From Gimesia maris (GTDB taxonomy: Bacteria; Planctomycetota; Planctomycetia; Planctomycetales; Planctomycetaceae): a stretch of DNA of 64,000 bases. The stretch covers positions 5,285,001-5,349,000 of the forward strand of contig NZ_CP042910.1 of NCBI RefSeq assembly GCF_008298035.1, written 5' to 3'. Below are positions 1 to 64,000 of this stretch, piece after piece. Every line of letters begins with the position of its first letter. Within the stretch, counting starts at the first letter, position 1. The notes under the pieces were generated by a model. That model did no database searches, was not told the DNA's origin, and saw only the letters and a list, made by a program, of their open reading frames with translations. Position numbers and translations under genes: made by a program.

Positions 1-236
1 TGAGTCATTTCTTCCTCGGCTGCCATTTCCAGATTCAGCTTAACCTGAACGGTCTTTTTCATCGTGTAGAGATCATGATCCTGAATATGACGACGATCCT
101 CTCTCAAGTGCAAAGTGATTCCGTCTGCCCCTCCCAGTTCAGCCAGAACGGCTGCCCATACCGGGTCTGGCTCATAAGTTAAACGGGCCTGACGCACTGT
201 CGCAACATGATCAATATTTACACCCAGAGCCGGCAT
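1..236 (-). CDS. pdxJ: Pyridoxine 5'-phosphate synthase PdxJ (N-terminal part, runs off left edge)
   Basis: PdxJ condenses 1-deoxyxylulose 5-phosphate with 3-amino-2-oxopropyl phosphate to give pyridoxine 5'-phosphate, the last ring-forming step of DXP-dependent vitamin B6 synthesis in the cytoplasm. Reading the minus strand from the ATG at 236 gives about 78 residues that open with [18 protein letters not shown] and continue through a [16 protein letters not shown] segment. Both are hallmark N-terminal motifs of this TIM-barrel family. About two thirds of the protein lies beyond position 1. The start is the only sensible one because it sits directly at the conserved LGVNIDH motif. The family call is firm. 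Confidence 0.93.
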
Positions 237-664
237 GATTCACATTCTTTCTAAGGGATCTCTGATAGCTGTTCTGACAGCTTGAACTGAAAAGGGTTCG
301 TAGTAATCGCCTGATTAATAACTGCATCTTATTGATTTATCACAGATTATCCAGAAAAGGAGTTCGGTATTTTGTGACAAAGGGATCATTCATCTCAAAA
401 AATCAGTTTTTTTGTCGCATTTCTCTTTGAGCCGTCGAATACCTGGTAATTCAATCATTTCGCTTTTTGTTTGTTCAACTCTCTATGGGTAATTCCAGTT
501 AAATAAACAGAAGCAGGCAACCCCGGGGGTATTCTGGTCGATGGGAGAACTGTTGTAATGCAGACGCTCATCGGCCAGAACCCTTGGGGGTGCGTTGGGT
601 GAGACAGGCACTCCCAATCGTGAGCGACTCAAAAGCGATTAGCATGAATCGACAGCCGCCTGCT
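237..664. other. Intergenic stretch, no gene seen
   Basis: This 430-base stretch lies between the start of pdxJ and the end of the acyltransferase gene. It presumably holds the pdxJ promoter, since both neighbours are read on the minus strand, but no clear -35/-10 pair was picked out. No tRNA-like fold or convincing ORF was seen in either strand. Confidence 0.5.
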
Positions 665-1474
665 TCAGTTTGCGGTATGATACCGGTCTGAGGGGATGGG
701 GATTACTGCAGTCTGAGAGTCAGGTCGTGGGCTGCCAAGATATTCGGTCTCTCCCAACTCAGCCAGTTTCCACATCATTAGAGTGGTGACTTCCTCCAGA
801 ACTTCACGCGTCAGACGCTTTGCATGGTAATCGGAAAGATCAATGGGTTCCCCAAAAACCAGCGAGGTATCAGCCCGTGAATAAAACGGTTCGATCATAT
901 TCTCGCCACGAGGGGAACTATTGATATAGACCGGATACACGGGAGCCTTTGAGCGCAGAGCCAGAAACGCGATTCCGGAATTGGCATGAGCAATCGGACG
1001 ACCTTCCTGAATCCCGCCTTCCGGAAACACCCCGATCAATCCCCCTTCTTTTAAACGCCTGAGAGCTTCCCGTACAGGCACGACATCCTGACCATTCCGG
1101 TCCACTGGAATGGAATGCATGGCGCGTGAAATCCATCCAACCAGACCAGGCAGCTCATAATACTCCCTGGCCATTAAAAAACTGATACAGCGCATCTTTT
1201 TCTGCGGATTTCCCAGATGAGAATTATACCAGAGGATGATTGGGTCTGTTGGGCTACGATGATTGGCAATCACGATGCCAGCGGAATCGCCCGGAAAGGG
1301 ACAACGACGATTCCGACGGACGTGCCACAGCCCAGGTGCATAGACCCGCGTAATCGCAAATAAGATCCAGGCACGCCAGCCATCCGGAAGACGAACGGCC
1401 TGGTAGATCAGCAAAGCTGAAATAAGCAGCAGATAAGACAGCAGTGTCAGGATGGCGGCAGCTTCAGAGTTCAT
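665..1474 (-). CDS. 1-acyl-sn-glycerol-3-phosphate acyltransferase family (PlsC-like)
   Basis: This 269-residue protein belongs to the PlsC/LPLAT acyltransferases, which move an acyl chain onto lysophosphatidic acid or a related lysolipid at the inner membrane. It has an N-terminal hydrophobic helix (residues about 7-27). The catalytic HX4D motif appears as NHRSPTD near residue 71, and the acyl-acceptor-binding FPEGG motif near residue 151. The length is normal for the family. The ATG at 1474 has no strong Shine-Dalgarno site, but the membrane anchor follows it directly. The gene stands alone between pdxJ and a hydrolase gene, so the exact acyl acceptor cannot be inferred from context. Confidence 0.85.
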   Translation of the reverse strand: MNSEAAAILTLLSYLLLISALLIYQAVRLPDGWRAWILFAITRVYAPGLWHVRRNRRCPFPGDSAGIVIANHRSPTDPIILWYNSHLGNPQKKMRCISFLMAREYYELPGLVGWISRAMHSIPVDRNGQDVVPVREALRRLKEGGLIGVFPEGGIQEGRPIAHANSGIAFLALRSKAPVYPVYINSSPRGENMIEPFYSRADTSLVFGEPIDLSDYHAKRLTREVLEEVTTLMMWKLAELGETEYLGSPRPDSQTAVIPIPSDRYHTAN

Positions 1475-1597
1475 TTTGAATCAGACAAATAAATTGTCAT
1501 ATACGAACGATACAGGCCAGATCTCCTCTAAGAGAAAGCATTATAATCCGATTGAAAAAAACAAGGCAACCTTATTTCTTTTCTGCCAGCGCATTCG

Positions 1598-2716
1598 TTA
1601 CCCCGGTTCAATGGAAGCGACAATTCTGTTCGTGATCAGGGATAGAAATCGTCCATGAGGTTCCTGTGGCTCCGTCGTCAGAATCACCGCGGATGCATCC
1701 AGTTCCGGATCGACCCAGAAAACGGTCCCGGTCGCTCCCCCATGGCCAAAAGCAGACCGGGAAAGCAAATCACCATAATAATCGCTGTTGGAGGCGGATA
1801 CGATCTGCCAGCCCAGTCCCCAGCCTTTCCCCTGCCTGGCAGCAACAGATAATCCGGCGATCGATGGTAACTGATCACGTATTGCTTCTCGGATTGTATG
1901 AGGTGAAAGGATCTGCTGATCCTGAAATCGGCCTCCCGCTCTCAGCATTCCGGCAAACTTACTCAGATCCGCAGGAGTCGTCAGCAGACCTCCCCACGGT
2001 GCCCCGAACCGCCTCCAGTAAGAACTGTTCCAGTCCCAATGGGCCTCGACATCCAGCTCTTCCGGAATGCGGATTTCCGTGATTCTTGTTACTCGTGGAT
2101 TGTCCCCCAGCATCCATTCTTCCGTCAGCCCCAGGGAGGTGTCATTCATCTGCAGAGGTTCAAACAGCGTCTGACGCAAATAGTCTGCGCAGGCTTGTCC
2201 TGTAATCCGCAAGATCACCTCCCCCAGAATTGCGATTCCCGTACTCTGATATTGCACCATTCTACCGGGTGGTTCATCGGGAGTGAGTTCGCAGATCTGT
2301 TGCACAAATTCGGAGAGCGGCGCATTGGCAGCGCGTAGTTCCTGATTATCGGGAAGCATATCCGGTAGTCCGGAAGTGTGTGTCATCAGATGGCGTAAAG
2401 TAATTCCATGTTTTCCGGCACAACCAAATTCAGGGATAAATCGTTTGACTCGATCTCCCAGTAATAACGCCCCTTCTTCCAGCAACTTCAACACACCCGA
2501 AACCACAATCGGCTTTGTTATGGATGCGACCAGAAAAACAGCGTCATCAGAAAGTGTATCTGCCTGATCTGAGATTCGCTGACGTCCAGAGAAATAACTG
2601 CGGGATTCATCACCCACAGCCAATTGTAATGCGATCGCTGGAACCTGATCGGTTTGGCAGAACTCATCAATCAGATCTTCGACTTTTTGCCAGCGTTCGG
2701 AAATAATGCGAGACAT
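1598..2716 (-). CDS. Serine hydrolase of the beta-lactamase / class C-like family
   Basis: The 372-residue protein has the penicillin-binding-protein / class C beta-lactamase fold (Pfam Beta-lactamase family). The nucleophile motif SxxK appears as SITK near residue 90, a YQS triad stands where the family has YxN, and a GHGG motif stands in place of KTG near residue 326. These proteins act as esterases, D-amino-acid peptidases or, rarely, beta-lactamases. The sequence gives no substrate and no signal peptide is evident, so a cytoplasmic esterase is plausible. The ATG at 2716 is preferred over a GTG three codons upstream because a GGTGG element lies at suitable spacing. It is monocistronic, and resistance should not be inferred. 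Confidence 0.82.
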   Translation of the reverse strand: MSRIISERWQKVEDLIDEFCQTDQVPAIALQLAVGDESRSYFSGRQRISDQADTLSDDAVFLVASITKPIVVSGVLKLLEEGALLLGDRVKRFIPEFGCAGKHGITLRHLMTHTSGLPDMLPDNQELRAANAPLSEFVQQICELTPDEPPGRMVQYQSTGIAILGEVILRITGQACADYLRQTLFEPLQMNDTSLGLTEEWMLGDNPRVTRITEIRIPEELDVEAHWDWNSSYWRRFGAPWGGLLTTPADLSKFAGMLRAGGRFQDQQILSPHTIREAIRDQLPSIAGLSVAARQGKGWGLGWQIVSASNSDYYGDLLSRSAFGHGGATGTVFWVDPELDASAVILTTEPQEPHGRFLSLITNRIVASIEPG

Positions 2717-2815
2717 CTTTTCCACCAGATTAAACCCAGGATAGAATCATTTTAAACCGGAATCCAGATTACTCTCTGGTTGTAATTTTGAAAAGGAGTC
2801 CTGCCGAGACTGCAT

Positions 2816-2854
2816 AAAAAAAGCGAAAGCCGATAAAGATCAGCTTTCGCTTTT
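2816..2854 (-). terminator. Rho-independent terminator after the STAS-domain gene
   Basis: A perfect 12-bp stem (2819-2830 with 2843-2854) encloses a 12-base loop. On the minus strand the stem is followed by a run of T residues (2816-2822 on the plus strand is A7). It lies just downstream of the stop codon at 2877. Confidence 0.88.
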
Positions 2855-2876
2855 AGCCATAAACTGTAGGAATTGT

Positions 2877-3338
2877 TTAATAAGGAATTTCTACATCATG
2901 CAACTGCATGAACTGGTTCATTCTGGTGATCTCAAGTACTTCCCTGATATCTTCAGAGGGATTGTAGAGATGAATTTCGATTCCCAGATCCCGAATTGAG
3001 GACAACAATCCCAACATTCCACTGGGAATCAATTTCACACCGGTCAGGTCAAGCGCCAGCGTTTCGCACTGCTGTCCTTTGACAAGTTCCAGTAATTCAT
3101 CCCGGATCCCTTTTACACTGAATGTATCCAGAACATCCCGACCACCAAATCCTGCGACACACAAAGGTCCTGAGTGATAGATCCCTGTTGTTGCACCGTC
3201 ATCGAATTTTATCCTTTTCAAAAGAATACAGGATACGAAGCCAGCAATAATAAATAGAAAAAGAACAACTGCGTTCCGCGTGAGACTTCGCATCTCATTG
3301 ACAAATTCCACAGCTGATAATGGCAATTCATGTGCCAC
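2877..3338 (-). CDS. Membrane-anchored STAS-domain protein
   Basis: This 153-residue protein has one hydrophobic segment (residues about 22-42, LFLFIIAGFVSCILL) followed by a soluble domain that looks like STAS, the fold of anti-sigma-factor antagonists. Diagnostic features are the beta strand LALDLTGVKLI, the serine in the following IPSGMLGLL loop (the usual phosphorylation or contact position), and the IHLYNPSEDIREVLEITRM segment. STAS proteins are usually soluble, so an N-terminal membrane anchor is uncommon. The start is GTG at 3338 without a clear ribosome site; an in-frame ATG at 3293 would still keep the anchor. No anti-sigma kinase or phosphatase is nearby, so its partner is unknown. 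Confidence 0.7.
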   Translation of the reverse strand: MAHELPLSAVEFVNEMRSLTRNAVVLFLFIIAGFVSCILLKRIKFDDGATTGIYHSGPLCVAGFGGRDVLDTFSVKGIRDELLELVKGQQCETLALDLTGVKLIPSGMLGLLSSIRDLGIEIHLYNPSEDIREVLEITRMNQFMQLHDVEIPY

Positions 3339-3666
3339 TGAGAAGGCCTATACAAAAAACTCATCGGTGGACTCACCAGATTCAGTACTTAAGCTGATAA
3401 GTACCTGAAAACAATCATTTTATAGTCGACTCTCAATTTAACCCCGTTTCGCTTCCACTTTATCATTTCAGATAATCTGCAGTAAAACACCTCAGACTGT
3501 AGTATTTTTAAACACTCTTCGAAGGCAGGGATGCTGTTTCTCAAGGCAGCAGAAAATCGTAAGAGATAAAAAAAAGAGCCCGTCATGCATGCTGCACAAC
3601 GGGCTCAGGATTCGCGGGAATCCACAAAGTTGATTTTATAGACTAATTTTCATCCTCGATATCAGA
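3339..3666. other. Intergenic stretch with a terminator only
   Basis: Between the STAS gene and the DUF11-type lipoprotein gene there is only the terminator listed separately. A short minus-strand ORF here starts within the terminator hairpin and resembles no known protein. Confidence 0.6.
3568..3606 (-). terminator. Rho-independent terminator of the 3.7-7.0 kb cluster
   Basis: GAGCCCGT (3576-3583) pairs with ACGGGCTC (3599-3606). On the minus strand the stem runs into a T8 tract (A8 at 3568-3575 on the plus strand). It closes the transcription unit that ends with the lipoprotein gene at 3667. Confidence 0.9.
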
Positions 3667-4917
3667 TTAGCGAACGCGTGCCTTGAAGGTGACCACACCC
3701 CCCTGGTGCCCGGGAACTGTCTCATCCACTTCAAAGGTCAGGATCAGGCTGCCTTCCTGGTTATCCTCTACGACCAGGCGTCCTTTACGATCGCATGTGG
3801 CACTGTCCTGAATGTACTCGAGCCGCGGTGTCAGGTTGTCAACAATCTTGATGCCTTCAACATCGAAGTCACCCACGTTTTCGTATTTGATTGTAAAGGT
3901 GATGATATCACCTGGTTCCGCGTTTTTCTTGTCGGCCAGTTTGACCAGTTTCAGGTTACCTTCTGTTTTGCGTTTGTCTTCAATGCCCACATATTCTTCA
4001 GGCTTGACGGCACTCTTTGAAGAATGTGCGGACTGCTGACGGATGGCAATGACAGGAAACTGAGTGCGAGACCAGATGGCGGCTGCCTGAATCTGATACG
4101 CAATACGTGCTTCGTCAGATTGATCAAACTGTCCGGTTGATTCCGTTCCGGTGTCCTGGAACAGATTGTTGAGTTTGGTGTGAGCTCCCAGATAAGCGGT
4201 TTGTCCGACAGCCCCCTGCTGCTGTTCGGTTTCGACTCCGCTGGCACGGGAACGCATGCGAATTCCTTCCAGCTGCTCACGCTGTTTGTGCTGTGTGATC
4301 ACAGTGCGAGCATCCAGTCCAACACCATGAACGGTATCTTCTGTCGTTGCCAGTGTATCTATTGAAGTACCAGAGAGTGGCGAACTGGCGGAACGAATGG
4401 CTGCAAACCGGGGAGCATAGACTGCCACGCGATTTGACTTTTTGACTTCGTGATTGCCTTTGTGTGTCTGGTATTCCACGATTGTGTCTTCAGTATCCAG
4501 TCCCAGACGATTGTAATCGTCATAATGAACCGGGTTCTCACGATCGCCGCCATCAAACAGATATTCGTCGGGATACATTTCCACCACCGCAGGATCATTG
4601 CCTGCAGGGAGTGTAAAATCTCGAACTTCAGCCGGAGAAAACTCACAGTAGGGAGGTCGCTCGCAGACAGGAGCAGGTTGATAGTAAGCAACCTGCTGAA
4701 CTGCAGAGACAGGAGCCACTTGTGGAGCTGGTGCTGACAGCGTGACCGCTCCTTCACTATTGTCAAAGTCGGCATGTTGAACTGCCGGTGCCGTTTTTTC
4801 GACTGGTTTCGTTGCTGGTTTATCCCAGGGCATGGAAACCGAAACGGGAGATAAACTGGAACACCCGCTGCTGACAGTCATCAGCATGATCGCCGCCAGA
4901 GAGCAGACACGCTGCAT
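3667..4917 (-). CDS. Secreted lipoprotein with C-terminal DUF11-type repeat domain
   Basis: This 416-residue protein begins with a lipoprotein signal peptide whose lipobox ends VSSGC near residue 20, so it should be lipid-anchored in the envelope. The middle is low-complexity (Pro/Ala/Val/Gln-rich). The last 95 residues form one DUF11-type domain, an Ig-like beta-sandwich repeat common in planctomycete surface proteins, with the characteristic EPGDIITFTIKYENVGD and VKIVDNLT-like strands. The start was set at 4917 because AGAGGAG lies eight bases upstream and the signal peptide begins there. A longer frame to 4986 would overlap the stop of the preceding gene. It is the last gene of a three-gene cluster. 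It is probably structural; no enzymatic motif is visible. Confidence 0.78.
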   Translation of the reverse strand: MQRVCSLAAIMLMTVSSGCSSLSPVSVSMPWDKPATKPVEKTAPAVQHADFDNSEGAVTLSAPAPQVAPVSAVQQVAYYQPAPVCERPPYCEFSPAEVRDFTLPAGNDPAVVEMYPDEYLFDGGDRENPVHYDDYNRLGLDTEDTIVEYQTHKGNHEVKKSNRVAVYAPRFAAIRSASSPLSGTSIDTLATTEDTVHGVGLDARTVITQHKQREQLEGIRMRSRASGVETEQQQGAVGQTAYLGAHTKLNNLFQDTGTESTGQFDQSDEARIAYQIQAAAIWSRTQFPVIAIRQQSAHSSKSAVKPEEYVGIEDKRKTEGNLKLVKLADKKNAEPGDIITFTIKYENVGDFDVEGIKIVDNLTPRLEYIQDSATCDRKGRLVVEDNQEGSLILTFEVDETVPGHQGGVVTFKARVR

Positions 4918-4985
4918 TTGCGATACTCCTCTTTGATTTCTAAACGACAATTTTAACACGGAATTTCCTTTGGTTAATCGAAACA

Positions 4986-5732
4986 TCAGTTTTTGACCGT
5001 CGGTGGATTTACTTCAAGTACAGGTGCCCCGTTCCCGAAAAATGCAGGGTCTTCACCACGAGTGGAAGGCAGTCGGCCCCCCATTCTGAGAATCAGCATG
5101 GGACGGCCCAGCAGATCTGCTTCGGCAATCAGATTTTTCTGTGCGGTAATGGTTTGCGTTGGCTGTCGATCAAACTGGGCAGGTACTGCAGTTTGTGGTC
5201 GCTCCAGGTAAACGACTTTTGTCACCATCCTTCCGGACAACACCAGTTCTATATCTTCTGCTGTAAAACTGACAGGAACCGGATACTGCTCTGCCAGCCC
5301 GGCAGGCGGATGGAGACGATCAATCAACTCAATTGTCGGATACAGTTCGACGCCTGGAAATTCCGGCATCCCACTGATTTTGACGCGATACACATAACCG
5401 ACACCAAAACCAATCGAGGCAGGTGATGCTTTTTGAATTGCCTGATCAGGACCTCCTGCATAAAAAGTCAGAGTTCCCGTGGAAGGCAGGCTGAATTTCA
5501 TCGGTTGAATATAACCGGGTTGAACCTGGCCGGACATTGCCGCCCATTGACCGGCAACCCCTGGTGGAGTGCGCTGATTCAGAGGATGATAGAATTGATT
5601 CCCTGAATTGTACTGGCGACCGCCGATCATCTCTTGAGACCAGGCAGCCGGTGCATGCATGACAAAAACGATCAGGGTCATTAACAGGAGCGTTAATAAG
5701 CTTGATCGGTTTTGTCGTTTTGAATTTGTCAT
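4986..5732 (-). CDS. Secreted protein of a planctomycete family, paralogous to its upstream neighbour
   Basis: The 248-residue protein has a signal peptide ending near AAWSQ (residue about 32). It shares a block with the gene upstream at 5886-7022: YRVKISGMPEFPGVELYP here matches [18 protein letters not shown] there, followed by an EDIELV/EDLDQV segment, a VTKVVYL/VTKVIYL strand, and an AEADLLGRPMLILRMG-like strand near the C-terminus. Two diverged copies of one domain therefore lie side by side. No enzyme motif is seen; it is probably an envelope or matrix protein. It ends next to the lipoprotein gene and is probably co-transcribed with it. Confidence 0.65.
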   Translation of the reverse strand: MTNSKRQNRSSLLTLLLMTLIVFVMHAPAAWSQEMIGGRQYNSGNQFYHPLNQRTPPGVAGQWAAMSGQVQPGYIQPMKFSLPSTGTLTFYAGGPDQAIQKASPASIGFGVGYVYRVKISGMPEFPGVELYPTIELIDRLHPPAGLAEQYPVPVSFTAEDIELVLSGRMVTKVVYLERPQTAVPAQFDRQPTQTITAQKNLIAEADLLGRPMLILRMGGRLPSTRGEDPAFFGNGAPVLEVNPPTVKN

Positions 5733-5834
5733 GACTAAGAGTTTCTACGATCAGTTGTCCAGAGGGATGACAGAAGAGAATTAGCCGTAAAAGATGAGAT
5801 TTGAGAGCAGAGATGACACTTGAAAAGACAAGGG

Positions 5835-5869
5835 GTGACACTCCTGGTTTTTGTTACCAGGAGTGTCAC
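5835..5869 (-). terminator. Hairpin between the two paralogous secreted-protein genes
   Basis: A perfect 13-bp stem (5835-5847 with 5857-5869) has a 9-base loop. On the minus strand it follows the stop codon of the 5886-7022 gene directly, with only a weak T-rich tail. It could therefore be a partial terminator, or a processing and stability element that sets the ratio of upstream to downstream genes. Confidence 0.7.
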
Positions 5870-5885
5870 GTGGGTCCAGAGTCTT

Positions 5886-7022
5886 TTAATAACCAGGTCC
5901 TGGTGCCATGGTTCTTGGGTAAGAAACCTGGCCAGGAGCATGTACCGGATGACTTTCCGAGTATTGAACATACTTGACAGGTTTGGGCAGGCTTGGTGCC
6001 GGATCCTGTTTGACGTCCACCAGGAAGTGATCCACCGGTTTTGGCAGATTGGTTTTCGATACATTCCGAATCGTGTGAGACTTCAGGCTGGCTGGTCCAC
6101 CCAATGGAATGTGGGGAGGGCCTGGGAGTCCGATCGGTGTCCCTGTCATAGGCATACCCCAGGCAGGAGTTGGTCCCATTCCAGCGATTGGATTGTAAGC
6201 TGGCTGCCCAGGAGCACCCATGCCGCCCATCATTGTGGGAACAGGTACACCGGATGCGATACCGATCATTTCCCCGGGGATCGGCATGGGAGCCATGTGA
6301 GCTCCGGCGTCACCATCATAGGAAACCTGTGATACGGTTTCGTTACCGCCATCTTCGCTTGGCATCTCCAGATCCATGTTACCCATACGCATCACAGCCA
6401 TGATTGTTCCACGACGATCTGCTTCTGCGACCGGGTCTACACCGGGATCAAGACGGGTAGAAACCAGAGTTTCCACGCCGGCAATCGCCAGTTCCTGGAA
6501 TTTTTCATCCGGCAGATAGATCACCTTGGTGACAAAGTTGTTACTTTCCACCTGATCCAGATCTTCCGGAGTGATTTCCAGAGGAATACTGTTATGAGAC
6601 AGGTAAGCATCTGTCGTTGGATGTGACGGATAGACCTGCAGTGAAGGATACAGAGCAGGAATCGATCGTCCCGGAATGTGTGACAGCTTTAACCGGTAGG
6701 TTGCCCCCTGGTTGAAGTTGTAACGTCCCGGAGCTGTGATCTGGTTTTCGGCATAGCCTTCCGCGACTTGCCAGCCCACTTTCATGCCCGCTGGTCCTAC
6801 GAAGCGAACCTGTGAGGTTCGTGCTGCGTAGGCACTCATTGGAGGCGGAGCCAGCATAGGCAATACGCCAGGCCCCGGTCCATCTACCATTGGCCCCGGT
6901 CGCTGCATCATCGCAGCTGGTGGAGCATGGTACTGCCCTTTTTTAATTACCTGTTGTCCGTCGGCTGCACAGCCAACACAGACAACTACCAATGTTCCTA
7001 AAGCCAGGAAGTAGTACTTCAT
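5886..7022 (-). CDS. Lipoprotein of the same planctomycete family, Gly/Pro/Met-rich C-terminal tail
   Basis: This 378-residue protein starts with a lipoprotein signal (lipobox VCVGC near residue 17). AAGGGG lies just before the ATG pair at 7025/7022, so the longer reading from 7085 was rejected. Residues about 75-220 carry the domain shared with the 4986-5732 protein ([10 protein letters not shown], then [19 protein letters not shown], and [16 protein letters not shown]). The C-terminal 150 residues are low-complexity, rich in Gly, Pro and Met, with repeated [10 protein letters not shown] and GPTPAWGMP-type tracts. It is predicted to be envelope-anchored. The function is unknown. It is the first gene of the cluster and is divergent from the DUF1571-like gene. 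Confidence 0.68.
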
Positions 7023-7349
7023 CATGACCCCTTGTTCGAATACCCACGACGAATAATGCGACTTGTTAAGTGAAGAACCGTCCATCGCAAACTAAGACGT
7101 CGATCCCTGGGAAATTGGAACGGTCGACGTTCGGTTCAAAAAAGACTCAGTTTTCAGGTCGACCCCAAGCCCGAAATAACGTTAAAATGCGATCAGTCCC
7201 AAATTTTAACGATCTTACGCTGAGCTAAACGGTCTGCCGGTTGAAATACTTCAACCAGCTAGAGACACATGGATTGCCTCATACATCTGTTTTCGGACTA
7301 ATGTGGTCCGATTCTTTGATAAATTCGATTTTTTCCGAACAATTAGAAC
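7023..7349. other. Divergent intergenic region (promoters expected for both sides)
   Basis: This 327-base region separates the minus-strand envelope cluster from the plus-strand DUF1571-like gene, so it must hold start signals for both. A GGTCGACC-like palindromic core near 7158 and a related GGTCGACGTTCGG near 7121 stand out, but no promoter pair was assigned with confidence. Confidence 0.4.
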
Positions 7350-8345
7350 ATGTTACGCATTTTAACCCTGACAACAGGCCTCCTGCTCGTCGCAGTCCTG
7401 AATGATTTTTTCTCGATCTCTTCCTGGGCTCAATTGCCACAAAGCTTGAGCAGACAAGAGGATAACGACCATAGCAATGAACGACTCCTCGCGCAGACTG
7501 ATCCGCAGGACCAACCAGCAGCCAGTAATGCGGTTTCTGATGAGTCCGAGAAAAATTTGAAAAAAAATCCGGCTTATGCAGCGGCAATGCTTAATAAAGC
7601 CAGGGAAAAACTCCTTTCATACAGTTCAATTCGAACCCACATTACTGAGAAAGTTGAGATTGGGCCCAAGCCTTTCATAATCACTGGAAGTTATCTGCAG
7701 GCAAAAGACCTGAAACAGGGGAAAGACCTGAAACTTCGTCTCGAGTTTCAAGTACAGAGTCAGAATTCAGATAAAAAACCGGTGGGAACCCTGCTCGAAA
7801 TCTGTGATGGCCAGGTATTGTGGACAGAACACACGATTAAAGGAGAATCGCGTGTCACCCGCAGAGATGTACAGGCGATTCTGCAGCAGGCAGAGATTAA
7901 TCCACAAGCACAATCAAACATGCTGGTGGCAGAACTGGGCCTGGGAGGGCTTCCGGGATTACTGGCATCCATTCAGAAAAATATGAATTTTGTCAGCGTG
8001 GCAGAAAGAACCATCAGTGGAAAGTCATTAACAGTCTTGAATGGCGTCTGGAAAGACGAATTTCTGACACAATGGAAGGGAGGGGATCCTGCAGCCCCTG
8101 TAGAATTACCTGCTTATGTCCCGGATGCTGTTAGAATTTACCTCGATCAGGATACGCTTTTCCCCCGTCGAATTGTCTACCTGAAAAAAAATCAGGACTC
8201 TTTACAAAGTATGGTCACACTTAACTTTAGCAAAGTCACTCTGAATACCCCCATACCCGAAACGGAATTTACCTATGAGCCACCAGATGGCGTTTTTCCT
8301 GTTGATATAACAAAACAATACCTTCAACAGTTGAATAAGGAATAA
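7350..8345 (+). CDS. Secreted DUF1571-like protein
   Basis: The 331-residue protein has a signal peptide (residues 1 to about 27, ending SSWAQ) and a domain that resembles the DUF1571 family of planctomycetes. A helix with LNKAREKLLSYSSIRTHI is followed by beta strands such as YLQAKDLKQGKDLKLRLEF and LLEICDGQVLWTE. The pattern of an outer-membrane lipoprotein-carrier (LolA-like) half-barrel that senses or carries lipids is suggested by this strand series. That is inference. No catalytic motif is seen. It stands alone, 170 bases before the VWA gene. Confidence 0.6.
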   Translation: MLRILTLTTGLLLVAVLNDFFSISSWAQLPQSLSRQEDNDHSNERLLAQTDPQDQPAASNAVSDESEKNLKKNPAYAAAMLNKAREKLLSYSSIRTHITEKVEIGPKPFIITGSYLQAKDLKQGKDLKLRLEFQVQSQNSDKKPVGTLLEICDGQVLWTEHTIKGESRVTRRDVQAILQQAEINPQAQSNMLVAELGLGGLPGLLASIQKNMNFVSVAERTISGKSLTVLNGVWKDEFLTQWKGGDPAAPVELPAYVPDAVRIYLDQDTLFPRRIVYLKKNQDSLQSMVTLNFSKVTLNTPIPETEFTYEPPDGVFPVDITKQYLQQLNKE

Positions 8346-8514
8346 CGTAAGAGAAACACGAATACTTCAATGACTTCCATCTTTCAGTGCACCGTCTGTT
8401 CCATGCAATCCTCTACTTTAGAATCCCGACTGTTCGAGAATTGATAATCCACTACAATATAGAGACTTAAGTTAGTTTATACGGAATGAATATATCAGTC
8501 ATGGATTTAAATTA

Positions 8515-9531
8515 ATGCCAGCAGCATTTACAGAAATGGAACAACGCACAGCACGATGGCAGACGAATTCCCCTCTGCTTGTTGTCCCCAGTTGGGCTGC
8601 TTCACTGGCCATACACTCTTTGATCCTGCTGATCCTGATTTCCAGCCTGAATCGCTGCGACAGCGGTCAGACAGGAGGCGATGAAGGAGAACTCCGCAGT
8701 GTGGGGATTTATGTCAAACAATCCCCAGATGCCGATCAGCCCGAGGATTCAGATCAGGAACCTCTGGAATCACCAGAGAATCCACAGGTTTCACAAGCTC
8801 AGGAACAGATCAGCGAAGTAATGGAACAGCCCCCCGTGGCGCCCCTGCTTCCGGAGTTGAATTCGAAAATGCTCGGGGCAGGCCCGACTCAGGCCCCCAG
8901 TGCTCCCACAACTGATTTGACCACTGACCAGTTAATGTCCCCCAGCACAGCGCTGGCTCCTCCCGTCATGGGGGCCGGGAATGTCAATTTTTTTGACGCC
9001 GTTGATTCAGGCAAGCGATTTGTATTCGTACTGGACTGTTCTGGCAGCATGGCCGCTCCCCAGGGAGCCCCCATTCGCAAAGCCCGATCAGAACTGATTT
9101 CCAGCCTGGCAGGGTTAAATCACCATCAGCAGTTCCAGATCATTTTTTATAATACCACCACGCGTGCCATGCAGCATCGGGGAAAGTCAGCGGAATTACT
9201 GTATGCCACAGATATCAATCGAACCCTGGCTCGTCAGTTTATTCAAAGTGTCGAACCTGATGGGGGAACAGACCATCTGCCCGCATTAAAAAGAGCTTTA
9301 AGTTTTAACCCGGATGTCATATTCTTTCTGACAGATGCAAAGCATCCACAGTTATCCAGTGCAGACCTCAATGACATTCGTGAACAAAATGGTGGTAAGG
9401 CGAAAATCCACTGTATCGAATTTGGAGAGGGTTTTCCGGTCAAGGAAGGCAATTCACTTGATAAACTGGCTCGTCAGAATAAAGGCAGCTATCGATACTA
9501 TAATGTCCGCAAATTTATCAAACACCGCTAA
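8515..9531 (+). CDS. Membrane-anchored von Willebrand factor A (VWA) domain protein
   Basis: This 338-residue protein has an N-terminal transmembrane helix (residues about 23-45, ASLAIHSLILLILISSL). A long Pro/Glu/Gln-rich spacer (about 55-150) follows, then a VWA domain to the C-terminus. The metal-ion-dependent adhesion site is complete, with DCSGSM near residue 178 and a later strand VIFFLTDAKHP. The layout (TM helix, proline-rich stalk, periplasmic domain) copies that of TonB. It precedes the lspA-exbB-exbD genes, and VWA proteins next to ExbB/ExbD pairs are common in planctomycetes. It may be the partner moved by the ExbBD motor; that is inference. Confidence 0.75.
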   Translation: MPAAFTEMEQRTARWQTNSPLLVVPSWAASLAIHSLILLILISSLNRCDSGQTGGDEGELRSVGIYVKQSPDADQPEDSDQEPLESPENPQVSQAQEQISEVMEQPPVAPLLPELNSKMLGAGPTQAPSAPTTDLTTDQLMSPSTALAPPVMGAGNVNFFDAVDSGKRFVFVLDCSGSMAAPQGAPIRKARSELISSLAGLNHHQQFQIIFYNTTTRAMQHRGKSAELLYATDINRTLARQFIQSVEPDGGTDHLPALKRALSFNPDVIFFLTDAKHPQLSSADLNDIREQNGGKAKIHCIEFGEGFPVKEGNSLDKLARQNKGSYRYYNVRKFIKHR

Positions 9532-9597
9532 GGAATTGCGGTAGCAGCCTGCGGATCACGAGAATAATAATTCAATCTCTCAGAAAGCCAGTGTTTA

Positions 9598-10155
9598 ATG
9601 TCATCGTCAGTTTCCAAAGCAACTCGCTATACACTGTTGATAGCCTGCCTGTTATTTTGCGTTGGCTGTGATCAGTACACCAAGAAGATCGCCGTCGAAA
9701 AACTTAAATACGAACCACCGTTGACTTATTTGAATAACACATTCCGGATGGAATATGCAGAAAATACGGGTGCATTCCTCAGTGTGGGAAGCCGCCTGTC
9801 AAAACCAGTCCGTTTTTTTCTGCTGGTCGTTGCCAACGCCGCTTTTCTGATTCTCGTGACGGGAATGCTGGTTTTTCGCTGGCAGATGCCTCTGGTACAG
9901 TTCATCGCTCTCTCTTTATTGCTGGCGGGGGGGATCGGTAATTTAATTGACCGTGTGTTCCTGAATGGCATTGTCATCGATTTTCTCAACATCGGGTTTG
10001 GCCCCTTGAGAACCGGTATTTTCAACGTGGCAGATATGGCGATTACAGGAGGCGCTCTCTTAATGCTCTTTTCCTGGTTTTTCACCAAGGATCAGATTGA
10101 GCAGAAAAAAGAGCAGGCCAATTCAGAAACGACCACATCAGCTCCTGCAGAATAA
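9598..10155 (+). CDS. lspA: Lipoprotein signal peptidase (signal peptidase II)
   Basis: LspA is the inner-membrane aspartyl protease that cuts the signal peptide from diacylglyceryl-prolipoproteins. This 185-residue protein has four hydrophobic segments and all family motifs: a DQYTKK segment near residue 25, the NTGAF loop near residue 56, GNLIDRV with the first catalytic Asp (about 118), and FNVADMAI with the second (about 145). The C-terminal 25 residues are a hydrophilic tail rich in Gln, Glu and Thr. The ATG at 9598 follows the VWA gene by 66 bases, and the TPR gene begins 26 bases after its stop, which suggests co-transcription. Confidence 0.95.
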   Translation: MSSSVSKATRYTLLIACLLFCVGCDQYTKKIAVEKLKYEPPLTYLNNTFRMEYAENTGAFLSVGSRLSKPVRFFLLVVANAAFLILVTGMLVFRWQMPLVQFIALSLLLAGGIGNLIDRVFLNGIVIDFLNIGFGPLRTGIFNVADMAITGGALLMLFSWFFTKDQIEQKKEQANSETTTSAPAE

Positions 10156-10180
10156 CTGATTTCCCAGTCGAAAGAATTCC

Positions 10181-11230
10181 ATGCGAGCATTCCTGTTGAT
10201 CAACCTGGCACTTGTATTCTTATTTCAGAATACAGCGAGTTCCTGCGCCCAGGATAAGATCGAAGTTCGCCCGGATCATCATGTCGGTCAGGCCACTCTT
10301 CCGTGTACGATTCTGGATTTCACCCAATCAGAGATCAAAGTGAAGCTGCTGCCCAGTGGCACAGTAAAGACATATCCCAGTTCCGAAATCGTAAAGGTCC
10401 ATACCCCCCAAACTGAACAGCACCAGCAGGGACTGGAACAGCTTCAAAATGAAGAATACGAAAAAGCGATCGAATCTTTCAGTGAAGCCTTGAATATAGA
10501 AAACCGTCTCTGGGTTCGGCGTGAAATTCTGGCATTGATGACTAAAGCTGCTTTAGCGCTCGGAGACAACTTAAAGGCGGCGCTTCGTTTTCAAATCATG
10601 GTGGAGAATGAGCCTGATGCCCGTTCATTCGATCTGATTCCACTGGACTGGGGCATCAAAGATACTTTATCACCCGCTCGCAATGCAGCACAAAACTGGT
10701 TAACGGATCAGGATGAAGTGAAACAGTTGATCGGGGCCAGTATTCTGTTAACGGCTCCAGATTATCAGGCACAGGCAGAAGCAACACTTCGCTCTCTGGC
10801 AACAAGTCCACAAATCAATATCCAGCAGTTGGCACGGACCCAACTCTGGCGTCTCCGGTTGCGTGCCGGTGATATCAGCCTGCTGGAACTGCAGCGCTGG
10901 GAACGCAATCTGAATCAGGTTCCGGAACTCCTGAGAGCAGGCCCACATTTTCTATTGGGAACCGGGTATGCCATGCTGGAACGACATGGCCAGGCAGCTG
11001 CTTCCTTTCTCTGGATCCCACTTGCTGAAAATTCAAATCCTCAACTGTCGGCAGAGGCCAGTCTGAAAGCCGCCGATTCGATTCTGGCGATGGGCCAGAC
11101 TGTGAACGCATTGCGACTTTATCAGGAAACAGCGGCACGATATTCAAAATCACCTGCACGTCAAATGGCACTGCAGATGATTGACCAGATCACCAAAGCG
11201 AGTTCGCAACCGACGACACAAGATAATTGA
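10181..11230 (+). CDS. Secreted tetratricopeptide-repeat protein
   Basis: The 349-residue protein has a cleavable signal peptide (residues 1 to about 24). A small beta-rich segment follows (residues 25-75, with KVKLLPSGTVKTYPSSEIV), then helical repeats. One TPR is clear near residue 85 (GLEQLQNEEYEKAIESFSEAL), another near 260, and a C-terminal one near 310 (ALRLYQETAARYSKSPARQM). Such proteins serve as scaffolds in the periplasm. It lies between lspA and exbB; its stop overlaps the region upstream of the exbB start. It may be a periplasmic adaptor for the ExbBD complex, an inference from gene order only. Confidence 0.75.
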   Translation: MRAFLLINLALVFLFQNTASSCAQDKIEVRPDHHVGQATLPCTILDFTQSEIKVKLLPSGTVKTYPSSEIVKVHTPQTEQHQQGLEQLQNEEYEKAIESFSEALNIENRLWVRREILALMTKAALALGDNLKAALRFQIMVENEPDARSFDLIPLDWGIKDTLSPARNAAQNWLTDQDEVKQLIGASILLTAPDYQAQAEATLRSLATSPQINIQQLARTQLWRLRLRAGDISLLELQRWERNLNQVPELLRAGPHFLLGTGYAMLERHGQAAASFLWIPLAENSNPQLSAEASLKAADSILAMGQTVNALRLYQETAARYSKSPARQMALQMIDQITKASSQPTTQDN

Positions 11231-11252
11231 ACAGTACGAATTTTTTCTGGAA

Positions 11253-12119
11253 ATGAATGATTTGATGGATCGAAGAAAATCGCTGAGTAAATTCCTCTGG
11301 GCCAGTCTCCTCTGCATCTGCCTACCGCTGGCATCTCCTGCCTTCTGCTTTGCTGCAGAGGATTCGGAATCGGGTGCAGGATCAGATATTTCAAAAGTCG
11401 ACTTCCGTCAACTGGTAGATGATGCCGGCACGATTGGAATCATCATCGCAGTTTTAAGTATCGCGATGGTCGCGTTAATCGTGGAACATGTCATCAGCAT
11501 TCGCAGTAACGCGCTGATGCCTCCCGGCCTGGCAGAAGAAGTCCATGGTTTAATCTCACAGCAGCAATATCGCAGTGCCGATTCCGTTTGTAAGTCTAAC
11601 CCCAGCTTTCTGTCTTATATCCTCTCTGCCGGACTGGCTGAGGTTCAACTGGGCTACGGAGCCGTTGAAAAAGCCATGGAAGACGCCGCCATGCAACAGT
11701 CGGCACGATTGAATCGAAAAATCGAATACCTGTCCGTCATCGGCACACTCTCTCCCATGCTGGGGCTGCTGGGAACCGTCTGGGGGATGATCCTGGCCTT
11801 TTCAGAATTCACAGCGAAAGCCAATCCGGATGTGGCAGAACTCGCTCCTGGAATTTCCAAAGCGCTCATCACAACTCTGTTCGGCCTCAGTGTGACTGTC
11901 CCCGCTCTCGCCAGTTTTGCTTTTTTCCGTAACAGGATTGATGAACTCGTTGCGCAATCCTCGTTATTAGCAGAACATGTTTTTGCTGACTTCAAACGCA
12001 GTACGCCTGCACCAGCGAAACAGCCGGGCAAACCACTCCGGAAACGACCGGAAGAGGAACTGGCACAACGGCTCGCCGATCAGCAGGGAACGCGACCCTC
12101 ATCACCTCCCGGAGGTTAA
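11253..12119 (+). CDS. exbB: MotA/TolQ/ExbB proton-channel family protein
   Basis: ExbB-type proteins form the pentameric inner-membrane ring that, with ExbD, converts proton flow into mechanical work on a periplasmic partner. The protein is about 288 residues. It has a signal-like hydrophobic segment, a TM helix near residue 65 (TIGIIIAVLSIAMVALIVEHV), and the family core with LSVIGTLSPMLGLLGTVWGMI and ISKALITTLFGLSVTVPALASFAFF helices. The C-terminus is a long basic, Pro-rich tail. The start at 11253 avoids most of the overlap with the TPR gene; an ATG at 11265 is also possible. Two exbD genes follow at once. Confidence 0.9.
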   Translation: MNDLMDRRKSLSKFLWASLLCICLPLASPAFCFAAEDSESGAGSDISKVDFRQLVDDAGTIGIIIAVLSIAMVALIVEHVISIRSNALMPPGLAEEVHGLISQQQYRSADSVCKSNPSFLSYILSAGLAEVQLGYGAVEKAMEDAAMQQSARLNRKIEYLSVIGTLSPMLGLLGTVWGMILAFSEFTAKANPDVAELAPGISKALITTLFGLSVTVPALASFAFFRNRIDELVAQSSLLAEHVFADFKRSTPAPAKQPGKPLRKRPEEELAQRLADQQGTRPSSPPGG

Positions 12120-12124
12120 CAGAG

Positions 12125-12541
12125 ATGCGAGTCCCTACACGCCCCCGTCAGCCGGGAATTCGATTTAATATCACCCCCCTGATCGACATTGTCTTTCTGT
12201 TGATCGTCTTCTTTCTGGCCGCCACTCACCTGACTCAGAATGAGAAACTGGAGGCAGTCGAACTGCCCGAGGCTTCTCAAAACGAATCTGAACCGGATGA
12301 AGCGCCACGCCGGATGATTATCACGATCACCTTGGATGAAAAACTGCACCTGCGCAGCAATGAAATCAGCCTGGAAGAACTGGAAGCACAACTTCTGTCG
12401 CTGGACGAAAACAAACGACAGGAAATGGAAATCCGGATCCGAGGCGACCGCCGCATCCCGTATCGAATCGTTGAACCCGTACTAATCAGCTGCGCCCGCG
12501 CAGGAATATCCAACGTCAAATTTCTGGTCCTGAATGAGTAA
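12125..12541 (+). CDS. exbD: ExbD/TolR family protein (first copy)
   Basis: This 138-residue single-pass protein is the stator partner of ExbB. The N-terminal sequence FNITPLIDIVFLLIVFFLAAT carries the conserved Asp (about residue 21) that transfers protons within the TM helix. A periplasmic domain with the usual DEKLHLRSNEISLEELEAQL pattern follows. GGAGG lies nine bases upstream of the ATG, only six bases after the exbB stop. A second exbD follows after 12 bases, so the motor may contain an ExbD heterodimer. Confidence 0.92.
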   Translation: MRVPTRPRQPGIRFNITPLIDIVFLLIVFFLAATHLTQNEKLEAVELPEASQNESEPDEAPRRMIITITLDEKLHLRSNEISLEELEAQLLSLDENKRQEMEIRIRGDRRIPYRIVEPVLISCARAGISNVKFLVLNE

Positions 12542-12552
12542 CTGACCCTGCC

Positions 12553-13035
12553 ATGAAAATCCCTTCTCATCATAACAGCCGATCCGACATCCAGGATCAG
12601 GCAACCATGACGCCAATGATTGACGTGGTCTTTCTGCTGCTGATCTTCTTCATCAGCGCCTCGGCAAACCAGATTCGTGAATTTCTGCTGCCAACAGAAC
12701 TCGCGACGGGAAGTATTGAGTCTGTCGAATCAACTCCGCAAGAACAACCACTGGGTGAAGTCTGGCTAAAACTCAAACAGCAGGATAACCAGACTATTGT
12801 AGAATTAAACGAGCGCGAGTATGCTCAGTTCGATCAGTTGAAACAGACATTGATGCAACTGGCGGAACTGGCACCAGAAATCCCGGTAATCCTGGATATC
12901 CAGGCAGACGTCCCGTTGAGCGAAATGATCCACACCTATGATACCTGTCTGGCTGCCGGCTTTCAGTCGATCAACTTTGCAACCGACGCCAAAAAAGTCG
13001 CTCCCCAAAAGAAACTGTCAACATCTCAGAATTGA
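12553..13035 (+). CDS. exbD: ExbD/TolR family protein (second copy)
   Basis: This 160-residue protein is a diverged second ExbD. The TM segment MTPMIDVVFLLLIFFISAS has the proton-carrying Asp, near residue 22. The periplasmic domain includes the NEREYAQFDQLKQTLMQL strand-helix and the DIQADVPLSEMIHTYDTCLAAGFQSINFAT segment, which matches the conserved end of the family. Two dissimilar ExbD genes behind one ExbB are frequent in planctomycetes. No tonB gene is in the window, so the energised partner is not a classical TonB here. Confidence 0.9.
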   Translation: MKIPSHHNSRSDIQDQATMTPMIDVVFLLLIFFISASANQIREFLLPTELATGSIESVESTPQEQPLGEVWLKLKQQDNQTIVELNEREYAQFDQLKQTLMQLAELAPEIPVILDIQADVPLSEMIHTYDTCLAAGFQSINFATDAKKVAPQKKLSTSQN

Positions 13036-13050
13036 AATCCGTAATTCCTT

Positions 13051-13824
13051 ATGAAGTTATTTGATACCCACGCCCACCTGGACGAAGAAGCCTTTCACCC
13101 CGATCGCCCGGAGACCGTGCAAAACGCCATCGACGCTGGTGTAGAGACAATCCTGTCCATCGGCATTACCGCGGAAAGCAGTCAACGTGCCGTTGAACTG
13201 GCGGCGACCTTTGAGAATGTTTACGCAGTGGTCGGTATTCAGCCCAACTATGTTGCTCAAATGAAACCCAATGACTGGGAACTGATAGAGACGCTCTCGA
13301 CCGCTGATAAAGTGGTAGGCATTGGCGAGACGGGCCTGGATCGTTACTGGGATTATGCCCCGATTGAACTGCAGCAGGATTACTTCCGCAGACACATTCA
13401 ACTTTCCCGCAAACTGGATCTTCCTTTTGTCATCCACTGCCGTGAAGCCGAAGCGGATGTTGTAGAACTCCTGCAGCAGGAAGCGGGTGACGCACCACTC
13501 AAAGGGATTATGCATTCCTTCTGTGGCAGTCCGGAAACAGCGACCGCCTGCCTGGACCTGGGTCTGCATATTTCGTTTGCAGGCATGCTGACCTTCAAGA
13601 AAAATGACGAACTGCGTGAGACCGCCAGACAGATTCCCCTGGATCGCCTGCTGGTGGAAACAGATTCCCCTTACCTGGCCCCGGTTCCCATGCGCGGCAA
13701 AAGAAATGAACCTGCATTTGTGAAATACACCTGCGCGTGCCTGGCGGAACTCCATCAGAAAACAGCTGAAGAAATGGCTGAAATCACAACCGCCAACGCC
13801 AGGGCGCTCTTCAACATTGCCTGA
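13051..13824 (+). CDS. tatD: TatD family metal-dependent hydrolase (DNase)
   Basis: TatD proteins are cytoplasmic two-metal 3'-5' exonucleases of the amidohydrolase fold. At 257 residues the length is typical. Metal ligands are visible in FDTHAHLD (HxH near residues 7-9), GIGETGLD (Glu near 94), FVIHCREA, MHSFCG, and VETDSPYLAP with the signature PMRGKRNEP loop. The gene starts 15 bases after the second exbD and is followed by a terminator, so it is the last gene of the lspA-exb unit. Its functional link to the motor genes is not obvious. Confidence 0.93.
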   Translation: MKLFDTHAHLDEEAFHPDRPETVQNAIDAGVETILSIGITAESSQRAVELAATFENVYAVVGIQPNYVAQMKPNDWELIETLSTADKVVGIGETGLDRYWDYAPIELQQDYFRRHIQLSRKLDLPFVIHCREAEADVVELLQQEAGDAPLKGIMHSFCGSPETATACLDLGLHISFAGMLTFKKNDELRETARQIPLDRLLVETDSPYLAPVPMRGKRNEPAFVKYTCACLAELHQKTAEEMAEITTANARALFNIA

Positions 13825-13843
13825 AACAAAAGACCGTTCTTTC

Positions 13844-13872
13844 AGGGATTCTTCAGAATCCCTATTTCTTTC
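13844..13872 (+). terminator. Rho-independent terminator after tatD
   Basis: AGGGATTC (13844-13851) pairs perfectly with GAATCCCT (13856-13863) around a TTCA loop, followed by a T-rich tail. It ends the lspA-TPR-exbBDD-tatD transcript. Confidence 0.82.
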
Positions 13873-14067
13873 AGATGGATACTTTCATTTTTATCCAATC
13901 CTGCTATTGTTAGACTTAGTTCAACGATGGAAATAACTTGCGTCAATTGAAACCACAACAGAATTACGATATTGCGTTCGATTAACTCTCGAAGCTTACT
14001 GACGACTCTCTTTCAGTAAGTGTCGCTCCAAAACGCTCAGTATATCTGGATACAGGCTAGGATGGTC

Positions 14068-14448
14068 ATGATCAAAAAGTGGCTCGCGCACGCTTTTGCG
14101 GTAGAACGCCCTGAAGATTTTGCTCCCACTGTCGAGCAACAGCAGATCGCAGATCGGATCTGCCGGGAAATCATTCGCCGGGATATGGTAACCCTGGCTA
14201 TCCTCACTCTGGAAACTTGCCGACCTCTAAACTACATCGGTTCGCAGGCCATCCATTTCTTCACTCCCTTACTCTCAATCCTGGTAGATCCAAGGTCCCA
14301 GAAGATCTTTGCTGACCTTTTGGAGCAGCGTGCCTCCATTGAATGGCTCTGCCAGCGATTGGAATTCTTAAGCAATGCGAAGCAGGAAAATCAGAATCAT
14401 CCTGTTGATCATGCTCCAGTGCCGGTCCTGAAAAACGATGATTCCTGA
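14068..14448 (+). CDS. Small protein of unknown function ahead of the MutL-like operon
   Basis: This protein of about 126 residues is largely helical and acidic to neutral, with QQQIADRICREIIRRDMVTLAILTLE and SILVDPRSQKIFADLLEQRASIEWLC segments. I do not recognise it. The ATG at 14068 is preferred to a GTG at 14020 because AGGA lies five bases upstream. The frame ends 66 bases before the MutL-like gene on the same strand, and the intervening DNA has no terminator, so it is probably the first gene of that operon. A soluble cytoplasmic accessory role is possible but only by position. Confidence 0.6.
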   Translation: MIKKWLAHAFAVERPEDFAPTVEQQQIADRICREIIRRDMVTLAILTLETCRPLNYIGSQAIHFFTPLLSILVDPRSQKIFADLLEQRASIEWLCQRLEFLSNAKQENQNHPVDHAPVPVLKNDDS

Positions 14449-14513
14449 TAAGTGACATTTCGCCTGAACGACACTTCAACTGCTCTCAGATTGACACGGA
14501 TGGTGAGTCAGAT

Positions 14514-16352
14514 ATGAACTCAACGACAGCAAAACAACTCGACCCGGAACAGATCAATGTCATCCTGGCGACCGATTGTGGCAGCACGACCACCAAGGCC
14601 ATTTTGATTGAAAAAATCAATGGTGAATACCGCCAGACATTTCGTGGCGAAGCCCCTACCACTGTAGAAGAACCCGCTGCAGATGTGACAGTAGGCGTTG
14701 CCAATGCCGTCACAGAAGTCGGTGAGCTGGCTGGTCGCAAGCTGATCGACGACAATGGTGAAATCATTCGACCGGCACAGGGAGATACCGGTTGTGATAT
14801 TTATATTTCGACTTCCAGCGCAGGGGGCGGCCTGCAAATGATGGTGGCTGGCGTGGTTCGCGAAATGTCTGCCGCCAGCGCCAAGCGCGCCGCTCTGGGA
14901 GCGGGTGCGATTGTCATGGACATGATCTGCTCTAACGATAAACGATTGCCTCACGAACAGATCCAGCGCATCCGCGAACTGCGTCCTGATATGATCCTAT
15001 TGGCAGGTGGTACGGACGGAGGAACCCAGAAACACGTCGTGGAACTGGCGGAACTGATCGCTCCCGCCAAACCTCAACCCCGTTTTGGCGGCACCTACAA
15101 AATGCCGATCATCTATGCAGGTAACCACGAAGCAGCCCAACTGGTTGAGGACGCATTTGACGAAGATGTAAAGCTGATGACCGTGGCGAATGTCCGCCCG
15201 GTGCTGGAACAGGAAAATCTGGCCCCGGCACGAGACGCCATTCACGATCTGTTCCTGGAGCATGTGATGGCGCATGCCCCGGGTTACAACAAACTGATTT
15301 CCTGGGCCGACGCCCCGATCATGCCCACCCCCGGCGCGGTCGGAAACATCCTGCAGACGATTGCCGAGCAACAGAATATCAATGCCCTGGGAGTCGATAT
15401 TGGCGGTGCCACGACCGACGTCTTCAGTGTTTTTGATGGAACTTTTAACCGCACGGTGAGTGCCAACCTGGGGATGAGCTATTCGATTTCCAACGTGTGT
15501 GCCTCAGCGACTCTGCCCATGATTTTACGCTGGGTTCATCTGGAAATGGATCCGCGTGAACTGCGTAACCATATCAAAAATAAAATGATTCGCCCGACGA
15601 CGATTCCGCAAACCCGGGAAGCGCTGGTCTTCGAACAGGCGGTAGCACGCGAGGCATTACGCCTGGCATACATTCAGCACAAAGAGTTCGCGACCACATT
15701 AAAGGGTGTTCAACAACAGCGAACAGTGGGGGATACCTTCAGCCAGAACTCCAGCGGTGCCTCGATCGTCGATAACATGAAACTCAATCTGCTGGTCGCT
15801 TCGGGTGGAGTTCTATCTCATGCCCCGAACATGAATCAGACCGCTGCGATGATGATTGATGCATTTGAACCAGAAGGCATGACCGTACTGGCCAAGGACA
15901 GTATATTCATGATGCCTCATCTGGGAGTACTCGCACAGGTCCATCCCCGCGCAGCGCTGCAGGTATTCGAACGCGATTGTCTGATTTACCTGGGAACCTG
16001 TATCGCGCCCCGTGGCGTATATCGTGCAGGGAAATCATGCTTTCGCTATCACATCCGGAGTGATTCACTAGAGGAGTCTGGTGAGATGCTCTGTGGTGAG
16101 ATGAAGCTGTTCCCACTGGATGAAGCCGAACAGGCAACAGTGACGGTAGAGCCCCTGCGCGGTTACGATTTTGGCGCCGGTTCTGGAAAACGGAAAGAGT
16201 TTCAAGCACGAGGCGGTAAAGTGGGACTGATTCTGGATGCACGTGGCAGACCTCTGGCTGTTCCCACCAGTGAAAAAGACCATTTAACAGAATTAAACAG
16301 CTGGATTGAGGAACTGCAGCTGTATCCTGAACCGGCTCTTACTGAAGTATGA
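14514..16352 (+). CDS. MutL-type (glutamate mutase accessory) ASKHA-fold ATPase, no mutase nearby
   Basis: This 612-residue protein matches the MutL/GlmL family (Pfam MutL), nucleotide-binding proteins of the actin/Hsp70/sugar-kinase superfamily found beside coenzyme-B12-dependent glutamate mutase in clostridia. The phosphate-1 loop is ATDCGSTTTKAILIEK (residues about 14-29). A second one, ALGVDIGGATTDVFSVFDG, lies near residue 295. The region between contains the ISTSSAGGGLQMMVAGVV and DMILLAGGTDGG motifs. GGTGAG six bases upstream supports the ATG. No mutase subunit is in the window; instead five genes of unknown function, four of them for membrane proteins, follow with tight spacing. A chaperone-like or motor role on a membrane complex is an inference. 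Confidence 0.85.
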   Translation: MNSTTAKQLDPEQINVILATDCGSTTTKAILIEKINGEYRQTFRGEAPTTVEEPAADVTVGVANAVTEVGELAGRKLIDDNGEIIRPAQGDTGCDIYISTSSAGGGLQMMVAGVVREMSAASAKRAALGAGAIVMDMICSNDKRLPHEQIQRIRELRPDMILLAGGTDGGTQKHVVELAELIAPAKPQPRFGGTYKMPIIYAGNHEAAQLVEDAFDEDVKLMTVANVRPVLEQENLAPARDAIHDLFLEHVMAHAPGYNKLISWADAPIMPTPGAVGNILQTIAEQQNINALGVDIGGATTDVFSVFDGTFNRTVSANLGMSYSISNVCASATLPMILRWVHLEMDPRELRNHIKNKMIRPTTIPQTREALVFEQAVAREALRLAYIQHKEFATTLKGVQQQRTVGDTFSQNSSGASIVDNMKLNLLVASGGVLSHAPNMNQTAAMMIDAFEPEGMTVLAKDSIFMMPHLGVLAQVHPRAALQVFERDCLIYLGTCIAPRGVYRAGKSCFRYHIRSDSLEESGEMLCGEMKLFPLDEAEQATVTVEPLRGYDFGAGSGKRKEFQARGGKVGLILDARGRPLAVPTSEKDHLTELNSWIEELQLYPEPALTEV

Positions 16353-16377
16353 TTCCACCAACAGAAATATAAGTATT

Positions 16378-17508
16378 ATGGCGAAGGCATATTCCCCCGG
16401 GTTACAGATCAGTCAGCGCGTCCTGCATTCCAGCAGGCGGATCCTCCCCATTCCCGGAGATGTACTGGTGCAGGAGGGGGATCAGGTTACCGCAGATCAG
16501 ATTGTGGCACAGACATTTATGCCCGGCGACGTCACTCCGATCAATATCGCCAATCAGATATCAGTCGCGCCCTCCGAAGTCCCCCATTGCATGCTCGTTG
16601 CAGAAGGAGAGGAAGTTCATATCGGAGACATACTGGCACGCAGCAATGGAATTTTTGGGTTTTTCAAATCAGAAACCAGGGCAAAATCGGCAGGAACCAT
16701 AGAATCTATCTCGCATGTGACGGGGCAGGTCATTTTACGGGGCGCTCCGATGCCGATTCAGGTTTGTGCCTATCAGGCAGGGACAGTGAAAGAAGTGATT
16801 CCGAATCAGGGAGTCGTCATCGAATCGGAAGTTTCTTTTTTACAGGGAATTCTTGGCATCGGCGGAGAAGCCTTTGGAACAATTACTTTCGCCTGCGAGA
16901 ATAAGCAGCAGCCCCTGACAGCAGAACTGCTTGACGAATCAATGCGGGGAAAAATCGTCATTGGCGGTGCTCGTATGACTGGCAAAGCCGTGATGCGGGG
17001 AATCGAAATTGGGGTCGCGGCGATGATTTCAGGAGGAATTGATGATGAAGACCTGAAAGAAATTCTCGGCTACGATCTGGGTGTAGCCGTCACCGGTTCA
17101 GAGCATATTGGTACGACCCTGATCATCACGGAAGGTTTCGGTGATATCGCGATGGCGGATCGCACGTTCAACCTGCTGAAAGAACAGCAAGGAGCAGACG
17201 CCGCCGTCAATGGGACTACACAAATCCGTGCTGGCGTTCTGCGACCCGAAATAGTCATTCCCCTGGATGAAAAACTTTCTGGAGAAAAAGAATCCAGACA
17301 AACCATTTCAGCGGGAATACTGGAATCGGGTGTCCCTGTGCGGATTATTCGCGATCCCTATTTCGGACTGCTGGGACAGGTCGGTGAAATGCCTACGGAA
17401 CTGCGGACGCTTGAATCCGGGTCATTGTCACGCGTCCTGGAAGTCATTCTGGATTCGGGAGAAAACGTGATTGTTCCCCGCGCCAATGTGGAACTCATCG
17501 AAGGATAA
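16378..17508 (+). CDS. Protein of unknown function with barrel-sandwich (lipoyl/KOW-like) segments
   Basis: The 376-residue soluble protein is not an enzyme I recognise. Residues about 20-80 contain beta-hairpins of the barrel-sandwich type: VLVQEGDQVTADQIVAQ, and VAEGEEVHIGDILAR, as in RnfC-like or lipoyl-like domains, but no lysine in an MKM setting for biotin or lipoate. Residues about 95-150 repeat such a pattern (SAGTIESISHVTGQVILRG). The C-terminal half has Gly-rich Rossmann-like segments (GKIVIGGARMTGKAVMRGIEIG; GVAVTGSEHIGTTLIITEGF) and ends in a short beta-rich domain. The frame overlaps the MutL gene upstream, so ATG 16378 was chosen. It ends six bases before the next gene and belongs to the operon. 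Confidence 0.65.
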   Translation: MAKAYSPGLQISQRVLHSSRRILPIPGDVLVQEGDQVTADQIVAQTFMPGDVTPINIANQISVAPSEVPHCMLVAEGEEVHIGDILARSNGIFGFFKSETRAKSAGTIESISHVTGQVILRGAPMPIQVCAYQAGTVKEVIPNQGVVIESEVSFLQGILGIGGEAFGTITFACENKQQPLTAELLDESMRGKIVIGGARMTGKAVMRGIEIGVAAMISGGIDDEDLKEILGYDLGVAVTGSEHIGTTLIITEGFGDIAMADRTFNLLKEQQGADAAVNGTTQIRAGVLRPEIVIPLDEKLSGEKESRQTISAGILESGVPVRIIRDPYFGLLGQVGEMPTELRTLESGSLSRVLEVILDSGENVIVPRANVELIEG

Positions 17509-17514
17509 CCATTC

Positions 17515-18777
17515 ATGCAATACTGGAATCATAAGGTGTGCCTGAAAACACCACTACTGCTGCTGATCTTCGCTTCCGGATTCTCAGGGGTGCGCGCAGC
17601 GGAACCACCTGCCCCTCCAACAGATTTTCGCGCTGAAGATGTACCCGGAGATGCCGGAACCGCCATCGATCTGTTCTGGACGCTCTCCCCGGATGACAAA
17701 CCCGATCTTAAACCGCGCAAGGTCTTACGATATGTCATCTCCCGTAAAGCAGTAGATGTAGAGAATGCCAAATTTGAAAATATCGGCGAGCCCACCTATC
17801 GGGTCAATACATTTCGTGATTCAAACTGCGAGCCCGACACCCCCTATCTCTACCGTATCGAAGCCGTCGGGCAGGAAAGCATGACATCCCCCCCTGCCGT
17901 CATCAAAGAACCGATTGTTGCGACGCTGCAATGGTTTAACCTGCAGCGCAGCTGGTTTGCGGTCTTTGTTGTATTGATCTGTGGCTCGGTGATCTTCTTT
18001 ATCCGACTGGCGCGAAGCGGCAAAAAACTGAAAGTCCGAAAAATTGCTGGTCTGGAAGCGATTAACGATGCAGTGGGCCGCGCGACAGAAATGGGGCGAT
18101 CCTGCCTGTTTGTCCCCGGTATTCAGGATATCAATGACATTCAGACGGTTGCCGGAATCACCATCCTTGCACAGGTAGCAGAAACGACGGCGGATTATCG
18201 CGCCCAACTGGAAGTCCCTACTTCCCGCTCACTCGTCATGACTACAGCCCGCGATACCGTCGAAGCCGCTTACCTGTCAGCCGGTAGACCTGATGAATAT
18301 AACGAAGACGATATTTACTACATCACCGACGAACAGTTTGGATATGTCGCCAGTGTCACGGGAAAAATGGTCCGTGATAAACCTGCGGCCTGTTTTTACA
18401 TGGGTGCCTTTTACGCCGAGTCATTGATTCTGGCAGAGACGGGTAACTCAGTCGGCGCCATTCAGATCGCAGGTACAGCGATGCCTACCCAGCTCCCCTT
18501 CTTCGTTGCCGCCTGTGATTTCACTCTGATTGGAGAAGAATTTTTTGCGGCTTCGGCATACCTGTCAGGGGAACCTCAGCAGTTGGGCAGCCTGAAAGGA
18601 CAGGACTTTGGAAAACTGGTCGGGGGACTGCTGCTGGTTGCAGGCTGCCTCATCATGACGGTTTCTTCAATCCAGTCACGGGGAGTCCCTCCCGACAATG
18701 AGGAACCGACCTACCTGCAGTCCGCCTCGAACTACATCATACAGAATATCCTCGGTAAAGGAGGCTTCAAATCATGA
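17515..18777 (+). CDS. Membrane protein with fibronectin-III-like N-domain and conserved cytosolic domain (DUF6754-like)
   Basis: The 420-residue protein has a signal peptide (residues 1-29). A fibronectin type III-like domain follows (about 32-135: APPTDFRAEDVPGD then PDTPYLYRIEAVG). A TM helix lies near residue 145-163, then a conserved soluble domain of about 200 residues (GLEAINDAVGRATEMGRS to AASAYLSGEPQQLGSL) and a second TM helix near 370. I recall such domains annotated as DUF6754, but cannot confirm that here. It begins 6 bases after the preceding gene, with an AAGGA site upstream. The stop overlaps the next start (ATGA), giving translational coupling. Confidence 0.65.
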   Translation: MQYWNHKVCLKTPLLLLIFASGFSGVRAAEPPAPPTDFRAEDVPGDAGTAIDLFWTLSPDDKPDLKPRKVLRYVISRKAVDVENAKFENIGEPTYRVNTFRDSNCEPDTPYLYRIEAVGQESMTSPPAVIKEPIVATLQWFNLQRSWFAVFVVLICGSVIFFIRLARSGKKLKVRKIAGLEAINDAVGRATEMGRSCLFVPGIQDINDIQTVAGITILAQVAETTADYRAQLEVPTSRSLVMTTARDTVEAAYLSAGRPDEYNEDDIYYITDEQFGYVASVTGKMVRDKPAACFYMGAFYAESLILAETGNSVGAIQIAGTAMPTQLPFFVAACDFTLIGEEFFAASAYLSGEPQQLGSLKGQDFGKLVGGLLLVAGCLIMTVSSIQSRGVPPDNEEPTYLQSASNYIIQNILGKGGFKS

Positions 18778-19502
18778 AGCGAACCATCCCTCTGCTGATT
18801 TCCGCTATCACAGGGTTTGTTCTGATTGGCACTGCATTCATCCCCAGGTTTGTCGACTGGGGTAATATTGCGATGGCGTGGTTCAATCTCCTTGCAGCGT
18901 TCGCCTTTATTCTCGGTGGAGGCAATCTGCTCAAGATGCAGTTGCAGAAGATCTCAGCACAACAACCAGGCTGGGGTTATTCGGCAGTCACCCTGATTGC
19001 GTTCTTCATTACCCTTTTTGTAGGACTGGCAAAAGTCGGCGTACACCCGAATATCAATTTCCCCGAATTTACCTGGTCGGGAGATTACCTGCAGGAAGAT
19101 GGGGCCTTCTGGTGGTTGTTCGAATATATTTTTACGCCGCTCTCTGCCACCATGTTTGCCTTACTGGCGTTTTATATTTCTTCCGCCGCCTTTCGGGCCT
19201 TCCGTGCCAAAAATACGGAAGCCACGATTCTACTGATCATTGCCGTCATCATTTTACTGGGACGCACTTATGCCAGTGTCTGGCTGACTGGCTGGTTTCC
19301 GGATGAATTTATTCTCGGTGAAAGTGGCATCAAATACAGTGATTTTAAACTGCAGAATTTATCGGAAATCATTATGGAAGACTTTATGACTCCGGGGATG
19401 CGTGCCATCAAGATTGGAATTGCACTTGGGGTGGCTTCGACTTCGCTGAAAGTTTTATTAGGCGTTGACCGTTCTTACCTTGGCTCAGATCAGGAGGCGT
19501 AA
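18774..19502 (+). CDS. Polytopic membrane protein of unknown function (about 5 TM)
   Basis: The 242-residue protein has about five hydrophobic helices (near residues 5-24, 30-54, 65-85, 115-140, 148-170). Loops include HPNINFPEFTWSGDYLQEDGAFWW, which is aromatic-rich and likely extracytoplasmic. I do not recognise the family. The ATG overlaps the previous stop by four bases, and the strong AAAGGAGG site sits inside the preceding gene, so translation of the two is coupled. It should form part of the same membrane complex as its neighbours; that is positional inference. Confidence 0.62.
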   Translation: MKRTIPLLISAITGFVLIGTAFIPRFVDWGNIAMAWFNLLAAFAFILGGGNLLKMQLQKISAQQPGWGYSAVTLIAFFITLFVGLAKVGVHPNINFPEFTWSGDYLQEDGAFWWLFEYIFTPLSATMFALLAFYISSAAFRAFRAKNTEATILLIIAVIILLGRTYASVWLTGWFPDEFILGESGIKYSDFKLQNLSEIIMEDFMTPGMRAIKIGIALGVASTSLKVLLGVDRSYLGSDQEA

Positions 19503-19505
19503 TCA

Positions 19506-20369
19506 ATGCAGAACTTTCTACAACACCTGGATCGCCGCTGGATCTTTTTACTGATGTTTATCGCGGTTGCCGTCCCCCTCATTATGGGCACCACGTTTCC
19601 TGAAACACCTTCACCGCAGGTAATGGCGGTCTTTGAAGCCGTCGATAAACTGCCCGATGGTTCCAATGTTGTGATGGCATTAGACTATGACCCTGCCAGC
19701 CAGGGAGAACTTCAGCCCATGGCTTCTGCTTTCACACGTCACTGTGCCATCAAAAAACATAACATCTATTTTATGACACTCTGGCCCCAGGGGATTTCGA
19801 TGATCCAGAAGTCGATCGATATTCTGCAGGAAGAATATCCTGAGACCTACAAAGATAAATACGGAACAAAATACGTCAACCTCGGCTTCCGGGCCGGCAA
19901 TGAAGGCGTCATTAAACTGGTTGTCGAAGATTTGAAAAAATCCTACTCTACTGACATTCATGGAACGAACCTGGATAATATCCCCCTCACGAAGAACCTC
20001 AAAAACATTCAGCAGGTCGACCTGCTATGCAACGTGAGTGCCGGATACCCCGGTTCACAGGAATGGGTACTTTACGGCTCCTCTCCCTTTGATATTCCGA
20101 CGGTCGTTGGTTGTACCGGAGTCCAGGCGCCGATCATGTTGCCTTATATTCCCGACCAGTTGACAGGCATGCTTGCCGCCATTAAAGGAGCTGCCGAATA
20201 TGAACAGTCCATTATCAATGCCTACCCCGAGTTGAAAACTAATCCAGACGCCAAGGAAGGCCTGGTTCGCATGGGACCTCAACTGGTGGCACATATTCTG
20301 CTCATCAGCCTGATATTATTGGGTAATGTGATTTATTTCTGGGAACGAAAACAGGGACTGCATCCATGA
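19506..20369 (+). CDS. Membrane protein with large extracytoplasmic alpha/beta domain, unknown function
   Basis: The 287-residue protein has an N-terminal TM helix (residues about 12-30), a soluble domain of about 220 residues and a C-terminal TM helix (about 262-280). The soluble domain alternates strands and helices (SNVVMALDYDPASQGEL; HNIYFMTLWPQGISMIQKS; YVNLGFRAGNEGVIKLVVED; VDLLCNVSAGYPGSQEW), a Rossmann-like pattern on the outer side of the membrane. No signature enzyme motif was recognised. AGGAGG lies eight bases upstream of the ATG, and its end overlaps the next gene by four bases. Confidence 0.62.
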   Translation: MQNFLQHLDRRWIFLLMFIAVAVPLIMGTTFPETPSPQVMAVFEAVDKLPDGSNVVMALDYDPASQGELQPMASAFTRHCAIKKHNIYFMTLWPQGISMIQKSIDILQEEYPETYKDKYGTKYVNLGFRAGNEGVIKLVVEDLKKSYSTDIHGTNLDNIPLTKNLKNIQQVDLLCNVSAGYPGSQEWVLYGSSPFDIPTVVGCTGVQAPIMLPYIPDQLTGMLAAIKGAAEYEQSIINAYPELKTNPDAKEGLVRMGPQLVAHILLISLILLGNVIYFWERKQGLHP

Positions 20370-21259
20370 AACAATCAACACTCATCTGGACAATCTTGAT
20401 GGTCGCCGGTGGTGCGTTTCTGCTGTTCCAGGCCAGTAAAGGAAACGGACGCGTCTATGTGCGTGAAATTCCCGTTGAAGCCCAGTCATCTCAGCCCGAA
20501 GGAGAGAAACAGGTTTACCACTGGAACAAATATCAACAGGTGACAGAGAGTGAGAAAGGGGAACCGGATGTTCGTTTCAGTTTTTCACGCACGCTGGGAT
20601 TATGGGTTGCCGCCTTCTGTACTCTGGCCATTTTTTCCTTTCTGTATGGCGACAACCCGATCTACAAATTTACGGAATCGGTTTTTGTCGGAGTTTCTGC
20701 TGCCTATGCGATGATTGTCTCCTTCTGGACGGAAATCATGACCAACCTGTACGCGAAACTTCTGCCCGGTCTGGCACGTATCACGTTTTTTCCTGATATT
20801 GATTCCACCGCAAAGCCGGATGAACTTTACCTGATCCCTCTCGTCTTAAGCATTCTGCTGTTATGGCGTCTGTCCCCCAAAGGAAGCTGGATTGCCCGCT
20901 GGCCACTGGCATTCTTTATCGGCGCAACGGCCGGCATCCGCTTGATCAGTTATCTGGAAACGGACTTTATTGGCCAGTTGCAAAGCACCGTCATGCCCTT
21001 CCTTGTGTTTGCCTCCGATGGATCTTTACTGTGGATCAAATCATTACGAAATACCATATTCATTGTAGGCGTACTGTCCTGCATGGTTTATTTCTTTTTC
21101 TCAATCGAGCATGAAGGCATCGTCAAATACATCTCCCGTCTGGGAATCTGGTTTTTAATGGTCACATTTGGTGCCAGTTTTGCGTACACCGTGATGGGTC
21201 GAATTGCCCTGCTCAGCGGTCGACTTGTCTTCCTGTTTAATGACTGGCTGGGTATTTGA
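20366..21259 (+). CDS. Polytopic membrane protein of unknown function (about 8 TM)
   Basis: The 297-residue protein starts with a TM helix (residues about 7-25), has a hydrophilic stretch to about residue 75, then about seven further hydrophobic helices up to the C-terminus. Charged residues are few within the helices. The start codon overlaps the stop of the previous gene. It is the last gene of the operon; a short gap and a new ribosome site precede the MFS gene, so the MFS gene may be separate. The family was not recognised; multiple TM helices suggest a channel, transporter or membrane scaffold. Confidence 0.62.
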   Translation: MKQSTLIWTILMVAGGAFLLFQASKGNGRVYVREIPVEAQSSQPEGEKQVYHWNKYQQVTESEKGEPDVRFSFSRTLGLWVAAFCTLAIFSFLYGDNPIYKFTESVFVGVSAAYAMIVSFWTEIMTNLYAKLLPGLARITFFPDIDSTAKPDELYLIPLVLSILLLWRLSPKGSWIARWPLAFFIGATAGIRLISYLETDFIGQLQSTVMPFLVFASDGSLLWIKSLRNTIFIVGVLSCMVYFFFSIEHEGIVKYISRLGIWFLMVTFGASFAYTVMGRIALLSGRLVFLFNDWLGI

Positions 21260-21397
21260 TGAAGATACGATTTTTGTGAAAAGCATTTCCGTTCTGCGCT
21301 ACGCGTTCATTTCCTCATCTGTTATATTTGAACACAGCCCACCGGTCGCCCGCCCCGGGTTGATACCCCAAATATCTCAGGTAAGAAATAAATTGTA

Positions 21398-22756
21398 ATG
21401 AACTCGCAGTCGACTGCTGACGCAGAACTGAATGCATCCTCCCCCGAACTGGCTCTCCCCACCTACAGATTTTTTCCCGGCTGGAGCATGCTCGGCATCG
21501 CAGCCATGGCACAGTTTTTATCGGCTCCCGGTCAGTCATTCTCCGTAGCGGTCTTCAAAGATCCAATGCGGATCTCCCTGGGGTTAACGGAAACACAATA
21601 CTCTCTCGCTTATGGCTTTGCCACGATTGTCAGCGCCTGTCTGCTCCCGTTTGTCGGACGCCTGCTGGACCACTTTGGAGCGAGAATTATTCTGCCTATC
21701 ATCGCCGTGGGCCTCGCTGCCGCCTGTTTTTTCATGTCGCGAATTCATTCTCTGTCGGAACTTTATGTCGGATTCAGTCTCGTCCGCAGCCTCGGACAGG
21801 GTGCCCTCACTTTGATCTCCGTCTGGATGGTCGGAGAATGGTTCGAGAAAAAACGGGGACGAGCCACCGCACTAGCGGGGTTTGGGAGCGCCTTTTCCGT
21901 CATGACAATTCCTCTGCTCAACAGTTGGCTGATCACCCATTATGGCTGGCAGACCGGATGGGTATTTCATGCAGTCACAGTAGCGGTCTGCCTGATCCTG
22001 CCAGGGATCTTTATTGTCAGAAATCGTCCGGAAGACCTGGGACTGCACCCCGATGGGATCGATCCCGCAGAAGAACCGGAACCTGAAGAAGAGCTACCCG
22101 GCGGACGACAGAAACGTCCCCTGATCACAGCAACCATCGAATCCTGGACCGTCCGCCAGGTTTTACGTGATCCGACCTTCTGGAAACTCCTGACGGTCAT
22201 CACGACTCACGCCCTGGTGGGAACCGGTCTTGTATTTCACCAGATCGCCTTGTTAGGCAGTCACGGTGTTCCCATGAACTGGGCTATTCGCATGATGTCC
22301 TTTCAGGCCATCTGTGCAACAGTGTTGATGTTTCCTGCCGGCTGGTTAACCGATCGTTTTCCCAGCCGTTACATTCTCTGTGGCTCGATGATCTGTCTGT
22401 CACTGGCGAATCTGATTGTACTCACCATGCCGGCCCTGTGGATGGTTGTCGTCTATACGTTTCTGCTCGGCTTAACAGGCAGCGTGTTCCGCAGTACGGC
22501 TACCGTGGTCTGGATCAACTATTATGGCCGAATGAATCAGGGAGCCGTCCGGGGTGTTGCCTGGTCGATGATGATTCTGGCTTCTGCATTAGGCCCGCTG
22601 CCCGTTGCCATGTCGATTGACTACTTCGGCTCCTATGACCCGGTGCTTTACTTATTCATGACCATTCCATTGATCTCTGCAGCAGCAGTCTGGTCAGCAC
22701 ATCCTCCCAAGCTGTTTAAAAAACAGGAAGAAACTCCAACAGTATCGGCAGGGTGA
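21398..22756 (+). CDS. Major facilitator superfamily transporter
   Basis: The 452-residue protein has twelve hydrophobic segments. An MFS loop 2-3 motif appears as GRLLDHFGARI near residue 86, and the central cytoplasmic loop (about residues 210-245) is acidic, then basic. It most resembles the oxalate/formate-antiporter-like or monocarboxylate-type MFS group by the RPEDLGLHPDG segment after TM6, a feature of that group. The substrate cannot be told. It is read in the same direction as the preceding operon but after a 138-base gap. It converges with the ion-channel gene, whose stop lies only six bases beyond its own. Confidence 0.88.
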   Translation: MNSQSTADAELNASSPELALPTYRFFPGWSMLGIAAMAQFLSAPGQSFSVAVFKDPMRISLGLTETQYSLAYGFATIVSACLLPFVGRLLDHFGARIILPIIAVGLAAACFFMSRIHSLSELYVGFSLVRSLGQGALTLISVWMVGEWFEKKRGRATALAGFGSAFSVMTIPLLNSWLITHYGWQTGWVFHAVTVAVCLILPGIFIVRNRPEDLGLHPDGIDPAEEPEPEEELPGGRQKRPLITATIESWTVRQVLRDPTFWKLLTVITTHALVGTGLVFHQIALLGSHGVPMNWAIRMMSFQAICATVLMFPAGWLTDRFPSRYILCGSMICLSLANLIVLTMPALWMVVVYTFLLGLTGSVFRSTATVVWINYYGRMNQGAVRGVAWSMMILASALGPLPVAMSIDYFGSYDPVLYLFMTIPLISAAAVWSAHPPKLFKKQEETPTVSAG

Positions 22757-22761
22757 TTCAG

Positions 22762-23613
22762 TCAGAGTCGGGCTCCACAGAATTTACAGAACGTGGCATT
22801 GGAATCATGGCCTTCCCGCATACATTCCGGACAGACCTGAGTGGTTATTTTTATTCGCTCTGAGCCTCTTCCCCCATGTGCTAACTCGGCAGAAACAATC
22901 CCCGTGGGCACGATGATCAGACTATATCCCAGTATCATAATGATCGCGGCCAGAAATTTTCCCAGCGGGGTCACTGGTGCAATATCCCCATAACCAACCG
23001 TGGTCATTGTCACAATCGCCCAGTACATACTTTCTGGTATCGAATCAAAGCCACTATTCTTGTCCTCTTCGATCAGATGTAACGTCGCCCCTTCAATCAC
23101 GACAGCGATCACGACCGTTGCCAGAAAGACCGCGATCTTGGAACGGCTGGCCCAGATGGCACGTCGCAGTTCAGACGCTTCCGAAAGCATATGCGCCAGT
23201 TTAAATATCCGGAATGCGCGCAACAGACGCAGGGCGCGAATGACTCCCAGACGTTGAGTCTCCCCCGGTGCAATATTCATGATGTATGTGGGAAGAATCG
23301 AAAGCAGATCGACGATACCATAAAAACTGAAAATATAGCGAAGAGGACGACGGGCACAGATGATGCGCGCCACATACTCAATGGTGAAGAGAATCGTGAA
23401 AAACCATTCAGCATAATGAAACTGGTCATTATAATCCTCGTCCAGTGAATTGACGCTTTCCAGCATGATCACCAATACGCTCAGTAAAATGGCAATCAGC
23501 AGAACGACATCAAATGCTTTTCCAGCTTTCGTATCCGCCTCGAAGATAATTTCATACCAGTGATCCCGCCAGTCACGCGGCTTGACTTCAGGTGGCTTAT
23601 TTGGTTCTGACAT
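22762..23613 (-). CDS. Voltage-gated-type potassium channel with C-terminal zinc ribbon
   Basis: The 283-residue protein has six TM segments in the order of a Kv-like subunit. The S4-like helix is rich in regularly spaced arginines (RALRLLRAFRIF near residue 130). The pore loop has the canonical selectivity filter TVGYGD near residue 204. After S6 comes a short cytosolic tail ending in CPEC and CKFC pairs spaced like a zinc ribbon, an unusual replacement for the RCK or tetramerisation domains often seen. The channel should pass K+ when the membrane depolarises. The GTG/ATG question does not arise; the gene is monocistronic. Confidence 0.9.
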   Translation of the reverse strand: MSEPNKPPEVKPRDWRDHWYEIIFEADTKAGKAFDVVLLIAILLSVLVIMLESVNSLDEDYNDQFHYAEWFFTILFTIEYVARIICARRPLRYIFSFYGIVDLLSILPTYIMNIAPGETQRLGVIRALRLLRAFRIFKLAHMLSEASELRRAIWASRSKIAVFLATVVIAVVIEGATLHLIEEDKNSGFDSIPESMYWAIVTMTTVGYGDIAPVTPLGKFLAAIIMILGYSLIIVPTGIVSAELAHGGRGSERIKITTQVCPECMREGHDSNATFCKFCGARL

Positions 23614-23762
23614 TCAGATTCTTTCGATCGTTAATAATTTTGTGATTCTGGCATATCAAGCAATTGGTTTACGTGATTGATAAAATGCGTTTGTTGAGTG
23701 ACGGAAAATTCAGGCCAGCCAATTTGAAGACAGTACAAGTGAATTAAAAGGGCTTGCCTGTT

Positions 23763-25301
23763 TCAATTCTGAAACTGGTAAGAAAACAGGTCGGCATCTT
23801 TCAAACGAAATCGCAGGCGAACCGGCTTACCGGCCAGACTGCTTACATCGGATTTTTTATTCCAGGTCACCCTGCGATCGACGCTATCACCGAATAATTC
23901 ATCACAGTCTTTAATTGCAAAGCCCGGGATCGAATCTCCTTCTGCCGACTGAATTTCCACATACAGACTGCCGGCAGCAGAAGTGGAAAAATTAAGGGAC
24001 AGCTCTTTCCCCGTAAAAGTAATTGGTACAGTCAGCAATTCTCCCCCCTTCATCGAAGCATGCAGGGCAGTAAAGCCATCAAGTCGGAGGGAATAACGCC
24101 TGAGAGAGCCTCCTTTACCGTGCCAGTAATCTTCAGCCGCATAGAGGGAGAGTTCATCTGGTGCCCCCTCGAAAGCGGATTTTGTCTGAACCACATTCTC
24201 GGCGATAAACTGATGCCCGTACTGCCAGGTCCCCGGACGTTCGATGCCCGGCCTCAGAAAGGCTTCATTCCAGCGTTTGAAATGCACTCCATCCCGACTG
24301 GCCATCAACAGTCCTTCACTGATCGCTGTGCCGTACCGTTCGACTGACGATGCTCTCATCTTTCGACGTTCATAATCAGGGAGCGCTCGCATCGATTCTG
24401 ACCATCCCCGTTCGATATAGCGCGCCGGAAACCCAATTCTGAAATGGGGCGCGCGAAAGTATGGCTTTACCTGATTCGTATAAAGTTCTTCGCTGGGAGA
24501 ATCCTCGTAGACCAGATCTGCCACGTTTTCCCATCGGATGAAGTCGGGGGAAGTCGCCGTCTGGATTGCGCGGTCTCCTTCCGGTTTCCAGGTTTTGGAA
24601 TCCGTGACCCCTCCTGTGAAGACCCGGTAATAGGTTCGATACTGTTTTTGTTCCGAATCCCAGAATGCCAGGTTCTGTGAATCGAACGCCCCTTTCGTGA
24701 TGACCGGTTTTTCCTGCATCAGTCCCCAGTGAATTCCATCCGCTGACTGAAAGGCAAACAGTCCTCCTTCTCCCTGTAAGCCTCCCAGCGCCTTGTATTT
24801 TCCTTCCGGCTTACAATCAGGATTCTCATCCAGAAAAGGGGCAAAGTTATGACATCCCTTCCCTTCTAGGATAATGTTATTCTTTTTTGATCCTTTGAAT
24901 TCTACAATTCCCAGTTCCGGTCGCGACCAGTGAATGCCGTCTTGACTCTCTGCATAACAGTAATATGGCTTATGACTGCCGGTATTCAGTTTTCCTTCCG
25001 AAACGATGATATGTGAACCCCGATAATACAGCCGATACAGATCGCCTTCCTGGATTATCGTATGATAACCCGAACTGCTGCCCTCCCAGGGCTGATCAAA
25101 CTTGATAACCACTTCGCGAGCTACTGGTTTCTGCAGACGCAGATCTGCATCACCTGTGATCTGATCAATCAAACCACGTTCGAGAAACAGTTCTCGCCGA
25201 TCACCGATATTCACAGGTGGTTCCGCAGAAACGGGCGGCAACCAACTCAGAAGTATTATGAGAAGACAAACGAACTGAAATCGTGAAGCGAAAGCAGGCA
25301 T
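23763..25301 (-). CDS. Secreted five-bladed beta-propeller glycosidase-like protein (GH32/GH43 type)
   Basis: The 512-residue protein has a signal peptide (residues 1-26, ending PVSA). Repeated blades follow with the DGIHW/DGVHF motif typical of GH32/43/68-type propellers: SQDGIHWSRPELGI, SADGIHWGLMQEKP, SRDGVHFKRWNEAF. The C-terminus (about 420-512) is a beta-sandwich. No well-defined acid triad was assigned, so the activity is uncertain and the protein may be a catalytically unproven propeller. AGGAG sits nine bases before the ATG. Such proteins are numerous in planctomycetes, which live on algal polysaccharides. It is monocistronic. Confidence 0.68.
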   Translation of the reverse strand: MPAFASRFQFVCLLIILLSWLPPVSAEPPVNIGDRRELFLERGLIDQITGDADLRLQKPVAREVVIKFDQPWEGSSSGYHTIIQEGDLYRLYYRGSHIIVSEGKLNTGSHKPYYCYAESQDGIHWSRPELGIVEFKGSKKNNIILEGKGCHNFAPFLDENPDCKPEGKYKALGGLQGEGGLFAFQSADGIHWGLMQEKPVITKGAFDSQNLAFWDSEQKQYRTYYRVFTGGVTDSKTWKPEGDRAIQTATSPDFIRWENVADLVYEDSPSEELYTNQVKPYFRAPHFRIGFPARYIERGWSESMRALPDYERRKMRASSVERYGTAISEGLLMASRDGVHFKRWNEAFLRPGIERPGTWQYGHQFIAENVVQTKSAFEGAPDELSLYAAEDYWHGKGGSLRRYSLRLDGFTALHASMKGGELLTVPITFTGKELSLNFSTSAAGSLYVEIQSAEGDSIPGFAIKDCDELFGDSVDRRVTWNKKSDVSSLAGKPVRLRFRLKDADLFSYQFQN

Positions 25302-25389
25302 GGTGGTTTCTCCTGGCGGGTAAATGATATTATTTTACGATACCAGATCTCCCGCAGAATATCAGCCAATAATACAAAATCGGAATCAT

Positions 25390-25839
25390 TTATTCCGCGA
25401 GCTTCAGATGTAATAAGGGGAAGGGTTTGCCAAAGCCATCCACATCAGAGCGATGAGCCACTACGAATCCCAGATGTTGATAAAAACCTAATGCCTGCTC
25501 GTTCTGCTCGTTCACGTCTACCAGTTCAACTTCCAGTTCATTGATGGCATATTCAACCAGCTGACGCCCGATCCCTTTTCCTCGCCAGTCAGGATCGATG
25601 AATAGTGCTTCGATTTTGGGCGCATCGATACCGATAAATCCAATCACAGTTTGGGACTTGTCACGAATGCAATACACCGGCATGCTGCTTAAACAGGCAT
25701 CCTGCACCAGGGGCTTCAACGATCGGATCGTCTCTTCATCCAGAAAGTCATGCGTTGCACGCACGGATGCTTCCCAGACTTCCAACGTCCGCGGGTGGTC
25801 TTCTGGTGTGAGATTTGAAATCTGAAATGAAAGAGTCAT
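25390..25839 (-). CDS. GNAT family N-acetyltransferase
   Basis: This 149-residue protein is a GCN5-related acetyltransferase that moves acetyl groups from acetyl-CoA to an amine. The acetyl-CoA pyrophosphate loop is RGKGIG (motif A) near residue 84, preceded by the strand IEALFIDPDWR and followed by the helix RQLVEYAI. The end of the domain has NEQALGFYQHLGFV, which is the conserved YxxxGF stretch. This subgroup resembles the YjaB-like acetyltransferases (the N-terminal HDFL/RATHDF segment). The substrate is not deducible. It is separate from its neighbours by over 80 bases each side. Confidence 0.88.
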   Translation of the reverse strand: MTLSFQISNLTPEDHPRTLEVWEASVRATHDFLDEETIRSLKPLVQDACLSSMPVYCIRDKSQTVIGFIGIDAPKIEALFIDPDWRGKGIGRQLVEYAINELEVELVDVNEQNEQALGFYQHLGFVVAHRSDVDGFGKPFPLLHLKLAE

Positions 25840-25922
25840 AACAAATCAGGAAAGTGATCGGAAATTTGACTGGCGCGTTCTTAAACAAAATCGAGAAGCC
25901 AGAATACCCTGTTTTAATCAAG

Positions 25923-25959
25923 AAAAAAAGCCGCCCCGCTTTAAAGAAACGGGGCGGCT
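25923..25959 (-). terminator. Rho-independent terminator of the Gfo/Idh/MocA gene
   Basis: AGCCGCCCCG pairs with CGGGGCGGCT around a loop, and on the minus strand the stem runs into a T7 tract (A7 at 25923-25929). It sits right behind the stop codon of the oxidoreductase. Confidence 0.92.
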
Positions 25960-25981
25960 GAGAAATAGTTCTACTAACGTT

Positions 25982-27310
25982 TTACAGAACGTTTGAGACG
26001 CCAGGAGTTGGAATCGGATAGAATCCATTTTCATCGGGAACTGTAACAGGAGTACCTTCCCACGAGAATTCTTTTGGCATCAGGCTGACTTCAGAAGCCA
26101 TGGCTTCATCCCAGGTGACTGGCTTTCCACTGTAAGTGGCCAGGCGTCCCAGAATGGAAGTCATCGTGGATTTCGCACCATACTCTGCTTCATTGTAAGG
26201 CGTGCCATTGTAGATGGCTGCGAACAGATCATCGTGCTCAACCTGGTAAGGATTGGCTTTCTTTCCACGGTATTTCCATTTATAGCCACCCGTGGTTTCA
26301 TACTTGGCACCGCTGATGTCGCAGGATCCCTTGGTTCCCTGGGCATGCTCTGTCACGCTGTTCCAGCAGTTACGGATGTGTCGACACTGACTGTACATCC
26401 GGGTGTCGTCGGCATAGACAAACTCAACGGCGAAGTGATCGTAGATCTCACCGTACTTTTTGTCGGTTCGAACCTGACGCCCCCCCATGCCATAGGCTTT
26501 AACGGGGAAATCATCTTTCAACCAGTTGCAAACATCGATATTGTGGATGTGCTGCTCGTTGATGTGGTCTCCACACAGCCAGTTATAGTAATACCAGTTT
26601 CGCATCTGGTATTCCATTTCTGATTTAGCATCTTCCCGGGCCAGACGTGGTTCCCAGACTCCACCACTGTTCCAGTAGCAACGCATGGAAGTGATATCGC
26701 CAATCGCACCATCTTTCAAACGTTGAATGGTTTCGATGTAAGGAGCCTGGTGATGACGCTGCAGGCCCACGCCAACAGCCAGATTTTTCTCTTTGGCTTT
26801 TTTGGCTGCTTCCAGAACTTTCTTCACACCGGTAACGTCACTAGCAACCGGTTTTTCCATAAAGATGTGGACACCTTTATTGACGGCTGCTTCAAAATGA
26901 ATCGGACGGAAACCGGGAGGAGTGGCCAGAATGACAACATCGACGCCACTATCCAGAAGTTTCTGATAGGCATCGAATCCGACAAACATTTTGTCTTCAG
27001 CTACATCAACACGTTCAGGGCGACCGGAAAACTGTTTCTGCAGATTGTTCAAGCTGCTGTCCATGCGGTCTTTGAAAGCATCCGCCATTGCTTCCAGCTT
27101 GACGTTCCCTTTCGTAGACAACGCCTGGGAAGCAGCGCCGGTACCTCGACCGCCACAGCCAACCAGACCGACTTTAATAGTATCATCACCACTCGCGTGA
27201 ACATGAGCAGTTGAACCCAATGTGGAAAGGATCCCTGTACCCACCGCAGTGGCTGTTGTTACTTTCAAGAAGTCGCGCCTGGAAGTAGATTGATTGTTAG
27301 ATTGAGTCAT
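25982..27310 (-). CDS. Gfo/Idh/MocA family oxidoreductase with Tat signal
   Basis: The 442-residue protein starts with a twin-arginine signal (SRRDFLKVTTA near residue 10), so it is folded with its cofactor and exported. The NAD(P)-binding domain begins with VGLVGCGGRGTGAA near residue 47, the family GxGGxG fingerprint. The EKPVA motif lies near residue 151, and the C-terminal half is the substrate domain with HIHNIDVCNWLKDD. These enzymes oxidise or isomerise sugars and cyclitols. Exported Tat-dependent members are typical of planctomycetes. An AAAGG site lies seven bases upstream. A terminator closes the transcript. Confidence 0.9.
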   Translation of the reverse strand: MTQSNNQSTSRRDFLKVTTATAVGTGILSTLGSTAHVHASGDDTIKVGLVGCGGRGTGAASQALSTKGNVKLEAMADAFKDRMDSSLNNLQKQFSGRPERVDVAEDKMFVGFDAYQKLLDSGVDVVILATPPGFRPIHFEAAVNKGVHIFMEKPVASDVTGVKKVLEAAKKAKEKNLAVGVGLQRHHQAPYIETIQRLKDGAIGDITSMRCYWNSGGVWEPRLAREDAKSEMEYQMRNWYYYNWLCGDHINEQHIHNIDVCNWLKDDFPVKAYGMGGRQVRTDKKYGEIYDHFAVEFVYADDTRMYSQCRHIRNCWNSVTEHAQGTKGSCDISGAKYETTGGYKWKYRGKKANPYQVEHDDLFAAIYNGTPYNEAEYGAKSTMTSILGRLATYSGKPVTWDEAMASEVSLMPKEFSWEGTPVTVPDENGFYPIPTPGVSNVL

Positions 27311-27452
27311 CAGAGGCCTTTCCCTAATCTGCAGGATGATTTGGTAAGATAGAAATATTTCTAATACACTTATGCATTTGCCGGAACAACCGTTGATGGA
27401 ATTCCGGCAAATGCAGCTGTTTCACAATAATTTTCAAGTAACAAAGTGTCGA

Positions 27453-28472
27453 TCAGCGGCCTTCATCAGCCGGTATCACAGGATCAAGACCGTACTTTTT
27501 TCGTTCTTCAGCAGTGGGCACTTTCAGAGGCCGAACCACCCGAAACCCGACCATAATGGCATCGGTATGATACCAGATACTCTGCGGGATCTGTGGATCC
27601 TGAATTTTCCAGTCGGAACTGGAGGCAATCCGGTTTGCACTGCGAAGTGATTCCGGTTCGTCATCCCACGATCCGCCACGGGCGACGCGAGGATAGAGAG
27701 TTGTTGGAACATTGACCGGAAAATTCAACGTCCCCTTTCCGCTCCATTTTTTATAAGCATCGGGAATGTATTGATCGAGGACCCACTCCGAAACGTTGCC
27801 GTGAATGTCATACAGGCCCCAGGGATTCGGTTTTTTCTGTCCGACTTTCTGATAGGTGTCATTACAGTTGGCATAATGCCAGGCATAGTCATCCAGATTC
27901 GCTGCATTATCACCAAACGAATACGCAGTTTTGGTACCGGCACGACAGGCATATTCCCATTCCGCCTCGGTTGGCAGGCGATAGTAGTGCCCCGTCTTTT
28001 CACTTAACCATTTGCAGTAGGTTTTCGCTGCCAGCTGAGTCATGCAGATCGCAGGATAACCATCGTGTCCCATATCAAATGTCATGTCAGTGTATGGCTT
28101 GGTGGGACGAGTGACCGCGTCGGCTGCTTTTTCTTTTTCATCATACTTGCCACGCATCAGTTTGCGCCGCTGGATATCAAGGTTGAAACTCCAGATATCG
28201 TATTCGTTCCAGGTGACTTCGTGCTTGCCCATCCAGAACGGTTCGATTTTGACTTTGACCTGGGGACCTTCATCATCTTCACGATTTTTTTCACTGTCAG
28301 GACTCCCCATCAGAAACTCACCACCGGGGATCGGAACCATGTCAAAAGTGACATCGGTATTCAGAATTTTTTCCGTATAAGGTTTCATCTCTTTTTCTGT
28401 TTTTGCTTCCTGTGCGGAAGCCATCGAGACAGAAAACAGGATCGCGGCAAGGAAAGTGAATTTGCCTTGCAT
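27453..28472 (-). CDS. Secreted SUMF1/formylglycine-generating-enzyme-fold protein
   Basis: The protein has about 339 residues when started at 28472, where a signal peptide begins (ending SMASAQ); a longer reading to 28502 would overlap the divergent neighbour. The SUMF1 fold is clear: [17 protein letters not shown] near residue 41, [50 protein letters not shown] and [19 protein letters not shown]. In true formylglycine-generating enzymes the last segment carries a copper-binding cysteine pair, which is absent here, so formylglycine formation is unlikely. The domain is used widely in planctomycetes. ApbE is divergent from it. Confidence 0.85.
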
Positions 28473-28556
28473 TAAGAGACTGTGACGACATACGCTAAGC
28501 ATATTAGTTTACTCCGTATCGGTAAGCTGCAATCGGACTTTGAATCGGGATTGATA

Positions 28557-29588
28557 ATGTCATACATTTTTCAGACATGCCTGCTGCTCTCCACATTGTC
28601 AGGCAATCAACAGTGCACGGATAGCGAAATTCTGAGTCGGTATGAATTTCAGGAAGTACATATGGGAGTGCAATGGAGAATCGTATTATATGCTACCGAC
28701 AAACCAATCGCAAACAATGCTGCTCAAAATGCTTTCCAACGTGTAAAGGAACTTAACAAACTACTCAGTGATTATGATCCGGAAAGTGAGTTAAATAAGT
28801 TATGTCGGTTATCCGGCCCGGGAAAGCCGACCCCGGTGAGTCCTCCCCTGTTTGCAGTACTGAAAAGAAGTCAAGCACTCTCACTGGAAACAGAAGGAGC
28901 ATTTGACGTTACCATCAGTCCCGTGGTCCGTCTCTGGCGCAGGGCTCGCAGACAAAACAAAATGCCGGGCTCCACCCGTCTGGCAGAGGCCCGAGCCAAA
29001 GTCGGTTACCAGTTCCTGAAACTGTCGGAACAGAATCGAACCGTTGAACTGCTGAAGGACGACATGCGACTCGATCTCGGAGGCATCGCCAAAGGTTATG
29101 CCGCCGATGTCGCCCTGCAGGTTTTGAAAGCGCACGGCATCAAGCGAGCCATGATCGACGCCAGCGGCGACCTCGTACTCGGAGACTCTCCGCCGGACAG
29201 TTGTGGCTGGAAAATCGGCATTTCTTCCTCGGACGCGCCGCAGGCAAAAATCGACCGCTTCCTGTATCTGCACAACATGGCCGTCGCCACCTCGGGTGAC
29301 GCGCTGCAGCATGTCGTCATTGATGGAAAACGCTACTCTCATATTGTCAATCCTCATACGGGACTCGGGCTCACAGACCAGAGTCGCGTTACTGTCATCG
29401 CCCCCAATGGCATGACAGCAGACAGTCTCGCCTCTGCCATCAGTGTTCTCGGGCCCGATAAAGGAATCAAACTTTTAAACCAGAAACCAGGTACCGCCTG
29501 CCTGATTTTGCGTCATGAAAACGGTAAGATGAAATCATACGAATCTTCCTGCTTTTCGCGATACGAGTTGAAACGGAATCAACCCTGA
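28557..29588 (+). CDS. apbE: FAD:protein FMN transferase
   Basis: ApbE attaches FMN covalently to a threonine in flavoproteins such as NqrC or RnfG-like subunits, in the periplasm. At 343 residues (start ATG 28557, GGGA six bases before) the length is usual. Family features: MGVQWRIVLYA near the start, a FDVTISPVVRLWRR segment near residue 125, LDLGGIAKGYAADVALQ near residue 175 with the metal-binding region, and the ATSGD motif with IVNPHTG after it. An N-terminal hydrophobic segment (residues 3-14) may serve as anchor. The class IV aminotransferase starts 12 bases after its stop and is probably co-transcribed. No Nqr or Rnf gene is in the window. Confidence 0.92.
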   Translation: MSYIFQTCLLLSTLSGNQQCTDSEILSRYEFQEVHMGVQWRIVLYATDKPIANNAAQNAFQRVKELNKLLSDYDPESELNKLCRLSGPGKPTPVSPPLFAVLKRSQALSLETEGAFDVTISPVVRLWRRARRQNKMPGSTRLAEARAKVGYQFLKLSEQNRTVELLKDDMRLDLGGIAKGYAADVALQVLKAHGIKRAMIDASGDLVLGDSPPDSCGWKIGISSSDAPQAKIDRFLYLHNMAVATSGDALQHVVIDGKRYSHIVNPHTGLGLTDQSRVTVIAPNGMTADSLASAISVLGPDKGIKLLNQKPGTACLILRHENGKMKSYESSCFSRYELKRNQP

Positions 29589-29600
29589 ACTGGAGCCGAC

Positions 29601-30515
29601 ATGACGCAGAATCTGGTCTATCTCAATGGTGAATATGTTCCCGCTGCTGAAGCGAAAATTTCGATCTTTGATGGCGCGATCAGCCTCGGCATGACCGTCA
29701 CCGAATCCACGCGTACCTTCGCCCACCAGCCTTTTCGCCTGCGGGATCATCTGGAACGTCTCTACGTCAGTCTCAAAGCAGCCCGCTTCGACGCCGGAAT
29801 GACGCTGGACGAAATGGAGCAGCTCACCCTCGAAGTCTGGGAGAAAAACAGACCACACTATCCTGCCAACACCGATGCCTGGATCATTCATAACATTACT
29901 CCCGGTCAATGGGTTCCCTCCAGTGGACAGAAGCCGCCGGAATCCAAACCCACCGTCATGATCGTCACGCTGCCTCTCGACCTTTCTTACTGGGCTGAAT
30001 TCTATCGAACAGGCTGTCATGCCGTTACTCCCTTCACCCGCGTGCAACCGGCTCAATCGCTGGATTCCCGGATCAAAAACCGCAGCCGCTTCATCTACAC
30101 CATGGCCGAATCCGAAGTCAAACTGGTCGACCCGATGGCACAAAGTCTGATTCTCGATACCGACGGCTTCCTCTCCGAAAACAAAGGCGGCAACTTTTTC
30201 CTCGTGACCAAAGGCTGTATTAAAACGCCCAGTACCATCAACTGCCTGAATGGCATCAGCCGCCAGACCATCTTCCAACTGGCAGATCAACTTCAAATTC
30301 CCATCGAGGAATGCCAGCTGCTCCCCTACGATGTCACCACTGCCGACGAAGCATTTTTCACCAGCACTCCTTACTGCATCATGCCCGCTACAAAATTTAA
30401 TGGCATCACTGTCGGAACCGGCGAAGTCGGCCCGATCACCAGAAATCTCATCAGAGCCTGGAGTCAGCGCGTGGGCCTCGACATCCAGGAGCAGGCGCAA
30501 CAGTCGCTTGCCTGA
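29601..30515 (+). CDS. Class IV aminotransferase (branched-chain aminotransferase-like)
   Basis: The 304-residue PLP enzyme has the class IV fold. Markers are YLNGEYVPAAEAKISIFDGA at the N-terminus, DSRIKNRSR near residue 157 whose lysine should bind PLP, the TDGFLSENKGGNFFLV strand with the conserved Glu, and NGISRQTIFQLA, which marks the phosphate pocket. Activities in this class include IlvE, D-amino-acid transaminase and 4-amino-4-deoxychorismate lyase. I favour an amino-acid transaminase but cannot fix the substrate. GGAG lies six bases before the ATG. No strong terminator was seen after the gene. Confidence 0.87.
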   Translation: MTQNLVYLNGEYVPAAEAKISIFDGAISLGMTVTESTRTFAHQPFRLRDHLERLYVSLKAARFDAGMTLDEMEQLTLEVWEKNRPHYPANTDAWIIHNITPGQWVPSSGQKPPESKPTVMIVTLPLDLSYWAEFYRTGCHAVTPFTRVQPAQSLDSRIKNRSRFIYTMAESEVKLVDPMAQSLILDTDGFLSENKGGNFFLVTKGCIKTPSTINCLNGISRQTIFQLADQLQIPIEECQLLPYDVTTADEAFFTSTPYCIMPATKFNGITVGTGEVGPITRNLIRAWSQRVGLDIQEQAQQSLA

Positions 30516-31405
30516 AATACACCAGTGAATCAATTTCCTCTGACTGAAAAAATTCCCCTTGACGCCTGCCCGCCGTTTAACATCATCCCCGCTTATAAGT
30601 GTGTCGCGCGCGTGGTCCAGTATTTTTGCAGCTGATCACCGCGAACCACTGACAAAACCTGTACTATAAAAGTCTCCTGTTTCTGAACCATTTTGGCCAA
30701 AGGCTGCTCATACATTCTCTGTGGATCGCCAGCACATCGCGCTCCTGTCGACACGGAACGCCCCAGCATCGCCCCCATGTCGGCACCGGTCAGCCCATAT
30801 CGCCACAAATTTTGCAGCATCAGCTCTTGACCTGCCCAAGCCCCTGGAGAAAATCCACACATTGGCACAACATTTTTTTCGTCACCCCCAAAGAGACAAA
30901 GCAAGGTTTCATTTTCATCAAGTCTTTCCATTCAGTACAGGACCATTCAATAAGAGGAACTGGCGCGATTCACATTTAACCATAACGTTTTTTTATTCGA
31001 ATCGTGGTTACAGTTGTGGGACAACCGCGGCTAAGCCCCTTCGACTAATTAGTCATACCGACAGACGAATCACCTTAGAAAATCAGCCGCACGGCCTTAG
31101 CCGCGGTTAACACCGATATTGGGAAAGCTGACATAAAGTGAATCATCCTCGGAATTAATAGACCAGCACCACCTGCCCCAGGCTGAACAACAACCCGCCC
31201 ATCATACAGAACGGCACAAGTCACGCGATGCGAATTTCACGAACGACAATCAGGCTTCTCCCCGATTATAGCTTGCATCGAGATGACACAATGCAGGCTG
31301 CTGGAACGAGCAGTCCTGAAAACAGTGAACCGTTCAATTGGCCCCATTCCCACAGGGACTGCCCTCAGTTCTCCTTTCTTCCTTTATTTTTTTGAGAACC
31401 TCTCA
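30516..31405. other. Gene-poor region with palindromic element
   Basis: About 900 bases without a convincing gene. A minus-strand open frame at 30593-30931 (112 residues) has no recognisable domain. The structured element at 31023-31108 is listed separately. The region lies between the aminotransferase gene and a small ORF and may be a worn insertion site. Confidence 0.55.
31023..31108. repeat. Structured inverted-repeat element with nested palindromes
   Basis: The 13-base arm AACCGCGGCTAAG (31023-31035) is matched by its exact reverse complement at 31096-31108. Between them lie the perfect palindrome GACTAATTAGTC (31043-31054) and GCCGCACGGC (31086-31095). The element has no coding frame. 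It looks like a REP- or MITE-like miniature element; no second copy was recognised in this window. Confidence 0.6.
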
Positions 31406-31994
31406 TTAATCACATTCAATTTGTTCCAGTATTTGAATCACATCTTGAATATTTTTTTCTAATTGAGAGCAGGTAACCGGAGGGTCCTGTAAATTCTCAG
31501 ACCGAATCTTGTCTGGTAATGATCCCTTGAGGTCTGGAATATAATTTGTGATGTCTTCAATGAGATGGTTAAAATTAGTAGCGGTCAGGCTGTCTATCAT
31601 TTCTTCTTTCTGAATCCCGTCTGTGTCATCAGAATGGCGAAGAAAAGCCGCAGCGCGAACTTTTAATAATTCAAGATGTGAAAGCAAAGGCACGACTCCT
31701 GTATCAATATCATCCTTCAGGTTGATTGATGGATTTGAATACTTGTTTCGGGATAGATGATCGATTCGCACTAAATTGACATTGTTGTTAATACATCCGA
31801 TCGTTTCATTCTTTGTTTTTTGTCCGGAGCAGCCTGGAAACGATGTTTGAAGCATATTCACGATCGATCAGGATCCGGGTAATGGCGTCGTTTGTAGTAA
31901 TAACGACAAGATAAGCAATGGGGAAAAATACCCAATGACCATTTACACAGCCCCAATACTGAGAGAAGGGGCGTCTGTTTCCCCCAAATTGCAC
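31406..31994 (-). pseudogene. Possible broken gene for a small membrane protein (A6-run frame break)
   Basis: Two overlapping minus-strand frames lie here. The upstream one (31994 to 31806) encodes 62 residues with one hydrophobic helix (HWVFFPIAYLVVITT). The downstream one (31861 to 31406) encodes up to 151 hydrophilic residues with helical patterns. They overlap across an A6 run (T6 on the plus strand, 31816-31821). Changing that run by one base would join them into one protein of about 195 residues with an N-terminal membrane anchor. I do not recognise either half. It may be a real small gene with a sequencing error, a decayed gene, or unrelated ORFs. Confidence 0.35.
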
Positions 31995-32499
31995 CTCTGA
32001 ATCACTGATTTATCAATTCAATCACCAAACGTGACCAGGTAACGCACGTTATCTGGTCACTGGCGAAGTCTGAAGAGTAAATGTAGAGCGTCTCCCCTTT
32101 AACGAGAGTCTCAGTCACCCTGTTATACCCGGTCCAAATGGTCCTGGAGCCGCGACAGTAACACCGGTGACAGTCTAAACCGAAGATGGACGGAGTCCCG
32201 GATCAACCAGTCTCAGCATGAAATTGCAAAGACGACGATAGGGACGGCGACGATCTTGAATTAAGTCAATGCAGTCACTGCCACCTTGATCGTATTTCAC
32301 CCTGTTTGACAGGCTACAAGAAGTAATCTGTACGGGTTCTACCGGTTACTACAGGAGCTGATGTCAACGGGAGACCGATTTGACAGGAATCACTCAGGTC
32401 GATTGATCGATATAACCGAACAAAACAGTTGTATCGACAGATTTCGAAGAATCAGCCGATTCATCAATTCTGAACTGCTTACAGGTGTTGAAGTCAATT
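31995..32499. other. Intergenic stretch with a strong hairpin
   Basis: About 500 bases precede the TolC-like gene. No gene was seen. The hairpin at 32031-32060 is listed separately. The region presumably also carries the promoter for the TolC-like gene, but no clear -35/-10 pair was assigned. Confidence 0.5.
32031..32060. repeat. Hairpin-forming inverted repeat
   Basis: GTGACCAGGTAAC (32031-32043) is followed by GCAC and by GTTATCTGGTCAC (32048-32060), a 13-bp stem with one mismatch-type pair and a 4-base loop. No T-tract follows on either strand, so it is not a typical terminator. Confidence 0.6.
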
Positions 32500-34050
32500 A
32501 TGTTAAGGTCAAAAAAAGAGGGTCACAGATTACAGGTTAAGAACTTAGGACTGGCTTTTGTTACAGGTTCCCTGCTGGTAACAGGCTGTTCGATGAATCC
32601 TTCCCTCACGCAAAACGAGACTGAAATCAAGCCCCCTCCCGTAAGCACTACTGAGAGCAATCAATCTGAAAAAAGTGCGGAACAAAATTCGATTTCAACC
32701 GTCAGTCATGACACCGCTGCCAGTGACTTCGAGAAAACGGAGTCACTGAAACTCGTCAATGCTGAAGAGCAGTTCGATCCGGTACCTCTGGAACCGATTC
32801 AGGCGGCGGCTGTGAATGAGCAGTCTGCCCTGGGTAGCGGCATGACGTTGCAGGAACTGGAATCCATCGCGCTGGCAAATAACCCCGCGATTCAGGAACT
32901 GGCAGCCTCCACCCAGAAAGCAGCCGGATACCGCACTCAGGTCACCACGCGTCCGAACCCGATGGTAGGATATCAGGGACAACAGCTGGCCGATCGTGGA
33001 ACGGATCAGCACATGGCGTTTATCGAACGGGAATTCGTCACTGCCAACAAACTCGAACTGAATAACCGCGTCTTGAACGCGACGCTGTCTGCTCAGTTGC
33101 AGGAACTGGAAGCCCAGCGTTTCCGGGTCCGTACCGATATTCAAATTCGGTTTTACCAGGTTCTGGCGATGCAAAAACAACTCGATCTGATTTCCGAATT
33201 CTTGCAGGTAGCAGAAAAAGGTGCCGATTTTGCACAACAGCGTCTGGAAGCCGGCGAAGGGACCCGCGTCGATGTGCTACAGTCAAAGATTCTCTACAGC
33301 GAAGTCAAGCTGACCCAACGTCAGACCAAAGCTAAGCTGGCCGCTGTCTGGAGAGAGATTGCCGCGATTTCAGGAATTCCGGAGATGGAATATACCACAC
33401 TGCAGGGAACCCTTCCCTCAGACACAGGTACGCGAAACTGGGACGAACTAGCGACAAGCATGGTTGCCTCCAGCCCTGAATACAGCGCAGCACATGATCG
33501 AATTTCCCGTGCCTATGCCGCCCTGGAACGTCAGGAGGTGCAGGCCATTCCCAACATCACCGCCCAACTGGGAGCGGGAATGGACTATGGAACCAACTCG
33601 GGAATGGTGAATCTTCAGGTCGGTGTTCCCATCCCTGTAAGTAATAAAAACTACGGGAACATCGATGCTGCTCAGGCGGAAATCTGCAGGGCCCAGATGG
33701 AAGTCCAGCGAATTAAAAACGATATTGAGGCACGCCTGGCCGTTGTTTCCAAAGAGTTTGATACCGCCACTGCCGCCATTGACGTATACTCAAACGACAT
33801 CCTACCCAGTGCCCTCGAGTCCATGGACCTGGCAAATCAGGCCTATAAAGCGGGTGAAGTCGGTTTTGTGCAGATCCTGATTGCCCGGAAAACTTATTTT
33901 GATACCAACCTGCAATTTGTGAATGCCCAGTCTCAACTGGCAGCAGCCCAGGCCAAAATCGATGGCTTCATGCTGACCGGTGGTCTCAACAGCGTGCGTG
34001 ACGACAGCGGCGATACCAGTCTGCGAGATCAGACATTCAGCCAGCAGTAG
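32500..34050 (+). CDS. TolC/OMF-family outer-membrane efflux lipoprotein
   Basis: The 516-residue protein has a lipoprotein signal (lipobox LLVTGC, near residue 30) and two outer-membrane-efflux repeats. MTLQELESIALANNPAIQELAAS opens the first near residue 118; later helices such as FRVRTDIQIRFYQVLAMQKQLDLI and RQEVQAIPNITAQLGAG belong to the coiled-coil and beta-barrel of the trimeric channel. It resembles CusC-type metal-efflux channels in layout. No RND pump or membrane-fusion protein is adjacent, so it must work with a pump coded elsewhere. The ATG at 32500 was preferred to a GTG at 32485. Confidence 0.88.
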   Translation: MLRSKKEGHRLQVKNLGLAFVTGSLLVTGCSMNPSLTQNETEIKPPPVSTTESNQSEKSAEQNSISTVSHDTAASDFEKTESLKLVNAEEQFDPVPLEPIQAAAVNEQSALGSGMTLQELESIALANNPAIQELAASTQKAAGYRTQVTTRPNPMVGYQGQQLADRGTDQHMAFIEREFVTANKLELNNRVLNATLSAQLQELEAQRFRVRTDIQIRFYQVLAMQKQLDLISEFLQVAEKGADFAQQRLEAGEGTRVDVLQSKILYSEVKLTQRQTKAKLAAVWREIAAISGIPEMEYTTLQGTLPSDTGTRNWDELATSMVASSPEYSAAHDRISRAYAALERQEVQAIPNITAQLGAGMDYGTNSGMVNLQVGVPIPVSNKNYGNIDAAQAEICRAQMEVQRIKNDIEARLAVVSKEFDTATAAIDVYSNDILPSALESMDLANQAYKAGEVGFVQILIARKTYFDTNLQFVNAQSQLAAAQAKIDGFMLTGGLNSVRDDSGDTSLRDQTFSQQ

Positions 34051-34070
34051 ACTCGTTGAAAGCACGTTGT

Positions 34071-34865
34071 TTATGGATTTCTGGCATCGCCGAACAGCTT
34101 GATTGCAGAGACTCTGGAAGTGGTATAAACGACCATGTCCTGCGAGGGTACCGTTGTTTTCCAGGAATGCCCCGCTTCATCAAGGAATTCATGGAACAAC
34201 TGATTGGGGGCGGTGCTGTGTGAAACGACCACATGCAGCAGACGTTTCTCCGTACCATCCTGCAGCAGCACATTTTCAAAGTCGCGCGCTTCAAAACGGA
34301 TCGTATCCGCTTGAGCCGACCGGGGATCAAAAGTGGTAATGACCCTGGATTCATTTGCTTTCAACGGATTCTGTAACAACATCCGATCCGCATAGGCCGG
34401 TCCTTTGACATCAATTGGAAAATCTCTGGTGAGATCCGCTACCCGGCCATTCGTGTCTGACTGAATCCGCAATTGACCATCGACCACACGACCCCGCTTG
34501 TCAGTCTTGAGTAATGGCGGATGCTGAACCTGATATCGATAGGCCAGTACATCACCATCTACCGTTTCCTCTGTCTGAATTGTAATCTTGGATTGAGATT
34601 CGGAGCGAACCACTTGATTCCTGGGGCGCCGCGACAGTGTGGCATCGACGACTGAAGTCTGCGTATTCACGACCACCTGTTTCCCGTCACGGCTGACTGT
34701 TTCAACCGCATTGTGAACATATCCAATGTTCGCCCCCCCCACATAAATCATTCGCCATTGCTGACGCGATTCAGGCAGGTTTGCAGCTCTACCCTGCTGG
34801 GAATAAGCAATGCAGGAAAAATGAGATACGGCCAATGTAACTGCGAGAATCAAACAACGCTGCAT
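34071..34865 (-). CDS. Secreted protein of unknown function
   Basis: The 264-residue protein has a signal peptide (residues 1 to about 22, ending AYSQ). The rest is beta-rich, with IYVGGANIGYVHNAVET near residue 41 and long strands with alternating Thr/Val. The N-terminal pattern resembles that found ahead of transglutaminase-like domains in planctomycete proteins, but no Cys-His-Asp core is present. AGGAG lies before the ATG. It converges with the TolC-like gene, 20 bases from its stop. The function is unknown. Confidence 0.62.
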   Translation of the reverse strand: MQRCLILAVTLAVSHFSCIAYSQQGRAANLPESRQQWRMIYVGGANIGYVHNAVETVSRDGKQVVVNTQTSVVDATLSRRPRNQVVRSESQSKITIQTEETVDGDVLAYRYQVQHPPLLKTDKRGRVVDGQLRIQSDTNGRVADLTRDFPIDVKGPAYADRMLLQNPLKANESRVITTFDPRSAQADTIRFEARDFENVLLQDGTEKRLLHVVVSHSTAPNQLFHEFLDEAGHSWKTTVPSQDMVVYTTSRVSAIKLFGDARNP

Positions 34866-35125
34866 GACAGGATCTCCTGAGTAGATTGATCTACGATAAT
34901 CTGAAAGAGTAAGAACGTATTTCCAGTTGGAAGACGGCGGCCTGATTTACAGACATCCAGACACCTGGATAATCTAACTATTTTGTGCAGTCCACCAACA
35001 CTAAACATCCTATAACCATCATACCCCTCAGACTTCGGTACCGCAATAACCTGAAGATATTTATTTTACCTGAGCTATTTAAGCCACCAGTTTTAAACAG
35101 TGTTAAACCTGACAACTTATTCTGC

Positions 35126-36151
35126 TCACTTCACGATCTTGCCATCCTCAACTTTATAGACAGGCGCGTCTTCCGGAAACTCAATATTTCGGAATAGATC
35201 CACAGCATACTCAGGATTCAATGCGACCTTAGTCACAGTGTATTCTCGCTTCCAGGAGACAACGGGCCTGTTTTTTTTACGCAATGTAATCCCATCCATC
35301 ACGGTAATCGAACTGGTAAACGGAAACCAGATACCAGGTTGAATCTCCTGCAGATTTTCGAGCACGGCACTCTCGATGGAGATGACTTTCGAGTAATAAT
35401 AGTTATAACTTTCCGTCTTTACCGGAAGATAGTTTCTGTCAGCAGCCAGCCAGAAGTCTCGTCTGCCACTGATTCTCTCTGCTGAAGTTCCTTTATTTCT
35501 GACATGACTCAGACTGATTTTGTAACATCGAAGACCATTCAGAGTTTCTTCTCCCACATAGGAAGCCGTCGGAAACAGATTTGAAACAATATCTCCTTTA
35601 GTTCCACGCGGATCTTCAAGAATGGACTCCCGACCACTCAGAAAGACAGATAACGGCACCGCAGTCCGAGCCCACCGCAGAGGGATCGTATGCGGTTGGA
35701 ATCCCCGGAAGTCATACACAGGACCTTGAATAATATTTCCCACATAGTTGTGTCGCAGTTCCAGTAGACGGGTAACATCTCCATCATATCCCTTTTTGAT
35801 ATGAATTCCTGTCTGCCGTGCATCGGCAGGCGGCCCTGTGCGTTTGCCCTCATAGTTCAGATAGAACATTTCCTTTTGACGGACCCAGTGTCCCACAATA
35901 TCTGATGACTGTGGAACGCCCGCTTTCTCCACTTCTGAATAATACTTCTTGCGGTAGTCTTCACGCCAATGCACTTCAATGCTGTCGTATAATGCCTCGT
36001 TCTCGCGCAGTTTCTTGATGATCAACTGCAGTTGGTCACTGCGGTTCGCGAGTGCCGGACGATCAAAACTGAACATGATCAGCAACATCAAAGAGAAGCA
36101 GAAAACCGGATTGAAACGGACAATTCTGATCCATGAAGAAATCTGTCGCAT
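35126..36151 (-). CDS. Secreted protein of unknown function
   Basis: The 341-residue protein has a signal peptide (hydrophobic residues about 14-31) and a lone domain rich in aromatic and basic residues: HWREDYRKKYYSEVEKAG near residue 60, YDFRGFQPHTIPLRWART near 145, then RDFWLAADRNYLPVKTESYNYYY near 228 and WFPFTSSI. This resembles the half-barrel fold of LolA/LolB-like outer-membrane-lipoprotein sensors common in planctomycetes; that is inference. AAAGGAAAAG precedes the start and lies inside the palindrome 36157-36172. It is downstream of and unlinked to the DUF1501 gene. Confidence 0.6.
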   Translation of the reverse strand: MRQISSWIRIVRFNPVFCFSLMLLIMFSFDRPALANRSDQLQLIIKKLRENEALYDSIEVHWREDYRKKYYSEVEKAGVPQSSDIVGHWVRQKEMFYLNYEGKRTGPPADARQTGIHIKKGYDGDVTRLLELRHNYVGNIIQGPVYDFRGFQPHTIPLRWARTAVPLSVFLSGRESILEDPRGTKGDIVSNLFPTASYVGEETLNGLRCYKISLSHVRNKGTSAERISGRRDFWLAADRNYLPVKTESYNYYYSKVISIESAVLENLQEIQPGIWFPFTSSITVMDGITLRKKNRPVVSWKREYTVTKVALNPEYAVDLFRNIEFPEDAPVYKVEDGKIVK

Positions 36152-36220
36152 GATCTTTTCCTTTAAAGGAAAGCATTCATAAAAGTGTGGACGAAACTGT
36201 TCTCTCCAGACAAACGCGTA

Positions 36221-37669
36221 TCAGGCGATCAGATTCTCCAGCACTTTTCCTTCGACGCCCGTCAAACGATAATCGAGACCTTTGTGCTTGACGACCAGCT
36301 TTGTGTGGTCAAAGCCCAGTTGATGTAAAATAGTCGCGTGCAGATTATGGATGTGGACTTCGTCTTCCACGGGATGAAATCCCAGTTCATCGGTTTTGCC
36401 GATAATCGTGCCTGACTTCATCCCTCCTCCCGCCATCAGCATTGTGAAACTGAAGGGATGATGATCGCGACCTTCTTTACCCGGATTGGAACCGCGGCGA
36501 ACTTCGGTCATCGGCGTACGACCGAATTCACCTCCCCAGATCACCAGGGTGTCATCCAGCATGCCACGCTGTTTGAGATCTTGAATCAACGCGGCACTGG
36601 GTTGATCGGTCATACCACAGTTGGTTTTCAGATTCTCATTCAAGTTCGAATGATCGTCCCAGGTGGAATGATAGAGTTGCACGAACCGCACGCCGCGCTC
36701 AACCATCCTTCGCGCCAACAGGGCATTGCTGCCAAACCAGTTGGTGGTTTCGTTATTAATCCCATACATGTCGAGCGTCGCTTTGGACTCGTCCTTGAAA
36801 TCCAGCAGTTCCGGCGCAGAGGTCTGCATGCGGTAAGCCAGTTCATAGGAGGCGATCCGCGAGGCAATTTCCGGATCGCCGTTCTGATCAAACCGCAGTC
36901 CATTCAGATCGCGTATCGCATCCAGCCGGTTCCGCTGCGTGCTCTGCGAAATCCCGTCCGGATTGGACAGGTACAGAATTGCCTCTCCCCGGCTGCGAAA
37001 TGTCACCCCGCGATACGTCGATGGCAGAATTCCGTTCGTCCACAGGGATGAACCACCATCCACGCCTTTTCCCGAATTCGAAAGCAGCACCACATATCCC
37101 GGCAGATTCTTCGATTCGCTCCCCAACCCGTAGGTCACCCATGACCCCATACTGGGACGGTCAAACATCGTCGATCCACTGTTCATCAACATCTGGGCCG
37201 GATGATGGTTGCTGACGTCCGTGTGCACCGTGCGAATCATACACAAATCGTCCGCACAACCACCCAGGTGAGGCAGCAGATCGGAAAACTCTATCCCGGC
37301 TTCTCCATATTTTTTAAAGGTCCGGGGAGACGCCATGACCTGAGCCGTCGTTTTAATTAACGCATCATTGATGCCTTTCAGAAACGATTCCGGGACCGGC
37401 TGCCCGTGCAGTTTCTGCAGTTCCGGCTTAGGGTCGAACAGATCCATCTGGCTGGGTCCCCCCGACATGAAAATGAAGATTACGTTTTTCGCTCTGGGTT
37501 TGAAGTGAGGCGATTTGACAGCGAGAGGATTGACGGCGTTCGCCATCGCAGTTTCTGCTACCGACTCTTCCGCCAGCAACTGCTGCAGCGCAATCGAACC
37601 CAGGCCACAGGCAGGGGACTGTAAAAAATGACGTCGTTTCAAATGGAGATACTGGTCTGGTTCCCACAT
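36221..37669 (-). CDS. DUF1501 domain protein
   Basis: The 482-residue protein belongs to the DUF1501 family, of the alkaline-phosphatase/sulfatase-like fold and very common in planctomycetes. It has a twin-arginine-like start (LKRRHFLQSPACGLG), then NVIFIFMSGGPSQMDLFDPKP near residue 62, a GSWVTYGLGSE motif, WGGEFGRTPM near residue 379, and GRDHHPFSFTMLMAGGG. Its start lies 5 bases after the stop of the DUF1553 gene, so the two are one operon. The two proteins occur together in planctomycetes and are thought to act in heterotrimeric oxidation or polysaccharide degradation; the exact substrate is unknown. Confidence 0.88.
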   Translation of the reverse strand: MWEPDQYLHLKRRHFLQSPACGLGSIALQQLLAEESVAETAMANAVNPLAVKSPHFKPRAKNVIFIFMSGGPSQMDLFDPKPELQKLHGQPVPESFLKGINDALIKTTAQVMASPRTFKKYGEAGIEFSDLLPHLGGCADDLCMIRTVHTDVSNHHPAQMLMNSGSTMFDRPSMGSWVTYGLGSESKNLPGYVVLLSNSGKGVDGGSSLWTNGILPSTYRGVTFRSRGEAILYLSNPDGISQSTQRNRLDAIRDLNGLRFDQNGDPEIASRIASYELAYRMQTSAPELLDFKDESKATLDMYGINNETTNWFGSNALLARRMVERGVRFVQLYHSTWDDHSNLNENLKTNCGMTDQPSAALIQDLKQRGMLDDTLVIWGGEFGRTPMTEVRRGSNPGKEGRDHHPFSFTMLMAGGGMKSGTIIGKTDELGFHPVEDEVHIHNLHATILHQLGFDHTKLVVKHKGLDYRLTGVEGKVLENLIA

Positions 37670-37674
37670 CGTAA

Positions 37675-40287
37675 TCAGTCCCGTGTAATAAATTCATGCA
37701 GATTCAGCAACACACTCGCCACGACCGTCCACGCTGCCTCTTCCTTCGAAATCTTTCCTTCAGATGCTTCCGACTGATTCCGTTCCTGCTGGTACAGCAA
37801 CTTCAGTCGTTTCACTTCCGGTTCCAGTGGCTCACGTGACAGGCAGAGTCGGAAGGCATAACGCAGCCGTTCCTCAAGATCTCCCTGCTCCTCGCTCAAG
37901 ATCCGTTTCGCCAGTTGTCGGGCCGCTTCGAAATACACCGGATCATTCAACAGCGTCAAAGCCTGCAAAGGCGTATTCGACCGATCGCGACGACTGCAGC
38001 TCTGACTGGGATTGGGCGCATCAAAGATTACCGCCTGGGCATAGGGAGAGGTTCTTAAGGTCAATGTATAGAGTCCACGTCGATAACGATCTTCCCCTGT
38101 ACTGACTTCCCAGGTGTTGTATCCGAAAGCCTCCATCACCACGCTGTCGGGTTGAGGGGGCCTTACACAGGGGCCGCCCTGCTTTTCAGACAGTAATCCA
38201 CTTACTGCCAGCGCCTGATCGCGGACAGTTTCCGCCGGTAGTCGCAGGCTGACCTGGTGACTGAGCAGACGATTCGCCGGATCCCGCTGCTGGATATCTG
38301 CCCGTATGCGAGATGACTGTCGATACGTGGCGGAAGTGACAATCAGGCGATGCAGGTCTTTGACATCCCAGCCCTGACTGCGGAATCGATACGCCAGCCA
38401 GTCCAGTAACTGTGGATGCGAAGGGGAATCGCCTTGGGTGCCAAAATCATCTGATGAAACCACGATGCCCTGCCCGAAGTATTCCTGCCAGATCCGATTG
38501 ACGGTGACCCGCGCTGTCAGAGGGTTGTCGTTCGAGACCAGCCACCGCGCCAGGTCCAGGCGGTTTTGTTTCTGCTGCTCCATTGCAGGTAAAAAAGCGG
38601 GAGTGGCCGGCTCGACCGGAATTCCGGGAGACTGAAAAGAACCTCTTAGATGCACATACGCCAGTTGCGGTATTAGCATTTCCCGCACCGCCGGTGCCCG
38701 GGAGACAGCAGGATATTCTTTTCTCAGTTCACCCAGTTTGCGGGCGAGTTCATTCAGCTTGAGTTCTTTGAACTGGCCGCCATTGACCAGATGCCCGCGC
38801 CCCAGAAAATAATCGAGCAGATCATCCTGCTGTCTCTGGCTGCGCTGCGCGGGTTCCATCTTGAGTATCTCCAGCCCTTCCTGCTGTCCTTCTCCGGTCC
38901 CTACGCCCCAGACCAGTCCCATTACTTCCCAGGCACGTGCCCAGTGATGATCGTCGGCTGGATGCATGGCGGCATAGAGCATTTTCCGCTCCCATTCCCG
39001 CTGTAGTTTTTCCAGTGGTTCACGGATGGGATCAATCAGAGCCTGGCGTTTCTGCTGGTACTCCACCTGCTGCTGCAGACGTTCTTCCTCTCCCGCTAAC
39101 GGCGCATCGATATTGACTTCATAAGCGGAATTGAAAAACGCATAGAACTGATAAAATTCTTTTTGCGTGATCGGATCGTATTTATGATTGTGACAGCGAC
39201 AGCACTCCAGGGTGAGCCCCAGCCAGACCGTGCCCATCAGTTTGGTACGATCAACGACTTTATTCACCCGGAACTCTTCGAGGTCGGCTCCTCCTTCGCG
39301 ATTGCTGAGTGTCTGCCTGAGAAAACCCGTTCCCGCGTGTTGTGCAGGTGTTGTCTCCGGCAGCAGGTCACCCGCCAGTTGCTCAATCGTAAACTGATCA
39401 AAGGGCTTGTTCTCATTCAATGAGTTCACTACCCAGTCTCGATAACGCCAGGCATGCGGACGGACTGCGTCAGTCAGATAGCCATCGCTGTCCGCATAGT
39501 GACAAAGATCCAACCAGTGTCGAGCCCACTTCTCACCAAAGCGGGGCGAAGCCAGCAGACGCTCCACGACACGCTCATAGGCCTCTGGACTGGAATCATT
39601 CAGAAACTGATCCACTTCTGCCGGCGTGGGAGGCAGACCGGTCAAATCAAGCGTTATGCGTCGAATCAATGTCGCTTTGTCAGCGGCTTCTGAGGGGGAA
39701 ATCTTTTCCTGTTCCAGACGATGCAGAATGAAGTGATCGATTTCATTTTTGCACCAGTTTTCATTCTGAACGACAGGCAGTTCCGGTTTGATGATCGGCT
39801 GGAACGACCAGTGCAGCTTTCGCTGTTTTGACTTCGCACCGAGAACCAGGGCATCCGGCCAGTTGGCTCCCTCCCTGATCCATTGACGAATCGCCGCGAC
39901 TGCTTTGTCAGAAAGTCGTTCCCCTTCTCCCTCGGGAGGCATCACGATTTCAGCCTGGTGCGTTCCGGAAATCATCAGCAAAAGTGGACTTTGATCCGGC
40001 TTACCGGGGATGATGGCGGTTCCATAATTACCGCCAGTCAAAGCAGACTTTCGCGAAGTGAGTGAGAAACCGCTTTCCGGCTTCTCGGGACCATGACAGC
40101 TCAGACAATGCGTTTCCAGAAGAGGCTGGATATCATGCGTAAACTGGATTGAAACCGCATCCGTCTTTTGTCTGCCCGGCTCTTTGTCCGCAGACAGGAA
40201 CGAAAAAGGTATCAGCACAAATACGCCACTGACCAGCAGGCTGAGAAGCAGGATTCTGAGCTTAAAGAGAGCGAATCGATCTCGCAT
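37675..40287 (-). CDS. PSCyt1 / DUF1549 / DUF1553 cytochrome-domain protein
   Basis: The 870-residue protein has an N-terminal signal or anchor (residues 8-30), a planctomycete cytochrome c domain (PSCyt1) with CLSCHGPEKPESG near residue 60, then a DUF1549 domain (about 160-370) ending in the LECCRCHNHKYDPI region with a second CxxCH, and a C-terminal DUF1553 domain (about 570-830) with ARVTVNRIWQEYFGQGIV and FDAPNPSQSCSRRDRSNTPLQAL. It is secreted and heme-binding. The ATG at 40287 follows GAGGAG; the TTG one codon earlier is unlikely. It is the first gene of a pair with DUF1501. Confidence 0.9.
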   Translation of the reverse strand: MRDRFALFKLRILLLSLLVSGVFVLIPFSFLSADKEPGRQKTDAVSIQFTHDIQPLLETHCLSCHGPEKPESGFSLTSRKSALTGGNYGTAIIPGKPDQSPLLLMISGTHQAEIVMPPEGEGERLSDKAVAAIRQWIREGANWPDALVLGAKSKQRKLHWSFQPIIKPELPVVQNENWCKNEIDHFILHRLEQEKISPSEAADKATLIRRITLDLTGLPPTPAEVDQFLNDSSPEAYERVVERLLASPRFGEKWARHWLDLCHYADSDGYLTDAVRPHAWRYRDWVVNSLNENKPFDQFTIEQLAGDLLPETTPAQHAGTGFLRQTLSNREGGADLEEFRVNKVVDRTKLMGTVWLGLTLECCRCHNHKYDPITQKEFYQFYAFFNSAYEVNIDAPLAGEEERLQQQVEYQQKRQALIDPIREPLEKLQREWERKMLYAAMHPADDHHWARAWEVMGLVWGVGTGEGQQEGLEILKMEPAQRSQRQQDDLLDYFLGRGHLVNGGQFKELKLNELARKLGELRKEYPAVSRAPAVREMLIPQLAYVHLRGSFQSPGIPVEPATPAFLPAMEQQKQNRLDLARWLVSNDNPLTARVTVNRIWQEYFGQGIVVSSDDFGTQGDSPSHPQLLDWLAYRFRSQGWDVKDLHRLIVTSATYRQSSRIRADIQQRDPANRLLSHQVSLRLPAETVRDQALAVSGLLSEKQGGPCVRPPQPDSVVMEAFGYNTWEVSTGEDRYRRGLYTLTLRTSPYAQAVIFDAPNPSQSCSRRDRSNTPLQALTLLNDPVYFEAARQLAKRILSEEQGDLEERLRYAFRLCLSREPLEPEVKRLKLLYQQERNQSEASEGKISKEEAAWTVVASVLLNLHEFITRD

Positions 40288-40419
40288 CAAATCTCCTCTT
40301 CTTCATGGACACACTGAAGCAGGAACCGTTTGATCTCAATCGATTTAATATAATCAATTATTTATACGTTGAAAAGGATTAATTCTTCAGACGGATATTA
40401 AACACGAACAGAAACGGGT

Positions 40420-40463
40420 AAAAACGCAGACAGGCTGGGAGAAACGGTATCTTCCAGCCTGTC
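40420..40463 (-). terminator. Rho-independent terminator after the small lipoprotein gene
   Basis: GACAGGCTGGGAGA (40429-40442) pairs with TCTTCCAGCCTGTC (40450-40463), 13 of 14 positions. On the minus strand the stem is followed by GCGTTTTTA. It closes the DUF1559-lipoprotein unit. Confidence 0.86.
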
Positions 40464-40491
40464 ATCCAGTTTAAGTGAATTCAGCGTCAGC

Positions 40492-40887
40492 TTATTTTGA
40501 GCTCGTTAATTCAAAATCAAAGGACGTATTTTCTTTCGAAACGCCTGCCTTCAATGAAGTCTCTGCCCCCTGGTACTCTTTGAGAGCCGGGTTCGGACCA
40601 CCATTCGCCATGCGATCTACCGTAATTTTATAATCCCGGGGTGCGTTTACTGACATCGCATAACTGCCTTTGTTGTCTGTAATCGTCAGAGCAGGACCAA
40701 CCAGTGGATCGCCGTCAGCAGGAAGAAACGTGACTTCCGCATCACTAAGTGGTTTCCCATCCAGAGTGACCACGCCTGAGATTTCGACTGCTTCACTGGG
40801 ATCGGCCATTTTCTGTTCAGAGCAACCCAGGCAGAGCAGACTGAAAACTACGGGAATCATCAGCATAAAATATCGTATCGTTCTCAT
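40492..40887 (-). CDS. Small lipoprotein with carboxypeptidase-regulatory-like domain
   Basis: The 131-residue lipoprotein has a lipobox LCLGC near residue 22. The mature part is one Ig-like beta-sandwich of the carboxypeptidase-regulatory-like type: ISGVVTLDGKPLSDAEVTFLP, then NKGSYAMSVNAPRDYKITVD. Such small lipoproteins regularly follow DUF1559 genes in planctomycetes; here the DUF1559 gene ends 110 bases upstream, with a stable hairpin between. The function is unknown, probably surface-associated. Confidence 0.82.
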   Translation of the reverse strand: MRTIRYFMLMIPVVFSLLCLGCSEQKMADPSEAVEISGVVTLDGKPLSDAEVTFLPADGDPLVGPALTITDNKGSYAMSVNAPRDYKITVDRMANGGPNPALKEYQGAETSLKAGVSKENTSFDFELTSSK

Positions 40888-40924
40888 TGTCGTTTCACTT
40901 TTCCTAAATCATTCAAACCAAGAG

Positions 40925-40957
40925 CAATACACACTGAGTAACGCCCAGTGTGTATTG
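40925..40957 (-). terminator. Intercistronic hairpin between DUF1559 gene and lipoprotein gene
   Basis: CAATACACACTG (40925-40936) pairs perfectly with CAGTGTGTATTG (40946-40957), a 12-bp stem with a 9-base loop. On the minus strand no long T-tract follows, so partial termination or mRNA processing is as likely as full termination. Confidence 0.7.
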
Positions 40958-40997
40958 AAAAGAAAAACCGATTTTTTTAATCATCCGCAGAACAGGA

Positions 40998-41933
40998 TCA
41001 GGGAACCTGGACTACTTCCCCGCCCATGGGAGTACAGAGTGCCTGCCACTGACGGCCATCAATGTTGCTGCTGATAAATCGCACGGCACCATCCATGAAC
41101 CCGCAATGCACGCCTCCGGTATGGGCACTGCCTACGGTACCCCAGTTGATTGTAGTACTGTAAGTCGGGACGGGACTGTTTGGCGTCGATTGTGTCTTCG
41201 TTGAGAATCCAATGTTCCCATAACCTGCTCGAGGGTCAAACCAGCTGCGTCCCATATTATTTTTATGGGAAGTAGGCAGGACGTAATCCAATCCTTTGGC
41301 GAATTCCGAGAAGCTGATGGTGTTACTGGTTCCATCAGTAATATTCTGCATCCGCATCTGCGGATCGACTACGGTACCTGTAACGGTATTGTAGATTCCC
41401 CAGGAAGAAGCAAAGACACCATTGGTCGTACGGGATCCATGGCGTCCGCATAAACCATAACCGTGATTGGCACTCGCAGTGGGATAATTATGCTGTGCGT
41501 AATTTGCATCATCGATCACGATCGCACTCGGGCACATGAAGACCGTCACTTTGGTGCGTCGTACGTCGGCATTGACCGCATTGGATGGTATCGTTGCAAA
41601 ATTAACTTTGTTGTACAGATTCGTCTGATCCAGATAAGGCAGCAGCATCGTGTAAACCGTATGGGCATAGTTGCCGTTATCGGTCACACAACAGCAGTCG
41701 GGAGTGTTGTAATGATTGACGGCACGGGGAATCACTCCGGATGTAGTATCAATGTAATTGTGGAGTGCCAGCCCCAGTTGCTTGAGATTATTTCGACACT
41801 GGCTGCGGCGTGCTGCTTCGCGGGCCTGCTGAACGGCGGGCAACAGTAAAGCGATCAAAATGGCAATGATTGCAATCACTACCAGCAACTCGATCAGAGT
41901 AAAACCACGTTTGCGTTTAGAAAATCGAGACAT
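40998..41933 (-). CDS. DUF1559 prepilin-like protein (H-X9-DG motif)
   Basis: The 311-residue protein has a type IV prepilin-like N-terminus: a short basic leader, the GFTLIEL cleavage site (residue about 10), then the hydrophobic [19 protein letters not shown] helix. The body is the DUF1559 domain, and near the C-terminus lies the H-X9-DG motif ([12 protein letters not shown]). AGGAG precedes the start. It shares most of its sequence with the 42324-43259 gene; the last 48 residues are identical. It is likely processed by prepilin peptidase and is found in large numbers in planctomycetes. Its exact task is not known. Confidence 0.9.
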
Positions 41934-42323
41934 AATAAAACTCCTGAAAAAAGAACTGATTTAATATAGAAATGTCAGTAAATAACTATTAATTCTCCAG
42001 TAGCAGTAGTTTATTGAGCAGAATGCTCAGATTGGATGCCTTTATTACATCAAAACTCACTTATAATTAGCAATGTTATTTTAACTTCTTTTTAATAATT
42101 TTATTTAATAAAAATCCCACCGTCCTCTTTCTTAACGTAGTTTATTTTCTTGATTTGGGGCTGATCGCGCGTCTCCACAAGCAGGATTTTCACTACCGGC
42201 GGCAATGTTCTGGATACCAGAATCTGCAGGAGCGGAGGTTCGAAAGAAACGTGATGACACACGCCCGGATCCCTTCAGGGCGTGGTTATCATCTGTTGAT
42301 TTGACAGAAATGATGAAACAGGA
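41934..42323. other. Intergenic stretch between the two DUF1559 genes
   Basis: The first half is unusually AT-rich (42040-42115), as expected of a promoter zone for the minus-strand DUF1559 gene that starts at 41933. It holds the hairpin at 42260-42284. No gene was seen. Confidence 0.5.
42260..42284 (-). terminator. Hairpin downstream of the DUF1559 gene at 42324
   Basis: CACGCCC (42260-42266) pairs with GGGCGTG (42278-42284) with an 11-base loop. The tail on the minus strand is only weakly T-rich. Probable terminator. Confidence 0.55.
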
Positions 42324-43259
42324 TCAGGGAACCTGAACTACTTCTCCGCCCATCGGAGTACAGAGTGCCTGCCACTGACGGCCATCAATATTGCTACTGA
42401 TAAAACGCACCGCCCCATCCATGAACCCGCAATGCACGCCCCCTGTGTGGGCACTGCCTACAGTCCCCCAGTTAATGGTTGTACCATAGGTTGCTTTCGG
42501 GTTATTAGGTGTCGCATCGATGCGTGTCGAAAAACCAACGTTTCCATATCCGGCTCTGTGGTCGAACCAGCTGCGTCCCATATTATTTTTATGAGATGTG
42601 GGCAGGACGTAATCCAGCCCTTTAGCAAACTCCGAAAAGGTGATCGTGTTGCTGGTTCCATCAGTAATATTTCTCAGACGCATTTGCGGGTCAGCAACTG
42701 CACCTGAGACACTATCTGCAATTCCCCAGCGTGATGCAAACAGCCCATTGGTTGTTCTGGAGCCATGGATTCCACACAGACCATAGCCATGATTGGCACT
42801 GGCAGTCGGATAGTTATGCTGTGCATAATTCGCATCGTCGATCAGAATTGCACTCGGACATAATAGTGCGGGTACCTTGGTTCGGCGCACTTCAGCATTT
42901 GAAGGATCGCTCGGCCCTACCGCGAAATTTACGGTGTTATATAAGGGTGTCTGATCCAGATAAGGCAGCAGCATCGTGTAGACCGTATGGGCGTAGTTCC
43001 CATTATCATAAGTGCAACAGCAGGCGGGTGAGTTGTAATGATTGACCCCACGCGGAATCACACCAGCAGTCGTATCAACATAGTTATGTAACGCCAGCCC
43101 CAGCTGTTTCAGATTATTCCGACACTGGCTCCGACGGGCTGCTTCGCGGGCCTGCTGAACGGCGGGCAACAGCAAAGCGATCAGAATGGCAATGATCGCA
43201 ATCACCACCAGCAATTCAATCAGCGTAAAACCCCGTTTTCGCTTCAGAGAAAAAGACAT
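42324..43259 (-). CDS. DUF1559 prepilin-like protein, tandem copy
   Basis: At 311 residues this is the same length as its neighbour at 40998-41933, with the same prepilin leader (KRGFTLIEL), the hydrophobic helix and H-X9-DG motif. Most differences lie in residues 70-130, 165-190 and 240-260, where loops such as [15 protein letters not shown] differ from [15 protein letters not shown]. The two genes are evidently a recent tandem duplication. GAGGAG lies eight bases before the ATG. No lipoprotein gene follows this copy directly, unlike the other two. Confidence 0.9.
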
Positions 43260-43636
43260 GAAAAACTCCTCAAAAATAAAGAATAATTTCGATGAACTGC
43301 AAGAGTCCTATGATTTCTGCCTCAAGAACCTCCACAATTGCATCCTTTGCGCGCTGTTACCAGATCAGTCAAATGCAGATGCAGGGAAGTTTTAACGCTG
43401 CTTGATCGATCCGCAAAATCGATGCCACAATATCAGTCAGATAAGGGAAGCAGGATTAACTTCGAGAAAATATGTTCGATCAGCCAGGATACATCACAAC
43501 AATATGTACACGTATCAATGTCAAATTGACGTCAAGCAATCACGGGAGTCTTCGTGAAGGAGAATCGTTCCACCTCGTGAACAGGCAGATGCAATAAACA
43601 GTTCTTCACTCAAGCGAGGAACATATGGCGAGCGAA
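43260..43636. other. Intergenic stretch, no gene seen
   Basis: A 377-base stretch between the lipoprotein gene at 43637 and the DUF1559 gene start at 43259. It must hold the promoter of the latter. No terminator for the lipoprotein gene and no repeat was seen. Confidence 0.45.
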
Positions 43637-44098
43637 TTACTTTGTCTTCAACTCAAAGGGAAATTCACCCCCTGCGTCAGTGACTTTGGCGGTCAGCGTT
43701 GAATCGGTAAAGCTGCTGTACATGGGCGGCAAAGCTTCATCAGCACCAAGGTTTGCCGGTGCTTCTGATCCATCTATTTTAATCGGAGTCCCGTCTGCCT
43801 TCAGGAAATAATTGATCACAACCCGGTACTCTCCCGGAGGCGCACCAGCGGCTCCCCGGATCTGCTGCAGTGTGTATTTCCCTGACTCGTCGGTTACGCC
43901 GACACATTCTACTCCCTTAGTGGACCCCATCGGGACAAACGTCACGGTGGCAGAAGTAATCGGCTTACCATTCAAAGTGATTACTCCCGAAACAGGAGCC
44001 GTATCAGGTAACGATTCTGCAACCGTAGTTCCACCACAGCCGGACAGACAGACCGTGCTTGCCACGAACAGTGAATAAAGACTCAATCGATAGTACAT
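43637..44098 (-). CDS. Lipoprotein with carboxypeptidase-regulatory-like domain
   Basis: The protein has about 153 residues from the ATG at 44098, with a lipobox VCLSGCGG near residue 20; the longer reading to 44143 lacks a signal. The mature part contains the same Ig-like pattern as the 40492 lipoprotein: VSGVITLNGKPITSATVTFVP and ESGKYTLQQIRGAAGAPPGEYRVVINY. It follows a DUF1559 gene at about 170 bases, repeating the pairing seen at 40.5-41.9 kb. An AGGA site lies upstream. Confidence 0.82.
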   Translation of the reverse strand: MYYRLSLYSLFVASTVCLSGCGGTTVAESLPDTAPVSGVITLNGKPITSATVTFVPMGSTKGVECVGVTDESGKYTLQQIRGAAGAPPGEYRVVINYFLKADGTPIKIDGSEAPANLGADEALPPMYSSFTDSTLTAKVTDAGGEFPFELKTK

Positions 44099-44267
44099 TG
44101 CAATTTTTCCTGAAAATTCCGGACAGATCCCTTTGGATTTCAACAGAGGGAATCAGTCCGGATTTAATTTGAAACTTCTGCTTGAGAACCGGTTTCCGAC
44201 CGATCAGAAACAGTGGAAACACGCCAGTATCAAATCCGAAAAGTAGATCCGGGCGACAGATTGACAA

Positions 44268-45224
44268 TCAGAATTCGCCCAGCACATTACCATCAGACAT
44301 CCGGGCCAGGTTCTGTCGTGTGGTGGTATCGATGTTCTCACTGATAAAGCGAACCGATCCATCACCCAGAGTAAAATGAGCTCCTCCGGTATGCAGACTT
44401 CCCGCATACGCCCAGCTCCCCAGTTTTCCCTGAGGCTGCTGCTGTGGTGAGGCAGAACTATACCAGAACCGATTGATCGGATAAGAGACAAGATTCAAAC
44501 CAACCATCACGTGCCCACGGTAACCCCAGGCATTGGTGCCGCCGTTATAAACATTGCGTGTCGTTTCACCGACCATCATCGTATTACTGGTTCCGTCTTT
44601 CACGTCATCCAGGCGGCATTTGCTGTTATCACCAAACATACAACGACTCGTTGGCGCAGTTCCTGCCCAGTTCTCGCATGAGTTGTATGGGGTAATCGTA
44701 ATGAAATCGTAGTTTGTTTTTGCACCACCAGTACCGGTATTGGTTGCAGAAATCCCATAGCTGCCTGTCGCTGCAGAAATAAATTCGGTCCCTGAATCAC
44801 TTGGACAGAGAAAGGCAACCACCAGGTTTTTGACGACCGCAGCATTACCATTTGTAGTAGGATCACTCAGAGCAGCAGGAGCTCCCGTACTGGTGTGAGT
44901 CGTAGCAGCTCCACTGTGATTATACTGATTATAAATGTTCGCTTGATCCATGTACGGCAGGATCATTGTCAGGCCCGTGGCATTCAACAAGGGAGTCGTA
45001 CAACGCCCGATGTGAGCCGGTGGCAACACCGAAAATGTTTCATGATAATTATGGAGCGCCAGTCCGAGTTGCTTCAGATTGTTTTTACACTGGGATCGAC
45101 GGGCTGCTTCTCGCGCCTGTTGTACAGCAGGCAGCAATAGCGCAATCAGAATCGCAATAATGGCGATCACCACCAGCAACTCAATCAGTGTGAAACCGCG
45201 TTTACGTTGAACGAACCGTGACAT
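44268..45224 (-). CDS. DUF1559 prepilin-like protein
   Basis: This is the third DUF1559 gene, 318 residues from the ATG at 45224 (GGAG is upstream; another ATG at 45230 is too near the ribosome site). The prepilin leader KRGFTLIEL and helix are the same, but the body differs from the two tandem copies, for instance [12 protein letters not shown] as its H-X9-DG motif. The three genes show an old and a recent duplication. Its small lipoprotein partner follows on the same strand. Confidence 0.9.
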
Positions 45225-45525
45225 CAGCATCTCCTGGAATTTAGTGGAATAAACTTGGATAATTTGAATCGTTCCGATCAGTCTGCCTGCTCAACTGCTT
45301 GCCGAACCTGCAAGGCTGCGACAATTTTGTGCTGAAATCGAATCTGAAAATCGGCTTTTTTCAACAAACTTTAGTTATGCAAAATCAATGCCGAATGTTA
45401 TGGATGGATGAATAAATTATTTTTGAGTCATCAAACAATTCCCTGCATGACATTCAACATGGCCATACCTTATGATGAACAAAACAATGCAACCTTAACA
45501 TTTCTATATGAGGTGTAATCGATCT
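45225..45525. other. Divergent intergenic region
   Basis: About 300 bases between the start of the DUF1559 gene on the minus strand and the start of the FAD-dependent oxidoreductase on the plus strand. It must carry both promoters; no clear element was assigned. No gene was seen. Confidence 0.45.
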
Positions 45526-48216
45526 ATGAAATCAGTCGCGCTCGCTTTCCTGGCTCTCTGTTCTCTTGTCCTGAATACTGCCCAGGCGGAACCATCGGTA
45601 ACCAAAACCGACCTGCTCATCGTCGGTGGCACAGAGTCCGGTTGGGCCGCCGCCATTCAGGCTGCCCGACAGGGAGTGAAGTCCGTTACGCTGGTTCTGG
45701 ATGGTGACTGGCTGGGCGGACAATACACCGAACAGGCGCTGGCCTGTGTGGATGAGAACAAAGGCCCCGGAAAAGTCGGCTGGGGTGTCGACTGGCATCC
45801 TATGAAACGCTCCTTCCACCGCAGTGGACTCTTCAAAGAACTGATGGACCGGATTGAAGCGTTTAATACAGAAAAGTACGGCTCCCCCATGCCCGGTCGC
45901 CCTTACCATGGCCCGTCAACTTTTCGTCCTGCAGAAGCTGAAGCCATCTTTCGGGAACTGTTACAACCGTATATCGACAAGGGACAGGTCAAATTGATCA
46001 CGCGCCATTATCCCGTCAAAGCAGATCTCGAAAAGTCAGGGGCACGTCCTCGTTTAACCGGCCTCTGGTTTGCGCCCACGGGTTCAGAACAGCCAGACCT
46101 GCACATTCAGGCGCGACTGACAATCGATGCTTCTGACTGGGGCGATGTGATCCAGGTCTCAGGGGCAGACTTTGAAATGGGCGCAGATCCTCGCTCGCGC
46201 TATCAAGAACCAAGCGCGCCCGCGGATTTATCCGACTATCCTGCCAATGAAATGAACCCCATCACCTGGGCAATGATCGTGGAAGAATCGGACCGGGACA
46301 CTCCCATTCCACAGCCAGATCACTATGACGATCGGAATTTTGTCCGTACCTCCAGACTGAGCCTGGCGGAGATGAAACATTTAAAATGGGACCGTCCGGT
46401 CAAACTCGGTTCGATCCCGCACTGGCCCGACCAGGGCAAAGCCTCTCCGCGACAGCTTTCCATATTTACTGTGCGGCGGATTGTGGATGGCGAGACCAGC
46501 AAAGATCAGCGCACCAGCATTCTGCTGAATTACATGCTCGGTCAGGATTATCCGCTCGAACGATTACCACAGCATGTCGCCACCGCACTCGAAGCAACCG
46601 AACCGGGTGCCTCAGAAAAAAACATCGTGTTAATGACACGTGCACAGCGGCAGATTATTTTTGACGACGCCAAACGGCATTCTCTGAGCCTGCTCTACCA
46701 TCTGCAGAATTTCGTCCATGAACGCGCTCCCGACAAAACGAACAGCTTTCGCCATTTTCATTTAAGCAACGAATTCGGAACGGCGGATCACCTGCCTCCC
46801 AAACCCTATATTCGTGAGTCACTGCGGTTGAAAGCCATGTATATGATGCGCGAACAGGACGGACGCAATCAGGATGGTCCCAACAAAAAGTTCGCACGCG
46901 AGCGTTTTTCACAGGTCATGTATCCGGACGGACTCTTCGCCTGGCAGTTTCATTACGACTTCCATCGAACCGGTCGCGCCTACCTGAAATCGGAAGGCAA
47001 TACCGGCCCCTGGATCGACTACGAAAAACCGGGCCGTAATACCAGCCTGGTCAGTGATCGCAGCCTGTTTCCGCTCCGAAGCCTGGTACCAATTGAAATG
47101 GATGGCCTGCTGGGCGCCCAGAAAAATGTGGGATACAGCAGCATTGTCAGTGCGGCGATTCGGCTGCACGATCAATGTGTCGCCGTAGGGCAGGCGGCAG
47201 GTGCGACGGCTGCGATTTCATTACAACATGATATCGCACCACGCGAAATCCCCTACGATCGTGAAAAGCTGGAACAGGTCAGAACGGCTTTATGCGGTGA
47301 AACAGACGCAGGCGTCGCCTTGTTGATCTGGCCCTACCGCGATCTGGCACCTGCGCATCCAGCTTTTATCGCCGTCAATCGACTGGCAGCACGCGGCATC
47401 TTGCCGATGGATGTTCGCAGTGTCGATTTCCACCCCGACGATCCAGCCAGTCACGAATGGTGCCAGCAGATCCAGCGGCTCGCTTCTCAATCAGTCAATG
47501 CGGCGAACCTCCCTTTTACATTTGATGAGGGCATGACTCGTGGAGAATTCTGTCAGCAGTTGTGGGCTGGATTGAAAAACTTGCCTCTCCGCCCTTATAC
47601 CCGCCTGCAGCCGGACGATGCAGATGCAGACGGCATCCCGGATCGAGATGATCCCACATTGTTTACACCCGGTGAACCGGTTCAGTGGAAAAAAATCACT
47701 TCCGTCGCTGCTGAAAATCATAATGGCCTGGTGAGTCTCATTAAATCTCCGCAAGAACGCCGTATCAATTTTGCCGGGAAAAACGTTCCGCCACTCTCAG
47801 GCTTTGAGTCGGACCAGGGCGCTGTCTTTAATCCGCAGCGCGGCTTCGGCTGGCAACGGGATCTGAGTCAGAATATGCGTCAAAGAAAACAGGTACACGA
47901 AGTCTATCTTGATACCTTCGTGTTTACTCGCGATCATGACCGCTGGGAATGTGCGGTTCCGAACGGCATCTGGCAAGTCACGGTCTGTGTGGGCGATGCT
48001 GGCCATGATCAGATCGGACAGTGGGTCACGGTGGAAGGAAAGCAGATCATTCAGGATCTTTCCACCGTCGAAGGGTCGTTTCAGAAAAAGCAGACCCGGG
48101 TGAAGGTCAGAGATGGCCGCCTCACCGTTGAGATTGGAAAAACCAGGGCAGGCACCAATACCTGTCTGAACTGGCTCGCATTTGAACCGATCCCCTCAGC
48201 CGGAGCATCACGGTAA
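45526..48216 (+). CDS. Secreted FAD-dependent oxidoreductase
   Basis: The protein has about 896 residues from the ATG at 45526 (GAGGTG upstream), with a signal peptide ending TAQA near residue 21. The N-terminal dinucleotide fold begins DLLIVGGTESGWAAAIQAAR near residue 28, where the usual GxGxxG is GGTESG. LTIDASDWGDVI follows near residue 205, as in the FAD-dependent oxidoreductase (xanthan-lyase-type) family of planctomycetes. The C-terminus has a short Asp-rich segment (DADADGIPDRDDP, near residue 707), a calcium-binding-like stretch, then a beta-sandwich of the malectin or CBM kind (near 780-896). Its substrate is unknown. A DUF1501 gene follows on the same strand. Confidence 0.82.
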   Translation: MKSVALAFLALCSLVLNTAQAEPSVTKTDLLIVGGTESGWAAAIQAARQGVKSVTLVLDGDWLGGQYTEQALACVDENKGPGKVGWGVDWHPMKRSFHRSGLFKELMDRIEAFNTEKYGSPMPGRPYHGPSTFRPAEAEAIFRELLQPYIDKGQVKLITRHYPVKADLEKSGARPRLTGLWFAPTGSEQPDLHIQARLTIDASDWGDVIQVSGADFEMGADPRSRYQEPSAPADLSDYPANEMNPITWAMIVEESDRDTPIPQPDHYDDRNFVRTSRLSLAEMKHLKWDRPVKLGSIPHWPDQGKASPRQLSIFTVRRIVDGETSKDQRTSILLNYMLGQDYPLERLPQHVATALEATEPGASEKNIVLMTRAQRQIIFDDAKRHSLSLLYHLQNFVHERAPDKTNSFRHFHLSNEFGTADHLPPKPYIRESLRLKAMYMMREQDGRNQDGPNKKFARERFSQVMYPDGLFAWQFHYDFHRTGRAYLKSEGNTGPWIDYEKPGRNTSLVSDRSLFPLRSLVPIEMDGLLGAQKNVGYSSIVSAAIRLHDQCVAVGQAAGATAAISLQHDIAPREIPYDREKLEQVRTALCGETDAGVALLIWPYRDLAPAHPAFIAVNRLAARGILPMDVRSVDFHPDDPASHEWCQQIQRLASQSVNAANLPFTFDEGMTRGEFCQQLWAGLKNLPLRPYTRLQPDDADADGIPDRDDPTLFTPGEPVQWKKITSVAAENHNGLVSLIKSPQERRINFAGKNVPPLSGFESDQGAVFNPQRGFGWQRDLSQNMRQRKQVHEVYLDTFVFTRDHDRWECAVPNGIWQVTVCVGDAGHDQIGQWVTVEGKQIIQDLSTVEGSFQKKQTRVKVRDGRLTVEIGKTRAGTNTCLNWLAFEPIPSAGASR

Positions 48217-48448
48217 CGTTCATCTATAAATTCCAGCCCCTCTGACCGAGTTTCGATATTCTTCCTCTCATCATTCCGTTTAAAAGCGTCAGAATCAGAC
48301 TCATCTGGTCTATTTGTCGTTATTTTCTCCGAGTCACAGAGAATCGTATTGAACGCATCAAGACTTGACGATATATTTAATAACATTAATAATATAAAAA
48401 ACGATATCGCTCAGAATCCGAAATTAACTACTGGAACTGGAATCGGAA

Positions 48449-49906
48449 ATGAAGTTCGGTCCCCATTCGCGTACTCATACACAACATGCTTTCACCGCGT
48501 TTAACCCGCTGGTCCCTGAAGGTTTAGTACTTCAGAGTCGCCGTAACATGTTGAAAGCCTCTCTCGCGGGCCTGGCTGGTCTGTCTGTACCCGGTCTCTT
48601 AAAAGCCTCCGATCAGCTCCAGTTGGCTGGAAAGTCTTCACTGCCGAAGAAAAGTATTATTCTCCTCTGGATGACAGGGGGCCCCAGCCATATTGATACC
48701 TGGGATCCCAAACCGGATCGTCCCATTCAGAACCGCGGTCCGTTTGGAGTGACACAGACATCAGTCCCCGGTATCACGATTACAGACATGCTCCCCAAAC
48801 AGGCAGCGATGATGGATCGCTTCACGCTGATTCGCTCTGTCGATCCCAAAATGAGCAGCCATCAACCCAATCAGGTCATGCAGACTGCCAATCTGCTCGC
48901 GACTCCCCGTACCAATCGTAAAGGTGACCGCTACCCGGCCATGGCATCGATTGTGGCCAAGCATCACGGTTCCAATCATCCCGGCATGCCTCCCTATGTC
49001 TCATTCATGAAACACGATTCCCATATCGCCTGGGGTGGTTACCTGGGAAAACAATACGACCCGTTCATCGCCAATGATGCCGCCGACCTGCCCGTCTATG
49101 ACATGTTGGGGAATGATACCGGAAAAACCAGTGGCGGAAAAATGTTTCAGTTTGCGCCGGGACTCTCCTTTGATCGCATGAAAAACCGCCGTGACCTGAT
49201 GCTGCAGTTCGATCAGATGCGAAGCGGCATTGACCAGGCCGGTTCCATGCAGGCCATCGACAGTTACAGTCGTCGCGCCTATGACATGGTGCTCGGACAG
49301 CGCGTGCAGGATGCCTTCGATCTCAATCAGGAATCTCCCGAAACCCGGGACCGCTACGGAAAACACCTCTGGTGTCAGCAGGCACTGCTGGCAAGAAGGC
49401 TGGTGGAAGCAGGCAGTTCCTTCGTCACCCTGGATTTGAGTTACCATACCGCATCCGGTACCTGGGACAACCACGGTGACAATATTCCGCCCTACGGCGG
49501 AATTAAAAATGGGCTCGGTCCCCTGCTCCCCCTGTTTGACCATCTGTTGACAACCCTGGTTTCGGATCTGGAAGAACGTTCCATTCTGGATGATACACTC
49601 GTCATCGCCATGGGAGAATTCGGTCGTTCCCCCAATTCGGGTACGCAAGGCAGTACAGACGGTCGCGATCACTGGCCGGTGGTCATGTCAATGTGCCTGG
49701 CCGGCGGTGGTATGAATCACGGACAGGTCATTGGAGCCAGCGAACATGACGGCAGTGAGATCAAACATCGCCCCGTCCGACCGGGAGATCTGGCAGCGAC
49801 CATCTATCGATATATGGGTGTCCCCCTTGATACACACTATATCGATGATAAAGGTCGCCCTATTTTTGCTGTGGAAAATGGTGAGCCGATTCACGAACTC
49901 TTCTGA
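48449..49906 (+). CDS. DUF1501 domain protein, second copy
   Basis: The 485-residue protein has a Tat-like signal (SRRNMLKASLAGLAGLS near residue 31) and the DUF1501 motifs: SIILLWMTGGPSHIDTWDPKP near residue 70, then VTLDLSYHTASGTWDNHGDN near residue 328, MGEFGRSPNSG near residue 390 and GRDHWPVVMSMCLAGGG. It begins 230 bases after the FAD oxidoreductase and is read the same way, so the two may form a functional pair, unlike the DUF1501/DUF1553 pair at 36-40 kb. The two DUF1501 proteins are only distantly alike. Confidence 0.88.
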   Translation: MKFGPHSRTHTQHAFTAFNPLVPEGLVLQSRRNMLKASLAGLAGLSVPGLLKASDQLQLAGKSSLPKKSIILLWMTGGPSHIDTWDPKPDRPIQNRGPFGVTQTSVPGITITDMLPKQAAMMDRFTLIRSVDPKMSSHQPNQVMQTANLLATPRTNRKGDRYPAMASIVAKHHGSNHPGMPPYVSFMKHDSHIAWGGYLGKQYDPFIANDAADLPVYDMLGNDTGKTSGGKMFQFAPGLSFDRMKNRRDLMLQFDQMRSGIDQAGSMQAIDSYSRRAYDMVLGQRVQDAFDLNQESPETRDRYGKHLWCQQALLARRLVEAGSSFVTLDLSYHTASGTWDNHGDNIPPYGGIKNGLGPLLPLFDHLLTTLVSDLEERSILDDTLVIAMGEFGRSPNSGTQGSTDGRDHWPVVMSMCLAGGGMNHGQVIGASEHDGSEIKHRPVRPGDLAATIYRYMGVPLDTHYIDDKGRPIFAVENGEPIHELF

Positions 49907-50105
49907 TCGCAGAATTTTCACCAGCGCATCTGCTCTATAAAAATATCGAAAACCATCCTGAAACGCGGCGATTCCCCGTTTGATTTTCCGGGAGCATGAG
50001 ATAATCTGCATGCTGAGACCGTCGCCTGATGCGCCGTGGCTCTTAATTTCGCATATACCTTGATATCAAACCAGCCTGCGCTCTTTCAGAAACTATTCCA
50101 GTTCC

Positions 50106-52097
50106 ATGACCAGTTCCGCCGCCTCGCTTTCAGACGATTCTCTCAATTCCTCTTCGCAGGATGCCCGCCTGCGCTGGACCGTGTATCTGCTACTGATCAC
50201 AGTCGCCTGTGGACAGAGCCTGGCAGCCATCATGAACAGCGCACCGCTGCAGAGCGCCAACGACCGCTCTCGCTGGTGCACGGTCTGGTCGCTGGTGGAA
50301 GAAGGCACCTATCAGATCGATACCATTAACGAACGCCCGGGCTGGTCGAGCATTGACAAAGTCAGACACGAAGATCACTTCTATTCATCCAAGCCTCCGT
50401 TATTCCCGACCATGGTTGCGGGAATTTACTGGTTCATCAAAACCACAACGGGATTGAACCTGGACCGGAATCTGCACGATGTGGCCCACCTGATCCTGAT
50501 CGCTGTCAATTTAATCCCCATGCTGATGGCATTGCTGCTGATCTGTAAAATAGTAGAACGTTACGCCACGAAACTCTTCACACGCTATTTTGTCGTCATC
50601 GCAGCCTGCTTCGCCACGTTACTGACACCGTTTCTGTTAACTTTGAATAATCATTCCATCGCTGCAACCAGTGCGATATTCACACTCTATCCCCTGATGC
50701 GGATTCTAATCGACGGCGAACAGCGCAAACGCTATTTTCTGCTGGCCGGTTTCTTCGCCATGTTGACCTGCTGCAATGAACTGCCGGCAGCCTTGTTTGG
50801 CCTGATAGTCTTTGGCCTGTTATTCCGCGCCAATCCCCGGCTGACCTTACTCGTCTTTTCACCTGCCGCCCTGGTTCCCCTGGCTGGCTTCTTCATCACC
50901 AATTACGCGGCGACCGGAGGCTGGAAACCGTTTTACATGTACTATGGAACCGAAAAGTATCTGTACGAACACAAAGGGGTCCCCAGCTACTGGAACAATC
51001 CCCAGGACCTCGACCGCAATCTCGATTCCCCCCTGGTCTACTTTTTCCACTGCACTCTCGGTCATCATGGCATTTTCTCACTGTCGCCCATCTATTTCCT
51101 GACACTCTTCGCCTGGTTGAGAATCAGTAAATACAAAACACATCTGCTGCGTCCCCTGTTGTGGACCAGCCTGCTCGTAAGCGTGATTGTGTTTGGTTTC
51201 TACCTGTCACGCACGGGGAACTATAATTACGGCGGTAACAGTGCCGCGCTCCGCTGGATGCTCTGGCTGACCCCGTTCTGGCTCATCAGCATGATTCCCC
51301 TGCTTGATGAATTCGCTGAGAAACGCTGGCTGAAAGGACTGGGAATTCTCTGCCTGCTCGGATCCGTTTTCTCGGCACACCATCCTCTGCACAACCCCTG
51401 GCGGGCTCCCTGGATTTATACCATGTTCGAACAGGCTGGCTGGATAAATTATAAACAACCCCCGCCTGCCCTGCCGCGTCCGATGACAACCTGGCTGGCT
51501 TCCTTTCCGAAACCCACGCCGGAAGCCCCGGAGCCCTTTGTCGAATTTTCCGGACCTGCCACTGATGGTCGCCTGGTCAAACTGCGAATCAGCCTGCTAC
51601 CATCGTCTGACGATTCGTTACGTGTGATTCAAGTGACTCATTCCCTCGGCAGTGAGACACGCGATACCAGGCAATACACAATTAATATCGCAGACTTCAA
51701 CGCAGGAAAATGGCCACAGGAATTCCTGCGCTGGCCGAATCAGGAAGTCAGTCAGGCCGATAAATATGCAGCCTTCCGCTTCTTCTACGGCATGCCACGT
51801 CCCCGGAAGTACAATCCTGGCAGACCACGGCATCTCTTTACCCCACTCCGTGAAAATGCCTTTGAATGCCAGTTGGCAGCTTCGCAGGTCTCCGTCACAA
51901 TTGCTGCGAAAACGGCAGCAGAGCAGACGCTTCGGTACCGTAAAGATCTCTGGCTCTGTGACCAGATTCCATTTGGTATCGCAAAACTGGAAACGTCAGT
52001 CTATGACTCCGAATCCAGTCTGCTTCTCAGCCGACAGACACTGGTTGTGACTGACTGCAGCAGCCAGACCAGAACCGCATCGGCTGAGAATCCTTAA
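50106..52097 (+). CDS. Polytopic glycosyltransferase-like membrane protein
   Basis: The 663-residue protein has about eleven hydrophobic helices in residues 22-450 and a hydrophilic beta-rich C-terminal domain. The first extracytoplasmic loop contains a charged segment with ERPGWSSIDKVRHEDHFYSSKPPLFP. The acidic residues there and the KPPL are typical of GT39/ArnT-like (GT-C) transferases that use polyprenyl-phosphate sugars. The GT-C catalytic Asp-Glu was not assigned with confidence. A second GT-C-like gene stands 1.4 kb away on the minus strand. The acceptor is unknown. Confidence 0.65.
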   Translation: MTSSAASLSDDSLNSSSQDARLRWTVYLLLITVACGQSLAAIMNSAPLQSANDRSRWCTVWSLVEEGTYQIDTINERPGWSSIDKVRHEDHFYSSKPPLFPTMVAGIYWFIKTTTGLNLDRNLHDVAHLILIAVNLIPMLMALLLICKIVERYATKLFTRYFVVIAACFATLLTPFLLTLNNHSIAATSAIFTLYPLMRILIDGEQRKRYFLLAGFFAMLTCCNELPAALFGLIVFGLLFRANPRLTLLVFSPAALVPLAGFFITNYAATGGWKPFYMYYGTEKYLYEHKGVPSYWNNPQDLDRNLDSPLVYFFHCTLGHHGIFSLSPIYFLTLFAWLRISKYKTHLLRPLLWTSLLVSVIVFGFYLSRTGNYNYGGNSAALRWMLWLTPFWLISMIPLLDEFAEKRWLKGLGILCLLGSVFSAHHPLHNPWRAPWIYTMFEQAGWINYKQPPPALPRPMTTWLASFPKPTPEAPEPFVEFSGPATDGRLVKLRISLLPSSDDSLRVIQVTHSLGSETRDTRQYTINIADFNAGKWPQEFLRWPNQEVSQADKYAAFRFFYGMPRPRKYNPGRPRHLFTPLRENAFECQLAASQVSVTIAAKTAAEQTLRYRKDLWLCDQIPFGIAKLETSVYDSESSLLLSRQTLVVTDCSSQTRTASAENP

Positions 52098-52101
52098 AAC
52101 C

Positions 52102-53445
52102 TTACTCTTTCGGAGCAGCTGGCCCCGCGACAGGTTGAACCCATGCGCGTTCCACTTCACCAGTTTCCGACGGGTTCGGATGCAGTTTGGAAGAACGGAC
52201 GACAGCTCTGACGTAAATTTCTTTTCCCGTCAGCTCATAACTCGCGGAAGTTCCTTTAACGGATTTCAGTGTGTCGCCGATTTTCTTACTGTAGCGTTGA
52301 GTTGTATTGATTTCCTGCCCCCGTTTATCCAGAACAGGCATACCCCGACGGGGGTACCCTTCCAGCGTACCGATGAAATCAGTGGTGTAGCTCACCCCTT
52401 CTTCCGGATCGATTTCAATCTGAATTCCCTGGTCTGAATAAGTCACCGATTTCAGTCTGACCCCCGAGGAAGCATAAAAACGACCGGCTTCCAGCGCTTC
52501 AACCAGCGCTTCGGGCTCCAGTTTTTCCGACAGAATCACGACCCAGCCCCGACCTGGTTCGCTGGCGCGGCTCGGAATTTTATGGTAATTATGACTGTCA
52601 TCCGTTCCCAGGCCGTACATGATTGGCAGCTTCAGTTCCGCCAGCCGCTTCGTCAGAATAATATCCCAGATCTGCTCGGTACTGGCATGCGCTTCATCAC
52701 CCGAATCATTCACGCCGGGATGTCCGTTATACACTTCGAAGAAATTCTCACCAACCACTTTCATCAGGTCTTCTGCAGTGACTCCGTAATGGAAGTTCGG
52801 ATGATTTAAATGGATCATCATTTTCTGCCCGGTCCGCTCCCGCTGCGACAGTAAAGCATTGGTATTGTTCTGCATCACCTCATACACGCTCTTACCGCCC
52901 AGGGGAGTCAGCAGTGAATGCACGTTGGTCGCATTCATATGCACGGGATAATTTTTGAAGCGATCTGTAACTTCTTCACTTTGAATCAGTAGATATTTTC
53001 CCGGCTCTCCCAGTTTGTCCGAGACTTCTTCGAAGGTGCGTAAGCGAACTTCAATTTGTCCCTCCTTGTTTTTTCGCTCTTCCACCCAGTCAGGAAATCG
53101 CTTCTTCAACTCTTCGTAGGCATGCAGTTTACCTTTGTTTTTTTCAGGTACTGTCCAGCGTTCTGAATTGGACAGCACGTTATGATCGGTAAACGACAGA
53201 AAATCATATCCATGCGACTTATACCAGTCCGCAATCATTTCCAGGTAATCATCGCCGTCACTCCAGAGTGAATGGGTATGCAAATTCCCCTTGTACCACT
53301 TCTGAGTTGCTGTTTCTTTCAACTCAATCGTTTCTGCAGCACCTGCCAGCGAGCCGGACAGACAGACACAGACAAGAAACAGCAGGCAGACTGCCGGAAG
53401 ACGAAGGGAATGCCCGCAGGCAGAACTGTTCTGGAAACGATTCAT
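52102..53445 (-). CDS. Secreted PHP-domain metallohydrolase (CehA/McbA-like)
   Basis: The 447-residue protein has a signal peptide (residues 15-37) and a PHP domain whose metal ligands are visible: GNLHTHSLWSDGDD near residue 54, SFTDHNVLS near residue 84, then MIHLNHPNFH near residue 207 and GLGTDDSHNYHKIP near residue 277. PHP proteins hydrolyse phosphoesters or, in the CehA/McbA branch, carbamates. A C-terminal beta-rich part (350-440) follows. It is convergent with the GT-C-like gene at 50106, only 5 bases apart. GGAG lies upstream of the ATG. The substrate is unknown. Confidence 0.84.
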   Translation of the reverse strand: MNRFQNSSACGHSLRLPAVCLLFLVCVCLSGSLAGAAETIELKETATQKWYKGNLHTHSLWSDGDDYLEMIADWYKSHGYDFLSFTDHNVLSNSERWTVPEKNKGKLHAYEELKKRFPDWVEERKNKEGQIEVRLRTFEEVSDKLGEPGKYLLIQSEEVTDRFKNYPVHMNATNVHSLLTPLGGKSVYEVMQNNTNALLSQRERTGQKMMIHLNHPNFHYGVTAEDLMKVVGENFFEVYNGHPGVNDSGDEAHASTEQIWDIILTKRLAELKLPIMYGLGTDDSHNYHKIPSRASEPGRGWVVILSEKLEPEALVEALEAGRFYASSGVRLKSVTYSDQGIQIEIDPEEGVSYTTDFIGTLEGYPRRGMPVLDKRGQEINTTQRYSKKIGDTLKSVKGTSASYELTGKEIYVRAVVRSSKLHPNPSETGEVERAWVQPVAGPAAPKE

Positions 53446-53491
53446 GTTGATAACTCCAAAGTAAAGATCACTCTTTTAAAGATATTTAACA

Positions 53492-55330
53492 TCAAAACCC
53501 CTGGGGAGCATTAGTAATCAGATCGGCCTGCAGTTCATGCTGCTTATAGACATCCGGTGCCGCTACCGGCTTCAAAACAAAACCGGCATTCACCAGATTT
53601 CGTAACGATACGGGTGAAGCCCCCCAGCGAACTATCACCTGTTTCCCCGCATCCGGTTTTTCCTCGTCCGGTTTTTCTGCTGCGATCGCCGTACCTGTTT
53701 CCGCCGGTATAGCCAGATCCTGAGGGATCACCGCCCCTTGAATCTGTTTGTAGTCGATGTCTCCCCAGAGATAGAAAATCAGAAAAGTCAGTTCCAGCGG
53801 AGGTTCACTTTTACTGACCAGCAGACAGTGATCTACATTCTGAGTCAGTCTCAGTTGATGTTCAAATTGCAGCAACCGCTCACCAGCCGGGTTTGGTTTG
53901 GGAACGGAATACACTCCATAGATCACATGCAGTGCGGACAGAGAGATGACCATCGCAATTTCCACAAGCCGATGCCCCTGCTCTTTTTTGAACCGATGGC
54001 TGTACCAGAGCACCATCACCAGTGACAAGCCCAGCGTAATCAACTGTCGCAGGAAATGAGTTGAGATTTGGGGACTGAGCGTATCCGTATGCGAAGCACT
54101 GATAAAAATGACAGCCAGGACCCCCACAGTAAACACTGCCAGGACCGTCGGGTAACTGACGCGACGCAGTGCGATCTGTTGAAATTCCCAGGCAACAATC
54201 GCCAGCATCGGGATAATGAAAAACAGCTTCCACATCGCACGCGTGCTGGTATTCATTTCAGGCAGAAATTGCACGCCCCACCAGAACAAGGCACCACTTA
54301 AAACCCACATCACAACCAGCCTGAGCCAGGCAATCTCCTGCATGTTCCCCTGGGGATTAATGACCCGCTTCAGTCCATGGAACAGTCCGAATACGGCGAA
54401 CCCCAGCAGAAAACCCATCGAAGAAATGAGATCACGTACAAAGTACGAAGGATAAAACTCCGTTTTCCAGTACAGGCTGATATTCGGCTGGCCCGGACCG
54501 GCAAACCACTTTCCCCAGAATCCTTCAATCTGGGACGACGCCATCAGTTCCCACCAGCCACCAACGGCAAATCCGGTAAAGGCCAGAATAAAAAAAGATT
54601 TCCAGATTCGGACGGCTTGCTTGAAAACGGGGGCCTTCTTCTGCTCACTCCCGGAACGGCTTTTGGGCAATTCCGCCGGATTCAGGATGTAGAGCCCCAG
54701 CATCACCAGTACCGCCAGCGCCAACGCGCCACCCGAAAGCAGACACAGCCCCAGAGAAATACCGCCACACAACAGTTTGTAGGAAACAATACCCGACTCG
54801 GAACGGAGATGCGTGATGAATCCCCAGATGGTGAGCAGAGCAAACAGAATCGGAAACGCGGGTGCTTCAATCAACTGCACCTGTTTCAGTACCACCGGAT
54901 GAAATGACAGCAGAAAGCAGAATACCAAAGCATAACGGGGATTACAGACTTTCCTGGTCAGACGATATGCTACGTAGAGCATGAGTGCGGTGGAAAAATA
55001 AGAGAATAGAACCAGGGAGGAAGACCAGTGACCAATCACAGACAGCAGCCCTGTAAACATCCAGCGTATCAGGGGGGGCTGTGAGATCAGCGCATTCGTA
55101 CTGTCCCCAATCAGTTCCGCTTTCCCCAGGCACTGCAGCCCAAACCAGGCAGAAAGTTCATCGATCCGATAAGAGTGAAAGGCCAGCAGGCCTGGTCCCA
55201 GAGCCAGTAACACGACCAGAGGCGACATCACAGACGCACGCCGCATCACCGGAAACAGATCATGAGCAGGTTCCACTGATCGCTGCAACAGTTCCTGATC
55301 ACTGATAATTACCAAGATGTTTCCTTCCAT
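53492..55330 (-). CDS. Polytopic glycosyltransferase-like membrane protein (GT39/ArnT type)
   Basis: The protein has about 612 residues from the ATG at 55330, with around eleven hydrophobic helices. Residues about 45-70 contain FHSYRIDELSAWFGLQC and after it SQPPLIRWMFTGLL, which match the extracytoplasmic loop 1 of PMT/ArnT-type transferases (an acidic pair, then PPL). The C-terminal 130 residues are soluble. The frame is open to 55375 but starts there lack signal and spacing. Together with the 50106 gene it suggests lipid-linked sugar transfer at this locus; the acceptor is unknown. Confidence 0.68.
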   Translation of the reverse strand: MEGNILVIISDQELLQRSVEPAHDLFPVMRRASVMSPLVVLLALGPGLLAFHSYRIDELSAWFGLQCLGKAELIGDSTNALISQPPLIRWMFTGLLSVIGHWSSSLVLFSYFSTALMLYVAYRLTRKVCNPRYALVFCFLLSFHPVVLKQVQLIEAPAFPILFALLTIWGFITHLRSESGIVSYKLLCGGISLGLCLLSGGALALAVLVMLGLYILNPAELPKSRSGSEQKKAPVFKQAVRIWKSFFILAFTGFAVGGWWELMASSQIEGFWGKWFAGPGQPNISLYWKTEFYPSYFVRDLISSMGFLLGFAVFGLFHGLKRVINPQGNMQEIAWLRLVVMWVLSGALFWWGVQFLPEMNTSTRAMWKLFFIIPMLAIVAWEFQQIALRRVSYPTVLAVFTVGVLAVIFISASHTDTLSPQISTHFLRQLITLGLSLVMVLWYSHRFKKEQGHRLVEIAMVISLSALHVIYGVYSVPKPNPAGERLLQFEHQLRLTQNVDHCLLVSKSEPPLELTFLIFYLWGDIDYKQIQGAVIPQDLAIPAETGTAIAAEKPDEEKPDAGKQVIVRWGASPVSLRNLVNAGFVLKPVAAPDVYKQHELQADLITNAPQGF

Positions 55331-55742
55331 GCATCCAGAACAGCAGATTGACTGTCGCCCACTGTCACGATGCAAGATGACTCAAATACGATTTCTATTG
55401 AAACAGCCCGTATTGTATCGCTCGTGAAAACTCAGGAACACTCTGCTTACAGGAAAAAACCTCGAACGGCACTCACTTGGCAGGGTTTAACCTCAGTCTC
55501 CACAACAGGTTTCACCAGTCACAAGCACCGCTCATGACAGTTATTCTAATTGTAATCCCTGAACTCAACCAGAACTACGGAACCGGTCGAATCATCACAT
55601 TTTTTCTGTTTTGACTCAAGACGGAGTGTCGAACAAACCAACATGCGCACATGCAGTCATTGTGTCATTTTTTAATCTCAGGATGAGAAATAGGTATAAG
55701 GATAGAATGAATTTTTAAGATCCTTCGAGTATTGGCTTCAAT
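55331..55742. other. Intergenic stretch, no gene seen
   Basis: About 410 bases between two divergent genes (the membrane transferase on the minus strand and the BON gene on the plus strand), so promoters for both are expected. No element could be assigned with confidence. Confidence 0.45.
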
Positions 55743-56009
55743 ATGTCACCACACATCACTATAGATCGCGCTCATCAACTGAGTGAACTCATCAAACAGG
55801 CGATTTCCACATCTGTACTGGTCGCCAACCAGAATGTTCAATATCAGATTGAACAGGAACAGGTCGTTCTCACTGGCATCGTCAACAGTTATTACGCAAA
55901 ACAGTTGGCCCAGGAATCAGTCAGCCGCATTCAGGGAGTCAGACAGGTTCATAATCGACTGACGGTTACGCCGGGTCAGATGGACCAGCCAACACTCAGT
56001 ACAAACTGA
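55743..56009 (+). CDS. BON-domain protein
   Basis: The 88-residue protein is a single BON domain, a small alpha/beta fold that binds phospholipid and is found in OsmY-like periplasmic proteins. The middle has QEQVVLTGIVNSYYAKQLAQESVSRI and the conserved glycine GVRQVHNRLTV that marks the end of the domain. No signal peptide is present, so the protein may be cytoplasmic. The promoter listed at 56126 lies downstream of it and serves the next gene. Confidence 0.8.
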   Translation: MSPHITIDRAHQLSELIKQAISTSVLVANQNVQYQIEQEQVVLTGIVNSYYAKQLAQESVSRIQGVRQVHNRLTVTPGQMDQPTLSTN

Positions 56010-56125
56010 AGTGACGCAAAAACGTAAATGATAACGCTTTAAGTCTTCATGCCTGCTTCGACATGTTTTTATGTATAGTTTTCGGCAAAAAACATGACAA
56101 TACATCAGGTTGCGCAGGCTGACCG

Positions 56126-56155
56126 TTGTCAAATCCGTGCGAATCTTGTTAGAAT
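56126..56155 (+). promoter_or_regulatory. Sigma-70-like promoter of the 82-residue protein gene
   Basis: TTGTCA (56126-56131) and TAGAAT (56150-56155) are separated by 18 bases; each matches the consensus in five of six positions. Transcription would start near 56162, leaving a leader of about 110 bases with a GGGGGG/CCCCC-rich segment (56178-56226) that can pair. The small protein gene begins at 56273. Confidence 0.6.
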
Positions 56156-56272
56156 CCCCGTTCCCTGGATTTTCGAAGGGGGGAAGTAGTCATTGTACGC
56201 ACTGAGGATTCGGGGTGAACCCCCGTCGCAATAAAACCGTCATTCATACAAACTAAGGGACACTGGAAGACA

Positions 56273-56521
56273 ATGTCTTTACGAAGATCTCAACTGGAAC
56301 GTCAGTTACAAAACGCAGAAACCGCGATTGCCGATTACAGCAAGGTCCTGGATGAACAGAACCTGACTCCACAGCAGCGGAAAAAGCATCCCAAGTGGAA
56401 ACAGGTCAATGCACAGCGGCTTCAGATCCTGAATCGACTGAAGTCCCTCAAAGTCATTGAAGACCGCGAAGAAGCCATCAAACAGGGACTGGCCGCTTCC
56501 ACCGAGTCTTCCGAAGACTAG
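56273..56521 (+). CDS. Small basic helical protein of unknown function
   Basis: The 82-residue protein is strongly helical with heptad-like spacing (RRSQLERQLQNAETAIADYSK; RLQILNRLKSLKVIEDREEA), basic in its middle and acidic at its end. I do not recognise it. It has its own promoter and sits 55 bases before tRNA-Ser, which is read the same way. It may act in translation or nucleic-acid binding, but that is only a guess from charge and context. Confidence 0.62.
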   Translation: MSLRRSQLERQLQNAETAIADYSKVLDEQNLTPQQRKKHPKWKQVNAQRLQILNRLKSLKVIEDREEAIKQGLAASTESSED

Positions 56522-56576
56522 AACATAGTCTTCAAGCAGAGATTATGGCTCCCCTATTTTTAGAGGGAGCCACCCC

Positions 56577-56666
<90 letters not shown>

Positions 56667-56820
56667 ATTTTTGTACAAGACCGCTTTTGACCCTTTTTTT
56701 GTAGGACCAAACGATCAACTGGAATTGAAGATTCTGATTTTGTGCTAGATTTGTGTTGATTAGAAATCCGTTTGATTGTGATTACAATATTAAAAGGTTC
56801 AAAGTGCCGCTGTACAAAAT

Positions 56821-56838
56821 GGCCTGATTCATCAGGCC
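56821..56838. repeat. Short perfect hairpin
   Basis: GGCCTGAT-TC-ATCAGGCC forms a compact perfect inverted repeat. It is followed 13 bases later by the hairpin at 56852-56885, so the two may act together as a terminator for the tRNA region or as a protein-binding site. Confidence 0.55.
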
Positions 56839-56851
56839 GCAACTAATGACC

Positions 56852-56885
56852 GGCCGGGGATTCTGAGTAATACAGAGCTCCGGCC
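56852..56885 (+). terminator. Hairpin with T-rich tail
   Basis: GGCCGGGG pairs with CTCCGGCC (one G-U), with an inner TCTG/CAGA stem in its loop. A pyrimidine-rich tail, TTCTTCTTTA, follows on the plus strand. Confidence 0.55.
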
Positions 56886-57046
56886 TTCTTCTTTATTAGA
56901 ACGCCATTTTGAAATCACCGTATCGATCATTTTTCCTGGTTGGATGACTAAACAAAGGCCGGTTCACCCCTCCACTACAGCTTGAGACTACCGACTCGAA
57001 ATACGATTCGAGTCGCCTGAGATCTCCCCAGATAAAGCGAACAGCT

Positions 57047-57084
57047 AAAAAAAACGGCCGACTACCATTCCTGGTAGCCGACCG
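57047..57084 (-). terminator. Rho-independent terminator of the frameshifted HTH gene
   Basis: CGGCCGACTACCA (57055-57067) pairs with TGGTAGCCGACCG (57072-57084) at 11 of 13 positions around TTCC, and on the minus strand a T8 tract follows (A8 at 57047-57054). It lies just behind the stop at 57109. Confidence 0.85.
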
Positions 57085-57108
57085 ATCGATGTGGCTTCTG
57101 TTCATAAA

Positions 57109-58057
57109 CTACAGTGTCTTCCTCCGACTTCGACCATCGGGAACGGGCAATCCTTTTTGCTGGTGCCAGAATTTAACGGCTGCGGTAATAACGTTTCGGT
57201 CAACCCCCAACTGTCGGGCAATTTCACCGTATGTCTTTTTCTTGTGAAACAATTCCATCACATTATCAGCTATATTCTGATGGAAGAGGGGCTTTTGATG
57301 TGCGGTATCCAACTGCCATCGCCGCTGGCGTCCGTCTGGTTTTTCCAATCCCAGTAATTCAAAAGCTTCGTGCAACAGTAATATTACACGAGATCTTCCT
57401 ACATTAAGCGCCTCTGCGATGTTCTTGATCGGTTCACCGTTATCATACATATCATTTGCGATCTTTCTCTGATTTTCTGTTGCATCCGGCTGAATGAAAT
57501 CTATTGATATCAGCTTCGCATGCTCAGAGGCATTTTGAGTTGGAGAACCATTAACCACCTCACCAGATACACCATGTGCTGTGAGTGTAAACGTTCCACG
57601 CAATGCCTTTCTTTTCCTCAAGGGAATATCAAACTCCTCTAAAATAATCTCTCCTCCAATCAGGTTACGCAATGACTGATTTGCGGTAGGAGAAGACACC
57701 TGTAGGTCTTCGTGCATGCTTGAAAGCTGCTCCCGTAGTGACCTGCCCCCGAGAATGACACCAGTCACAAGACTTAGTGTTCTGTTGTTTTCATGTCTGG
57801 CCTGTTCGGCCGTTTCCAGAGTTGCAAACAGTTCTGGGGTCAGAAACACTGTCCCCGCGGCATTTTTTGATCGCGTATTTCAAATGAGTCGAACGCAGCC
57901 ATTTCCGCAAACGTTGAATCGATTCTGAGGTCCAGGCCTGATGAGCGGTGGGATCGTCAGCATAGAGTTTCAGCAGTTTTGTATCTCCCGGGTCCTTCTC
58001 ATCAGCCCAGAACTGCAAAGCCGCGATAATGAGGAGTAGATCCTTTCGAGTGAGCAT
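57109..58057 (-). pseudogene. Frameshifted HTH DNA-binding protein (recombinase-tail-like)
   Basis: A frame starting at ATG 58057 (AAAGGA five bases before) gives 65 residues of helical protein, LIIAALQFWADE then DDPTAHQAWTSESIQRLRKW, up to the A6 run (T6 at 57863-57868 on the plus strand). There the frame changes. The next frame runs to 57109 for about 246 residues and contains two helix-turn-helix motifs, IKNIAEALNVGRSRVILLLHE and YGEIARQLGVDRNVITAAVK, ending GLPVPDGRSRRKTL. A one-base change in the A6 run would join the two parts into a protein of about 316 residues. The C-terminal layout resembles the tail of planctomycete serine recombinases (from memory, not searched); the catalytic domain is missing. 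Confidence 0.6.
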
Positions 58058-58277
58058 GGGGTCCTTTCAATCAGAAAAGTGATCTCTGAGAACAAAATCA
58101 GCCTGTTGAAGACATTTTTGCTGGTCATCAGCGGGTTGATTATACGGAAAGTGGAAGTCGCTGAGGGCTATACCAGAGGACTCACCTTATATGCCGCGTT
58201 TTCTGACTGGATTTAGATAATTAAATGTCGGATAACAAAAGATGCTGCACTGAAAAGTTATCATCAGTGAGAACCAG

Positions 58278-58979
58278 TCAAATCGTTTGAATCTCTGCAC
58301 AGATCCCGTAGTGATCAGAAAGATTCATGCCCTCCACCGTTTTTTTGGCAAGCACTTCGAGATTCTTTACCTGCTGATCAGGTGTGGTTACGAGATGGTC
58401 AATAAGCTGATCACCGTCCGGCCCCAGTGGCCCGGCCGTATGCAACTCCAGACCCAACGACAGCACTTCCTTTAATTTTTCATAGGCATATTTCGGCTGC
58501 CGTGCTTTGGGGATCCACTGATTGAAATCCCCCGTGACGATTAAAGGATCCTGGCTCATCAATTCGCTCAACAGTTCCTTGAGCGCATCCAGATAAAGCA
58601 AATGGTCCTCCCAGATATTACGATCCTTACGTCCGCCTGAAACATGTGCGGCACTCCAGGGGATACAGACACCCACAAACCGGACTCCACCAGTCACGCC
58701 GCTCACAATTCGACCGGAGGGAAAACCCAGGTCGTCATGAATGGAAACATCATTCCAAGGCAGAGAACTCCATAGCAATACTTTGCGTCGACCTTTTATG
58801 AGTGGATAACCAAAATCAGGATCCGATTCAATCAGATGGCCTCTATCCGGTAACAACCCCGCCTGGGCTTCTGTCAGACAGATCACATCCGGAGAGCGAC
58901 CTTGAATCAATTCCCGCAGCAATGTCCCTCACTCATTGTGAGACACCGCCCATTCTGTTTTCCAGATCACACATCGCAT
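58278..58979 (-). pseudogene. Endonuclease/exonuclease/phosphatase-fold gene broken by in-frame TGA
   Basis: The frame from ATG 58979 gives the typical family beginning MRCVIWKTEWAVSHNE, then hits TGA at 58931-58929 (codon 17), then continues in the same frame with GTLLRELIQGRSPDVICLTEA to the normal end at 58278. All downstream motifs are present: LTEAQ (catalytic Glu), VTGDFNQW and NLSDHYGICAE (catalytic Asp-His). The conserved Asn of the first motif, which should be at WN, is lysine here (WK). A CGA to TGA change would explain the stop. A TTG start at 58922 could give a 214-residue product lacking the first strand. Hydrolase activity is doubtful. Confidence 0.75.
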
Positions 58980-59087
58980 GATTCACTTACCTGTTAACTC
59001 TTTTTAACTTAGTGGCGGGTCTTTCAGGTCGACCTGATTGATAAGTTTCATTGCTCGCATACCTGGTACTCAGAGCCCTGGGTGTTT

Positions 59088-60194
59088 CTAGCCCCCTGCT
59101 TTGAGTTGCGCGATAAAGGGGCTGAAAGTCTTCTCCAGACGAATCATCGCATCGACCATTTTTTCGATAATTGCTTGCCACTCCGATTCATCGTCCCGAT
59201 AACCTCCCGGAAACTCTATCACAATTCGGCTGGCTTTCGAACCATCGAGCCGTCGCCATTCCAGGGGGCCACCAAAGACGGCTTCAATCTGATCTTTATG
59301 GGAATATAGCGTATCAAAGATCTTTTTATTTTCCGCCTTACACCCCGCGCCACGATCGATATACAGATCGACGATCGAAGTATGCTGTGTGACCTTGTAT
59401 GTATAGGCCAGCCCCCGTACGCCGGAGCCCGTTCCGATCCAGTGGTATTCTGAAGGTGAGATATTCGAATGCAGATCCGTTTGTGTATTGGCATATTCCA
59501 GCAGTTTTGACCAGAACCTTTTGCGGATTGAATATCGTTCCGCCCGGTCCTTCCGCTCCCGGCGTTCCTTCTCCCGGACTTGCACTGTATAGGCGGACGC
59601 CTCGGGCAGGGGGACGATCTGCTGCACATCGATCAGAATCTTTTCGCCATCCTGGTACGGCTTCATCCGCATGCAGCGAATATCCAGATCCCGCTCATTC
59701 AGCCAGAGGACGGCGGTCGTCAGTTCCCTGGAAAACTCGGCCGAGGCCAGAATGATTCTCACGTCCTGGGCAAAGCGGTCCTCGTCCGGCTCACTCCAGT
59801 CGAGATGTTCCAGCAGCGCCTCGCGTGCATCGGTTGTACTGCTAATTTTATTCAGGTAACCGGAGAACACTTCCACGGCCCGGTCAAATGTCATCGCCGA
59901 GACCATCGCCGCATAACGGATCGCCTGCAGTTCCATATGTCCGCCATCGTCGGTCCGCTTGAGTTCGATGACCACCAGGTTGGCATCCTTATCCACGCCC
60001 AAAAGATCGATCCGCCGACTCCCTTCGGTCCACTCCCCGAACTCCTCGGCAATCACCAGCGTGTCCGGCGAAATCACCTCCACCTGCATCCGCAACAGCC
60101 GCTGCAGATCATTCCGCTCCTTCACCCCCGCTTTGGCGTAAGAGGTCTCTTTCAACTCCCGCAGGGAATCCGCCGTGATTTCATAAATGGCCAT
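59088..60194 (-). CDS. DUF4268 protein with PD-(D/E)xK nuclease-like N-domain
   Basis: The 368-residue protein has two parts. Residues about 1-130 look like a restriction-endonuclease-fold domain: RRIDLLGVDKDANLVVIELKR near residue 60 supplies the D...ExK signature, as in NucS/DUF91-type nucleases. Residues about 220-365 match DUF4268, with RKRFWSKLLEYANTQTD and VDLYIDRGAGCKAENKKIFDTL. Such proteins are often next to restriction or defence genes. GAGGAA precedes the ATG. It is divergent from the PglW-like gene, so the two probably share regulation in one defence locus. A nuclease role is inferred from the motif, not proven. Confidence 0.82.
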   Translation of the reverse strand: MAIYEITADSLRELKETSYAKAGVKERNDLQRLLRMQVEVISPDTLVIAEEFGEWTEGSRRIDLLGVDKDANLVVIELKRTDDGGHMELQAIRYAAMVSAMTFDRAVEVFSGYLNKISSTTDAREALLEHLDWSEPDEDRFAQDVRIILASAEFSRELTTAVLWLNERDLDIRCMRMKPYQDGEKILIDVQQIVPLPEASAYTVQVREKERRERKDRAERYSIRKRFWSKLLEYANTQTDLHSNISPSEYHWIGTGSGVRGLAYTYKVTQHTSIVDLYIDRGAGCKAENKKIFDTLYSHKDQIEAVFGGPLEWRRLDGSKASRIVIEFPGGYRDDESEWQAIIEKMVDAMIRLEKTFSPFIAQLKAGG

Positions 60195-60622
60195 GGTGTT
60201 TCCTCAGTGCAACTCACGTAAAGTACAGAATAATAAGTTAAGTCATGTGACTGGTTTCATTAAAGAGTGATAAAACCAGTCCCATTTAATCTCTTCCTTC
60301 TCACTGAATTGAAAATACACAACCACAGTACCCAAATGTATACAACCTTTCCAGATAACAGAGCTACAGAGACTAACATAAAAACAATGTATTCCATGCA
60401 ATGCTTCTTTTTGGTGAGGGGATGGTTTCGGTGTGCAACTTAAAATCAGCAATTTGTCAGCAATCGACTGATTGAAAACCGTAACCTGAACTGGTATGGT
60501 GAGGTGTAAATATGTTCGAGCAAATTCACCCTGAAACAATCCGTGCTTTCAGCTCGGAACTTCCTCTCTGAACTTGAATTAACTCACTGTTTTTCAAAGA
60601 GTCAACAGACGCGATTCCAATA
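60195..60622. other. Divergent control region between the DUF4268 and PglW-like genes
   Basis: This 428-base region separates the two divergent genes, so it should carry both promoters and any operator. A minus-strand open frame here (98 residues) has no known motif and is likely fortuitous. No clear promoter was assigned. Confidence 0.45.
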
Positions 60623-63600
60623 ATGGCCGAGGCAGACAACTGGACAACCGTTACTGAATCAAAGTTTTCCTGGGAAAGGGAAGCCCTTGACTATGTGCGT
60701 AGTCAGTTTCCTAAATTTGCGCCCTACCGCGCCTGGTCTAATTTCGAATTCATCGCCGATGATGGAAGTATCAATGAGGTCGATCTGCTTGTCTTCTCGC
60801 CCCAGGGATTTTTTCTCATCGAGATCAAAAGCAGTCCCGGCAGACTCCAGGGCGATGCAGGCACCTGGACCTGGGAACGGGACGGCAAGCGATACCCGGT
60901 CGATAATCCGCTCATCGCCACCAACCTCAAAGCCAAAAAACTCAGTTCGCTGCTGCAGAAACAGAAGGCGCTCAAAAACAGAGGCCGCCTCCCGTTCATC
61001 GAGCCCCTCGTTTTCTGCTCAGCCGCCGGTCTGCAGTGTGAATTGAAAGGCAATGCCCGCGCCAAGGTCTGCCTCCGCGATCGGGAAGAACCGAAACGTC
61101 CCGGCATCATGGCTGCCATCTCGCGCCGTGAATGCCCCGGACTCGATTCCCATCTCAAAGGCACCCACGATACCCCCATGTCCAATGCCGTGGGACAGGC
61201 CCTCAACCAGGCCGGCATTCGCCCCTCGCAGAAAAGTCGAAAGGTCGGCGACTATCTGCTGAAACAGATCATCGGCGAAGGTCCCGGCTATCAGGACTGG
61301 AGTGCCGAACATACCGCGCTGGAAAATTCCAAACGCCGCGTCCGCCTCTATCTCGTTAGAAATGAAGCGACCCCGGAGGATCGCGACACGGTTCAGAGAG
61401 CGGCCCTCCGCGAATACCAGATCCTTGAGACTCTCGAACATCCGGGCATCCTGCGCGTGAATAACTTCACCGAGCACGAACTCGGCCCGGCACTTCTCTT
61501 CGAACACGATCCGCTCAGCATGCGCCTCGATCACTTTCTCGCCAGGCAGAAAGATCAGCTTGATATCGCAACTCAACTCGATCTCATCAGGCAACTCGCA
61601 GAAGCCATGCAGTACGCGCACGAGAAAAAAGTCGTCCATCGCGGCCTCTGTCCGCAAAGCATCCTCGTCACATCCATCAATTCTGAGCACCCTCGCCTCA
61701 AGGTCTTCAACTGGCAGCTCAGCTATCGTGAAAGCAGTACATCCACAAAAGTCTCCCGCGCCGTCAGCGCGACTTCCCACGTCGATCGACTGGTAGAAGA
61801 CGCCGCCACCGCTTACATGGCTCCAGAGATACTCACCGATTCCCAGACCAGTACCGGAGAACACCTCGATGTCTTCTCGCTGGGAACCATCGCCTATCAG
61901 ATCTTTTCCGGGTTACCCCCAGCCGCCAATGCCCTCGAACTCAGCGAGAAACTTCGTGAAACCAAGGGGCTGCAGATCAGTTCGGTCCTGAATGGCGCCA
62001 GTGAATGGCTGCAGGAAATGATCCGCTCGGCTACCAACCCGGTCGTCCCTGATCGCACCGGCTCCATCGTTGATTTCCTGGAAATGCTCGACGAAGTCGA
62101 GAACGAACTCACCTCACCCGATCATGAACAACTCGAGGACCCGACCCGCGCGAAGATTGATGATATCCTCCCCGGCGGTTACAAAATCCTGCGCAGGCTC
62201 GGTCACGGCGCCTGTTCCGTCGCCTTCCTCGTCGAACTCGATCAGCAGGACTTTATCCTCAAAGTCGCCAGCGAAACCAGGCACAACGATCGACTCCGCG
62301 CCGAAGCCGAACTGCTCAGTCGACAGGAAATGCGACACACCAACATCGTCGATTTTGTCGATGCGGTCCAGCTCGGCAACCACTTTGGTTTCCTCATGCG
62401 TCCCGTCTATACAGAACGGGGCAAACGACTGATTGAAACCCTCGGCCAGCGGCTGCGTAAAGATGGACGACTCCACATCGACCTGCTCCAGCGGTTCGGC
62501 GACGACCTGCTCCAGGTGGTCAACCATCTTGAAGAACAGGGCATCCCGCACCGCGATATCAAACCCGATAACATCGCTGTCGGCATGGTCGGGCGCGGCA
62601 GTAAACTGCATCTGGTTCTCTTCGATTTCTCACTTTCGAAAACTCCCGCGGAAAATATCCGCGCCGGTACGACCGGCTACCTCGAACCACTGCTCCCCCT
62701 GCGCGAACCGGCCCCGCCCCGCTGGGACCTGCACGCCGAACGTTATGCCGCCGCTGTCACACTCTACGAACTCGCGACAGGCACGCTCCCCGTCTGGGGG
62801 GATGGAGTCACCACCGCCATCTATCTGCCGACTGACACCGAAATCACCATCGATGCCGAACTCTTCGATCTCGCGCTCCGCGAATCCCTCACTGAGTTCT
62901 TCACACAGGCCTTCCGCCGCAATATCGACCAGCGGTTCGACAACGCTGAAGAAATGCTCCGCGCCTGGCGCAACTGCTTTGAAGGCATCGATGAACCCGG
63001 AGCCCTCTCCGATCACGCCGATGAAACCAGGCTCCAGGAACTCCTCGCCGACGCCGAATTCGAAACGCAGATTCCCGAACTCGGACTCGGTTCCCGCTCG
63101 GCGAATGCCCTCGACCGCGCGAACATTCTGACCGTCGAAGATCTGCTCACCGTACCCATGCGGCGGCTCATGCGTCTCCGCGGCGTCGGAAATAAAACAC
63201 GCCGCGAAATCACGTCAGCCGTCAAAATTCTCCGCGATCGTCTGGGCAAACCCGATCGAGATCCCAGCTCCCTCAGCGATCCGGAATCTACTCAAACTGA
63301 ACCGGTGGCCGTCGAACATCTCAGTCTCGACCTGCTCGTCAGTCGCCTCCTGAATACCGGTGCCCGCGATGGTGAGAATTTCCAGCGCGGCGTGCGACTG
63401 CTGCTCGGACTCGATCCCGCACTCCAGGATCCCTGGCCCAGCCAGGCCGAGATTGCGCGAGAGCTGGACGTCACCCGCGCCCGTGCCGGTCAGATTGTAA
63501 CCAGACTGCAGGACCGCTGGAGCAAAGACGCCGCACTCACGCGGCTCCGCGCCGATCTGGCGGAAATGCTCGCTGTTCAATCCGGCGTCATGTCAATCCG

Positions 63601-64000
63601 GGAACTGGCCGAAGCCCTGATCGTCGCCCGCGGCTCCTCGGAAGAACTCTTGCAGAAAACCGCGCACGCCTGCGCCGTCATCCGCGCGGCTGTAGAAGTT
63701 GAACGCACCATGACCGAACCCCGGTTCCTGGTGCGGCGTGAAAATCAGAGCATCCTCATCGCCGCTCATACCGAGTTCGCTACCTGGGCCCGCAAACTGG
63801 GCGTCATCGCCGATCAGCTGGCCGACGAAGACCCGCTGCTCGCCCCCGCCCGCATCCTCGAACGCCTGCAGGAAGTCACACCCCCCGACGATCTGCTCAT
63901 TCCCGATGCCCGCCTCGTCCGCCTGGCAGCGGAAGTCTCTGATCACGCGGCCCTCTCCAGTCGGCAGGAACTCTATCCGCGCAACATGGATCCCGTCCGC
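60623..64000 (+). CDS. pglW: PglW-like NERD-pseudokinase-kinase protein (BREX type 2/Pgl), runs off right edge
   Basis: The frame is open from ATG 60623 to the right edge (1126 codons, no stop). Domains in order: a NERD nuclease-type domain (residues about 15-125) with EVD at 52-54 and EIK at 67-69; a first kinase-like domain (about 215-460) in which HRD is HRG (339-341) and DFG is FNW (362-364), so it is a pseudokinase; a second kinase domain (about 520-770) with GHGACS loop at 527, Lys547, HRDIKPDN at 643-650 and DFS at 668-670, apparently active; a segment like the RNA-polymerase alpha C-terminal HhH domain (about 820-865); and a sigma-region-4-like HTH (about 940-966). This layout matches PglW, the Ser/Thr kinase of the Pgl/BREX type 2 phage-defence system. 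No ribosome site is obvious. Expected partners PglX, PglY and PglZ would lie beyond 64 kb. Confidence 0.78.
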   Translation, partial: MAEADNWTTVTESKFSWEREALDYVRSQFPKFAPYRAWSNFEFIADDGSINEVDLLVFSPQGFFLIEIKSSPGRLQGDAGTWTWERDGKRYPVDNPLIATNLKAKKLSSLLQKQKALKNRGRLPFIEPLVFCSAAGLQCELKGNARAKVCLRDREEPKRPGIMAAISRRECPGLDSHLKGTHDTPMSNAVGQALNQAGIRPSQKSRKVGDYLLKQIIGEGPGYQDWSAEHTALENSKRRVRLYLVRNEATPEDRDTVQRAALREYQILETLEHPGILRVNNFTEHELGPALLFEHDPLSMRLDHFLARQKDQLDIATQLDLIRQLAEAMQYAHEKKVVHRGLCPQSILVTSINSEHPRLKVFNWQLSYRESSTSTKVSRAVSATSHVDRLVEDAATAYMAPEILTDSQTSTGEHLDVFSLGTIAYQIFSGLPPAANALELSEKLRETKGLQISSVLNGASEWLQEMIRSATNPVVPDRTGSIVDFLEMLDEVENELTSPDHEQLEDPTRAKIDDILPGGYKILRRLGHGACSVAFLVELDQQDFILKVASETRHNDRLRAEAELLSRQEMRHTNIVDFVDAVQLGNHFGFLMRPVYTERGKRLIETLGQRLRKDGRLHIDLLQRFGDDLLQVVNHLEEQGIPHRDIKPDNIAVGMVGRGSKLHLVLFDFSLSKTPAENIRAGTTGYLEPLLPLREPAPPRWDLHAERYAAAVTLYELATGTLPVWGDGVTTAIYLPTDTEITIDAELFDLALRESLTEFFTQAFRRNIDQRFDNAEEMLRAWRNCFEGIDEPGALSDHADETRLQELLADAEFETQIPELGLGSRSANALDRANILTVEDLLTVPMRRLMRLRGVGNKTRREITSAVKILRDRLGKPDRDPSSLSDPESTQTEPVAVEHLSLDLLVSRLLNTGARDGENFQRGVRLLLGLDPALQDPWPSQAEIARELDVTRARAGQIVTRLQDRWSKDAALTRLRADLAEMLAVQSGVMSIRELAEALIVARGSSEELLQKTAHACAVIRAAVEVERTMTEPRFLVRRENQSILIAAHTEFATWARKLGVIADQLADEDPLLAPARILERLQEVTPPDDLLIPDARLVRLAAEVSDHAALSSRQELYPRNMDPVR

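Follow-up and report, generated by a model that had tools for sequence, protein, structure and literature searches.

BREX type 2 (Pgl) is called a largely unexplored subtype in a 2026 survey (PMC12839542). Section 22 of that survey describes a pseudokinase paired with an active kinase in the PglW family, BrxA-like and BrxB-like parts of these proteins are published there as well, and part 1 of its section 35 reports nucleases embedded in BREX loci. In the Streptomyces Pgl system, as given in the cited passages of PMC4365076, the genes pglW, pglX, pglY and pglZ include those for a NERD protein with two kinase domains and for an NPPY methyltransferase. The same passages report kinase activity of Streptomyces PglW and a requirement for the lysine of its active kinase, and they place pglWX and pglYZ in two operons 6 kb apart. 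The locus described here contains the same four genes with the same protein types but differs in being one same-strand run of six genes. In gene content, gene order and domain layout it agrees with published BREX type 2, which makes it a good specimen of a known system and ordinary in kind. With it, a little-explored subtype gains a complete BREX-2 locus that is free of cargo and lies on one strand.

Family assignment and domain architecture of PglW

The analyzed window is a stretch of 64,000 nucleotides (G000:C1:5285001-5349000) from a one-contig genome of 7.82 Mb. pglW begins with ATG at its right edge and occupies 60623..64000 on the plus strand, a frame of 1126 codons still open at the edge, as an earlier sequence-only reading had described. 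Extension of the sequence gave a complete gene of 1405 aa (L002:623-4840) ending at window-extended position 64840 (window-extended coordinates are L002 coordinates plus 60000), and the window holds its first 80% (1126/1405 codons). PglW scored 1698 bits against the NCBIfam BREX_PglW model NF033442 (cut-off, 990), and the in-window part of the protein scored 1266 bits against PADLOC PglW. The PglW-type kinase proposed from the sequence was thus the best family match. Stand-alone NERD kinases unrelated to BREX, namely, the defence kinases MkoA, PD-T4-6 and MAD6, match the protein too (MAD6, 247 bits; PD-T4-6, 150 bits), but MAD6 stays below its cut-off of 460, and the PglW profiles score 1266 to 1698 bits end to end, far above these families. 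Neither the best match nor the gene neighbourhood is that of MAD6, MkoA or PD-T4-6, and with five other BREX-2 genes downstream of pglW, the stand-alone reading is already refuted and has a negligible probability.

All features of pglW lie on the plus strand, and residue counts for the protein refer to 70 sequences, its own included, from frames of at least 1250 aa. The NERD nuclease-related domain noted earlier was located at aa 16-131 (60668..61015; Pfam PF08378, 59.5 bits), with residues E52, D54, E67 and K69 conserved in 69/70 sequences and the remaining one gapped there. Pfam Pkinase matched two stretches (143.6 bits). Both of the kinase domains claimed earlier were found, but PglW has one active-type kinase because the first domain is without catalytic residues. 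That domain (approximately aa 205-501; 61235..62125) is a pseudokinase that reads HRG, S346 and N363, with G341 at the HRD Asp and N363 at the DFG Asp, a catalytic loss that is observed directly. The HRD Asp is absent in 70/70 aligned sequences, and the DFG Asp position is Asn in 64/70 and Asp in 3/70. The second domain (approximately aa 512-789; 62156..62989) is an active-type Ser/Thr kinase whose K547, D645, N650 and D668 are all kept in 70/70 sequences.

An RNA polymerase alpha-CTD-like domain follows at aa 811-867 (63053..63223; Pfam PF03118, 44.4 bits). It is one of two polymerase-interaction-like modules in the earlier account; the other is best read as a winged-helix/helix-turn-helix block instead. 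This block, predicted from the structure of a homologue, starts at approximately aa 890 and extends over 63290..64000 and past the window, with approximate boundaries, and Pfam gave no match within that stretch of PglW. The domain layout matches that published for BREX type 2 in the cited sections of PMC12839542. Upstream of pglW, a promoter-like site, TTGAAA-17-TATGGT, lies at 60472..60500 on the plus strand; since 1 was found in the region and shuffles expect 3.9, its position is its sole support.

Predicted structure of the PglW C-terminal half

The C-terminal half was judged on the PglW homologue of Gimesia SAT87, which is 67% identical to PglW here, the same figure as for the PglW of genome G011. 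Its stretch corresponding to residues 800-1400 was modelled together with 44 relatives (an alignment of 45 of the 69 stretches listed), giving a model with a mean pLDDT of 89.6 and a pTM of 0.53. Model residues 10-73 matched the alpha-CTD 1z3e_B (Z, 9.4), and the helix-turn-helix block matched a sigma-region-4 chimera over residues 100-236 with a middling Z of 7.8. For residues 425-594, the best solved match outside the alpha-CTD rows was BrxB (9zll_E), aligned over 156 residues at a Z of 8.6 and an rmsd of 4.1; general AAA+ folds tie with it to within 1 Z (NSF-type domains, 8.1 and below). Foldseek alone returned no match to the model at E <= 0.001. A sequence profile of BrxB, built from 5 genomes, aligned with PglW collinearly and weakly (hhalign probability, 3-8%), and BrxB was absent among the best 60 of 61 PDB-chain sequence matches. 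Stand-alone BrxB (PF08747) was not found in the genome at E <= 1e-10 and is present in 5/199 genomes of the phylum sample.

As judged on the homologue, the predicted alpha-CTD-like and BrxB-like folds agree with the published claim for the family. 9zll is the BrxC-BrxB-PglZ complex of Acinetobacter BREX, and the predicted BrxB-like fold at the PglW C terminus is a likeness to that type 1 system. BrxB is a separate chain there, whereas here it would be fused to PglW. The BrxB-like end gives a docking prediction in which the PglW C terminus would contact the PglZ N terminus.

The downstream BREX genes

The sequence-only reading placed a BREX type 2 locus at the window edge, and extension past 64000 revealed the other five BREX type 2 genes, all on the plus strand and within 14.5 kb. 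In window-extended coordinates, they are pglX (65397-69134; 1245 aa; NF033451, 1380 bits; cut-off, 400), pglY (69403-73107; 1234 aa; PADLOC BrxC-PglY, 1452 bits, end to end), pglZ (73104-75809; 901 aa; NF033446, 803 bits; cut-off, 200), brxD (75816-77132; 438 aa; NF033438, 667 bits; cut-off, 350), and brxHI (77196-79307; 703 aa; PADLOC BrxHI, 989 bits, full length). Against its NCBIfam model, pglY scored 1043 bits, below the cut-off of 1700, though it was matched end to end, and no BrxHI-named NCBIfam model was among the best 25 of 30 matches for brxHI. pglY and pglZ overlap by 4 bases, and the gaps flanking pglX measure 556 bases (pglW-pglX) and 268 bases (pglX-pglY). Among same-strand ORFs of at least 90 aa, none is embedded between pglW and pglX, pglX and pglY, or pglY and pglZ. 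The outcomes that would have refuted the sequence-only reading, a lack of BREX genes within about 15 kb downstream or best matches to stand-alone NERD kinases, were not seen. Gene content and order are observed directly, and the W-X-Y-Z order on a single strand matches that in relatives where these genes were found. The six genes form one same-strand run and may form a single transcript. The compact and uninterrupted core would make the operon convenient to use for reconstitution.

All six frames are open, and their motifs are in place. These comprise DPACGSGH and NPPY (at 387) in PglX, the Walker A motif GSFGSGKS in PglY, D486, D606, D646, H647, H649 and H714 in PglZ, GEYGCGKT in BrxD, and PTAGGKTE and DEIH in BrxHI, which we take to be those expected of each BREX enzyme. 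They are near-invariant among aligned homologues (45 PglX, 40 PglY, 19 PglZ, 10 BrxD and 9 BrxHI sequences, own included, short frames left out). Almost certainly, pglW opens a complete BREX type 2 (Pgl) anti-phage operon that looks intact. An operon that is present but inactive, whether decayed or switched off, has some precedent among relatives: in genome G005, the beginning of pglX and the end of pglY are joined in a single ORF, and locus L054 truly lacks the middle of pglX (the stretch matching PglX 288-1177). An 8-G tract in the pglX gene here could also slip. Set against this, six open frames with their motifs make inactivity improbable.

Proposed mechanism

In the most likely scheme, and by analogy with published work on relatives, PglX would place N6-methyladenine at a specific site of the host DNA as a mark, and kinase signalling and a PglZ nuclease would likewise be part of the system. 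PglW would dock on DNA and on PglZ/PglY via its alpha-CTD-like, helix-turn-helix and BrxB-like C-terminal parts and would sense unmarked or invading DNA, with the pseudokinase restraining the second kinase until activation. Two of these steps, the pseudokinase as a brake and PglW docking on PglZ/PglY, we infer ourselves. PglZ, with its nuclease/phosphatase fold, would then act with the PglY ATPase, the BrxD ATPase and the BrxHI helicase to block phage replication, and the NERD domain would be a possible reserve nuclease. The order of these events has about an even chance of being right.

Genomic setting and codon usage

The operon lies in a strain-variable region whose left edge is a tRNA-Ser(GGA) gene at 56577..56664 (plus strand), 4 kb upstream of pglW. 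Shared gene order ends there: the order common to 5/5 compared genomes of the genus (5 of its 16 other genomes) stops at 56664-56671. Over the approximately 32 kb compared past tRNA-Ser, the DNA of the five genomes is unmatched, bar short pieces in two. In the comparison with genome G014, which has the most similar marker gene of those compared (90%), gene order resumes at own position 171529. The intervening region spans 115 kb here and 67 kb there, and four short pieces within it match. At 141988, beside one of the pieces matching G014, 14 bases of the tRNA 3' end occur again. No tyrosine recombinase (PF00589) was detected in 5341671-5456529; each of the genome's 9 matches, of which 8 exceed the cut-off, falls outside this interval.

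PglW exceeded the cut-off in 12/99 genomes searched, own included, and pglW is present in 5/17 genomes of the genus. The BREX-2 operon of G003, a member of the same genus, encodes a PglW about 40-42% identical and is approximately 1.57 Mb from the tRNA-side marker gene. In a PglW tree (FastTree, 77 sequences, midpoint root), G003 PglW falls outside the clade that unites PglW here with that of G064, a different family, and the tree disagrees with kinship.

C-ending codons had been noticed by eye, and counting bore this out: the C3 of pglW, 0.474, is the highest of 100 ORFs (at least 200 aa; 200 kb examined), compared with a plus-strand mean of 0.283 (sd, 0.066). pglX has the third highest C3 of the 100. 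These two genes show the bias strongly and pglY (0.343) in part, whereas brxHI (0.232) stands at background. GC3 in operon order from pglW to brxHI is 0.69, 0.64, 0.66, 0.56, 0.54 and 0.50. Since the genes of the two nearest PglW homologues are also C-rich (C3, 0.59 and 0.58), the bias belongs to the operon lineage. The pglW, pglX and pglY genes of G008 and the pglW and fused pglX of G005 likewise exceed in C3 the BREX genes that follow them. A strand effect may account for some of the excess, because the minus-strand neighbour at 59088 has many codons ending in G (G3, 0.398). More than codon bias, it is the breakpoint at tRNA-Ser, the patchy occurrence of pglW and the PglW tree that support the suggestion of acquired DNA.

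Genes flanking the operon

Upstream, 57109-60194 encodes a helix-turn-helix protein, an endonuclease/exonuclease/phosphatase protein and a NucS/DUF4268 nuclease. The last, at 59088-60194 (minus strand), is 368 aa long and combines a NucS_C-like region with DUF4268, the sole DUF4268 match in the genome. DUF4268 is reported in some GmrSD-type restriction proteins in the cited part of PMC4619093.

These genes directly adjoin the operon and are divergent from it, an arrangement that would suit working parts of the BREX system, as would the E-x-K nuclease-like motif and the at-cut-off NucS_C match of the DUF4268 protein. In a plasmid BREX-2 locus of Sphaerotilus (L137), a gene annotated as endonuclease/exonuclease/phosphatase likewise lies upstream of pglW, but its protein does not align with that of the window (E, 9.7). 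In tblastn searches, the three upstream proteins had no match at E <= 0.001 in 80 PglW loci, 43 of them with the full 10 kb upstream, or in 9 relatives. The upstream neighbours were rejected as BREX parts, a role that is highly improbable, since they did not recur in these loci and relatives.

Downstream of the BREX operon, L003:3839-11539 holds a row of genes for an AAA ATPase with IetA matches (76 bits), a protein with sigma-70 region 2, a protein of 303 aa that has no Pfam match and one of 1469 aa with a marginal CHAT match. Eight further island proteins had no PADLOC match at E <= 1e-10.

Comparison with other BREX-2 loci

Within the genus, G005 and G008 encode a PglW 81% identical to the one here, with the same C-ending codon bias in pglW. 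They differ from this locus in their flanks and in carrying a further gene, of 379 aa, between brxD and brxHI. In G008, two additional genes lie between pglX and pglY, and pglX and pglY are fused in G005. The fused gene (L022:14774-16579) is a single ORF in which PglX 1-459 (92% identical) is joined to PglY 1080-1233 (48%), the result of either an in-frame deletion or an assembly fault. Compared with both G008 and G064, brxD is the most conserved BREX gene and pglZ the least.

A census kept 80 of the 204 PglW loci found. Among the loci listed, W, X, Y and Z were in order wherever called, and at L083 a brxHI frame precedes pglW. Same-strand ORFs of at least 150 aa lie between W and X in 19/51 called pairs, between X and Y in 11/33, and between Y and Z in 0/21; these cargo counts omit some loci because the ORF caller dropped true frames overlapping pglW or a longer antisense frame. 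An apparent lack of pglX or pglY in some relatives was rejected: tblastn found PglX in 7/7 gaps tested (six loci and G003) and PglY in G071, L073 and L108.

The pglX G tract and flanking repeats

The 8-G tract occupies pglX nt 1651-1658 (L002:7047-7054; window-extended 67047-67054), in frame and within a conserved HPWS-x-x-GGGA motif, and is one of two G8 tracts in the 150 kb of ORFs scanned. It equals in length the switchable tract of Streptomyces coelicolor pglX, for which the cited passages of PMC4365076 give 8 G in the Pgl+ strain M145 and attribute phase variation to tract length. As a conserved feature the tract was rejected, since 0/51 other pglX motif rows have at least 7 G (two genomes appear twice, G011 as L038 and G075 as L074). 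Three plasmid pglX genes have no run of at least 6 G or C.

By analogy with Streptomyces, pglX might be a switch gene, in which the 8-G tract would slip the system off and on and flanking repeats would permit clean pglX loss; we consider this unlikely. If true, BREX-2 would share a toxicity-driven on/off habit across phyla. The repeats are two exact same-direction copies of AGCCGCAGGGCGTTAGCCCCGGTT that flank pglX at G000:C1:5350250-5350273 and 5354230-5354253 and are identical by eye over 27 bases. This dispersed 24-base repeat occurs 11 times in the genome, 4 times exactly and 7 times with one mismatch, and its pairing is not special to pglX, because another pair elsewhere also lies within 5 kb.
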